Of a stretch of DNA of 40,543 nucleotides, positions 1 to 40,543 are shown one piece after another; the stretch's first letter is position 1, and each line of letters starts with the position of its first letter. The translations under genes and the position numbers were made by a program. Below the pieces are notes generated by a model that saw only the letters and a program-made list of their open reading frames with translations, was not told the DNA's origin and searched no databases. Source of the stretch: Bacteroidaceae bacterium (GTDB lineage Bacteria > Bacteroidota > Bacteroidia > Bacteroidales > Bacteroidaceae); assembly GCA_017466325.1 (NCBI GenBank), contig JAFTUK010000016.1, positions 1 through 40,543 on the forward strand, in the 5' to 3' direction.

Positions 1-1950
1 ACCAAGAAGAAGACGGCAAAGAGCGGGACTCCCGTTCTGGACAATTTCTGCACCGACCTGACGGCAAAGGCGCGCAAGGGCGAACTGGATCCCGTGGTAG
101 GACGCGAGAAGGAGATGGAGCGAGTTGCCCAGATCCTGTCGCGCAGGAAGAAGAACAATCCCATCCTCATCGGCGAACCCGGTGTGGGAAAGAGCGCCAT
201 AGTAGAGGGACTGGCACAGAGGATAGTGGAGCGCAAGGTGGCACGCCAACTCTGGGGCAAGCGCATACTGACGCTGGACATGGCCAGCATGGTGGCAGGC
301 ACGAAGTTCAGGGGACAATTTGAAGAACGTGTGCGCAATCTCCTCCTGGAACTTGAAAACAACCCTGATGTCATCATATACATAGACGAGATACACACCA
401 TAATCGGTGCCGGAGGTTCGCAGGGCAGTATGGATGCCGCCAACATGCTGAAACCGGCACTGGCGCGCGGGCAGATGCAGTGCATAGGCGCAACGACGAT
501 AGACGAGTTCCGCAAGACCATAGAAAAGGACGGTGCCCTGGACAGACGTTTCCAGAAAATCATAGTGGCACAATCCACCGCCGAGGAAACCCTGCAGATA
601 CTGCACCGTCTGAGACCTGCCTATGAAAAGCACCACAAGGTAGAGTACACCGACGAGGCACTGAACGCATGTGTAAGGCTGACCCAGAGATATGTCAGCG
701 ACCGTTCCTTCCCCGACAAGGCCATAGACGCCATGGACGAGAGCGGTGCGCGCATGCACATATTCAACATCCCCGCCAATATGGAGATAGACAATCTGGA
801 GACGGAATTGCGCGACATAGAGGAGCGGAAGAACCTGGCCATCAAGTCGCAGAACTACGAAACGGCGGCCGACCTCCGCGACGAACTACAGATGAAGTCC
901 GAACAACTGGAACAACTCCAGCGTGCATGGGTGGAAGAGCAGGAGCAGAACCGCACACAGGTTACGGCAGAAACCGTGGCACAGGTGGTAAGCATAATGA
1001 CCGGCATACCGGCCCACCGCATAGGCGACGAGGAAAACATCCGGTTGCGCCAGTTGCAGAAGAACCTGCAGGAGAGCGTGGTGGGACAGGACGAGGCGGT
1101 GCAGAAAGTGGCACGTGCCATACAGCGCAGCCGTGTAGGTCTGAAAGACCCCAACCGTCCCATAGGCACCTTCCTGTTCGTGGGACCTACGGGTGTGGGC
1201 AAGACCTACCTGACAAAGCGCCTGGCCGTGGAGATGTTCGGCAGCGAAGCATCGCTGATACGCATAGACATGAGCGAGTATGGCGAGAAGCACACCGTAA
1301 GCCGGATGATGGGTGCGCCTCCGGGCTATGTGGGCTACGAGGAGGGCGGCCAACTGACCGAGCGTGTAAGGCGCAAGCCCTATTCCATAGTGCTTCTGGA
1401 CGAGATAGAAAAGGCACATCCCGATGTGTTCAACATACTCCTGCAGGTGATGGACGAAGGAAGGCTGACGGATGGCAACGGTACGACAATAGACTTCCGC
1501 AACACCGTCATCATAATGACCAGCAACTCTGGTACCCGGCAGATAAAGGACTTCGGCACAGGCATCGGTTTCCAGAACCGCGCCACCGACGAGGACAGGA
1601 AACAGCAGACAAGATCCATCGTGGAGAAGGCACTGAAGAAGCAGTTCGCACCGGAGTTCCTGAACCGTCTGGACGATATTGTGTATTTCGACCAACTCTC
1701 GCGCGAAGATATCCGACGCATTGCAGACATAGAACTGAAGCCCTTGTTGCGTCGCATTGCCGAGATGAGCTATACTCTGGAACTCTCGGACGACACCATC
1801 GGAAAGATAGCCACCGAGGGCTATGACGTGCAATACGGAGCACGCCCCCTGCGCCGTGCCATACAGCGCATCATCGAAGACCCGATATGCGAGATGCTGT
1901 TGGCGGAACACCCCGAGGGGATAGGCGAAGACAAGGTAATAAGGATGTAG
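1..1950 (+). CDS. clpC: ClpC-type AAA+ unfoldase, 5' end missing
   Basis: This is the C-terminal three quarters of a Hsp100 unfoldase, which feeds proteins to the ClpP protease in the cytoplasm. The reading frame is open from base 1, so the N-terminal repeat domain lies outside the window. The segment LDPVVGRE leads into AAA domain 1 (Walker A GEPGVGKS, Walker B VIIYIDEIHT). A short middle region carries a UVR-like motif (NYETAADLRDEL, near bases 850-890), which points to ClpC rather than ClpB. AAA domain 2 follows (Walker A GPTGVGKT, Walker B SIVLLDEIEKA). An IGF tripeptide near base 1565 sits where ClpP-docking loops occur in this family; that role is inferred. The C-terminal domain with GARPLRRAIQR is complete. 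A purine-rich repeat starts just after the stop. Confidence 0.93.
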   Translation, partial: TKKKTAKSGTPVLDNFCTDLTAKARKGELDPVVGREKEMERVAQILSRRKKNNPILIGEPGVGKSAIVEGLAQRIVERKVARQLWGKRILTLDMASMVAGTKFRGQFEERVRNLLLELENNPDVIIYIDEIHTIIGAGGSQGSMDAANMLKPALARGQMQCIGATTIDEFRKTIEKDGALDRRFQKIIVAQSTAEETLQILHRLRPAYEKHHKVEYTDEALNACVRLTQRYVSDRSFPDKAIDAMDESGARMHIFNIPANMEIDNLETELRDIEERKNLAIKSQNYETAADLRDELQMKSEQLEQLQRAWVEEQEQNRTQVTAETVAQVVSIMTGIPAHRIGDEENIRLRQLQKNLQESVVGQDEAVQKVARAIQRSRVGLKDPNRPIGTFLFVGPTGVGKTYLTKRLAVEMFGSEASLIRIDMSEYGEKHTVSRMMGAPPGYVGYEEGGQLTERVRRKPYSIVLLDEIEKAHPDVFNILLQVMDEGRLTDGNGTTIDFRNTVIIMTSNSGTRQIKDFGTGIGFQNRATDEDRKQQTRSIVEKALKKQFAPEFLNRLDDIVYFDQLSREDIRRIADIELKPLLRRIAEMSYTLELSDDTIGKIATEGYDVQYGARPLRRAIQRIIEDPICEMLLAEHPEGIGEDKVIRM

Positions 1951-2095
1951 GAGAACGGAAAAAGTGGGGACCAGTCTTCGGAGTACCCGTAGTATTCGGA
2001 AAACTCAGGAAACCCGGACTTTCCCGAGGACCGCTTACTTCTCACCGCTCCTTAATAATCAGACAACAAACGTAAAATAAGTAATACAACATAAC
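1951..2095 (+). repeat. Intergenic repeat patch after clpC
   Basis: A 145-base gap with no gene. It begins with GAGAACGGAAAAAG directly after the clpC stop, like the purine-rich patches elsewhere in the window. It continues with TTCGGAGTA and TTCGGAAAACTC motifs near 1976-2005 that resemble those near 9061 and 36201. I see no clear TAnnTTTG box for htpG here. Confidence 0.4.
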
Positions 2096-3952
2096 ATGAA
2101 ACAAGGTAATATTGGGGTAACAACAGAGAACATCTTCCCCGTAATCAAAAAGTTCCTGTATAGCGATCACGAGATTTTCCTGCGTGAGATAGTGAGCAAT
2201 GCCGTAGATGCCACACAGAAACTGACAGCCCTTGCCGGAAAGGGTGAGTTCCAGGGAGAACTGGGCGAACTGAAGGTGAGCGTAAGCATTGACAAGGATG
2301 CCAAGACCATCACCGTGAGCGACAACGGTATCGGCATGACAGCCGAGGAGATAGAGAAGTACATCAACCAGATTGCCTTCTCAGGAGCCAACGACTTCCT
2401 GGACAAGTACAAGGACGATGCTCCGCAGATTATCGGACACTTCGGTCTGGGATTCTACTCAAGTTTCATGGTCAGCGACCGCGTGGACATCATCACAAAG
2501 AGTTACAAGGCCGAGGAACCCGCACAGAAATGGTCTTGCGACGGAAGTCCCGAATTCACACTGGAGGAAGTGGAGAAGGATGGCCGTGGTACAGACATCA
2601 TCATGCACATCAGCGAGGACTGCGAGGAATTCCTGGAGAAGCACAAGATCGAGAGCCTGCTGAAGAAGTATTGCCACTTCCTGCCCGTACCCGTTGCCTT
2701 TGGAAAGAAAAGCGAGTGGAACGAGGAGGAGAAGAAGATGGTGGACACACAGGAGGACAATATCATCAACGACACGGAACCCCTGTGGACACGCAAGCCC
2801 AGCGAACTGAAGGACGAGGACTACAAGGAGTTCTACCGCAAGTTGTACCCCATGGCCGACGAACCTCTGTTCTGGATTCACCTCAATGTGGATTACCCCT
2901 TCAACCTCACCGGTATCCTCTACTTCCCCAAGATAAAGAACCAGTTGGACATCCAGCGCAACAAGATACAGTTGTACTGCAATCAGGTCTTCGTCACCGA
3001 CCAAGTGGAAGGCATCGTGCCCGAATTCCTGACCCTTCTGCATGGTGTCATAGATTCTCCTGACATTCCCCTGAACGTGAGCCGCAGTTATCTGCAGAGC
3101 GACCAGAACATCAAGAAGATAAGCCAGTACATCACCAAGAAGGTTGCCGACCGTCTGAACGGCATTTTCAAGAACGACCGCAAGGAGTTTGAGGAGAAGT
3201 GGGACGACATCAGCATCTTCATCGATTACGGCATGCTCAGCGAAGAGCAGTTCTACGACAAGGCAAAGCAGTTCTTCCTGCTCAAGGACACCGACGGCAA
3301 GTTCTTCACTCTGGACGAGTACAAGACCCTGGCGGAAAGCAGCCAGACGGACAAGGACGGACAACTTGTCTACCTCTATGCCCAGGATGCACAGAGCCAG
3401 TACACATACATTGAAGCGGCAAAGCAGAAGGGATATAGCGTGCTGATGATGAACGGCCAGTTGGACACTCCTCTCATCAACATGTTGGAGCAGAAACTGG
3501 AGAAGACACACTTCAACCGTGTGGATGCCGACACCGTGGACAACCTCATCAAGCGCGACGACGCTGAGAAGGAGCAGTTGGACAAGGAGCAGGCAGAGAA
3601 GTTGCAAAACCAGTTCAAGGACCTCCTGCCCAAGATGGAGAAGGTGGAGTTCACCATACAGACACAAGCCATGGGCGAAGAACAGTTGCCTGTCATCATC
3701 ACCCAGAGCGAGTACATGCGCCGCATGAAGGACATGGCACGCCTGCAACCCGGCATGCAGTTCTATGGCGAGATGCCCGACATGTACAATATGGTTCTCA
3801 ATACCGACTCTCCTCTTGTAAAGGAACTTCTGGAAAACGAGAACAACGAGCGCATCAGCCAACTCATAGACCTTGCCCTCCTGCAGAATGGCATGCTCTC
3901 TGGCGAAGCACTGACCAAGTTCGTGAAGCGTTCGGTTGGAATGATAAAGTAA
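2096..3952 (+). CDS. htpG: Chaperone HtpG (bacterial Hsp90)
   Basis: An ATP-dependent cytosolic chaperone of the GHKL ATPase fold, 618 residues and single-domain for single-domain matching bacterial Hsp90. The N-terminal ATPase shows EIVSNAVDA (catalytic Glu and Mg-binding Asn), DNGIGM and GHFGLGFYSSFMV, the lid-flanking glycine motif. The middle domain has FWIHLNVDYPFNLTGILYFP and the conserved NKIQLYCNQVFV, then LNVSRSYLQ. The start ATG at 2096 puts MKQGNIGVTTENIFP at the N-terminus, as in homologues. It follows clpC by 145 bases on the same strand, so both neighbours are protein-quality-control genes. A hairpin with T-runs after the stop suggests transcription ends here. It is shorter than many Bacteroides HtpG proteins (about 680 residues from memory). 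Confidence 0.96.
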   Translation: MKQGNIGVTTENIFPVIKKFLYSDHEIFLREIVSNAVDATQKLTALAGKGEFQGELGELKVSVSIDKDAKTITVSDNGIGMTAEEIEKYINQIAFSGANDFLDKYKDDAPQIIGHFGLGFYSSFMVSDRVDIITKSYKAEEPAQKWSCDGSPEFTLEEVEKDGRGTDIIMHISEDCEEFLEKHKIESLLKKYCHFLPVPVAFGKKSEWNEEEKKMVDTQEDNIINDTEPLWTRKPSELKDEDYKEFYRKLYPMADEPLFWIHLNVDYPFNLTGILYFPKIKNQLDIQRNKIQLYCNQVFVTDQVEGIVPEFLTLLHGVIDSPDIPLNVSRSYLQSDQNIKKISQYITKKVADRLNGIFKNDRKEFEEKWDDISIFIDYGMLSEEQFYDKAKQFFLLKDTDGKFFTLDEYKTLAESSQTDKDGQLVYLYAQDAQSQYTYIEAAKQKGYSVLMMNGQLDTPLINMLEQKLEKTHFNRVDADTVDNLIKRDDAEKEQLDKEQAEKLQNQFKDLLPKMEKVEFTIQTQAMGEEQLPVIITQSEYMRRMKDMARLQPGMQFYGEMPDMYNMVLNTDSPLVKELLENENNERISQLIDLALLQNGMLSGEALTKFVKRSVGMIK

Positions 3953-4002
3953 TTTCACAACTCCGTATAATTACTCCGTTCATTTAGTTATCAACATATT
4001 AA

Positions 4003-4045
4003 GTCTCCCAATCCATAAATATGGTATGGGAGACGTTTTTCGTTT
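4003..4045 (+). terminator. Rho-independent terminator after htpG
   Basis: Arms GTCTCCCAATCCAT (4003-4016) and ATGGTATGGGAGAC (4021-4034) pair with two mismatches around a 4-base loop. GTTTTTCGTTTTT follows. Confidence 0.8.
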
Positions 4046-4137
4046 TTATACATAAGAAACAGGATCCATATTCTCGCGCATATTAAAATATATATGTATT
4101 TAGGGATTGCAAATGGAATAATTTTACAAAAAAGCGC

Positions 4138-4145
4138 TATCTTTG
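4138..4145 (+). promoter_or_regulatory. -7 box for glutamine synthetase
   Basis: TATCTTTG matches the Bacteroidota TAnnTTTG element; the upstream -33 region is weak. The box lies downstream of an in-frame ATG at 4094, so transcripts from this promoter cannot use that ATG. This supports the start at 4196. Confidence 0.7.
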
Positions 4146-4195
4146 TACCTGTAGGCATACCGAAAACATTAAAGAATCCCAAACAACATACTGCT

Positions 4196-5698
4196 ATGAA
4201 CAAGGAACTTGCAATGAATCCCAACAAACTGGTGGCCTTCCTGGGCAAACCGTGTAAGGAATTCACAAAGGCGGACATCGTCCGCTTCATCGAGGAGAAT
4301 GAAATCCGCATGGTGAACTTCATGTACCCTGCCGGCGACGGCAGGCTGAAGACACTGAACTTCGTGATAAACAACCTGGCATATCTGGATGCCATACTGA
4401 CCTGTGGCGAGCGTGTGGACGGCAGCAGCCTGTTCCCCTTCATCGAGGCAGGCAGCAGCGACCTCTATGTCCTGCCACGTTTCAGCACGGCCTTCCTGGA
4501 TCCCTTTGCCGAGATCCCTACCCTGTCCATGCTTTGCTCCTATTTCAACAAGGACGTAGAACCTCTGGAGAGTTCGCCCGAGAACACCCTGCGCAAGGCA
4601 TGCCGCGCCTTCAACGAAGTGACCGGCATGGAGTTCCAGGCCATGGGTGAGTTGGAGTACTATGTCATCGCCCCCGATACGGAAATGTTCCCTGCCACCG
4701 ACCAAAAGGGTTATCACGAGTCGGCTCCCTATGCCAAGTTCAACGAGTTCCGCACCCAGTGCATGGCATACATTGCACAGGCAGGAGGACAGATAAAGTA
4801 CGGCCACTCCGAGGTGGGCAACTTCACCATAGACGGCATGATTTACGAGCAGAACGAGATTGAGTTCCTGCCCGTGCGTGCCGAGGATGCTGCTGACCAG
4901 TTGATGATTGCCAAGTGGATTATCCGCAACCTGGCATACGAACTGGGTTACGACATCACCTTCGCTCCCAAGATTACCGCCGGCAAGGCAGGTTCAGGCT
5001 TGCACATACACATGCGTATCGTCAAGGACGGCCAGAACCAGATGCTGGATGGCGGCGTACTCTCCGCAACGGCTCGCCGTGCCATTGCCGGCATGATGGA
5101 GTTGGCACCTTCCATCACCGCCTTCGGCAACACCAACCCCACCTCATACTTCCGTCTGGTTCCCCACCAGGAGGCTCCTACCAACATCTGCTGGGGCGAC
5201 CGCAACCGTTCCGTACTGGTGCGCGTTCCCCTTGGCTGGGCAGCAAAGAGCGACATGTGCAAGATTGCCAACCCCTTGGAGAGCGAGAGCAACTACGACA
5301 CCTCGCAGAAGCAGACGGTAGAGATGCGCTCGCCGGACGGTTCTGCCGACATCTACCAACTGATTGCCGGTCTTTGCGTAGCATGCCGCCATGGCTTTGA
5401 GATGGAGAACGCACTGGAGATTGCCGAGAAGACCTACGTGAACGTGAACATCCACCAGAAGGAGAACGAGGACAAGTTGAAGGACCTGGCTCAGTTGCCC
5501 GACAGTTGCGAGGCAAGTGCCGATTGTCTGGAAAGCCAGCGCAATGTGTTCGAGCAGCACAACGTCTTCAGCCCCGCCATGATAGACGGTATCATCAAGC
5601 GTCTGCGCTCATACGGCGACAAGACCCTGCGTGCCGACATCAACGGCAACCAGGAGGAGATGCTGAAACTGGTGGAGAAGTACTTCCATTGCGGATGA
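4196..5698 (+). CDS. glnA: Glutamine synthetase, GS-I-like
   Basis: Makes glutamine from glutamate, ammonia and ATP, the main nitrogen-assimilation step. The protein is 500 residues from ATG 4196, near the GS-I size and well short of the ~700-residue GS-III also common in Bacteroidota. The beta-grasp part carries VNFMYPAGDGR and DGSS. The catalytic part shows GELEYYV and NEIEFLP (metal-binding Glu), GSGLHIHM (glutamate-binding His region), the ATP/glutamate stretch RLVPHQEAPTNICWGDRNRS, and VEMRSPDGSADIYQ. I do not see the NLYDLPPE adenylylation loop of the enterobacterial GS-I-beta type, so adenylylation control is unlikely. An upstream ATG in the same frame (4094) precedes the promoter box and is rejected. 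Confidence 0.92.
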   Translation: MNKELAMNPNKLVAFLGKPCKEFTKADIVRFIEENEIRMVNFMYPAGDGRLKTLNFVINNLAYLDAILTCGERVDGSSLFPFIEAGSSDLYVLPRFSTAFLDPFAEIPTLSMLCSYFNKDVEPLESSPENTLRKACRAFNEVTGMEFQAMGELEYYVIAPDTEMFPATDQKGYHESAPYAKFNEFRTQCMAYIAQAGGQIKYGHSEVGNFTIDGMIYEQNEIEFLPVRAEDAADQLMIAKWIIRNLAYELGYDITFAPKITAGKAGSGLHIHMRIVKDGQNQMLDGGVLSATARRAIAGMMELAPSITAFGNTNPTSYFRLVPHQEAPTNICWGDRNRSVLVRVPLGWAAKSDMCKIANPLESESNYDTSQKQTVEMRSPDGSADIYQLIAGLCVACRHGFEMENALEIAEKTYVNVNIHQKENEDKLKDLAQLPDSCEASADCLESQRNVFEQHNVFSPAMIDGIIKRLRSYGDKTLRADINGNQEEMLKLVEKYFHCG

Positions 5699-5937
5699 CA
5701 GGAACGGAAAACGAAAAACGGAAAACTATCATACCCCTCCGGAGCGTTGCTCCTCGTCACCCCTATCTTAGGGGGACAAAGAGGGTTAAGCGTTATTACC
5801 AACTTTCTCCCCCTGAGTGGGAGTCCCGAAAGGGAGGGGATATGATGAAACGGAATGGTGGGAACTGCGATTGAGCGAAAGCATGGTAGGGACACGGCAT
5901 GCCGTGTCCGATTTCCCCTAATAAAGTAGTGTATATC
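5699..5937 (+). repeat. Intergenic repeat patch after glutamine synthetase
   Basis: A 239-base gene-free stretch. GGAACGGAAAACGAAAAACGG starts 3 bases past the stop (5701 onward), a member of the purine-rich family seen at 26284, 31468 and 36147. The stretch then contains CCCCTGAGTGGGAGTCCCG-type sequence (5811-5829) and ends in the perfect palindrome listed next. No open frame here looks like a gene. Confidence 0.6.
5890..5909. repeat. 20-bp perfect palindrome, copy 1
   Basis: GGACACGGCATGCCGTGTCC equals its own reverse complement. An identical copy with matching flanks (GGTAG on one side) is at 11134-11153 in the opposite orientation. The ATG inside it creates false upstream starts (MPCP...) for neighbouring genes. 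Confidence 0.85.
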
Positions 5938-6951
5938 ATGACAAGACTACTTAACTGCCTTATGCTTCTGGGTGTCTTCATCCTTGCAGGTTGTTCGGCA
6001 TCCAAAGGCACTTCATCCGAAAGCGATTGGGTGCGGGTGACTAACGGCAACCTCTGGCTTACGGCCGGGGGAGACACCGTGCAGGCACACGCACCGGGGT
6101 TCCTGCGCCTGGGGGACACGTGGTACATGGTAGGAGAAGACCGCGGACGCGAATGGCGTCCTGATGTGAACCTGTACAGCAGCAAGGACCTCCAGCACTG
6201 GCACTTCGAGAAGAAGATAATAGAGAACGGTGTCACCAGCCCCGACCTCGGCAAAAGCCGTATGATAGAGCGTGCCAAACTGCTCTACAACAAGAAGACC
6301 AAGCGCTTCGTCGTATGGTGCCATTGGGAGTCGTCGAACTACGGAGCCTCTGAGGCGGCCTGTTTCTCCAGTGACAAGATAGACGGCACCTACCGTCTGG
6401 AATGGAGCGGACGCCCTCTGGGCATAAAAAGCAGGGACTGCAACGTGTTTGTGGATAGCGATGGCACGGCGTACTTCATCTCCACCACCGTGGAAAACCA
6501 GCACTTGGGACTTTTCCGCCTTTCGGACGACTACCTGTCCGTAGTGGAGCACACACGCCTGTTTGCCGGCCAGCGCCGCGAGGCACCTGCCATAGTCAAG
6601 TTGGGACAACGCTACTTCATGTTCTCATCTGCCTGCACGGGATGGGCGCCCAACCAGTGCAAACTCTCGTGGAGCGACAACCTGAAGGAAGGGTGGAGCC
6701 AACTGGAGAACATAGGCGACAACAAGGCTTTCCGCACCCAACCGGCCGCCATACTGGAGGTAAAGGGAACAAAGGACACCACCTACCTCTACGTGGGTGA
6801 CCGCTGGAAAGACCCCAATCTGGCACAATCCAAGACCATCATCTTCCCCGTCACCTTCACGGACACATCGTGCGACTTCCGCTATCGCGACAATTTCGAA
6901 ATAAACTTCAAGACCGGAGAGTGGAGAGAAGATGCTAAAGCGAAGAAGTAA
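5938..6951 (+). CDS. GH43 (subfamily 34-like) glycoside hydrolase lipoprotein
   Basis: A surface or periplasmic lipoprotein hydrolase with a five-bladed beta-propeller fold, probably an exo-acting galactosidase or arabinosidase; the exact sugar is not readable from sequence. The ATG at 5938 gives a short signal peptide ending in lipobox LAGC. GH43_34-type landmarks are AHAPGFLRLGDTWYMVGED, YSSKDLQHW, IERAKLLYNKKTKRFVVW, SRDCNVFVDSDGTAYFI, REAPAIVKLGQRYFMFSS, CTGWAPNQ and TIIFPVTF, all in the family's order. An earlier in-frame ATG (5899) lies inside a palindromic repeat and would bury the signal peptide. There is no SusC/SusD pair next to it, so it is not in a classic polysaccharide locus. 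No sialidase Asp-boxes are present. Confidence 0.82.
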   Translation: MTRLLNCLMLLGVFILAGCSASKGTSSESDWVRVTNGNLWLTAGGDTVQAHAPGFLRLGDTWYMVGEDRGREWRPDVNLYSSKDLQHWHFEKKIIENGVTSPDLGKSRMIERAKLLYNKKTKRFVVWCHWESSNYGASEAACFSSDKIDGTYRLEWSGRPLGIKSRDCNVFVDSDGTAYFISTTVENQHLGLFRLSDDYLSVVEHTRLFAGQRREAPAIVKLGQRYFMFSSACTGWAPNQCKLSWSDNLKEGWSQLENIGDNKAFRTQPAAILEVKGTKDTTYLYVGDRWKDPNLAQSKTIIFPVTFTDTSCDFRYRDNFEINFKTGEWREDAKAKK

Positions 6952-7020
6952 GGCAACAAAGAGCGTGCCTACACTCCACGCATAACAAACTACTAACAAA
7001 TAAACACACAACACAAACAA

Positions 7021-7593
7021 ATGAAAACAAGATTCATGATCATCCTGGCCGCCATGGCCTTCGTGTTCACATCATGTGGCAACAACGCCGCCAACAATGC
7101 AGAGCAGGCACAGGAGGCACCCGCTGCCCTGGAGATTGATAACGTGCTGGCATCTGCCGACAGTCTGGTAAACACAGAGATTACTCTGGAGGGAGTATGC
7201 ACCCACACCTGCAAGCATGGCGCAACCAAGATCTTCCTGATGGGAAGCGACGACACCAAGACCATCCGTGTGGACGCCGGCAGCCTTGGTTCCTTTGACC
7301 AGAAGTGTGTCAACAGCATCGTACGCGTAAAGGGTATCCTCAAGGAGGAGCGCATTGACGAAGCCTATCTCCAGCGCTGGGAGGCATCCGCTGCCGCCAA
7401 TACCGAGGAACACCATGGCGACGGCGAGGCTGGATGCAGCACAGAGAAGGCCGCACGTGGCGAGACCGCCAACAGCACAGAGGAGCGCATTGCCGACTTC
7501 CGCCAGAAGATAGCCGCACGCAAGGAGGCCACCGGCAAGGACTACCTGTCTTTCTATTTCGTAGAAGCACTGTCTTATGAAGTTGTCGAGTAG
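7021..7593 (+). CDS. Lipoprotein with OB-fold-like domain and CTHTCKHG motif
   Basis: A 190-residue lipoprotein: the signal peptide ends in FTSC with the lipid-bearing Cys at residue 19. The stretch from about residue 40 to 120 (ITLEGVCTHTC, then TKIFLMGSDDTKTIRVD, then VNSIVRVKGILKEE) has the strand pattern of the small OB-folds in Bacteroidota lipoproteins. Cys60, His62, Cys64 and His66 cluster in CTHTCKHG, which could bind a metal or be redox active; that is inference. The C-terminal third is charged and helical (EERIADFRQKIAARKEA). Its last 17 bases overlap the start of the PepSY-type membrane gene, so the two are probably translationally coupled and work together. Its biochemical function is not known to me. 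Confidence 0.78.
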   Translation: MKTRFMIILAAMAFVFTSCGNNAANNAEQAQEAPAALEIDNVLASADSLVNTEITLEGVCTHTCKHGATKIFLMGSDDTKTIRVDAGSLGSFDQKCVNSIVRVKGILKEERIDEAYLQRWEASAAANTEEHHGDGEAGCSTEKAARGETANSTEERIADFRQKIAARKEATGKDYLSFYFVEALSYEVVE

Positions 7594-8146
7594 CAAACTC
7601 CGCATCTGGTTGCGCACCATCCACCGCGACCTGTCGTTCTTCTTCTCCGGGATGATACTGATATATGCCATCTCGGGCTTTGTCATGAACCACAGAGACA
7701 GCATCAATCCGCACTACTCCGTCAGCCTCACCCACCATGTGGTAAAGGACCTGCCGGAGCAGGCCGATTTCAACAAGGATGCCGTTCTGCAACTGATGGA
7801 AACCGTGGGTGTGGAGGAGAACTACACCAAGCACTATTTCCCAAGTCCCGGCCATCTGAAGGTCTTCCTAAAGGGTGGCTCTTCACTGGAAGCAGATATA
7901 CAGACGGGAAAGGTTGCCTACGAATCCCTCACGCGCCGCCCGCTGATAAGCACAATGACCACATTGCACTACAATCCCGGACGTTGGTGGACATGGTTTG
8001 CCGATGCCTTTGCCGTGTCGCTTCTCATCATCACCCTCAGCGGCCTCTTCATGATAAAGGGTCCGAAAGGCATGTGGGGACGTGGCGGCATAGAGTTCAC
8101 ACTGGGCATACTGCTCCCCATAATACTGCTTCTGTTCGTAAAGTAG
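7577..8146 (+). CDS. PepSY-associated TM-helix membrane protein
   Basis: A 189-residue inner-membrane protein. Helix 1 (about residues 18-38, LSFFFSGMILIYAISGFVMNH) follows the IHRDLSF motif common in PepSY_TM proteins. A periplasmic section of about 90 residues includes LHYNPGRWWTW, and two C-terminal helices follow (AVSLLIITLSGLFMI and TLGILLPIILLLFV). Histidines at the first helix boundary resemble those of PepSY_TM proteins linked to iron, heme or reductase chemistry; the link here is inferred. It starts inside the preceding lipoprotein gene. A strong hairpin follows the stop, closing a two-gene unit. Confidence 0.82.
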   Translation: MKLSSSKLRIWLRTIHRDLSFFFSGMILIYAISGFVMNHRDSINPHYSVSLTHHVVKDLPEQADFNKDAVLQLMETVGVEENYTKHYFPSPGHLKVFLKGGSSLEADIQTGKVAYESLTRRPLISTMTTLHYNPGRWWTWFADAFAVSLLIITLSGLFMIKGPKGMWGRGGIEFTLGILLPIILLLFVK

Positions 8147-8210
8147 AGGTAGAGTTTCACAACCGAGAGAGACACACATCCCCACACAAGGGTGTGCAGA
8201 CGACATAACA

Positions 8211-8245
8211 CAATCAGGCCCCGACTCATCATCGGGGCCTGATTG
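8211..8245. terminator. Perfect 14-bp hairpin between convergent genes
   Basis: Arms CAATCAGGCCCCGA (8211-8224) and TCGGGGCCTGATTG (8232-8245) pair without mismatch around a 7-base loop. The position between two converging genes suggests a shared bidirectional terminator, although T-runs are short. Confidence 0.8.
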
Positions 8246-8266
8246 GTTTCGTAATGTTACTTCATG

Positions 8267-8446
8267 TTACTGAGCAGGAGCCCACTTGCAACGTACAGGA
8301 GAGACGATAGCGCCTTCTTCCTTCAACTGCTTCATAGCCTTGTCCACTTCCTTGCGGTCTATTCCGCTCAGTTCTGCTATCTTGCCTGCATTCAGTGGTG
8401 TACCTGCCTCCTTCATAACGGCAAGAACCTTGTCCTTTGTTTCCAT
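8267..8446 (-). CDS. Small winged-helix/HTH protein, 59 residues
   Basis: A short minus-strand gene from ATG 8446 to TAA 8267. It begins [20 protein letters not shown], then [20 protein letters not shown], then [19 protein letters not shown]. The order helix, helix-turn-helix ([18 protein letters not shown]), wing ([15 protein letters not shown]) is that of a compact winged-helix DNA-binding fold. It resembles small MarR/ArsR-like transcriptional-regulator proteins of Bacteroidota. A good promoter lies 65-100 bases upstream and a hairpin sits just past the stop, so it is a self-contained single-gene unit with a leader of about 65 bases. Regulated targets cannot be read from the sequence. Confidence 0.8.
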
Positions 8447-8518
8447 AATCGTGTCTTTTATTTGTTAATAATATTCCTTGTTTAGTTCATCGGGTAGACA
8501 CCCGAATTGTAACGATTG

Positions 8519-8549
8519 CAAATATACGACAATTAGGCATGCCGTACAA
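8519..8549 (-). promoter_or_regulatory. Promoter of the small HTH gene
   Basis: On the minus strand, TTG (8549-8547), a 20-base spacer, then TATATTTG (8526-8519), matching the Bacteroidota -33/-7 pattern. Transcription should begin near 8512. Confidence 0.78.
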
Positions 8550-8591
8550 CTAATTTAGTTTGCTTTCAAGTATTTTAAGGAATATTAGAGA

Positions 8592-9038
8592 TTAGAGCAA
8601 CACCTTTACGATGAGTTTGCGCTGGGCGCCCTTGCCTACGAGGGGGGCATGTGTGTCCTCGGGATAGACGATGAGGAACTCACCGGGTTTGACCAGTGTC
8701 CATGTGGGACGCGAATAGGCATAGAGGGCAAAGTCATTCTCTTCGTCGAAGGGTGCCTCGCTCTCTCCCACTCCAGAGATATGCTCCACTCCTATAAGTT
8801 CAGCCTGAGTAAGGGGAACATGGATGTCGATGTACTTGCGATGGGCTTCCAGTTTGGCACCGGTAACAGGAATAAGTTCTGTGTCCACCACGTTGATGAA
8901 AAGACGGTTGCCGTCCAGTTCTATACGGCCGGCAGGAACTTTGCTGAGATCGTTGGCCTTGATGTAGTCAAAGGCTTGCTTGAACAGCGGATGCAGGGCC
9001 TCGTAGCGGGCACTGTCCTGAAGATGGGATTGTATCAT
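8592..9038 (-). CDS. YhcH/YjgK/YiaL family protein (NanQ-like)
   Basis: A 148-residue cytosolic cupin-like protein of the DUF386 family. Escherichia coli YhcH (NanQ) in this family speeds anomer exchange of N-acetylneuraminate; other members act on other sugars. Family landmarks are LDGNRLFINVVD, HRKYIDIHVPL, GVEHIS, and the late PEDTHAPLVG followed by KLIVKV. The His and Glu residues in HRKYIDIH and EDTHAP probably bind a metal. The start MIQSHLQD at 9038 is preferred because the longer frame begins in repeat-like sequence. It lies 2 kb past the sialic-acid genes on the same strand, with sstT and a nitroreductase between, so participation in sialic-acid use is plausible but not proven. Confidence 0.85.
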   Translation of the reverse strand: MIQSHLQDSARYEALHPLFKQAFDYIKANDLSKVPAGRIELDGNRLFINVVDTELIPVTGAKLEAHRKYIDIHVPLTQAELIGVEHISGVGESEAPFDEENDFALYAYSRPTWTLVKPGEFLIVYPEDTHAPLVGKGAQRKLIVKVLL

Positions 9039-9060
9039 GATTATAGGGGAAATGAAATTA

Positions 9061-9216
9061 GTCGGAGTAATCGGAGTGTTCAGAATATTCGGAACCTTTG
9101 GCAAGGAACACTAAGTGCAGCGTCCTTCTAATGCGAGGATTGGCGTTGTATGTTTGCGGACACAGCACGCTGCGTCCCTGCTTTTGTTAATAAACGATTC
9201 GTTAATCGTTAATCGT
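9061..9216. repeat. Repeat patch between sstT and the YhcH-like gene
   Basis: A gene-free stretch made of several motif types. TCGGAGTAATCGGAGT is at 9062-9077. An imperfect hairpin runs from 9103 to 9124. GGACACAGCACGCTGCGTCC (9158-9177) is a diverged copy of the palindrome at 5890. ATTCGTTAATCGTTAATCG (9198-9216) leads into the sstT stop codon at 9217-9219. Confidence 0.65.
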
Positions 9217-10443
9217 TCAACCATTCCTCTTCCTCTCGTACATCTCTGCCGTGGCAGTGAAGAGGACATCGGCACTGGAGTTGAGGGCGGTCTCCAAAGA
9301 GTCCTGCACCACTCCGATGATAAAGCCTACGGCCACCACCTGCATGGCAATGTCATTACTTATGCCGAAGAGAGAGCATGCCATGGGGATGAGCAACAGG
9401 GAACCACCTGCGACTCCGGATGCTCCGCATGCACCCAACGTGGCAATGATACTGAGCACAAGGGCACTGGGCAGTGGCACCTGCAAGCCGAGGGTATGAC
9501 ATGTGGCAAGGGTCATTACGGTGATAGTGACGGCGGCTCCGTTCATGTTGACGGTACTGCCCAGGGGGATGCTGACGGAATAGAAGTCCTCGTCCAAACC
9601 AAGGCGCTTGCACAGAGCCATATTCACAGGAATATTGGCGGCAGAAGACCGTGTGAAGAAGGCACTGACGGCACTCTCGCGCAGACACTGGAACACAAGA
9701 GGGTATGGATTGCGTCGAAGCATTACCGCCACGATGATGGGATTGAGCACCAAGGCTACCGTGAGCATGCATCCAACAAGGAGCAGAAGCAGGCGGCCAT
9801 AGGTGGTGAAGATTTCCAAACCGCTTTCTGATACGGTGGTAAATACCAAACCCATAATACCAAACGGTGCACATTGGATGACCCAACGGACAACCATGGA
9901 TATGCACTCTGCCCACTCGTGCAGGATGTCCACGGTACGGGGTGATGCAACCTTTTTCAGAGCAAGACCGATGATAATGGCCCAAAGCAGGATGCTCAGG
10001 TAGTTGGCTTCCGCAATAGCACGTAGAGGATTGCTCATCAGATTGGACGCTATGGTACCAAAGACATTGGACAGTTCCTGTGGTGCCTGATTCTCGGCAG
10101 CCGACATGCCAGACAGTATCATCTCTACGGGGAAGTAACGACTTGCCAACACTGCCAGTACTGCAGCAAACAAGGTGCTGAGCATGTAAAGTGCGACAAC
10201 GTTGCGAAAACGTCCACCAAGTCCATTACCGGCCTTGGAAACAGACGAAACCACAAGCACCGCCACAAGGACAGGGGCAATGGCCTTGAGTGCACCGACA
10301 AAGAGTACACCCAAAATGCCAATAACCTGAGCCTGGGGAAGGAACAATGCCAAAAGCGTACCGCATACTATACCAATGAGTATACGCGACATGAGGTTCA
10401 GTTTCTGCCAGGCAGAAAGCAACAAAGAGACTGTTTTTTTCAT
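9217..10443 (-). CDS. sstT: Sodium:serine/threonine symporter SstT
   Basis: An inner-membrane Na+-coupled carrier of the dicarboxylate/amino acid:cation symporter (DAACS) family that takes up serine and threonine. The 408-residue length fits SstT. The N-terminal helices (SRILIGIVCGTLLALFLP) are followed by FFTRSSAANIPVNM, the SstT form of the serine-rich re-entrant loop. IPLGSTVNMNGAAVTITVM is the NMDG-like substrate and Na+ motif. TLGACGASGVAGGSLLLIP is the second hairpin loop, and VVQDSLETALNSSADVLFTA the final part. It begins 5 bases after the nitroreductase gene on the same strand, so the two are likely co-transcribed. Confidence 0.93.
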   Translation of the reverse strand: MKKTVSLLLSAWQKLNLMSRILIGIVCGTLLALFLPQAQVIGILGVLFVGALKAIAPVLVAVLVVSSVSKAGNGLGGRFRNVVALYMLSTLFAAVLAVLASRYFPVEMILSGMSAAENQAPQELSNVFGTIASNLMSNPLRAIAEANYLSILLWAIIIGLALKKVASPRTVDILHEWAECISMVVRWVIQCAPFGIMGLVFTTVSESGLEIFTTYGRLLLLLVGCMLTVALVLNPIIVAVMLRRNPYPLVFQCLRESAVSAFFTRSSAANIPVNMALCKRLGLDEDFYSVSIPLGSTVNMNGAAVTITVMTLATCHTLGLQVPLPSALVLSIIATLGACGASGVAGGSLLLIPMACSLFGISNDIAMQVVAVGFIIGVVQDSLETALNSSADVLFTATAEMYERKRNG

Positions 10444-10448
10444 CTATA

Positions 10449-11075
10449 TCAATCTACGAAACGGTACTTCTGCTTGTCACGTGGCTTGGCATCGGGTGCC
10501 TCGTCGGCATAACCGAAACCTACACAAAGACTGAGTTCATACCCCTCGGAGAAACCGAGTTTGTCCACCAGGGGCTTGCACAGGTCGTTGTCCGTAAGGA
10601 AACGCACAGGACTGCCCAGACATACGGAACCCACGCCCATGCTCCATGCAGAAAGCATCATGTTTTGAGCGAGAAGGCCACAATCGTAGGCAGAGAAGTC
10701 GTAGGACAGGTCGCGTGCTATGAACACCATCACGGGTGCGCCACGGAAGCAGTCCTTTGCCATAGGTATCTGGGGATGTGCCTCGCCCATGGCCTTGCTC
10801 ATTTCGGCAAGGAGTTCGGGATTGTCCACCACACGTATTTCCCACGACTGCTTGTTCTGTCCGTTGGGGGCATTGATACCGCAATCCAGTATCTGTGTCA
10901 TCACCTCGCGAGCAACTGGCTCTGCCTTATACTTGCGAATGCTGCGGCGAGCCATGATGGTCTCCACAACGTGGTTCTTGTCCTCTTTTGTGTCTGCCAT
11001 TTCCTTGTTATCTTGAGGGGTGCATGCCATGAGCATTGCCATGAGGGCGGCACCGAAAAGAATATTTATCTTCAT
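10449..11075 (-). CDS. Nitroreductase-family lipoprotein
   Basis: An FMN-dependent NAD(P)H oxidoreductase of the nitroreductase fold, 208 residues. The ATG at 11075 yields MKINILFGAALMAMLMAC, a signal peptide with lipobox Cys18, so the enzyme is apparently exported and lipid-anchored. This is unusual for a flavin enzyme that normally works in the cytoplasm. FMN-site landmarks are RRSIRKY, then APNGQNKQSWEIRVV, AQNMMLSAWSMGVGSVCLG and a C-terminal lysine-rich segment (RDKQKYRF). A longer in-frame start (11144) lies inside the palindromic repeat and is rejected. It leads a likely two-gene unit with sstT. The physiological electron acceptor is unknown. Confidence 0.86.
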   Translation of the reverse strand: MKINILFGAALMAMLMACTPQDNKEMADTKEDKNHVVETIMARRSIRKYKAEPVAREVMTQILDCGINAPNGQNKQSWEIRVVDNPELLAEMSKAMGEAHPQIPMAKDCFRGAPVMVFIARDLSYDFSAYDCGLLAQNMMLSAWSMGVGSVCLGSPVRFLTDNDLCKPLVDKLGFSEGYELSLCVGFGYADEAPDAKPRDKQKYRFVD

Positions 11076-11092
11076 CTTTAATGTCTTTAAAA

Positions 11093-11112
11093 GGACGCTA
11101 CACGCAGCGTCC
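11093..11112. repeat. Diverged palindromic hairpin
   Basis: GGACGCTACACGCAGCGTCC has 7-bp arms around ACACGC. It belongs to the same family as 9158-9177 and sits just upstream of the nitroreductase start. Confidence 0.7.
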
Positions 11113-11133
11113 ACTTTGTAATTGTTGTCATTC

Positions 11134-11153
11134 GGACACGGCATGCCGTGTCC
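11134..11153. repeat. 20-bp perfect palindrome, copy 2
   Basis: Same 20 bases as 5890-5909, here followed by CTACC, which mirrors the GGTAG before copy 1. About 26 bases are therefore shared by the two copies in opposite orientation. Confidence 0.85.
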
Positions 11154-11164
11154 CTACCGTCGCT

Positions 11165-11193
11165 CACCGTTAAACGTTAAACGTTCAACGTTA
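11165..11193 (-). repeat. GTTAAACG array at the stop of the epimerase gene
   Basis: Repeated GTTAAACG units end by supplying the TAA stop codon of the AGE gene (11193-11191). On the minus strand it reads as stop followed by CGTTGAACGTTTAACGTTTA and then CGGTGAGCG. The same string occurs near 39950-39985 and 40396-40410. Confidence 0.75.
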
Positions 11194-12369
11194 ATCATGC
11201 TTCTCCGCTATGCGCTCGAGCGACTGGTAAACCTGCATGAGGCCACGAGGCACATGGAAGCATCCCTTCCACTTGCCGCCCTTGAGGGTAAGCAGCACCT
11301 CGCCCTGACGGTTGAGATAGCCGAACCATTCGGGATGCTCGGGATCCATGAAGTGGCTCCACACATAGTCGTGTATGCGCTCGAACCATGCCAGACACTC
11401 GGCGTTGCCGGTCAGTTCGTAGCCCTTGATCATGGTGATGAGAGTCTCGATGTGTACCCACCACAACTTCTGGTCCCATTCCAACTGCTGGAGAGGACGT
11501 CCAAGACGGTCCATGAAGTAGAAGATACCGCCATACTGCTTGTCCCAACCGTACTCTGCCTCAGCCAGGGCAATCTTCACGGCCTTCTCTATAAGTGCCT
11601 GGTCGCCCAGACGCTTGCCGAGATCCATGATGAACCACATGGCTTCGATGGCATGACCGGGATTGAGCAGACGGCCGTCCATGCAATCCACAAGTTCGTT
11701 GTCCGTGCCAAGATGCTCGACAATCAGTCCAAGTTCAGGACGGTAGAAGACGTCCATCACCTCGTGCACACAGGTCTCTATGGTCTTGTCCAGGAAGTCC
11801 TTGTCGAGCAGGGGCTCAATCTCCAGAGCCACGTTGCACAGAATCATGGGCAGAGCAAAACTCTTCAGCGAGCGTGCGCCTGGAGCCGCCTTGGACCAAC
11901 GGCCCTTGGGGTTGTCCACCTTGGAGAGGACAATATCAAAGGTCTTCTTGGCTATATCGGCATACTCCTGGTTGCCGGTGGCGATGGACAACTGGCCGAA
12001 GGCTATGACGGCAAAGGTATAGGAGAAAATGTTGTAGGGTTCCACCAGAGGATGTCCCTCGCGGTCAAGGGCAAAGTACCAGTTGAGGTTGCCGTCGTGA
12101 CCGTACTTCTTCAGGAACTCGGCACCCTGTATGGCGGCATCCAGCCATTCCTGACGCTTCTCTACCTTATTATATAATGTGGAAAGCATCCACACCTCGC
12201 GACCCTGAAGCCAGATGAACTTGTCTGTGTCGAACACTTCACCGTCACGTTCCAGGCAGGTGAAGTAACCACCGAACTCCTTGTCGATGCTCTTCTCCAT
12301 CCAGAAGGGCATCACCCTGTCCAGGAGTTCTGACTTGTATTGCTGGGCAAGTTGTTTGAAATCTATCAT
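11191..12369 (-). CDS. N-acylglucosamine 2-epimerase (AGE/RnBP type)
   Basis: Interconverts N-acetylmannosamine and N-acetylglucosamine, the step after sialic-acid cleavage in the Bacteroidota NanL/epimerase/RokA route. The 392-residue protein has the (alpha/alpha)6-barrel landmarks of AGE: MEKSIDKEFGGYFTCL, WLQGREVWMLSTLYN, LNPGHAIEAMWFIMD, WDQKLWWVHIETL and GCFHVPRGLMQ. The histidines in PGHAIE and CFHVPR correspond to the catalytic histidines of the family. ATG 12369 (MIDFKQLAQQ) is chosen over a start 20 codons upstream that gives an atypical tail. It lies 72 bases after the kelch-symporter gene and is last in the fucosidase/lyase/transporter/epimerase run. Confidence 0.92.
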   Translation of the reverse strand: MIDFKQLAQQYKSELLDRVMPFWMEKSIDKEFGGYFTCLERDGEVFDTDKFIWLQGREVWMLSTLYNKVEKRQEWLDAAIQGAEFLKKYGHDGNLNWYFALDREGHPLVEPYNIFSYTFAVIAFGQLSIATGNQEYADIAKKTFDIVLSKVDNPKGRWSKAAPGARSLKSFALPMILCNVALEIEPLLDKDFLDKTIETCVHEVMDVFYRPELGLIVEHLGTDNELVDCMDGRLLNPGHAIEAMWFIMDLGKRLGDQALIEKAVKIALAEAEYGWDKQYGGIFYFMDRLGRPLQQLEWDQKLWWVHIETLITMIKGYELTGNAECLAWFERIHDYVWSHFMDPEHPEWFGYLNRQGEVLLTLKGGKWKGCFHVPRGLMQVYQSLERIAEKHD

Positions 12370-12441
12370 ATTCTTTATGTTTTTGTGAATGTTAAGGGTG
12401 CCTATAGTCGCTGTCGTTCCCATAGGCACCGTGAAATAATC

Positions 12442-14973
12442 TTATTTACTACTCTTCAGGTACGAACCGATGGAGAGCAGCCATGCCACGATTACGGAAA
12501 CCACAATACCTGTGGCACCGAACAGGAAGAGGTTGGCATCTGTACATTCGCTCATCCAGAACACCACGGCCTCACCTGCCACGAAACCTATGAGTGCGGC
12601 ATAGCCCTTGACACGCTTCATGAACACCGCCATGAAGAAGAGTCCGCCCAAACCGCTGGTCAGCAGGCCCAAGGCGCTATTGAAGAAGTCGAGGAACGAC
12701 TGCACGTTCCATGTGGCCATGAAGAGTGCCAGAACCAGACCTATCAAGCCGCTCAGCATGGAACTCCATCGTGCCACACCCAACAACTGATGGTCGGTGG
12801 TGCCGAGGCGGAAGCGCTTCCAGAAGTCTATGGAGAAGGCCGTGGACACACTGTTGATATTGCTGGAGATGGTGCTCATGGTGGCCGCAAAGATGGCCGC
12901 AATGAGCATACCGGCAATACCGGCAGGCATCTGACTCATCATGAAGAAGGGGAAGATGGCATCGGACTGACCCATGGTTACGTCCAACTCGGTGGGGTGT
13001 GTCTTGTAGAACGTGTACAGACCTGTACCTATCATGTAGAAGGCAACAGAGACGAACACGCTCATAAGGCCGTTCACCAGAATGCCACGACCGGCTGACT
13101 TCTCGTCGGGGGTGGTCATGAAACGCTGGATCACCGTCTGGTCAGAGGTGTAGGAGATAAGGTTGTTTGCCAAGCCTCCGATGATGATGACCCACCATGT
13201 GGCCTGCGACCACGAGTTGCTCCAATCGAAGAGGCGCAACTTGTCGTTCTCCAGTGCTATGTCTATGCATCCCGTCACACCGCCTTCGGTGTTCACGGCC
13301 AGGTATATTACGGCAAAGATGGCACCGCCCACCAGAATAAGGCCCTGCACCACATCGCCCCAGATAACGGCTTCCACACCGCCCATGGTGCAATAGATGA
13401 TGGTGATAAGTCCCATGAGCACGATGCACAGGTAGATGTCAATGCCTGTTACCGCAGTCAGGGCCAGCGAAGGCAGATAAAGCACCATGGCCATGCGCAC
13501 TATCATGAACACGCAGAAGAGGAACGATGCCAGCAGGCGTGTGGCCAGATTGAAGCGTTGCTCCAATACCTCGTAGGCACTGGTGACATTCAGTTTGCGG
13601 AAATAGGGAAGATAGTACTTTATTACAGGGAAACTGATAAGCAGTATCATCCACAACATGGGATAGTACGTCCAGTCGGTGGTATATGCCTTGGCAGGGA
13701 TGGTCATGTAGGTGATGGCCGAAAGCATGGTGGCATAGATGCTGATACCTGCCGCCCACCAAGGTATGCGTCCGCCTCCCTTGAAGAAATCGTCGGCACC
13801 CTTTTCCTTACGCATGAAATAGAAGCCCATGCCAAGCATGGCCAGAAGGTAGATGGCAAGCACCATCCAGTTGATCCAGCCGAAGTTCTTCTCGTTGATG
13901 ACATCCACATGGGTAACGTCAGCACTGCGCACACCGGGCATCAGTTCGCCACCGCTATAACTCCAGCCTTTGCCGCCCACTTCGGGAGTGAGGCATGCAC
14001 CAGCCCTTGCCAGGAGACTGTCGCCGGGGAGCAAGCCCCATGCATCGGTGATGGTGTGATAGGTGAGCACATCCTTGCGGAAACGATACCATTCGGGGGT
14101 GTGGCGCAGATAGAGGCTGTCCTGACGGCCCTGTATGGCACTGAGGAAAATTTCATAGTCAACACCACCGAAGAATGCCACATGGCTGTATCCAATGGAC
14201 GTACAGGTACTGCCCACTATGGCCTGACGACAGAGTTCGCGTCCGCCGTCCTGGGTATTGTCCACCCATACGGATGCCGGTGCGGTACGCTTCCACTGGG
14301 ATGCGGAAGCATTACCCTTCTTCAGTTCGCTGACAAGCATGTACACGGCATCGGTGTGCACCGCCGGCGCCAACCCCAGGGAATCAATCTTCGGCTGATA
14401 GCCACCGAAGACAAACAGGCAATAGCCGGATGCGGTGTTCTGCACGGCCACACAGGGTTGCAGACGGCACTCGTCGGGCAAGGTGGCAGCCAATGTCCAT
14501 TCCTTGGCATCGCCGGGATATTGCAGAGAGTAGACCTCCTTGTTGGGCACACCGAAACATTGTCCGCCTGCCACCCAAATGGTTCCGTCGTGATAGGTGG
14601 CCGCAAAGTTGTCAAGTGCCTTTGGCAGATAAGGGATGGGGGAAATCTTGGCGTCTACGGCATTGTGGAAGACGCACTCGCTGAATGCCCCCATGGCATC
14701 CATACCTCCCATGTAGACGGCACCTCCGGGAACCTGCACACTGGCACCATAGGCTCTGGGGTGATATACCTTCTGTCCGCCATCGGCACAGGGCACGTCG
14801 GGGAAGTTGCATCCGCCGGTAATCATCAGTTTGTCCATAATCCAACCTGCATAGTGGCCGGATACGGCTTGCTTCATGGGAATACCGGTGGGGGTGACGA
14901 CAACACGGTTCTGTCCCATGCTAAGCAAGGGACAGAGCACTAATAACATTAACAGATATTTCTTCATCTTCAC
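12442..14973 (-). CDS. Kelch mutarotase fused to sodium:solute symporter
   Basis: An 843-residue fusion. Residues 1-20 are a signal peptide. About 21-358 form a kelch-repeat propeller of the NanM/YjhT type or its cyclically permuted relative (MITGGCNFPD, AVYMGGMDAMG, IWVAGGQCF, LFVFGGYQP, HVAFFGGVDYE). From about residue 366 come roughly 13 helices of an SSS-family sodium symporter (GMGFYFMRKEKGADDFFKGG, GISIYATMLSAITYMTIPAK, ISYTSDQTVIQRFMTT, FAATMSTISSNINSVSTAFS). Known NanM proteins speed conversion of alpha- to beta-N-acetylneuraminate, and some SSS carriers import it. The natural reading is that a periplasmic mutarotase is tethered to its transporter. It sits 16 bases after the nanA-like lyase gene and just before the epimerase gene. 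The frame is continuous, with no sign of frameshift. Confidence 0.9.
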   Translation of the reverse strand: MKMKKYLLMLLVLCPLLSMGQNRVVVTPTGIPMKQAVSGHYAGWIMDKLMITGGCNFPDVPCADGGQKVYHPRAYGASVQVPGGAVYMGGMDAMGAFSECVFHNAVDAKISPIPYLPKALDNFAATYHDGTIWVAGGQCFGVPNKEVYSLQYPGDAKEWTLAATLPDECRLQPCVAVQNTASGYCLFVFGGYQPKIDSLGLAPAVHTDAVYMLVSELKKGNASASQWKRTAPASVWVDNTQDGGRELCRQAIVGSTCTSIGYSHVAFFGGVDYEIFLSAIQGRQDSLYLRHTPEWYRFRKDVLTYHTITDAWGLLPGDSLLARAGACLTPEVGGKGWSYSGGELMPGVRSADVTHVDVINEKNFGWINWMVLAIYLLAMLGMGFYFMRKEKGADDFFKGGGRIPWWAAGISIYATMLSAITYMTIPAKAYTTDWTYYPMLWMILLISFPVIKYYLPYFRKLNVTSAYEVLEQRFNLATRLLASFLFCVFMIVRMAMVLYLPSLALTAVTGIDIYLCIVLMGLITIIYCTMGGVEAVIWGDVVQGLILVGGAIFAVIYLAVNTEGGVTGCIDIALENDKLRLFDWSNSWSQATWWVIIIGGLANNLISYTSDQTVIQRFMTTPDEKSAGRGILVNGLMSVFVSVAFYMIGTGLYTFYKTHPTELDVTMGQSDAIFPFFMMSQMPAGIAGMLIAAIFAATMSTISSNINSVSTAFSIDFWKRFRLGTTDHQLLGVARWSSMLSGLIGLVLALFMATWNVQSFLDFFNSALGLLTSGLGGLFFMAVFMKRVKGYAALIGFVAGEAVVFWMSECTDANLFLFGATGIVVSVIVAWLLSIGSYLKSSK

Positions 14974-14989
14974 TCAGGGGCAAGGGGGC

Positions 14990-15916
14990 TTAGAACTTGT
15001 TGCAACGCTCAAAGAAACCTATTGCCTCCAGTTCGGCACGCATGACATCCTCTTCCTCCTGGGTAAGGTTCTGGAAGGGGGTGCGGTTGGGACCGAGGTC
15101 GAGACCAATGAGTTTCATTATGCGCTTGCCACCCACGATGTTGCCACGGAAATGGCAGATGACGTTGATAACCTCCTGAGAGAAGTTCTGCAACTCGCGT
15201 GCCTTCTCCAGGTCGCCCAGCTTCCAGGCATCGATGATGCCCACGAGGTTCACACCGTTGTAGTTGGTGGTACCGCCAATGCCGCCCTGTGCACCGCCCA
15301 TGGCCAGCGAGGGCAGGATGGTCTCGTCCTGACCGTGAAGCATGTCAAACTTGCCACCGGCATACAGACGGCACTGGTTGTATTCATATATGCTCTCGTA
15401 GGTGTACTTGATACCGGCAAAGTTGGGGATACGTCCGTCCACGGCCTCCAGCAACTTCACCATGGGCAGGAATGCACCGTTGAAAGCAGGGATGTGGTAG
15501 TAGTAGAAGGGCAGGTCGGGAGCGCCGGCGGCAATCTCCTCGCAGTATTTTACCAGTTCCTCTACACGTCCGATCTTGGGGAATGGAGGTGCCATGGCAC
15601 CAATGCCCCATGCGCCTATCTTCTGGGCATGCTCGGCAAGCATGCGAGAGTTGCGCACACAACATGATCCTACATGAACGATTACCTTGAATTCACATGG
15701 CAATGCCTTGGCAGCCTCTACCCAAGCCTCTGCCAGGCGCATGCGCTCGTCCTCGGTGAGCATGTAGCCCTCGCCGCTGCTACCGTTGATGAAAACACCC
15801 TGCATACCGTTCTTCTGCAACATGGCGGCATATGCGGGAATGGGTTCCAGGTTCACGTCTCCGTTGGCGTAGAACGGAGTGAATGGGGCATCGATAAGTC
15901 CGATAATCTTTTCCAT
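14990..15916 (-). CDS. nanA: N-acetylneuraminate lyase
   Basis: Cytosolic TIM-barrel aldolase of the DHDPS/NAL family that splits N-acetylneuraminate to ManNAc and pyruvate. In 308 residues it shows GSSGEGYMLT (residues 45-54, pyruvate carboxylate-binding motif), FYYYHIP with catalytic Tyr near 139-140, and AGIKYT with Schiff-base Lys170. The FYYYHIP form and the operon partners favour sialic acid over dihydrodipicolinate. The gene ends 16 bases before the mutarotase-symporter gene. An unusually structured 94-base spacer separates it from the upstream fucosidase gene. In Bacteroides the orthologue is called nanL. Confidence 0.93.
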   Translation of the reverse strand: MEKIIGLIDAPFTPFYANGDVNLEPIPAYAAMLQKNGMQGVFINGSSGEGYMLTEDERMRLAEAWVEAAKALPCEFKVIVHVGSCCVRNSRMLAEHAQKIGAWGIGAMAPPFPKIGRVEELVKYCEEIAAGAPDLPFYYYHIPAFNGAFLPMVKLLEAVDGRIPNFAGIKYTYESIYEYNQCRLYAGGKFDMLHGQDETILPSLAMGGAQGGIGGTTNYNGVNLVGIIDAWKLGDLEKARELQNFSQEVINVICHFRGNIVGGKRIMKLIGLDLGPNRTPFQNLTQEEEDVMRAELEAIGFFERCNKF

Positions 15917-15951
15917 AATATCTGATGTTTTATGTTGTTTGGTTCTATTAG

Positions 15952-16001
15952 AGGAAACCCTAGGATAATCTAGGACGTCCTAGGGGAGCCTAGGGTTTCC
16001 T
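15952..16001. repeat. Nested CCTAGG hairpin between fucosidase and lyase genes
   Basis: Outer arms AGGAAACCCTAGG (15952-15964) and CCTAGGGTTTCCT (15989-16001) pair perfectly over 13 bp. Inside is CTAGGACGTCCTAG (15970-15983), itself a perfect palindrome. The structure begins about 10 bases past the GH95 stop on the minus strand. It has no T-run and could be an attenuator, processing site or mobile repeat. Confidence 0.75.
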
Positions 16002-16010
16002 ATGGCTATT

Positions 16011-18479
16011 CTATAACTCTATGCTGTAGGTTTCTCCCACCTTGGTCTTCTTGATGATGATGGTGTTCTGGTCCTTTGCCTTGGCCTTCACCTTCTTGCC
16101 GGCAGAGTTGCGCACGGTCTTGCCTGCTATGCCGGGATACTTGATATAGAGAGGCTGGCCGGCATGGCTCTCCACCTTCACCTTGGTGAGGTTGCCGTTC
16201 TTCCAGTCCTGGTCAACGGTGAAGTTGCCCACGGCCTTCAAACCATGCACATGACCCTCGGCCTCCCAAGTGGATGGCATGGCGGGCAGCAGTTGCAGGG
16301 TGTCGGTGTGGCTCTGCAAGAGCATCTCGGCTATACCGGCGCAACAACCGAAGTTACCGTCGATCTGGAAAGGAGCATGTGCGTCGTAGAGGTTGTAGTA
16401 CACGCCACCAGCATACTGGTTCAGACCATAAGAGGTGGAATGGCGCAGGGCATTCTTCAGGATAAGGTGGGCATGGTCGCCGTCCAGGGCACGTGCCCAA
16501 AGGTTCACCTTCCAACCCATGCTCCAACCGGTAGCGGCATCGCCACGCAACTTCAATGAGTTGACGGCAGGCTGGAAGTAGGGACTTGTGGGTGCTATCT
16601 GTGTGAGGGGATAGAGTGCCATCAGGTGGCTCATGTGACGGTGGTCGGGATCATCGCTCACGTGGTAGGGGCTGTATTTCCATTCGCGCAGGATGATGTC
16701 GCCCTTGTTTATGCCGTTGCGACCGTCCACCCAAGCGCGGTGCTTGTCGGTGCGTGCATCATATACCTCGGTGTGCAGGCCCTTGTCGGTCTTGGCAAGA
16801 TAATCCTTCAACTTGGCCACGTCCTCCTTGGTAAGGCCGGTAACCTTGCTGCCCAGGATATTATGTGCCTCGTCCACGCTCATCAGCAGGTAGTGTATCA
16901 ACTGCTGTGCGTGTGCGGTACCGTCCTCCTTGGGATGTGAGTTCTGCTCTGCACTGTACTCGTCGGGAGCCTCGTATGTTCCGTCCTGAGCCACCTTCAT
17001 ACGCTCGAACCAGAACTGGGCACAGGACCACATGGCAGGGAATGCCTTGGCCAGGAAGTCCTTGTCCATTGTATAGCGGTAGTGCTGCCACAGGTGTGAG
17101 CAATACCAGGCATTGGCAACGAAATAGTTGGTGCCCCAAATGCTCATGCCGCCGAACAGGCTGCTCTCCGTGAATACGGTCCAGCCGTTCTCCACACCGG
17201 CATACTTCCTGGCGGCCTTCTGCCAGTTCTCGTCACCTGCATTCTGGATGATGTAGTCCAGCAGGGGCAGGTGCAGTTCGCTCAGGTTGGTAGGCTCGGT
17301 GGGCCAGTAGTTCATCTGTATGTTGATGTTGGTGTGCACGTCGGAGTTCCATGGGGCATTGCTCAGATTGTTCCAGATACCCTGCAGATTGTTGGGGGCC
17401 AGGAGTTCGCGGTTGCTGGAGATGGCCAGATAGCGGCCGTAGTAGAAATACAACTGCTCCAGGAAGCGTGCCTCGGGGTCGTTGAGGTCCTTCAGCGTGC
17501 TGTAGTGGTCGATGAGTTCGTTGGTGGGACGGTTGCTCTTGGCGTTCAGGTTCAGGGACACACGGCCTGTGTAGGACAGGAAATTGGCAACGTGGTCCTT
17601 CTGGATGTTGGGGAAGCCCTTCTTGCATGCGGCATCCACACGTGCCATCATCTCCTTGCCCAGGTCGGCAATGGAAACACCCGTGGTACGGCTCTTGGCA
17701 TTGGGGGCAAAGTCTGTGCCGGCAGCCATGTACATCACCACCTCACTGGCACCGACAACCTCTATGCCGTTCTTTCTGGCCAACACATGTCCTCCGCCTA
17801 TGGGCACGACACGCATAGTAGCCTGATAGGCCACAGTCTCCAACTGGCCGTGGAAGTTGGCATAGGGCAGGCTGCCTGCATCGGTGGCATAAACCACGGG
17901 GCTGGCATTGATGTCCTTGCCGGGAGCGAAGGAGAAGAGCAGGTGCAGTTTCTTCTTGCCTGAAGCAGAATACCTTGCTACCATAACCTTATCGGGATTG
18001 CTCACGAAATAAGTGCGGTCATAAGTAGTCATGTGCTCCTTGCTGCTACAGTGCACACGTCCTATGCCCTCCTGCAGGTCCAGGCTGCGCACATAGTCCT
18101 TCACCTCGCCGTCCTTGCCGGGCAGGAATACTCCGCTGAGGTCCTCCACAAAGATGCTTCCGAAGTTCTTGTACTGGCCATAGCCTCCGCCGTACCCCTG
18201 CATGTCGCTGGGTTTACCCGTCCAGAGGGTCTTCTCGTTGAACTGGATTTCATCCTTGTTCAGACCTCCGAACAGACTACCGCCCAACTGACCGTTACCA
18301 ATGGGCAGAGAGTACTCCATCCACACGTTCTTCACGCCCGTTGCCGTTGAGGGCACGTCGTACCACATGGTCATGGGGTTCTTGGGGGTGAAATCACCGG
18401 CACTTGCCGACATGGCGGCCAGAAGCGCCATACCCAGAGCACAGCGTCTGAGCCCGTTTTTCATTGAAATTTTCTTCAT
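16011..18479 (-). CDS. GH95 alpha-L-fucosidase
   Basis: An exported 822-residue glycoside hydrolase of family 95, most often alpha-1,2-L-fucosidase acting on host or milk glycans; some members are alpha-L-galactosidases. It has a signal peptide (residues 1-27, ALGMALLAAMSASA). The N-terminal domain carries LPIGNGQLGGSLFGG and EIQFNEKTLWTG. The catalytic (alpha/alpha)6 barrel shows NNLQGIWNN, NIQMNYWPTEPTNLSELHLP and FQIDGNFGCCAGIAEMLLQS, where the conserved Asn, Glu and Asp residues of the family sit. A C-terminal beta domain follows. ATG 18479 and ATG 18464 are both possible starts. It heads the minus-strand run leading to the sialic-acid genes, which suggests foraging on fucosylated, sialylated glycans such as mucin. 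Confidence 0.92.
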   Translation of the reverse strand: MKKISMKNGLRRCALGMALLAAMSASAGDFTPKNPMTMWYDVPSTATGVKNVWMEYSLPIGNGQLGGSLFGGLNKDEIQFNEKTLWTGKPSDMQGYGGGYGQYKNFGSIFVEDLSGVFLPGKDGEVKDYVRSLDLQEGIGRVHCSSKEHMTTYDRTYFVSNPDKVMVARYSASGKKKLHLLFSFAPGKDINASPVVYATDAGSLPYANFHGQLETVAYQATMRVVPIGGGHVLARKNGIEVVGASEVVMYMAAGTDFAPNAKSRTTGVSIADLGKEMMARVDAACKKGFPNIQKDHVANFLSYTGRVSLNLNAKSNRPTNELIDHYSTLKDLNDPEARFLEQLYFYYGRYLAISSNRELLAPNNLQGIWNNLSNAPWNSDVHTNINIQMNYWPTEPTNLSELHLPLLDYIIQNAGDENWQKAARKYAGVENGWTVFTESSLFGGMSIWGTNYFVANAWYCSHLWQHYRYTMDKDFLAKAFPAMWSCAQFWFERMKVAQDGTYEAPDEYSAEQNSHPKEDGTAHAQQLIHYLLMSVDEAHNILGSKVTGLTKEDVAKLKDYLAKTDKGLHTEVYDARTDKHRAWVDGRNGINKGDIILREWKYSPYHVSDDPDHRHMSHLMALYPLTQIAPTSPYFQPAVNSLKLRGDAATGWSMGWKVNLWARALDGDHAHLILKNALRHSTSYGLNQYAGGVYYNLYDAHAPFQIDGNFGCCAGIAEMLLQSHTDTLQLLPAMPSTWEAEGHVHGLKAVGNFTVDQDWKNGNLTKVKVESHAGQPLYIKYPGIAGKTVRNSAGKKVKAKAKDQNTIIIKKTKVGETYSIEL

Positions 18480-18632
18480 TTTTTCAGTATAAGTTAGTTT
18501 TGGTTATAACATTATTCATAATTCAAGTGGTGCGTAAAACACAAAACACACGTAAAGTTATGAAAATATGCTCTCCAACGCAATGCAATGCCAGAAAAGC
18601 AATCCTTACTACACAAAAAAGTGGCCAAATCC

Positions 18633-18663
18633 TTTGGACATTCCCGTTTTTTTCATACCTTTG
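18633..18663 (+). promoter_or_regulatory. Promoter of tRNA-Thr
   Basis: TTTG (18633-18636), 19-base spacer, TACCTTTG (18656-18663): a full match to the Bacteroidota consensus. The expected start is a few bases before the tRNA. Confidence 0.88.
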
Positions 18664-18674
18664 CACCCGATTTC

Positions 18675-18746
<72 letters not shown>

Positions 18747-18750
18747 CATA

Positions 18751-18793
18751 AATTAAAGGGACTGTGTCAGATTCTTGCACAGTCCCTTTAATT
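18751..18793 (+). terminator. Terminator after tRNA-Thr
   Basis: Perfect 16-bp stem: AATTAAAGGGACTGTG (18751-18766) with CACAGTCCCTTTAATT (18778-18793). The loop is 11 bases, and the right arm itself provides T-rich sequence. Confidence 0.85.
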
Positions 18794-18844
18794 TCAATAC
18801 GTTGGAAGCACGTCTACGCAACCACCCCTCCATGTCAACTTGCC

Positions 18845-18910
18845 AGTGTTGATGCGACAACACTGGAGTGTTGGCACGACAACACCGCAGTGTTGCCACT
18901 ACAACACTGA
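18845..18910 (+). repeat. Three 22-bp tandem hairpin units
   Basis: Units at 18845, 18867 and 18889 each begin AGTGTTG and contain ACAACAC 13 bases later, so each can fold on itself (GTGTTG with CAACAC). The centre of each unit varies. The array ends 30 bases before the metallophosphoesterase start. Confidence 0.85.
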
Positions 18911-18940
18911 CGCAACCGCCCAAGCATACAACTATACCCT

Positions 18941-20044
18941 ATGATACTGACAACCCTGATTTCCATATGCCTGCTATCCCTCGTTGCCGACATATACCTT
19001 TGGTACAGGACCGTACGCCAATGGCCAACTCTATGGTGCTACTTACACTGGATACCCCTTTGCATCGTTACAGCCCTCATAGTCATGATGCTTACCGGCA
19101 CCATATTCCAGTGGACATTCAGCCTTGGCATATACCTCTTTCTGCTTGCCTGCCTGCCACGGTGGTTCCATGCCCTTTTGGCATTGGTACGCATGCCACG
19201 GGCAGGATTGGCGGTACGTATAATGCTCGTCGGCGTATCGATCTATGGCATAACATTCGGGTGGAAACGGCTTGTTATCAGGGAAACAGAGGTTGTAAGC
19301 CATACACTCCCACCCTCTTTCCACGGTTTCCGCATCGCGCATATCTCGGACCTCCACCTTGGCACATACTCATCACAACCTGAAATGGTGGACAAGATAG
19401 TGGAGATGGTCAACGCCTCCTCGCCCGACCTTATTGTATTCACTGGTGATATAGTCAACACCTCTCCCCAGGAACTCCGCCCCTTCACGGAAACCCTCTC
19501 CCGTCTCAAAGCCCCCTACGGCGTTATCTCCATCATGGGCAACCACGACTATTGCACTTATGGGCCCAAGAAGTCACCTTCCAAACCTTTGGCCATGCAG
19601 GATGAAATCATAGCCATGCAACGGCAGATGGGTTGGAACCTGCTCATGAACGGCCATGCCGTCCTACATAACGCCACCGACTCCATAGCCGTCATAGGTG
19701 TGGAAAACGACGGTAATCCGCCTTTCCCGGCCCGTGCCGACTTAGGCAAAGCCACCTCAGGTCTAAGGACAGAGTGCTACAAAATCCTGCTCACCCACGA
19801 CCCATCGCACTGGCGTCGTGCCGTGTTGCATCACACAGACATCCCCCTCACCCTCTCCGGCCACACCCATGCCATGCATCTTCGTATTGGCGGTTGGTCA
19901 CCCTCAGCCCTACTCTTCTCCGAATGGGGAGGTCTCTACAAAGAAAACAATCAGTACCTGCACGTCAACACCGGCACAGGTTCTAACATACCCTTCCGCC
20001 TGGGGGCATGGCCGGAAATCACGGTCATCACATTGTCAAAATAG
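18941..20044 (+). CDS. Membrane-anchored metallophosphoesterase (YkuE/YaeI-like)
   Basis: A 367-residue protein with three to four N-terminal helices (residues 1-20, 34-52, 58-72, 92-106) and a calcineurin-like phosphoesterase domain from about 130 on. Metal-site motifs in order are HISDLHLG (Asp137, His139), FTGDIVN (Asp170), MGNHDYC (200-205), LLTHDPSH and LSGHTHAMHL. The architecture is that of YaeI/YkuE-type phosphodiesterases, some of which act on UDP-diacylglucosamine or lipid pyrophosphates; the substrate here is unknown. The domain probably faces the periplasm or membrane surface. It is a single gene between the tRNA and a TonB receptor, with a tandem hairpin array directly upstream. 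Confidence 0.88.
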   Translation: MILTTLISICLLSLVADIYLWYRTVRQWPTLWCYLHWIPLCIVTALIVMMLTGTIFQWTFSLGIYLFLLACLPRWFHALLALVRMPRAGLAVRIMLVGVSIYGITFGWKRLVIRETEVVSHTLPPSFHGFRIAHISDLHLGTYSSQPEMVDKIVEMVNASSPDLIVFTGDIVNTSPQELRPFTETLSRLKAPYGVISIMGNHDYCTYGPKKSPSKPLAMQDEIIAMQRQMGWNLLMNGHAVLHNATDSIAVIGVENDGNPPFPARADLGKATSGLRTECYKILLTHDPSHWRRAVLHHTDIPLTLSGHTHAMHLRIGGWSPSALLFSEWGGLYKENNQYLHVNTGTGSNIPFRLGAWPEITVITLSK

Positions 20045-20134
20045 TAGGAGGCACTTACATAAGTAGGTTCCGGAAATTCTCTTTTGTCAGTAACATTGTC
20101 CTTTTTTTGCATTTCACTTGCAAATAGGTTTGCA

Positions 20135-20142
20135 TACCTTTG
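20135..20142 (+). promoter_or_regulatory. -7 box of the TonB receptor gene
   Basis: TACCTTTG, with TTTC at 20112-20115 in the -33 position 19 bases upstream. It overlaps an alternative in-frame start (20140), which supports ATG 20179. Confidence 0.72.
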
Positions 20143-20178
20143 TCGCCAGTAATAATAAAAGAAAGCACATTATTTTAT

Positions 20179-22437
20179 ATGGACAGAAAAAAAATAGCAT
20201 CTCTGCTGACTATGGGGTTGATGACTCTCGGCGCCATGGCACAAGCAGAAGGCAAGGTGATTGACGAACACGGAGAACCGCTTGTGGGAGCAACCGTGCG
20301 ATGGGAAGGCACAAACGTGGGTACCACTACGGACATCAACGGCAAGTTCCACTTGAAAAAGAACGGACATCTGCATGAGATAGTTACCAGCATGATGGGG
20401 TACAGGAACGACACCACCTGCACGCATAGCGCAAAGTTCCTGGTAATTCGCCTGCAGGAGATAGCGACCGACATGCACGAGACAGAGGTGCTGGGACGCA
20501 AGCAGACGAGCCTGAAGATGTGGCATACGGCAGAGAACAGCGAACTGATTACCGCCGCAGGCCTGAGACATGCGGCATGTTGTAACCTGGGCGAAAGTTT
20601 CGTGAGCACGGCAGCCGTGGATGTGAACTACACCGACGCTTCCACTGGTGCCAAGCAAATCAAGTTGCTGGGACTCAGCGGAACTTACGTGCAGATGCTC
20701 ACGGAGAACATCCCCAACTTCCGCACCGTGGCCGCCCCATTCGGTCTTGGCTATGTGCCTGGTCCCTGGATGCAATCCATACAGGTGAGCAAGGGCATTA
20801 CCAGCGTGAAACAGGGCTACGAGGCCATGACGGGACAGATAAACATCGAATACCGCAAACCACAAATGCCCGAGGCCGACTGGATAAACCTGAACCTGTA
20901 CGGCAACAGCAAGGGTCGCATTGAGGGCAATGCCGATGCAACATTCAAGATGAAGGACCCTCGTTGGGGTACTACCCTGCTGGTGCATTACGACAAGGAC
21001 CTGACCTCTCACGACGAGAACAACGACGGTTTCCAGGACATGCCCAAGGCGGAGCAGGTAAACGTGATGAACCGCTGGACCTTCCTTTCCGACACCTACG
21101 AGTTCCAGATAGGTGCCCGCTACCTGAACGAGAACCGTCATAGCGGCCAACTGGAGGCAAAGGTGCAGAACCCTTACCTCATCCACCTGGAGACAAACCG
21201 CGTGGAGGGTTTCATGAAGAACGGATACATGTGGAACAACGAGCATGAGAGCAGCCTGGCGCTCATCCTCTCCGGCTCTTACCATTGCCAGGACAACCAT
21301 TTCGGACTGAAGCACTACGACGTTGACCAAAGTACGGCATACGCCTCGCTTATCTTTGAAAACCAGTGGACACACAGCCATAAGTTGTCAGTAGGCCTTT
21401 CCATGAACTACGACGGATACAAGCGCCAGCCCAACGACTACCTCAACCAGACATTCGACATGTCCATGCTCCACCCCTCGTGCCATGAGATAACCGGTGG
21501 CGGATACGCGCAATACACATTCACCATCTTCGACGACCACGGACACGACGGCAAGTTCCTCATCCAGCCGGGCATACGTGTTGACTACAGCAACCTGTGG
21601 GGCACATTTGCCACTCCCCGACTACACATGAAATGGACACCCACGGAATGGGTGAACGTGCGTGCCTCTGCAGGCAAGGGATACAGGACTTCCTTCACCC
21701 TGGACGAGAACAACTACCTCTTGTCAAGTTCGCGACGTGTTGTGATGGATAGCGAGACACAGCGCGAGGAGGACTGGAACGTGGGAGCATCCGTAATGTT
21801 CAAGCCCACCCTGTTCGGTCAGGAACTGAACTTCACGGCCGAGTACTACTACACTGACTTCCAGAAGCAGGCCGTCATAGACATGGACAGAGACCCTCAT
21901 GCCGTGTACATCTACCAACTGGACGGGAAGAGCCGTTCGCACGTGTTCCAGTTGGAGGCTTCCTATCCTTTCTTCAAGGGATTCAACGCCACACTGGCAT
22001 ACCGCTATACCGACTCGAAGACAACCTTCATCGACGCACAGGGCAACAAGGCACTTAGAGAGCGTCCCCTGACATCGCGCTACAAGGCCCTTTGCTCCCT
22101 GCAATACAAGACACCGAAGGACATGTTCCAGTTCGATGCCACCCTGGCACTGAACGGTCCCGGCCGCATGCCAGACCCCTACCAGAAGGCAGACGGAACC
22201 ATGTCCTGGGACAAGGAGTATAAGGCCTTCCCCCAACTTAATGCGCAGGTGACATACAATATTCGCAAGAATTTCTCGTTATATATAGGTGGAGAGAACC
22301 TTACCGACTTCACGCAGAAGAATCCCATCATTGCGGCAGACCAGCCTTGGGGCAACGAATTTGACCCCACAATGACATGGGGCCCCATAGACGGATGGAT
22401 GCTCTATGCCGGCCTGAGGTTCAACCTGCCGAGATAG
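20179..22437 (+). CDS. TonB-dependent outer-membrane receptor
   Basis: A 752-residue active-transport barrel. Signal peptide: about residues 1-22 (ends MAQ). A carboxypeptidase D regulatory-like domain spans about 24-100 (GKVIDEHGEPLVGATVRWEG). The plug domain follows (QIKLLGLSGTYVQMLTENIP, SIQVSKGITSVKQGYEAMTG), then the 22-strand barrel ending YAGLRFNLPR. Size and architecture are those of BtuB/CirA-like receptors for siderophores, metals, corrinoids or similar small ligands, not of the larger SusC group, and no SusD follows. ATG 20179 is chosen because the earlier start overlaps the -7 box. An exported esterase gene follows 57 bases downstream on the same strand and may process the ligand. 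Confidence 0.92.
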   Translation: MDRKKIASLLTMGLMTLGAMAQAEGKVIDEHGEPLVGATVRWEGTNVGTTTDINGKFHLKKNGHLHEIVTSMMGYRNDTTCTHSAKFLVIRLQEIATDMHETEVLGRKQTSLKMWHTAENSELITAAGLRHAACCNLGESFVSTAAVDVNYTDASTGAKQIKLLGLSGTYVQMLTENIPNFRTVAAPFGLGYVPGPWMQSIQVSKGITSVKQGYEAMTGQINIEYRKPQMPEADWINLNLYGNSKGRIEGNADATFKMKDPRWGTTLLVHYDKDLTSHDENNDGFQDMPKAEQVNVMNRWTFLSDTYEFQIGARYLNENRHSGQLEAKVQNPYLIHLETNRVEGFMKNGYMWNNEHESSLALILSGSYHCQDNHFGLKHYDVDQSTAYASLIFENQWTHSHKLSVGLSMNYDGYKRQPNDYLNQTFDMSMLHPSCHEITGGGYAQYTFTIFDDHGHDGKFLIQPGIRVDYSNLWGTFATPRLHMKWTPTEWVNVRASAGKGYRTSFTLDENNYLLSSSRRVVMDSETQREEDWNVGASVMFKPTLFGQELNFTAEYYYTDFQKQAVIDMDRDPHAVYIYQLDGKSRSHVFQLEASYPFFKGFNATLAYRYTDSKTTFIDAQGNKALRERPLTSRYKALCSLQYKTPKDMFQFDATLALNGPGRMPDPYQKADGTMSWDKEYKAFPQLNAQVTYNIRKNFSLYIGGENLTDFTQKNPIIAADQPWGNEFDPTMTWGPIDGWMLYAGLRFNLPR

Positions 22438-22494
22438 AGATAACGGAACCTACACCTTATATATTATATACGATAGACAAACCACCACTTGCCC

Positions 22495-23583
22495 ATGACT
22501 AAGAAGAAAGCACAATTACGGCAGACTGTACGATACGGCATACTCACCCTGTGCCTCCTGATATGCGGAAGTGCCTATGGATGGAGCCAGCAACTTCATG
22601 CCTACAGGAACCTGGCTGCCGGAGGATACCATTTCTGGTTCTATTCCCCCGAACCTCCCTCTCCCACCCTGATACCCATGCGCCACGACGACATGGAAAT
22701 GCAGAGGCGCATAGACTTGGAGCAACTCTTCCATGCCAAACCTGCCGAGTGGAAACACTGGAAGGAGAGAGAGGAGGCCAAGCGGATAGAGAAACTGAAA
22801 CCGCTGGTCATCTTCCTGCACGGAGCAAGCCTGTGCGGACACGACCTCAGGCAAGTGCTGCGTTACGGCACACTGGATGCCATGGACAGAGGTCTGGAGG
22901 TGGATGCCTACGTGCTCGCACCGCAGAATCCTGGAGGGGCTTGGGATCCCGACAAACTGATTAACCTGACGGAATGGGCATCGCGCACACATCCCGGCAT
23001 AGACACCACGCGCATTTACGTACTGGGCATGAGCCTTGGCGGATACGGAGCCTTGGACCTGCCTGCCGCATACCCCGACCGCATAGCGGCATCCATGTCT
23101 ATATGCGGAGGCGCCACAAGCAAGACCATAGGCAACCTGAACAAGGTACCACTATGGATTCTGCACGGCACGGCCGACGTAGCAGTTCCGGTGAATTGCA
23201 GTGACCGTGTGGTGGCGGCCATGAGACGCGACTCCATACCCCAGCGCCTCATATACTCGCGTCTGAAGGGCTACAACCATAGCCAGCCATGCCGTCTGTT
23301 CTATATGTATGAGACATACGACTGGCTCTTCTCGCACAGGCTTACCGATGCCGGCCGCCCACTGAACAAGGAAATATACATCGGTCCCCGAAACATACCG
23401 GAGGCATACCGCCGAATGGGGCGCAGAGGACAGTTGAAGCCTTCCGGCAACAGAGAGGTCTATGGGCACAGCCATCTTGAAGCCATAGAGTTTGCACACA
23501 TCCAGGACAGCATCGCCAGGGCAGACAGCATCGCCGAGGCCCACAAAGCCGTACCGAAATCCACTCCTCTGCTAACAAAATAG
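22495..23583 (+). CDS. Exported alpha/beta-hydrolase (PHB depolymerase/esterase-like)
   Basis: A 362-residue serine hydrolase with a signal-like hydrophobic segment (residues 14-30, GILTLCLLICGSAYGWS). The nucleophile elbow GMSLGGYGA contains Ser180. Asp228 in HGTADVAVPV and His262 in GYNHSQPC complete a plausible triad. The oxyanion region is VIFLHGASLCGHD. The sequence resembles esterase/polyhydroxybutyrate-depolymerase-like proteins; some Bacteroidota relatives remove aryl or acyl esters. A TTG six bases earlier is in frame, but ATG 22495 is preferred. It lies 57 bases after the TonB receptor gene and before a strong terminator, so the two probably form an uptake-and-processing unit, for example for an ester-containing ligand. 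That is inference. Confidence 0.83.
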   Translation: MTKKKAQLRQTVRYGILTLCLLICGSAYGWSQQLHAYRNLAAGGYHFWFYSPEPPSPTLIPMRHDDMEMQRRIDLEQLFHAKPAEWKHWKEREEAKRIEKLKPLVIFLHGASLCGHDLRQVLRYGTLDAMDRGLEVDAYVLAPQNPGGAWDPDKLINLTEWASRTHPGIDTTRIYVLGMSLGGYGALDLPAAYPDRIAASMSICGGATSKTIGNLNKVPLWILHGTADVAVPVNCSDRVVAAMRRDSIPQRLIYSRLKGYNHSQPCRLFYMYETYDWLFSHRLTDAGRPLNKEIYIGPRNIPEAYRRMGRRGQLKPSGNREVYGHSHLEAIEFAHIQDSIARADSIAEAHKAVPKSTPLLTK

Positions 23584-23607
23584 GCAAAGGATATATAGTT
23601 TTAGCAC

Positions 23608-23655
23608 AAAGTTCCTGCCGGGCAAGGCTTTTTGATGCCCTACAGGAACTTTTTT
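23608..23655 (+). terminator. Rho-independent terminator
   Basis: AAAGTTCCTG (23608-23617) pairs with CAGGAACTTT (23643-23652), with an inner GGGCA/TGCCC pair. A run of T follows. It closes the receptor-esterase unit. Confidence 0.85.
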
Positions 23656-23666
23656 CATGTCTTCCC

Positions 23667-23697
23667 TTGGCAGATTGGCAAAAATAGAATAAATTTG
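23667..23697 (+). promoter_or_regulatory. Promoter of the acyl-ligase/acyltransferase gene
   Basis: TTG (23667-23669), 20-base spacer, TAAATTTG (23690-23697), about 40 bases before the start codon. Confidence 0.75.
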
Positions 23698-23736
23698 CTC
23701 TGTTTGCTGTAATATATAACAAGGTACAGGAGAACG

Positions 23737-26283
23737 ATGATAAAGGATTTCAAGAAGACAGCCATAGTCACGTCGCAAGGCGAAATAAGTTACAGGTCCA
23801 TGCTTCTGCATATTGACCACTTCGCCACACACACTCCCAAGGGAGAGGACAAGAAGACCGTCATATTCTCGGAAAACAGGGAAGGATGGATATATGCCTT
23901 CTTCTCCATCTGGAAGAACGGCGGCATAGCCATTCCCGTGGATGCATCGTCCACGGCACAAGACCTGGCATACATACTGAAGGACAGCGGAAGCCAGTGC
24001 ATCTGGACATCCGACGAGCATATCCAGGTAGTGCAGGAGGCCATTTCCCTGTCAGGGGCACAGGTGCGCATGCTGAATATCGACAATTACGAGAACACAG
24101 GCATACCAGAGAGCGGAGAAGGTGCTCCCGAACCATCCACCTGGAGCAGAAGGGAAGAGGATACGGCAGTAATCATCTACACCTCCGGCACTACGGGTTC
24201 GCCAAAGGGTGTCATGCTCACCCTGGGAAATCTGATGGCCAACATCCGGGGCGTATCGGACGAGGTGTGCATCTTCAACAGCGAACGGCGTGCCCTCATT
24301 CTCCTGCCCCTGCATCATGTCCTGCCCCTGCAGGGATGCATGATAGCACCCATCCTGCTTGGTGGCGGTGTGGCCATAAGTCCGGGTATGACAGGTCCCG
24401 AAATCATGGACACCCTGTGCCGTGGCAAGGTAGCGATTTTCGTGGGAGTGCCACGCCTGTGGCAGACGCTCTACACGGGCATCATGAAGCAGATTGAGGC
24501 CAAGGCCGCAACACGTGCCCTGTTCCGTTTCTGCGCATGGGCAAAGAGTCCTGCCCTGTCGCGCATCATCTTCCAGAAGGTGCACAAGAAGATGGGCGGC
24601 AACATACAGTTCTGTGTCAGCGGTGGTGCCGCACTGGACGCCGAGATAGGCAGGGGGCTGGAAACATTGGGCCTGAACCTGCTGGAAGGCTATGGCATGA
24701 CGGAGACGGCTCCAATCATAGCATTCACACGTCCCGGAGACTACATACCCGGTTGCGTGGGCCTGCCCCTGCCCTCAGTGGAGTGCAAGATAATCCCCAG
24801 CGAGATGGGGACCATGGAGGAAGGCCGTGTGGTGGTGGGCGAACTGTGCGCCAAGGGACCGAATGTGATGAAGGGCTACTACAACCGTCCCGAAGAAACG
24901 GCAGCCACCATAGACGGGGACGGTTTCATCCACACGGGCGACCTGGCACGTTTCGACGAGGCAGGACGTGTCTACATCACCGGACGGTGCAAGGAAATCA
25001 TCGTCCTGTCCAACGGCAAGAACGTACAACCTGCCGAGATAGAGGCAAAGATAGAGAAGTACTCCACCTACGTGCACGAGGCTGCCATCACGCAGAAGGG
25101 CGACATGCTTTGCGCCATCATCGTGCCGCAGACGGAGTGGGCAAAGGACCTTACCGACCAGCAGGCAGAGGAAATCATCAAGAAGGAGGTGCTGGAACCA
25201 TACAACCACTCCGTGCCCCAGTACAAGAAGGTGATGACCCTGTGCATATTCCGTGGCGACCTGCCACGCACCAAACTGGAGAAACTCCAGCGCTTCCGCC
25301 TGAAGGACATCCTGGAAGGACAATATGCAGGAGAACCCGTCGACGAGGCTCCCATCGAAGAACCCGACAGCGAGGAATACCGCATACTGAAGCAGTACAT
25401 AGAGGGAGAGAAGAAACTGACCCTGCGCCCCACCGACCGTATAGAGACGGACCTTGGCATGGATTCGCTCGACCGCATAAGCCTGCAGACATTCATAGAG
25501 AACACCTTCGGAGTGCAGGTAAGCGCAGAGAGCCTCCTGGGGTTCCGCGACGTCAGTGCCCTGGCTCTTCACATACAGGAGAACAAGACACGCATGGAAG
25601 TGGAGGAAATCGACAGGAACAGATTGCTCTCCTTCCCGGAGAACCCCGAGGACAGCAATACAGAGTGCGAACAGTGCACACGACGCACCTCGCCACTCAT
25701 GTCCGTGTGGGCAAAGATGATGAAGGGTTTCATAAGCCTCTACAACGGTCTTACCATCGTAGGGCAGGAGAACATCCCCGCCTCGGGCCCATTCATCCTG
25801 GCGCCCAACCACCAGAGTTTCATGGACGGACCTGTGGCCATGGCAGGACTTACCTCCGAACAGATAAGGAACAGTTTCTTCTATGCCACCGAGGAGCACG
25901 TACGCGGAAGTCTGCGCCGAACCCTGGCACGCCGCAACAATGTCATCATCATGGAGCGTGCACGCCTTAAGGAATCCATCATGGAAATGGCATCTGTGCT
26001 GAAGAGGGGACAGAACCTGATAATCTTCCCCGAAGGCACGCGCACACGCACCGGTTTTGTGGGCGAATTCAAGAAGACCTTTGCCATCCTGGCCACGGAA
26101 CTGAACATCCCCATAGTGCCCGTACGCATCAGCGGTGCATACGAGGCCTGGCCGAGAAGCAAGAAACTGCCCTCGCCCAAACCCGTAAAGGTGGAATACC
26201 TCAAACCCATCATGCCCAAGGCCGAACAAGAGGACTACGACACCCTGGCCAACCGCGTACGTAAAGCAATAGTAGGGGAATAA
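23737..26283 (+). CDS. Trifunctional AMP-ligase / acyl carrier / PlsC acyltransferase
   Basis: One 848-residue chain with three parts. Residues about 1-520 are an adenylate-forming acyl ligase (YTSGTTGSPKGVM at 148-160, GYGMTETAPI, HTGDLARFDE, KNVQPAEIEAKIE). Residues about 545-615 form an acyl-carrier domain, with Ser576 in DLGMDSLD as the phosphopantetheine site. Residues about 650-848 are a PlsC-type acyltransferase with NHQSFMD (His692, Asp697) and FPEGTRTR (Glu766). The likely reaction is ATP-driven loading of a fatty acid onto the built-in carrier and transfer to a lysophospholipid or glycerol-phosphate, similar in purpose to E. coli Aas but with its own carrier and reversed domain order. 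No strong membrane helix is evident. It has its own promoter and starts after a terminator. The downstream patch is repeat-rich. Confidence 0.92.
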   Translation: MIKDFKKTAIVTSQGEISYRSMLLHIDHFATHTPKGEDKKTVIFSENREGWIYAFFSIWKNGGIAIPVDASSTAQDLAYILKDSGSQCIWTSDEHIQVVQEAISLSGAQVRMLNIDNYENTGIPESGEGAPEPSTWSRREEDTAVIIYTSGTTGSPKGVMLTLGNLMANIRGVSDEVCIFNSERRALILLPLHHVLPLQGCMIAPILLGGGVAISPGMTGPEIMDTLCRGKVAIFVGVPRLWQTLYTGIMKQIEAKAATRALFRFCAWAKSPALSRIIFQKVHKKMGGNIQFCVSGGAALDAEIGRGLETLGLNLLEGYGMTETAPIIAFTRPGDYIPGCVGLPLPSVECKIIPSEMGTMEEGRVVVGELCAKGPNVMKGYYNRPEETAATIDGDGFIHTGDLARFDEAGRVYITGRCKEIIVLSNGKNVQPAEIEAKIEKYSTYVHEAAITQKGDMLCAIIVPQTEWAKDLTDQQAEEIIKKEVLEPYNHSVPQYKKVMTLCIFRGDLPRTKLEKLQRFRLKDILEGQYAGEPVDEAPIEEPDSEEYRILKQYIEGEKKLTLRPTDRIETDLGMDSLDRISLQTFIENTFGVQVSAESLLGFRDVSALALHIQENKTRMEVEEIDRNRLLSFPENPEDSNTECEQCTRRTSPLMSVWAKMMKGFISLYNGLTIVGQENIPASGPFILAPNHQSFMDGPVAMAGLTSEQIRNSFFYATEEHVRGSLRRTLARRNNVIIMERARLKESIMEMASVLKRGQNLIIFPEGTRTRTGFVGEFKKTFAILATELNIPIVPVRISGAYEAWPRSKKLPSPKPVKVEYLKPIMPKAEQEDYDTLANRVRKAIVGE

Positions 26284-26312
26284 AACGGAAAACGGAAAGG
26301 TGAAAACGGAAA
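26284..26312 (+). repeat. Purine-rich GGAAAACGG repeat
   Basis: Starts immediately after the stop codon. Bases 26287-26312 are identical over 26 bases to 31468-31493, which lie inside a lipoprotein gene. Confidence 0.8.
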
Positions 26313-26313
26313 T

Positions 26314-26365
26314 CTGCGAGTAAGCGAGAGCAATCAAACTTGTTTGAATTGCCGAGCGGGAGCAG
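26314..26365. repeat. 52-bp dispersed element, copy 1
   Basis: The reverse complement of 40066-40117 with one mismatch in 52 bases. The core CAATCAAACTTGTTTGAATTG region (26331-26351) is itself an imperfect inverted repeat. It contains no gene. Confidence 0.85.
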
Positions 26366-26399
26366 ATTCAAGACCGCAAAGCGGGATTAAAACGGAAAA

Positions 26400-26446
26400 C
26401 TCCCTAAGGACCCTAAAGACTCTAAGGACCCTAAGGACCCTAAACG
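26400..26446 (+). repeat. CCCTAAGGA-type tandem repeat
   Basis: Short units of the form CCCTAAGGA / CCCTAAAGA / CTCTAAGGA repeat about five times with a 9-base step. This lies upstream of the FprA gene. No -7 box is recognisable in the 206-base gap. Confidence 0.65.
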
Positions 26447-26489
26447 CCCTCCCCCAAAACAACAAGATTAAAACCAAACACAACACAAT

Positions 26490-27662
26490 ATGACAAACGA
26501 AATTTCCAAGAACATACGCTACATCGGTGTGGACGATCTGGACATAGACCTCTTCGAGAGCCAGTATATCGTGCCCGAGGGTATGAGTTACAACAGTTGG
26601 GTCATCCTGGACGATAAGGTGGCCGTAATGGATACCGCCGACGGACGCAAGGAAAAGGAATGGACTGCCAACCTCGTTGCTGCCCTGGAGGGACGCACAC
26701 CCGACTATCTCGTATGCCAGCACATGGAGCCTGACCACTCTGCCATCGTTGGCAAGATGATGCAGGACTACCCCACCCTCACCCTCGTCTGCTCCCAGCA
26801 GACGGTGAAGATGCTGGGATTCTACTTTGATTTGGCCTCATTTGCTGAACGCATACAGGTGGTAAAGGAGGGCGACAACCTCTCTCTGGGCACACACACG
26901 CTTCACTTCATTGCCGCACCCATGGTGCACTGGCCTGAAGTGATAATGACCTACGAATCCAGCGAGAAGATACTCTTTGCCGCCGACGGTTTCGGCAAGT
27001 TCGGTGCGCTCTGCAACGAGACGGACGACTGGGCATGCGAGGCACGCCGCTACTACTTCAACATCGTGGGCAAGTACGGCATGCAGGTGCAGAACGTGCT
27101 GAAGAAGGCTTCCACCCTGGAAATCAGCGCCATCATGCCTCTGCACGGTCCTGTGCTCCAAGGCGAGGCCATGGCTGAAGCCATACGCCTGTACGACCTC
27201 TGGAGCCGCTACGAACCCGAGAGTGACGGCATTCTCCTGGCCTATGCCAGCATACACGGCAACACGGCACAGGTGGCACGCCATCTGGCCGAGGTGCTGA
27301 AGCAGAAGAGTGCCGCAAAGGTGGTGGTCAGCGACCTGAGCCGCGACGACATGGCAGAGGTCATAGAGGATGCCTTCCGCTATCCCCGTGTAGTATGCCT
27401 TGCCTCCTCCTACGATGCCGGAGTGTTCCCCCCGATGCACGATTTCCTGCACCATCTGCAGATAAAGGCATACCAGCGCCGCCGCTTCGGCCTTGTGGAA
27501 AACGGCACCTGGGCTCCCACGGCGGCCAAGGTGATGCGCCACATGATAGAGAGCATGAAGCAGTGCGAGATAGTGGAACCCACCGTAACCATCTGGGGCA
27601 AACTGAAGGAAACCGACAAGCCCGCCCTGGAAGCCCTGGCGGATGCCATGCTTGCAGAATAA
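26490..27662 (+). CDS. FprA-family A-type flavoprotein (flavodiiron protein)
   Basis: A cytosolic 390-residue flavodiiron protein that reduces oxygen (or nitric oxide) to harmless products in anaerobes. The metallo-beta-lactamase-like half has the diiron ligands His78, Glu80, Asp82 and His83 (CQHMEPDHS), His147 (MVHWPE), Asp166 (FAADGFG) and His219 (MPLHGPV). The flavodoxin half begins near 248, with the FMN phosphate loop YASIHGNTAQ. All six metal ligands are present, so it should be active. There is no C-terminal rubredoxin or flavin-reductase extension, so it needs separate electron donors. It stands alone, with repeats upstream and a terminator downstream. O2 versus NO preference cannot be read from sequence. 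Confidence 0.94.
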   Translation: MTNEISKNIRYIGVDDLDIDLFESQYIVPEGMSYNSWVILDDKVAVMDTADGRKEKEWTANLVAALEGRTPDYLVCQHMEPDHSAIVGKMMQDYPTLTLVCSQQTVKMLGFYFDLASFAERIQVVKEGDNLSLGTHTLHFIAAPMVHWPEVIMTYESSEKILFAADGFGKFGALCNETDDWACEARRYYFNIVGKYGMQVQNVLKKASTLEISAIMPLHGPVLQGEAMAEAIRLYDLWSRYEPESDGILLAYASIHGNTAQVARHLAEVLKQKSAAKVVVSDLSRDDMAEVIEDAFRYPRVVCLASSYDAGVFPPMHDFLHHLQIKAYQRRRFGLVENGTWAPTAAKVMRHMIESMKQCEIVEPTVTIWGKLKETDKPALEALADAMLAE

Positions 27663-27712
27663 GGAGAATAAAGGGGAACGGTCATCACAAGACCAGCCAC
27701 CAGGTCAGATTA

Positions 27713-27747
27713 GAAGGGACACGACTGAAGTGCCCCTTCTTTTTTTG
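27713..27747 (+). terminator. Rho-independent terminator after FprA gene
   Basis: AGAAGGGACAC (27713-27723) pairs with GTGCCCCTTCT (27731-27741), one mismatch. A run of seven T follows. Confidence 0.88.
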
Positions 27748-27826
27748 TCCGTGCAGTCATCCTGCATGCTATCCTATCTATATGAATGTCGGGTGAAAAG
27801 GAAAGCGCATACCGGCACATGATAGT

Positions 27827-28885
27827 ATGGAGAAACTGGATATCGGATCGTACCGTAGGGTAAACGCCTCATTCCGCAAAAGGATGGTATATCGCATAGG
27901 CGTGGATTGCGGGTTCTTTGTGGAGATGAACTATATGGTGAATGCCATGCTTTATTACCTGACACACCGCATCAGGTTCCAACTATATTCGGAGGACGCC
28001 AATTTCGGCACCGGCATCGGGTGGACAGAATACTTCCTGCCCTTCTGCGAAGAGGTGCATGAGAAGTTCCACAAAAAGTACAATTTCCACAGGCTGCCGT
28101 CCTGGCGCAATATCCTGAGGCTCTGCCGCAGGCAGAAGTCCCTGGGGGCGATTGCATGGAAAGCGAAGTCGGGCATGAAAACCTTGACTGGCAGGTTGGC
28201 GTCCTTGTGGACTTACGGAGAAGCAGTATTCCTTTCGCAGGACGTTTCTTTGGAAGGGGTGCAGAGGTTCTGCGTCCCCGAACTTGGCATAGATGCCGAC
28301 TATATGAGTGCGTACAGCATGGTAGCACGCATGGTTTGGAGGTTTACACCGGAGATGATACGACTGGAAAACAGTTACAAGACCAAACTACGCCTGCCGT
28401 CCGTCTACTCCGCTGTGCAGATAAGGGGTGGCGACAAGATTACGGAGACGAGCCTGATAGACGGAAAGACCATTATAAGCAGATTGGAGTTTTGGAGTGA
28501 GGAGGCTTGCCTGTTCATCCTTACTGATGACTACCGCCAGTACCAGAAGGCTCTGGAGGATTTCCCAAACCTGAGGATTCTGACGCTATGCCAACAGGAT
28601 GAAAAAGGTTACTGTCACCAGCGTTTCTGCAATGAAGACCCCTCCAGCAAGAAGGATGCCATCCGCCGCCTTCTCGTCTCCGCAGACCTGCTGCTATCAA
28701 GCCATTCCTTTGTGGGAAGCATCACCACAGGGCCGAGTGTCTTCGTCATGAAGGTGAGGCACCGCGACCTGCTCGCTCAGGCCGTGGATTGCCCAAGGGA
28801 GGAACTGACTGCGGCATTGCGCCTCTCCATCAACGAACGCTCCACGATATCCACCGAATACCTCAGCAGACATGCTACCAGGTAA
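27827..28885 (+). CDS. GT23-like glycosyltransferase (fucosyltransferase fold)
   Basis: A 352-residue protein with no signal peptide. Residues 198-204 (QIRGGDK) match the nucleotide-sugar-binding HxRRxDK-type motif of alpha-1,6-/peptide-O-fucosyltransferase relatives (GT23, NodZ group). The later FILTDDYRQYQKALEDFPN and LLLSSHSFVGSITTGPS stretches follow that family's order, in which the last motif contacts the donor. The donor is therefore probably GDP-fucose, but this is inferred from weak similarity. The N-terminal RIGVDCGFFVEMNYMVNAMLYYL resembles their opening segment. It ends convergently with, and overlaps by 11 bases, the sigma/barrel gene on the other strand. No other glycan-synthesis gene is adjacent, so its acceptor is unknown. 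Confidence 0.62.
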   Translation: MEKLDIGSYRRVNASFRKRMVYRIGVDCGFFVEMNYMVNAMLYYLTHRIRFQLYSEDANFGTGIGWTEYFLPFCEEVHEKFHKKYNFHRLPSWRNILRLCRRQKSLGAIAWKAKSGMKTLTGRLASLWTYGEAVFLSQDVSLEGVQRFCVPELGIDADYMSAYSMVARMVWRFTPEMIRLENSYKTKLRLPSVYSAVQIRGGDKITETSLIDGKTIISRLEFWSEEACLFILTDDYRQYQKALEDFPNLRILTLCQQDEKGYCHQRFCNEDPSSKKDAIRRLLVSADLLLSSHSFVGSITTGPSVFVMKVRHRDLLAQAVDCPREELTAALRLSINERSTISTEYLSRHATR

Positions 28886-30572
28886 TCCTGATACCGAACG
28901 GACATGTGAACATTACAGGATGTTCCGTCCATACGGTACGTGTTTCACCGCCAGAGGGTATGAACCAGTTGAACGTGGGTTCGGCGAATATGCTGGTATG
29001 TGGAGCAAACCTGTACTGAACTCCAACACTCACACCCATCTGCCATTGCAGAGAGGGTGTGAAGGTGCTGTTCTCCGTCAGAACCGTCTGCCAGTCAACA
29101 ATGTAGTCGCTCTTGGTCTTTCCATATACGGGTATGTGCATCGTTACTCCCATGGAGGTGTATGCCGACAGCCCTCTGTATGATACCCAATAATAGGACA
29201 CACGAAGCGGTATGCCGAGATAGTGCACGCTCTGTTTGTCAACGACAGAGTATCCGCCCTCGCCCATGGAGAATGTGGATTTGAGCAGAGAGTACTGTAT
29301 GCCGGTTTCCACTCCCCATCTCTTTCCGAGCGTTCTTGCAAACGACACGCCGAACGTAATGGGACTGGAGTGCTGTTCCCTTTGCTCTATCTTGCCCGTG
29401 TTGTGTGCGGAAATCTTACTGAGGGCAGAAATCCTGGCTGTGTCTCTGTGGAAAGGAAACATGTTTAGGTAAGAGGAATACTCTTCCCATGTGCTTACAT
29501 GGTCGGGTAACGCCAAGGATGCGCTGTCTGGTTCTGGCAGCATGGACGTGCCTACGGCAATGAGTCTGTTACCGCTTTGTGCCAGAGCAGAACCTATTGA
29601 ACCAGTGAGGCGGAAGTGCCACTTGGTGCCCTTCGTCAGAAAGAGTTCCGGAATATTGTTCCGGGGCATGAGGATTGTTCTTGACAAAGTGTCCTTAACA
29701 TTGGTTTCCATCAAATCCTCCTCTGTTTCTACAATCAAAGGTTTTTCGATGGCGACAGGCGGAAGGACAACGGCAACGGAATCAGAATCTTGCGGCAAGG
29801 CCGTCTCTTCCATGTCTTCTGCCGATGCCCGACAAACCTCTATCATTACAACAATATCCGCAGGCAGAGTGTCTGCAACGATTTCCTGTTCCTCCACAGT
29901 GCTATCTGGCGGCAAGATATGCGGGCGCACATGCCGTTGTCCGACATCAACAACCTTCTCCCCTTTGCGCCACCCAATGTGTCTGACAATCAGACTCCAT
30001 GCCAGAGGAACCATCAACACAATCAGCACCCAGATTGTACCGCCCTCTATCATACGCCTGAGCATACGCTTGGCGCGAGACAACTGCGACGAGGAACTAT
30101 GCGGTGCGATGCCCAGCATGTCTGCTATCTCCTTGTGTGAGAAGCCCTCTACGACCGACAGATGCAATATCTTTCTGTATCCATCGGGCAGGAGGTTAAC
30201 CAGTCCGAGCAGTTCTTTGTAGTTAAGGTCGGCATCGGGCGTGGAAACGGCATCCGCCATCAACGCGTCCTCCTCACTGACAGAGGATATGGGCAACAGG
30301 TGCATCCTGTTCCTCTGTTCCACATGCTTCAGTGCCACGTTCCTGACTATGGTGGTCAGCCATTCGCTGAACTTGTCATTGTCCCTCAGGTTCCCCAACG
30401 ACACGAATGCCAGGATAAAGGCATCGTGCACGAGGTCGTCGACCACGGTGCTGTCCTCCTTGACAATGTTCATGCATATCCCCGCCATCTTGGGACGGTA
30501 CGCTCTGTATAATATATCAAAGGCCTTGGCGTCCTTCTCCTTTGCTCTCTCTACTACTGTGTATAGTTCCAT
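28875..30572 (-). CDS. ECF sigma factor fused to inner-membrane helix and outer-membrane beta-barrel
   Basis: One uninterrupted 565-codon frame. Residues about 15-90 form sigma region 2 (AFDILYRAYRPKMAGICMNI, DDLVHDAFILAF, FSEWLTTIVRNVALKHVEQR). Residues 118-170 are region 4 with its helix-turn-helix (LPDGYRKILHLSVVEGFSHK, then EIADMLGIAP, then SQLSRAKRMLRRM). Residues 179-198 (TIWVLIVLMVPLAWSLIV) are a single transmembrane helix followed by basic residues. Residues 200-315 are acidic, Pro-rich and low in structure, suitable for spanning the periplasm. Residues 316-565 alternate like a small eight-stranded outer-membrane barrel (RWGVETGIQYSLLKSTF, YLGIPLRVSYYWV, MGVSVGVQYRFAPHTSIFAE) and end in Trp, as barrel proteins do. 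Bacteroides dual membrane-spanning anti-sigma proteins have a similar helix-linker-barrel layout, but their sigma factor is a separate protein. No anti-sigma domain is visible here. Confidence 0.88.
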   Translation of the reverse strand: MELYTVVERAKEKDAKAFDILYRAYRPKMAGICMNIVKEDSTVVDDLVHDAFILAFVSLGNLRDNDKFSEWLTTIVRNVALKHVEQRNRMHLLPISSVSEEDALMADAVSTPDADLNYKELLGLVNLLPDGYRKILHLSVVEGFSHKEIADMLGIAPHSSSSQLSRAKRMLRRMIEGGTIWVLIVLMVPLAWSLIVRHIGWRKGEKVVDVGQRHVRPHILPPDSTVEEQEIVADTLPADIVVMIEVCRASAEDMEETALPQDSDSVAVVLPPVAIEKPLIVETEEDLMETNVKDTLSRTILMPRNNIPELFLTKGTKWHFRLTGSIGSALAQSGNRLIAVGTSMLPEPDSASLALPDHVSTWEEYSSYLNMFPFHRDTARISALSKISAHNTGKIEQREQHSSPITFGVSFARTLGKRWGVETGIQYSLLKSTFSMGEGGYSVVDKQSVHYLGIPLRVSYYWVSYRGLSAYTSMGVTMHIPVYGKTKSDYIVDWQTVLTENSTFTPSLQWQMGVSVGVQYRFAPHTSIFAEPTFNWFIPSGGETRTVWTEHPVMFTCPFGIRITW

Positions 30573-30678
30573 CTGTCAACAGGGGCAATGATTACGTGTA
30601 CAGCCTTTATACATATAGATACTTAATCACGCCAAAAGACTGCATCATGCCCGTCCGTCCACCATATCATTCCGACTG

Positions 30679-30686
30679 CAAAGATA
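30679..30686 (-). promoter_or_regulatory. -7 box of the sigma/barrel gene
   Basis: TATCTTTG on the minus strand (30686 to 30679), with a weak TGTG 18 bases upstream. It predicts a leader of about 100 bases. It shares a 353-base divergent intergenic region with the lipoprotein gene. Confidence 0.68.
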
Positions 30687-30853
30687 CGGAAATGCTATTG
30701 GAAACACATTACGCCAGTCTGTGAAATTGTTATCGTGCGCCAAACTTTATCTCACTCATCATCTTATACGTCCCATGGTTATTCCCTTAAAGGTTTAGGA
30801 CTTTCCTCCGCATCATTCTGCTTTTTCCTCATAAGAACGTGGACGGAGTTGCA

Positions 30854-30861
30854 TATCTTTG
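30854..30861 (+). promoter_or_regulatory. -7 box of the lipoprotein/DUF1232 unit
   Basis: TATCTTTG with no clear -33 element. It lies downstream of an in-frame ATG at 30839, which rules that start out. The lack of a housekeeping -33 box could fit use of an alternative sigma factor; this is speculative. Confidence 0.66.
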
Positions 30862-30925
30862 CAACAGAAGAAATAAAAACTACAACAGGACCAAACCTGA
30901 AAACCTAAACAAGGAGGACATTGAT

Positions 30926-31576
30926 ATGAAAAGAAGAACCTTACTCGGAAACATCTGCATAATGATGGTTGCTCTGCTCGGCATGAGTTCGTGCAACGTG
31001 GTATGGAACATGGATGAGGACATGGACGTGCACCAGTCCATTAAGTTTGCAGGGCAGTGGACGGGCGACTTCGGCATGTACTACAACTACCGCCACAACG
31101 GACGTCTCTATACCTTCGACTCCTACGACACGGACATAGTATTCTATCCAGAATACGACGGGGCCACCTATGGCTACGGCAAGCAGGTGGACTACTACGA
31201 GCGCGGTCCCTACACCCACATCTACAACCGCTTCGATTGGGAGATACGCAACGGCGTAATCTATCTGGAATACTATAGCGACCCAAGTCTGGACTGTGCC
31301 ATCTACGACTACAAGATGACCCCGGACCGTTTCCAGGGACGCTTCGGAAGCAGCAGCGACAGGTTCTACCTGACGAAGATAGCCGACTACTACGACTGGA
31401 CGGTCTACATGGACTACTGTTACTATTACCCCAATAGCGGTTGGTACTGGTCGCCGATGTACGCCATGGAAAACGGAAAGGTGAAAACGGAAAACGGAAA
31501 GGAAAACGTAGAACAGGAATCTGAAAAGGGATTAAACGAAGAGGACGGCATAGTGTCCTATGGTAAGAGGATGTGA
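30926..31576 (+). CDS. Lipoprotein with a repeat-derived C-terminal tail
   Basis: A 216-residue lipoprotein of unknown function. The start ATG 30926 is preceded by AAGGAGG (30911-30917), an unusually strong Shine-Dalgarno for this group. The signal peptide ends in GMSSC. The mature part is rich in Tyr, Asp and Trp (KFAGQWTGDFGMYYNYRHNG, TDIVFYPEYDGATYGYG, RFDWEIRNGVIYLEYYSD, DRFQGRFGSSSDRFYLTKI), like a small beta-sandwich or lipocalin-like fold. Residues 182-216 are hydrophilic (ENGKVKTENGKENVEQ), and their first part is encoded by the purine-rich repeat found elsewhere after stop codons. The original gene probably ended near YWSPMYAM. It is divergent from the sigma/barrel gene and followed by a DUF1232 gene. 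Confidence 0.8.
   Translation: MKRRTLLGNICIMMVALLGMSSCNVVWNMDEDMDVHQSIKFAGQWTGDFGMYYNYRHNGRLYTFDSYDTDIVFYPEYDGATYGYGKQVDYYERGPYTHIYNRFDWEIRNGVIYLEYYSDPSLDCAIYDYKMTPDRFQGRFGSSSDRFYLTKIADYYDWTVYMDYCYYYPNSGWYWSPMYAMENGKVKTENGKENVEQESEKGLNEEDGIVSYGKRM
31468..31507 (+). repeat. GGAAAACGG repeat read as coding sequence
   Basis: Bases 31468-31493 are identical to 26287-26312. Here the repeat is in frame and encodes ENGKVKTENGKEN in the lipoprotein tail. Confidence 0.85.
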
Positions 31577-31648
31577 CGGTGACAGATTCCGCCTGTGCAG
31601 AGACTCTATATAATATAATGTATAAGCAAAACAATAGGAGATAAAGAC

Positions 31649-32083
31649 ATGACAACACTGGGAATATGCATCCTGATAATGATATACTTCACCAAGGGCA
31701 AGGAGGTGAAACACCTTCTGGCCAGACTGAAGGACGTGAACTGGCACGAAAAAATAAACGCTCTCATAAAGAGGATACAGCCTTGGGCCTTGAAAGCCGG
31801 CAGAAGGGCTTCGCGACCCATCCTGCAATTCTACTATGTGCTGGCCGACGAGAAGACCTCCACTCTGGACCGTGCCCTCATCTATGCTGCCATAGCATAC
31901 ACCATCATGCCCATGGACCTCATCCCCAGTGCAGTATATAAAATGCTGGGTATAGTGGACGACGGAGTGGCCGTGCTCTACGTGTACAAGAAGGTGAAGA
32001 AAAACATCACTCCCGAAATCAGCGCCAAGGTGGAATCTACCCTGAACGACTGGTTCGGCATGGAATATGAGGTGGTGAAGTAA
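31649..32083 (+). CDS. DUF1232 (YkvA-family) membrane protein
   Basis: A 144-residue protein with the DUF1232 signature ALIYAAIAYTIMPMDLIP, followed by GIVDDGVAVLYVYKKVKK. In this family a helix pair around the MPxDLIP motif is thought to be membrane-embedded; biochemical role unknown. An N-terminal hydrophobic start (MTTLGICILIMIYF) may be a second membrane segment. It lies 72 bases after the lipoprotein gene on the same strand and is probably co-transcribed. Its neighbourhood with a divergently placed membrane-tethered sigma factor suggests an envelope-related role, which is inference. Confidence 0.85.
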   Translation: MTTLGICILIMIYFTKGKEVKHLLARLKDVNWHEKINALIKRIQPWALKAGRRASRPILQFYYVLADEKTSTLDRALIYAAIAYTIMPMDLIPSAVYKMLGIVDDGVAVLYVYKKVKKNITPEISAKVESTLNDWFGMEYEVVK

Positions 32084-32117
32084 CGTGCCCCATTCTCACC
32101 GACCTCAGGAACATTTT

Positions 32118-32253
32118 GTGTCGTTGGGACAACAAGAAAGAGTCGTCGGGGAGAACAAGGACGAGTCACCGAGGGTGACAAGGACGAGTCATCGAGGGTG
32201 ACAGGGGCGAGTCATCGGGGAGGACAAATGCGAGTCGTCGGGAGGACATTCTC
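32118..32253. repeat. 23-bp tandem array, about six units
   Basis: Units start at 32141, 32164, 32187 and 32210, each beginning AGTC. A degenerate unit precedes at 32118 and a partial one follows at 32233. Most units contain GTCACC/GGTGAC-type inverted halves and so can fold. The array lies between converging genes. There are no unique spacers, so it is not CRISPR. Confidence 0.88.
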
Positions 32254-32296
32254 AAGACATCGACAGAAAGGACGTACGGTTCCCTTATCCCATCAT

Positions 32297-33100
32297 TTAT
32301 TGGTGTCCGTCTTCGGCAATGATGTCCAGCAGGCGTTCCGTCCATATCTTTGCCAGACGATGGGCGCCTTGGGCGTTGGGGTGGAGATAGAAGGTGCCGG
32401 AACGGCCCTTTTCTGCCGTAAAGAGTTTCTTCCTGTTCTTGAAGCCGCGCCATGCCTTGCGGCTGCCGCCATACACCTGCGTGTACTCGTCCACGATGGT
32501 GTCTATGACGGGATAATAACTGCGCAACCTGTCGAGCCCCTCCTGAAGATAGCGTGCACCATTGTGCGTGTTGGGGCTGTACCAGATGGGGTAATTGAGC
32601 AAGATACGGCACGAGGGCACGGCGTGGATAAGGCTGTCTATGATGGTGCGCATGTTCCTGCCATACGTTTCGGGACTGACGGGTGCTCCCTCCGTGGTTG
32701 TGCATGCGCTGTCGTTCGTGCCGAGCATGATGGAGAAGTACACTACCCCGCCGTTGGCCTTCTGGAAACGTAGTGCGGCGTCCACCACCTTGACAAAGTC
32801 CCTGCGCCCTGGCATGAAACCGAAGGTTGTTATACCCGAATGTCCTCCGTTATAGACATTCGTATGCACACCCGTGGCCTTCTCCACCATATCGCGGCAA
32901 ATGGCTGGCGGTGCCTGTCGGGAAGGGTCGCTCAGCGTTGCACCGGCCGTTATGCTGTTGCCTATGAAAACCAGATTGATGCTTGTCGGTGCCTTACCCT
33001 GGGCGTCATCTTCATGCTCACTCATGGCGGCGGCATTCAGCGAAAGGGAGGTAAGGAGAAGCAGAAAAAGAGGGAGGAGGATGTTGTTGTGATGTTTCAT
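32297..33100 (-). CDS. Exported SGNH/GDSL-type hydrolase
   Basis: A 267-residue secreted esterase-like enzyme. Its signal peptide is MKHHNNILLPLFLLLLTSLS, with cleavage near NAAA. SGNH blocks are NLVFIGNSITAGA (catalytic Ser), a glycine-containing NGGHSG block, SIMLGTNDSA (Asn block) and YLHPNAQGAHRLA (catalytic His). Related proteins remove acetyl groups from polysaccharides or act as lipases. The start at 33100 follows the lysozyme-like gene stop by about 30 bases on the same strand. Linkage with the GH25 gene suggests de-O-acetylation of peptidoglycan or a glycan so that the lysozyme can cut it; that is inference. Confidence 0.86.
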   Translation of the reverse strand: MKHHNNILLPLFLLLLTSLSLNAAAMSEHEDDAQGKAPTSINLVFIGNSITAGATLSDPSRQAPPAICRDMVEKATGVHTNVYNGGHSGITTFGFMPGRRDFVKVVDAALRFQKANGGVVYFSIMLGTNDSACTTTEGAPVSPETYGRNMRTIIDSLIHAVPSCRILLNYPIWYSPNTHNGARYLQEGLDRLRSYYPVIDTIVDEYTQVYGGSRKAWRGFKNRKKLFTAEKGRSGTFYLHPNAQGAHRLAKIWTERLLDIIAEDGHQ

Positions 33101-33129
33101 GGCGGATGTATAGGCTATATTACGGATAG

Positions 33130-34008
33130 TCAGTTGACAGGTATCTCTTTTATCAGCAAACTGTCCAAAGCCTCGCGCGAACCTTGGAATACGTTGCAAT
33201 CCACGGGACCCCGTATGCCGGAGAGTTTGCCGCAATCGGTGTGTTGCCAGAAGGTCCACTTGATGTCCTTGGCTGGCTCGGAAACGTAGTAGTGCGCCAT
33301 CCAGAAGGGATATTCTGCAAAGCGTTTGTCGCTGAGTATGTCGCGGCGGAAACGGTAACTGCTATAGATGATGGGCTTCACGCCATAATGCTTTTCCACC
33401 ACATCAAGCCAGTCAAGGGCCATGCGCTGGATCTGCTTCTTGTTCTTGCCAGAAGCAAGCCATTTGCGCTCGTCCTCAATGTCGAGCACAGGGGGAAGGT
33501 CGCCTTCCTCGAGGTGTGCCTGGCGAAGGAAGAACTGCGCCTGTTTCTTGGCCGGAACATCGGGTGTAAGAAAATGGTAAGCGCCTCTAATCAAGCCGTT
33601 TTTGCGTGCTTGGTAAAAGTTATCATTAAAGTAGTCGTCCATCAATGAAACTCCCTCCGTGGCCTTGATGATGACGAACGTGACGGGGTCATTGCCCATG
33701 TTGGCATTCCTGAGCCGTGCCCAATCTATCTTCTCCTGATAGTGGCTCACGTCTATGCCGCGCACGGTGTATTCCGAGGGATATGTGGTCTCGCCGTAGA
33801 TGGCCTTCCATTGGAAACTGTACGGGTCCACGAAGAAGTGGAACAGCACGAAACAGTATAGGGCCACCACACCCACACCGCCCAGGACGAAGCCCCAGAG
33901 CGGTATGCTGCGCAACCATCTGAGCAGGAAAAACCCACCGGTCTTCTTCCCTTTCTTGCGGGGAGAAGTCCGGCGGGTGGATGTATTTGTCTTCCTTTGT
34001 TGAGGCAT
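33130..34008 (-). CDS. Membrane-anchored GH25 lysozyme
   Basis: An N-acetylmuramidase of family 25, 292 residues from ATG 34008. A basic tail (RKTNTSTRRTSPRKKGKK) precedes one membrane helix (about residues 36-59), so the catalytic domain should face the periplasm. Catalytic landmarks are RGIDVSHYQ (Asp about 86), VIIKATEG, GAYHFL, PPVLDIED (Asp/Glu pair about 174-179), PIIYSSYRF and FWQHTDCG. A TTG one codon upstream is in frame but ATG is preferred. It begins only 6 bases past the pfp stop, so it is co-transcribed with pfp, and the SGNH gene follows. Possible roles are wall remodelling or defence. Confidence 0.92.
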   Translation of the reverse strand: MPQQRKTNTSTRRTSPRKKGKKTGGFFLLRWLRSIPLWGFVLGGVGVVALYCFVLFHFFVDPYSFQWKAIYGETTYPSEYTVRGIDVSHYQEKIDWARLRNANMGNDPVTFVIIKATEGVSLMDDYFNDNFYQARKNGLIRGAYHFLTPDVPAKKQAQFFLRQAHLEEGDLPPVLDIEDERKWLASGKNKKQIQRMALDWLDVVEKHYGVKPIIYSSYRFRRDILSDKRFAEYPFWMAHYYVSEPAKDIKWTFWQHTDCGKLSGIRGPVDCNVFQGSREALDSLLIKEIPVN

Positions 34009-34014
34009 CAAGAA

Positions 34015-35664
34015 TTACTTAGCCTGCTCCAAAGCAAGGGTCTTTGTGCACTGGTCGCAAACCTCTGTGGGACCCCAGTACTGGATGGGACCGGGATAAA
34101 CGTAGAGGGTCTGCTTTGCCCACTGCTCGCGGTTGGCGGCGAAGAACTTGAAGGGAGCACCGTCCAGTTCAACGAGAGCCTTGCGGATAACGGGCTTGTT
34201 GGCACCGTTACGACGCTCGATGTTCATCATCATGGTGATGGGCACACCACCTGCAATCCACTCAGCGGCAGGAGCGGTTGTGTTCTTGATGACGCTCATG
34301 TAACCGGTCTTGCCGTTGGCAATCAGGCGGCTGGCGTTGAAGCCGAGGCTGTAGCAGTAGTCGGCATCGTAGTTGGAGGGAGCGGCGCAACGGCCTTCGT
34401 AGCCGAAGAAGTGGTGCTGTGCGCTGAACTTGCCAGTGTACTTGCCTTCCTTCTTCCATGCGGCGAGTTTGCCCTCAACCATGCGGCTGAGCAACTTCTC
34501 GGTCTCGATGAGAGAAACCTGCACGTTGCCATGGGGGTCGCGGTCCAGACAAAGCTGGCGTGCCACGTCGGCGGGAAGAGACTCGAGGATGGCCAGGTTC
34601 TCGGGAGCGATGTTGCCCTTGACGAATGCAATCTGCTCCTCAGCACCAGCAAACTCGCGAGACTCGCCTGTTGCGGGGTCGGTGAGAACCTCGTTCAACT
34701 GCTGGATGAGTTTCTTGATGGCGGGGATGAACTCGATGAGGCCCTCGGGGATGAGGACGGTACCGAAGTTGTTGCCATCAGCGGCACGGTCGGCAACGAT
34801 CTGAGCGATGTATGTAACCACGTCGTCCAGAGACATTTCCTTCTGCTCGATTTCCTCAGAGATGAGACATACGTTGGGCTGTGTCTCCAGAGCGCACTCC
34901 AGAGCGATGTGAGAAGCGCTGCGGCCCATCAACTTGATGAAGTGCCAGTACTTGCGGGCACTGTTGCAGTCGCGCTGGATGTTGCCGATGAGTTCGGAGT
35001 AGGTCTTGCAAGCGGTGTCGAAACCGAAGGAGGTCTCGATCTGCTCGTTCTTCAGGTCGCCGTCGATGGTCTTGGGGCAACCGATAACCTGTACGCCATA
35101 CTGCTTGGCGGCATAGTACTCGGCCAGAACGCAGGCGTTGGTGTTTGAGTCGTCACCACCGATGATAACCAGAGCCTTGATGCCCAGTTCCTTCAGGATT
35201 TCATAACCTGCCTCGAACTGGCTCTCCTTCTCCAACTTGGTACGGCCGGAACCGATGATGTCGAAGCCGCCGGTGTTGCGGTACTCGTCGATGAGTTCGT
35301 CGGTGAACTCAACATACTTGTGGTCTACCAGACCGCCGGGACCCATGAGGAAGCCGTAGAGTTTGCTGTCCTTGTTCAGAGACTTCACACCGTCGTAGAG
35401 ACCGCTGATCACGTTGTGACCGCCGGGAGCCTGACCACCGGACAGGATGATACCCACGTTGATGGCGGTGTTGTTCTCGCTCTCGGCAGAAACGAACTCC
35501 ACCACGGGCATGCCATAGGTGTTGGGGAAGAGGGCCTTGATTTCCTCCTGGTTGCCTACACTCTGGGTAGCGGCACCTTCCTGGGCCTTCACAGCACCCT
35601 GGAGGGCCTTGGGCAGCTTAGGCTGGTAAGCTGCTCTTGCAATCTGCAATGCACTTTTTTCCAT
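34015..35664 (-). CDS. pfp: Diphosphate:fructose-6-phosphate 1-phosphotransferase
   Basis: A reversible glycolytic enzyme that uses PPi in place of ATP, 549 residues, the long form usual in Bacteroidota and plants. Diagnostic PPi residues are GGDDSN (169-174; ATP enzymes have Gly in place of the second Asp) and PKTIDGDL (197-204). Other motifs are GIILSGGQAPGGHN at the N-terminal phosphate site and LMGRSASH for fructose-6-phosphate. A full promoter sits about 45-75 bases upstream. It is the first gene of a unit with GH25 and SGNH. The grouping of a core glycolytic gene with wall hydrolases is unexpected. Confidence 0.95.
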   Translation of the reverse strand: MEKSALQIARAAYQPKLPKALQGAVKAQEGAATQSVGNQEEIKALFPNTYGMPVVEFVSAESENNTAINVGIILSGGQAPGGHNVISGLYDGVKSLNKDSKLYGFLMGPGGLVDHKYVEFTDELIDEYRNTGGFDIIGSGRTKLEKESQFEAGYEILKELGIKALVIIGGDDSNTNACVLAEYYAAKQYGVQVIGCPKTIDGDLKNEQIETSFGFDTACKTYSELIGNIQRDCNSARKYWHFIKLMGRSASHIALECALETQPNVCLISEEIEQKEMSLDDVVTYIAQIVADRAADGNNFGTVLIPEGLIEFIPAIKKLIQQLNEVLTDPATGESREFAGAEEQIAFVKGNIAPENLAILESLPADVARQLCLDRDPHGNVQVSLIETEKLLSRMVEGKLAAWKKEGKYTGKFSAQHHFFGYEGRCAAPSNYDADYCYSLGFNASRLIANGKTGYMSVIKNTTAPAAEWIAGGVPITMMMNIERRNGANKPVIRKALVELDGAPFKFFAANREQWAKQTLYVYPGPIQYWGPTEVCDQCTKTLALEQAK

Positions 35665-35708
35665 TTGTCTTGAAATTTATTAAATGTTGTTGTACAATGT
35701 TCGCAAAG

Positions 35709-35740
35709 CAAAGGTACGAATAAGCGGGCGAAATACCAAA
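35709..35740 (-). promoter_or_regulatory. Promoter of pfp
   Basis: On the minus strand, TTTG (35740-35737), 20-base spacer, TACCTTTG (35716-35709). A full consensus match. Confidence 0.85.
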
Positions 35741-35797
35741 GAAACGCCCAAGCAAGTGCAAAAAAAACGGCAAATAAGATAAAATAGAAGTATCCGC

Positions 35798-35828
35798 TTG
35801 CCAATATCTAAATAAATATGTACCTTAG
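35798..35828 (+). promoter_or_regulatory. Promoter of the 87-residue gene
   Basis: TTG (35798-35800), 20-base spacer, TACCTTAG (35821-35828), one base off consensus, 50 bases before the start codon. Confidence 0.65.
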
Positions 35829-35878
35829 CAACTGGAAACAAAACTTCATAACACAAACCATACACCACTTTTTACATT

Positions 35879-36142
35879 ATGAAAAGACGTGAACTCAAGA
35901 AATGCGTGAACAACCTTTGTGGCGAACTCTTTGCCGAGTGCATAGCACTGAACCACTACGAGAACGTTGACAAGGATGCCGTGACAAACGTGATGGAGAG
36001 CATACTGATGATGCAGGCCGACATAGTGTGCCGCATATCACACGTGCAGCCCGGTGCCGGCAAGAAGTTCTTCAAGAAACTGCGCCAGGACCTGCTGGAC
36101 CGCACGGATGCCATTATAGACGACATACAGGCGCTGGCTTGA
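35879..36142 (+). CDS. Small conserved helical protein, unknown function
   Basis: An 87-residue, probably all-helical protein: MKRRELKKCVNNLCGELFAE, then a hydrophobic-amphipathic middle (VTNVMESILMMQADIVCRIS), then a basic and an acidic helix (GKKFFKKLRQDLLDRTDAII). I do not recognise a named domain. It has its own promoter, divergent from pfp. A purine-rich repeat starts a few bases after its stop, separating it from the downstream acyltransferase gene. Confidence 0.75.
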   Translation: MKRRELKKCVNNLCGELFAECIALNHYENVDKDAVTNVMESILMMQADIVCRISHVQPGAGKKFFKKLRQDLLDRTDAIIDDIQALA

Positions 36143-36146
36143 ACGA

Positions 36147-36290
36147 ACGGAAAAGTCAAAACGGAAAACGGAAAACTCTGGGATGGCAGGGGAGTCTGAG
36201 GACTCCGAGTAATCCGAGTAATCCGAAAACCTTTCCGCTTCCCGTTTTCACCTTCCCGCTTTCACCTTTCCGTTTTCCGTTTTCCGATTT
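36147..36290. repeat. Composite repeat patch with repeats in both orientations
   Basis: GGAAAAGTCAAAACGG and AAAACGGAAAACGG occur at 36147-36178. GGAGTC/GACTCC is a hairpin at 36191-36206. CCGAGTAATCCGAGTAATCC is at 36205-36224. From 36239 to 36288 the purine-rich family returns inverted (CCGTTTTCACC, TTTCCGTTTTCCG). It ends 4 bases before the acyltransferase start and may form a long hairpin that hides or exposes the ribosome site. Confidence 0.7.
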
Positions 36291-36294
36291 CAAC

Positions 36295-36834
36295 ATGAAC
36301 ATCTACCATAAAATACTGTTCGGATGGATGGGATACAGGGAGGAGGTCACCGAACCCTTCCCCAAGAAGTACATCATTGCACTGGCACCGCATACCAGCA
36401 ACATGGACTTCATCATAGGCATGCTCTATTGCCATGCCAAGGGCTTTACGTGCAACTTCCTGATGAAGAAGGAATGGTTCTTCTGGCCCCTGGGCATACT
36501 GATGCGCAAATTGGGCGGCATTCCCGTGTACCGCAACAAGAAGCAGGGCATGACGGACATAGCAGCACAGAAGGCCCTGGAAATGGACACCTTCCGCCTG
36601 TGCATCACCCCGGAGGGCACGCGCAAGCCCACTGCCGAGTGGAAAAGGGGCTTCTACTACATTGCCCTGAAGGCAAACCTGCCCATCCTGCTCTACGGAC
36701 TGGACTATGAGCGCAAACTGGTGAAATGCACGCGCACATTCTTACCCACTGGAAATGTGGAGAATGACATGGCTGAGATAAAGGCCTACTTCAAGGAGTT
36801 TACCGGCCGTCACCCCGAGAAATTCAAGATCTGA
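36295..36834 (+). CDS. PlsC-type lysophospholipid acyltransferase
   Basis: A 179-residue short acyltransferase. The HX4D motif is APHTSNMDF, and the second motif is ITPEGTRKPT. Basic residues in WKRGFYYIALKANLPIL fit the fourth family motif. Such proteins add a second acyl chain to lysophosphatidic acid or related lipids at the membrane. The ATG at 36295 gives MNIYHKILFGWMGY, as in short relatives; the upstream frame consists of repeat sequence. The stop overlaps the next gene's start by one base (TGATG), so translation is coupled to the amidase gene. Confidence 0.88.
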   Translation: MNIYHKILFGWMGYREEVTEPFPKKYIIALAPHTSNMDFIIGMLYCHAKGFTCNFLMKKEWFFWPLGILMRKLGGIPVYRNKKQGMTDIAAQKALEMDTFRLCITPEGTRKPTAEWKRGFYYIALKANLPILLYGLDYERKLVKCTRTFLPTGNVENDMAEIKAYFKEFTGRHPEKFKI

Positions 36835-39782
36835 TGCAGAGACTACTGACATACATACTCGTTGCCATGATGGCAACACTTGCATATGCCCAACCCACAA
36901 GAACAGTGAAGAAGCGGTTGGGCACTTACTTTGCCAACTACGAAAACCCGGCCTACACCTGCAGGGACAAGGCCAAGGTGGAGAAACTCCTGTTCCGCTC
37001 GCAGAGCAAGGAAGTGGAGATTGCCGTCAGCGAGATATTCCTCGGCCAACCGTTCACCAACGAACTGGTGGCCACCATATACCAGGACATCAGGGAGTAC
37101 ATACCCCACCCCTACAACAAGTGGAAGATAGTCATCACCGTGAACGGCTACCCCATAGAGCACCTTGTGCCGGCCAACACCATGGAACGGGCCGATTCCT
37201 CAAGATACTGGGGAGGCGTGAACCACCCGGAAAACGCATGGACCACACCGCTCAGCCGCCCCTACTCCATCCCCAACGGATTGCAGGACAGGCACATGGC
37301 CGTGTGGGCAAGTCACGGCAGGTACTACGACTTCCGTACCGACCAGTGGAGATGGCAGCGCCCCGGACTCTTCGGCACATGCGAGGACATACTGACGCAG
37401 ACCATCGTGGTGCCCTTCCTGATGCCGATGCTGGAAAATGCCGGTGCGGTGGTCTTTTCGCCCAGGGAGCGCGACACGCAGACAAACGAGGTCATCGTGG
37501 ACAACGACCGTCCCACCATCCGCGGCACATACCGCGAGGACAACGGCCCCAGGGCATGGGTGGATTGCGGAACCGGGTTTGCGCACTGGCGCGAGTTCTA
37601 CCGTGACAAGCAGAACCCCTTTGAGGAGGGTACGGCCCGTGTGGCCGACGCACAGAGCGAAAGTTCAAGGCTCTCCACCGTCACCTGGATCCCGGACATA
37701 CCCGAGGACGGGGAGTATGCCGTGTACGTGTCCTACAAGACCCTGCCCACCAGCGTGCCCGATGCCGTCTACAACATCAGGCACAAGGGAGTGCAGACAC
37801 AGGTGCGCGTAAACCAGCGCATGGGCGGCGGAACGTGGGTCTACCTGGGCACATACGAGTTCGACAAAGGGCAGAGCCTGGACGGCTCCGTGAGCCTGAC
37901 CAACCATAGCAGCCACCGCGGGCACGTCACGGCCGATGCCGTCCGGTTCGGCGGCGGCATGGGCAACATAGAGCGCGGAGAAGCCGGCGAAGAGTACCAG
38001 AAGATAAGCGGCCTGCCGCGCTATCTGGAGGGTGCCAGGTACTACATGCATTGGGCGGGAGCGCCATACAGCATCTACAGCACCAAGGACGGAGAAAACG
38101 ACTATGCCGACGACATCAACGCCCGCGGACACGGCATGAACCACATGGCCCGGGGTTCCGCCTTCGTGCCCAACGACACCATGCCGGGCCTGGGCGTGCC
38201 GCTGGAACTGGCCATCGGCGTGCACACGGATGCCGGACTCAGGAACAACATGGACATCATAGGCACCCTCGGAGTCTACACCACGCAATACTACGACAAG
38301 CAACTGGCCACGGGCATGTCCCGCCTGGCCAGCCGCGACTTTGCCGACGGCATGCTTGCGCAGATACACAAGGACCTGACCCTGCACCTGGGCAACTGGA
38401 CCCGACGCTCCCTCTTTGACCGCAACTACTCCGAAAGCCGCGAACCGCAGGTGCCCTCCATGATACTGGAGGTACTGTCGCACCAGAACTACGCCGACAT
38501 GCTCGTGGCGCACGATCCCTACTGCAAGTTCATCATCGCCCGAGCCATCTACAAGTCCATACTCAGGTACAACGCCTCTGTGCACCAGAGGAAGACGGCA
38601 CCCGTGGTGCAGCCTCTGCCCGTGCGCGACCTCTCTGCCGTGGCCGACACCAGGGAAAAGGTCATCACCCTGTCCTGGAACCCGCAGGCCGACCCTCTGG
38701 AGCCCTCCGCCATCCCCACGTCCTACATAATCTATATAAAGCAGAACGACCGTGGCTGGGACAACGGCACCGTGGTGAACGCCAACAAGGTGAACATAAA
38801 CGCCACCCCCGGCGTGCTGTACCGCTTCCGCATAGCCGCGCTGAACGATGGCGGCAGCAGCCTGAAGAGCGAGGAGGTATGCGCCCGCATCCCCTATGAC
38901 AAGGGTGCCGCACAGGTGATGATAGTAAACGGATTCGAGCGCCTTGCCGCCGCACAGGCCGTGGACTGCGACACCCTGAGGGGCTTCGACATGAAGCAGG
39001 ACCCCGGCGTGGCCTACATCAGGAACACCGGCATCTACGACCTCAACGGCATGCCCGTGGCCGGCAACACCTTTGACTACCCCGCCCTGCATGCCGAGGA
39101 CCTGCTCCTTCTGGACGGGGAATACAGGGCAAAGCGAGACCTGGCCATATCCTCGTGCATGGTCTCCGCCATACCCCAACTGGACATCAGCAAGTACCGC
39201 ATGGTGGACCTCATCCTCGGCGCCCAGCGCTTCGACGGATACTCGCACCGCCAGTACCAGACCTTCCCCGAGTACCTCCAGCAGGCACTGACGGCATACA
39301 CCGCCCAGGGCGGTAGCGTGCTGACAAGCGGAGCCTACGTGGGAGAAGACCTGCGGACGGCAGAGCAAAGGGATTTCGCCTTTAACGTGCTGAAATACCT
39401 CCATGCCGACCGTGTGCCCACAGACAGCATGAAGGTAACAGGCATGGGCACGGAGTTCGCCTTGACCTCCCAGCCCAATCCGCACGTCTACACCACAGCG
39501 CGCGTGAATGCCATACAGCCCACAGGCACCGCCTTTGCCACCCTGCTGCTGAACGAAATGCAGACCACATACCGTACCGAAACATCCGTCGGGGAAGACG
39601 GCATAGAGATAGTTACGCAGATTCCGCAGACAACCATCAGGCAGACATCGGGAGCCGTGGCCTACCAGGGCAAGGACTACAAGTGCATAACCTACGGCTT
39701 CCCCCTGGAAAGGATAGACAACAAGGATACAAGAAGGGCAATAATCAACGCCTCATACCAGTTCCTGTGCGGGGAGAAGTAG
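36834..39782 (+). CDS. MurNAc-L-alanine amidase split by a golvesin-like domain, with FN3 module
   Basis: A 982-residue exported protein (signal peptide 1-19). An amidase_3-type zinc site can be pieced together: His161 (MAVWASHG), Glu184 (GTCEDILTQT, leading the helix ending MLENAGAVVFSPRERD), then after a long insertion His464 (AIGVHTDAG) and catalytic Glu546 (PSMILEVLSHQNYADM). The insertion (about 285-375: TWIPDIPEDGEYAVYVSYKT, VNQRMGGGTWVYLGTYEFDK, HVTADAVRFGG) is a golvesin-C/xanthan-lyase-like beta domain. Residues about 595-690 form a fibronectin III-like module. The last 290 residues are a conserved Bacteroidota tail of unknown role (LSPYD-like GAQRFDGYSHRQYQTF). Such proteins are often labelled xanthan lyase, but the amidase reading fits better. 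Confidence 0.78.
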   Translation: MQRLLTYILVAMMATLAYAQPTRTVKKRLGTYFANYENPAYTCRDKAKVEKLLFRSQSKEVEIAVSEIFLGQPFTNELVATIYQDIREYIPHPYNKWKIVITVNGYPIEHLVPANTMERADSSRYWGGVNHPENAWTTPLSRPYSIPNGLQDRHMAVWASHGRYYDFRTDQWRWQRPGLFGTCEDILTQTIVVPFLMPMLENAGAVVFSPRERDTQTNEVIVDNDRPTIRGTYREDNGPRAWVDCGTGFAHWREFYRDKQNPFEEGTARVADAQSESSRLSTVTWIPDIPEDGEYAVYVSYKTLPTSVPDAVYNIRHKGVQTQVRVNQRMGGGTWVYLGTYEFDKGQSLDGSVSLTNHSSHRGHVTADAVRFGGGMGNIERGEAGEEYQKISGLPRYLEGARYYMHWAGAPYSIYSTKDGENDYADDINARGHGMNHMARGSAFVPNDTMPGLGVPLELAIGVHTDAGLRNNMDIIGTLGVYTTQYYDKQLATGMSRLASRDFADGMLAQIHKDLTLHLGNWTRRSLFDRNYSESREPQVPSMILEVLSHQNYADMLVAHDPYCKFIIARAIYKSILRYNASVHQRKTAPVVQPLPVRDLSAVADTREKVITLSWNPQADPLEPSAIPTSYIIYIKQNDRGWDNGTVVNANKVNINATPGVLYRFRIAALNDGGSSLKSEEVCARIPYDKGAAQVMIVNGFERLAAAQAVDCDTLRGFDMKQDPGVAYIRNTGIYDLNGMPVAGNTFDYPALHAEDLLLLDGEYRAKRDLAISSCMVSAIPQLDISKYRMVDLILGAQRFDGYSHRQYQTFPEYLQQALTAYTAQGGSVLTSGAYVGEDLRTAEQRDFAFNVLKYLHADRVPTDSMKVTGMGTEFALTSQPNPHVYTTARVNAIQPTGTAFATLLLNEMQTTYRTETSVGEDGIEIVTQIPQTTIRQTSGAVAYQGKDYKCITYGFPLERIDNKDTRRAIINASYQFLCGEK

Positions 39783-39828
39783 GCGGCAGGACAGTAACTC
39801 AAAAACTATTTCACAGACATAAAATACC

Positions 39829-39870
39829 AAGGCACAGAACCCTGTTTTCACCAGGTCCTGTGCCTTTCTT
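39829..39870 (+). terminator. Terminator after the amidase gene
   Basis: AAGGCACAGAACC (39829-39841) pairs with GGTCCTGTGCCTT (39854-39866), one mismatch. TTCTTTTG follows. Confidence 0.83.
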
Positions 39871-39881
39871 TTGTCGCTGTT

Positions 39882-39925
39882 AATTTTGCTACATCGAGGA
39901 GAAAATTTTGCTACATCACGAGAAA
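39882..39925 (+). repeat. Two 22-bp direct repeats
   Basis: AATTTTGCTACATC occurs at 39882 and 39904, exactly 22 bases apart. The rest of the unit (GAGGAGAA versus ACGAGAAA) is diverged. Confidence 0.75.
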
Positions 39926-39950
39926 GTGCAAATTTGGGCGAATAATAACG

Positions 39951-39985
39951 CTGAACGTTTAACGTTTAACATTTAACGTTTAACG
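39951..39985 (+). repeat. TTTAACG tandem array
   Basis: Four to five 7-base units of GTTTAAC/ATTTAAC. Related arrays are at 9198, 11165, 40142 and 40381. Confidence 0.72.
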
Positions 39986-39989
39986 ATGA

Positions 39990-40069
39990 GCAGGCTCGAC
40001 GCAGTCAAAAGGGAAAACTCCGCTCATCCGCTCACCCACAGTTTTCCGATTTGACTTCGTCGAGCCTGC
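39990..40069. repeat. 80-base hairpin with 30-bp arms
   Basis: Arms 39990-40019 and 40040-40069 pair at 27 of 30 positions around a 20-base loop (CCGCTCATCCGCTCACCCAC). The arms begin GCAGGCTCGACG and end AAAACT. The loop is the reverse complement of the GTGAGCGGATGAGCGG unit at 40404. Confidence 0.85.
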
Positions 40070-40117
40070 TCTCGCTCGGCAATTCAAACAAGTTTGATTG
40101 CTCTCGCTTACTCGCAG
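40066..40117. repeat. 52-bp dispersed element, copy 2
   Basis: Reverse complement of 26314-26365 with one mismatch. It overlaps the last bases of the 80-base hairpin. Confidence 0.85.
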
Positions 40118-40148
40118 GCTTCCGATTTCCGCTTATTAGGTGTTAAGC

Positions 40149-40395
40149 GTTAAGCGTTAAGTGGAACGTCTTTCGCATTGCACATCTCTGTCAGCAGGCA
40201 ATCTTGATATGTGAATATTGGACTCATAACTTATTATTATTTAATTAATTAATATTATAATAATATAAATAATAAGTATATTATTACCTATAAAACTATA
40301 GCCTTAGACATAAATCAGCACCAAAACCAGTCAAAAAACCTCATCTCGTGCAGTAATTGTTGCGTAAAGGCAAAACGTTCCACTTAACACTTAAC
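40149..40395. repeat. Inverted repeat around an AT-rich core
   Basis: GTTAAGCGTTAAGTGGAACG (from 40149) is mirrored by the reverse complement of 40375-40395, 20 of 21 bases matching, 205 bases apart. The interval contains an AT-rich tract (40231-40288), itself bounded by CTTATTATT and AATAATAAG. No gene is visible. Confidence 0.72.
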
Positions 40396-40403
40396 ATTTA
40401 ACG

Positions 40404-40433
40404 GTGAGCGGATGAGCGGTGAGCGGATGAGCG
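40404..40433 (+). repeat. Two 15-bp tandem units
   Basis: GTGAGCGGATGAGCG is repeated exactly, directly before a promoter. Confidence 0.8.
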
Positions 40434-40442
40434 GACAACCCA

Positions 40443-40472
40443 TTGCCATACGATGGATATGCCGTATCTTTG
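40443..40472 (+). promoter_or_regulatory. Promoter of the last, partial gene
   Basis: TTG (40443-40445), 19-base spacer, TATCTTTG (40465-40472), about 52 bases before ATG 40525. Confidence 0.8.
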
Positions 40473-40524
40473 TACCGTTATTCCGAAACGGGAATACGCT
40501 GTGTATCAAAATACGTTTGCGATT

Positions 40525-40543
40525 ATGGCAATCAAGGTAAAGG
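40525..40543 (+). CDS. Start of a gene cut by the window end
   Basis: ATG 40525 reads MAIKVK before the window ends. A consensus promoter upstream supports a real gene. The few residues would suit an HU-like DNA-binding protein of Bacteroidota, but six residues are not enough to decide. Confidence 0.4.

Follow-up and report, generated by a model that had tools for sequence, protein, structure and literature searches.

How could a sigma factor be controlled from the outer membrane if it belongs to the same polypeptide as an outer-membrane barrel? The question is raised by a gene in the window, the whole stretch of 40,543 nucleotides analysed here, which comes from a Bacteroidaceae assembly that is 88% complete and comprises 56 contigs with a total of 2.59 Mb. 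The gene, its parts and its putative promoter are as follows.

28875..30572, minus strand: sigma-helix-linker-barrel gene of the Dma3 type, 565 aa, ATG starting at 30572 and stop at 28875-28877 (from the open reading frame, Pfam and homologues)
30306..30512, minus strand: ECF sigma region 2, residues 21-89 (Pfam PF04542, Sigma70_r2, E = 2.1e-10)
30060..30215, minus strand: ECF sigma region 4, residues 120-171, with the motif HSSSSQLxRAK (Pfam PF08281, Sigma70_r4_2, E = 4.4e-12)
29985..30035, minus strand: predicted inner-membrane helix, residues 180-196, directly behind region 4 (mean hydropathy 2.65)
29628..29975, minus strand: predicted periplasmic linker, residues 200-315, acidic and Pro-containing (from composition and from its length in relatives)
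28878..29627, minus strand: C-terminal barrel region, residues 316-565, ending in Trp (Pfam PF13568, OMP_b-brl_2, residues 391-521, E = 8.4e-9)
30618..30644, minus strand: putative ECF-type promoter, -35 TGCAGTCTTT at 30635-30644 and -10 TATC at 30618-30621 (from conservation in relatives and a genome-wide search)

The three Pfam matches all exceed the curated cut-off. NCBIfam returned generic ECF sigma matches, and among the best 25 of 83 the superfamily model TIGR02937 alone was over its cut-off. A simple hydropathy scan found one clear hydrophobic stretch, the helix; weaker peaks of 1.6-1.7 were seen at residues 43-59, 231-247 and 265-281. The barrel region perhaps contains eight strands, a crude estimate from peaks of alternating hydrophobicity, and is homologous to the barrels of Dma-like proteins encoded apart from their sigma factors (E = 4.1e-27 for the protein of locus L021, weaker for others). 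A search of solved structures with the full profile identified ECF or other sigma chains only, and none for the barrel. An earlier note on this DNA had described a single-frame polypeptide of sigma regions 2 and 4, one helix, an acidic Pro-rich linker of about 115 residues and a barrel; the domain matches, Trp565 and a 116-residue linker with 19.8% Asp/Glu and 8.6% Pro bear out that description.

The same note had named an indel that splits the gene in other strains as a possible refutation, and had proposed a homologue search for the fused architecture. That search collected 108 fused frames, of which 98 are distinct and 87 are left at 90% identity. Since full-length matches of 27-96% identity occur in many relatives, the window gene is more than a chance frame. 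In a second assembly (L037, a Bacteroidaceae bacterium from water deer colon), the frame has the identical length of 1698 bases, with 53 substitutions and zero indels relative to the window. The dN/dS ratio between the two is 0.20 overall, 0.06 for the sigma part and 0.19 for the barrel, with a linker value of 0.76 that rests on just seven changes; these ratios indicate purifying selection on the window gene. In seven further pairs the ratio was 0.06-0.21 for the sigma part and 0.07-0.14 for the barrel; it was 0.20-0.64 in the linker, the least conserved part of the fused proteins. The possibility of an assembly or annotation artefact, or of a fusion in decay, draws on frames that are broken or interrupted in some relatives (L152/G289, L153/G134, L154/G062 and L246/G802) and on one stop within the matched stretch in each of G210 and G214. 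Against the 98 distinct fused proteins, the L037 frame with its low dN/dS and a conserved promoter block described below, its probability is close to nil. For the window gene, an indel or junction artefact was rejected on the strength of the 98 proteins and the indel-free L037 frame.

The architecture has a precedent. According to the accessible text of a paper on Dma2 (PMC13088901), Dma3 of Bacteroides thetaiotaomicron carries its own sigma factor as its N-terminal domain and has no adjacent ECF21 sigma gene, so the fused architecture was already known in kind. The same text gives the Dma3 locus as bt_2778-2779 and states that very little is known beyond the sigma domain and that the role is largely unknown. 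The window protein, with PF04542 and PF08281 at the amino terminus of a Dma protein, is of this type; the likeness is one to the published description, not to the Dma3 sequence. A two-gene locus, as reported for Dma3, is also frequent among the fused relatives. Of the one-protein design put forward in the earlier note, the architecture is confirmed and the novelty is not supported, as Dma3 was already in print. In a literature search, Dma3 was found in PMC13088901 alone (two versions), and BT_2779 in one unrelated chemistry paper and nowhere else. The available part of PMC10434189 lists BT2778, with a sigma-70 family annotation, among iron-responsive genes. The literature searched contained no mention of a lost anti-sigma segment, of a single clade, of the promoter block or of the output genes; the founding Dma paper (PNAS 2024), which lay outside that search, may cover some of these points. 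What is added here is the absence of the anti-sigma segment, the single fused clade, the promoter block and its second copy.

The published two-gene systems provide the contrast. In the ECF21 pairs Dma1/Das1 and Dma2/Das2 of B. thetaiotaomicron, as far as the accessible descriptions go, the Dma partner has a helix, a long tether and a C-terminal barrel like the window protein; however, the sigma factor has a gene of its own there, and Dma begins with an anti-sigma domain that is missing from the window protein. Split pairs of this kind also occur among the relatives, where the Dma-like gene begins near, or overlaps, the sigma stop. In 41 split Dma-like proteins, a few of whose predicted starts may be too early, the start of the helix ranges from residue 45 to residue 88 (median 56), and a loose P..xW (Pro...Trp) motif lies ahead of it in 35 of the 41. 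In 57 fused open reading frames, the gap from region 4 to the helix is -7 to +8 residues, and in an alignment the spacing is three residues in 87 of 87 fused proteins; in L167, too, the helix lies directly behind region 4. No fused relative examined has an anti-sigma segment between region 4 and the helix. Judged from these sequences, the sigma part of the fused proteins occupies the place of the Dma anti-sigma segment. The proposals that the sigma factor itself is tethered, that the plan is like that of Dma anti-sigma factors and that no anti-sigma domain intervenes, all made from the window alone, are therefore supported by sequence, the last of them across all relatives examined.

A maximum-likelihood tree of sigma domains placed 85 of 85 fused proteins on one side of a branch with support of 100/99. 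It was built from the fused representatives whose sigma piece reaches 150 aa (85 of 87), from the 41 split pairs in which a barrel was matched, and from five further sigma factors of the same genome; the later loci from two other families (L243-L247) lie outside the tree. The sister group of the fused clade consists of 23 split sigma genes from the same order that stand next to Dma-like genes. Fused members of genus g27 fall within the single fused clade. A separate, unlinked anti-sigma factor might in principle control the sigma part and leave the barrel to an independent role. Not one of the 22 largest neighbour-gene clusters across 87 loci resembled an anti-sigma factor, and the fused chain has been kept in one clade across many genera; this reading is accordingly very improbable.

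The upstream regions of the fused genes share a promoter-like block, TGCAGTCTTT followed after about 12 bases by TATC or GGAC, which had escaped the earlier note along with its copies ahead of neighbouring genes. In the 85 of 87 fused representatives whose upstream regions were counted, TGCAGT is present in 81 against a mean of 2.65 in single-base shuffles, and TGCAGTCTTT in 69 against a shuffle mean of 0.03. The form TGCAGTCNTT occurs in 72 of the 85 fused upstream regions and in 0 of 45 split sigma upstreams, 8 of which contain TGCAGT; these 45 include some genes whose neighbour has no barrel match and one doubtful pair (L080). Several split sigma upstreams present a cousin, TGCAGTATTT...GCATTT. 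The first base of the block is 49-143 bases (median 53) from the start codon that it precedes; for the window gene the distance is 72. The window and L037 have the block in common, although their DNA is unrelated farther upstream. All five later loci, which come from four genomes of two other families and were fetched after the motif had been defined, have the block upstream; in L247 it is visible up to TGCAGTCTT, where the listed open reading frame starts.

In 61 of the 86 loci counted (out of 87), a second copy of the block lies in the stretch that runs from 120 bases ahead of the fused gene's stop to 400 bases past it. The reversed motif and the opposite strand gave 0 of 86 each, the region further downstream 9 of 80, and the region behind split Dma-like genes 0 of 23. 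The copy is missing from the tested region in the remaining 25 of 86 loci and in three of the five later loci, being present in the other two. In 49 loci, the -10 elements of own and second copy were GGAC/GGAC in 18, ATC/ATC in 18, mixed in two and unclassified in 11. The Fisher p of 6e-9 for matching types, obtained from 38 of the 49 loci, is overstated since the relatives are not independent, many of them being metagenome assemblies. From its conservation and this co-variation, we infer that the block is used by the fused sigma factor. Members of the fused family would then probably activate both their own gene and a neighbour through matching promoters.

Among 158 distinct motif matches in the fetched loci, 73 lie ahead of fused genes, 27 ahead of a lipoprotein-like family, 17 ahead of a class I SAM methyltransferase and 17 ahead of a radical SAM/SPASM protein. 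Five precede a secreted protein with a sub-threshold LTD match, and three precede the family of the window gene at 27827-28885, which has zero Pfam matches. Nine are singletons, including a GT2 glycosyltransferase and an acyltransferase, and seven are not closely followed by any gene. Because fused genes guided the choice of most of these loci, the counts do not describe whole genomes. The lipoproteins, together with the single glycosyltransferase and acyltransferase, hint at a cell-envelope response.

The window departs from this arrangement, as its downstream gene is convergent and has no motif. A looser pattern gave four matches in the window genome against one for the reversed pattern, three of the four with TATC. 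One match is the block of the fused gene itself. A second begins 60 nt ahead of the start of a methyltransferase gene that is unlinked to the fused gene and belongs to the same family as the methyltransferase adjoining fused genes elsewhere. Another (G000:C46:45942) has no gene start close behind. The match at C42:45142, apparently within a gene, was taken as chance. With the stricter TATC pattern, 32 fused-bearing genomes, hand-picked and leaning to the TATC-type -10, yielded 53 matches against five for the reversed pattern. Of these, 41 fall within 1.1 kb of a fused gene and 12 elsewhere, most of the latter with no clear target; four of the 32 genomes have zero matches. The simplest model is that the regulon of the fused sigma factor is narrow and mostly adjacent. 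The divergent lipoprotein gene at 30839-31576 of the window was considered as a partner and rejected; it has no Pfam or NCBIfam match, and the near-identical L037 has other DNA upstream of the block.

The answer that best accommodates these observations, to which a probability of roughly 0.6 may be given, is that the window protein is a Dma3-type, autoregulated, membrane-tethered sigma factor that would be released by proteolysis and serve a narrow regulon. A single chain would run from the cytoplasm to the outer membrane with an ECF sigma factor in place of the Dma anti-sigma segment. In the resting state, the helix behind region 4 would pin the sigma part to the inner membrane while the barrel anchors the chain in the outer membrane, and a tether so near region 4 would do the job of an anti-sigma factor. 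A disturbance at the outer membrane or in barrel assembly would trigger cleavage first in the periplasm and next within the membrane, by an RseP-like route. The freed sigma factor would transcribe its own gene, as positive feedback, together with one or a few output genes, namely a methyltransferase in the window genome, and in relatives lipoproteins, methyltransferases, radical SAM enzymes or, singly, a glycosyltransferase or acyltransferase. A more specific form of this reading has roughly even odds. It holds that the tether wholly replaces the anti-sigma factor, whose segment was lost with the fusion, that the system amplifies itself, and that a tiny, exchangeable output is attached through a promoter copy whose -10 stays in step.

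The periplasm is 20-25 nm wide. Linker length ranges from 79 to 138 aa across 87 relatives and, since it is at least 79 residues in all of these aligned proteins, the fused linkers are long enough to span this distance. A periplasmic cut followed by an RseP-type membrane cut would be the likeliest route of release. An M50 protease is encoded in the window genome, as it is in 14 of 14 control genomes. Tethered sigma factors are known elsewhere: pro-sigma-K of Bacillus subtilis is held at the membrane and freed by an intramembrane protease. It resembles the present proposal in that respect, but its tether is N-terminal, it has no barrel and its regulation is unrelated. ECF52 of Streptomyces (SCO4117) has membrane helices. 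In the available description it likewise joins an ECF sigma factor and extra domains in one protein; unlike the window protein, it has a zinc-finger domain, a Gram-positive host and no outer-membrane barrel.

No conserved cleavage motif was seen in the linkers of the relatives, and the spacing between region 4 and the helix is constant, as if geometry mattered. Both points are in keeping with a sigma factor that is active while tethered and never cleaved, in which pull or relaxation of the linker would alter the access of RNA polymerase in the manner of membrane-bound one-component regulators. However, a holoenzyme whose region 4 is held at the membrane would probably be sterically hampered, and the putative target in the window genome is unlinked and would have to be reached by the tethered factor. 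This mode of action is unlikely, and release by proteolysis is preferred.

The outer-membrane signal assigned to the preferred reading is carried over from the Dma and Reo papers. In the accessible parts of PMC13088901, PMC9308784 and PMC13114119, mutants demonstrate sigma control in the two-gene Reo and Dma systems, and envelope stress is proposed as the signal. EcfO-Reo of Bacteroides fragilis and Phocaeicola vulgatus resembles the present case in pairing an ECF sigma factor with an envelope-spanning partner, but uses two genes; the Reo anti-sigma factor is said to span all five compartments and to be a likely sensor of outer-membrane stress, and the reported outputs are NigD and O-antigen (PMC9308784 and PMC13114119, as far as available). 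The same two sources describe strong induction of the pair by BcpT and Bd-A, with the sigma gene up 33-fold with BcpT, and inhibition of BamA by bacteroidetocin A. That induction would also suit an assembly timer, in which activity or cleavage of the chain is confined to the time when its barrel awaits insertion, so that the protein reports outer-membrane assembly capacity and autoregulation forms a homeostatic loop. The autoregulatory type of promoter block fits such a timer, as does a C-terminal barrel whose last residue is mostly aromatic: Trp or Phe in 57 of 57 fused open reading frames of the first set, and neither in the later-added L130, L142, L165 and L172. The timer is nevertheless a special case of release by proteolysis that differs in its signal only, and it is rated slightly below permanent tethering. 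The promoter block and the co-located genes make the Dma3 class directly testable; whether tethering alone holds a sigma factor off, which outer-membrane event releases it and what the output enzymes do are open to test.

The fused proteins are widespread in the family of the window genome. A sample across the family gave matches at E<=1e-30 in 97 of 399 genomes, covering 16 of 30 genera, and the matches listed are mostly in frames of about 490-670 aa, with few in short frames. Within a 42-sequence protein alignment, a subset of those available, HSSSSQL and RA are invariant; small departures occur elsewhere (L165, L245). Genus g27, whose genomes reach 7 Mb, has matches at E<=1e-20 in 38 of 99. 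Seven of these genomes (G443, G450, G514, G517, G518, G521 and G524) contain fused frames, and G134 and G062 contain broken ones; 19 of 21 additional loci (L177-L197) have split pairs. A plasmid collection gave 353 matching records, 0 of which cover 80% of the query. Three of the best four bear an annotation as two separate features, and the fourth is unannotated. An order-wide sample matched in 76 of 393 at E<=1e-24, mostly by the sigma part alone. Beyond the family of the window, two families yielded confirmed fused frames (L243-L245 and L247). G856 would be a third case; it shares its coordinates with L063, a member of the Prevotella part of the tree.

Several split loci, in which a sigma gene lies beside a separate Dma-like gene, carry a cousin of the promoter block that is conserved 5' of the fused sigma-barrel genes. 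This cousin block, TGCAGTATTT...GCATTT, is located in the sigma upstream regions of loci L177, L178, L180 and L184, among others. Since these split sigma genes have it, autoregulation may predate the fusion.

Other features that carry the promoter block or adjoin the fused gene are:

L222 1-1437, - strand: secreted protein gene with a sub-threshold lamin-tail-domain match, promoter block 5'
Window 27827-28885, + strand: convergent gene, overlapping the 3' end of the fused gene by 11 bases
Window 30839-31576, + strand: divergent putative lipoprotein gene

The secreted protein is preceded by the same block in five cases (locus L222 and four other motif hits). Relatives of the convergent gene in loci L040, L064 and L212 lie on the same strand as the fused gene and have the promoter block 5'; unlike these relatives, the window gene lacks it. 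Searches of Pfam and NCBIfam returned no match for either the convergent gene or the putative lipoprotein.

Compared to the 96%-identical relative at locus L037, synteny ends at the promoter block (window ~30600-30645 and upstream versus L037 1-2970). The upstream DNA of L037 matches the starts of contigs C12 and C44 of the window's own genome. The break reflects either a rearrangement or a mis-join.

Outside the window, the same genome encodes a second barrel, similar in kind to that of the fused protein (G000:C2:185-754, L002; 37% identity). It lies close to a contig end, and its sigma part, if any, was probably lost beyond the edge.
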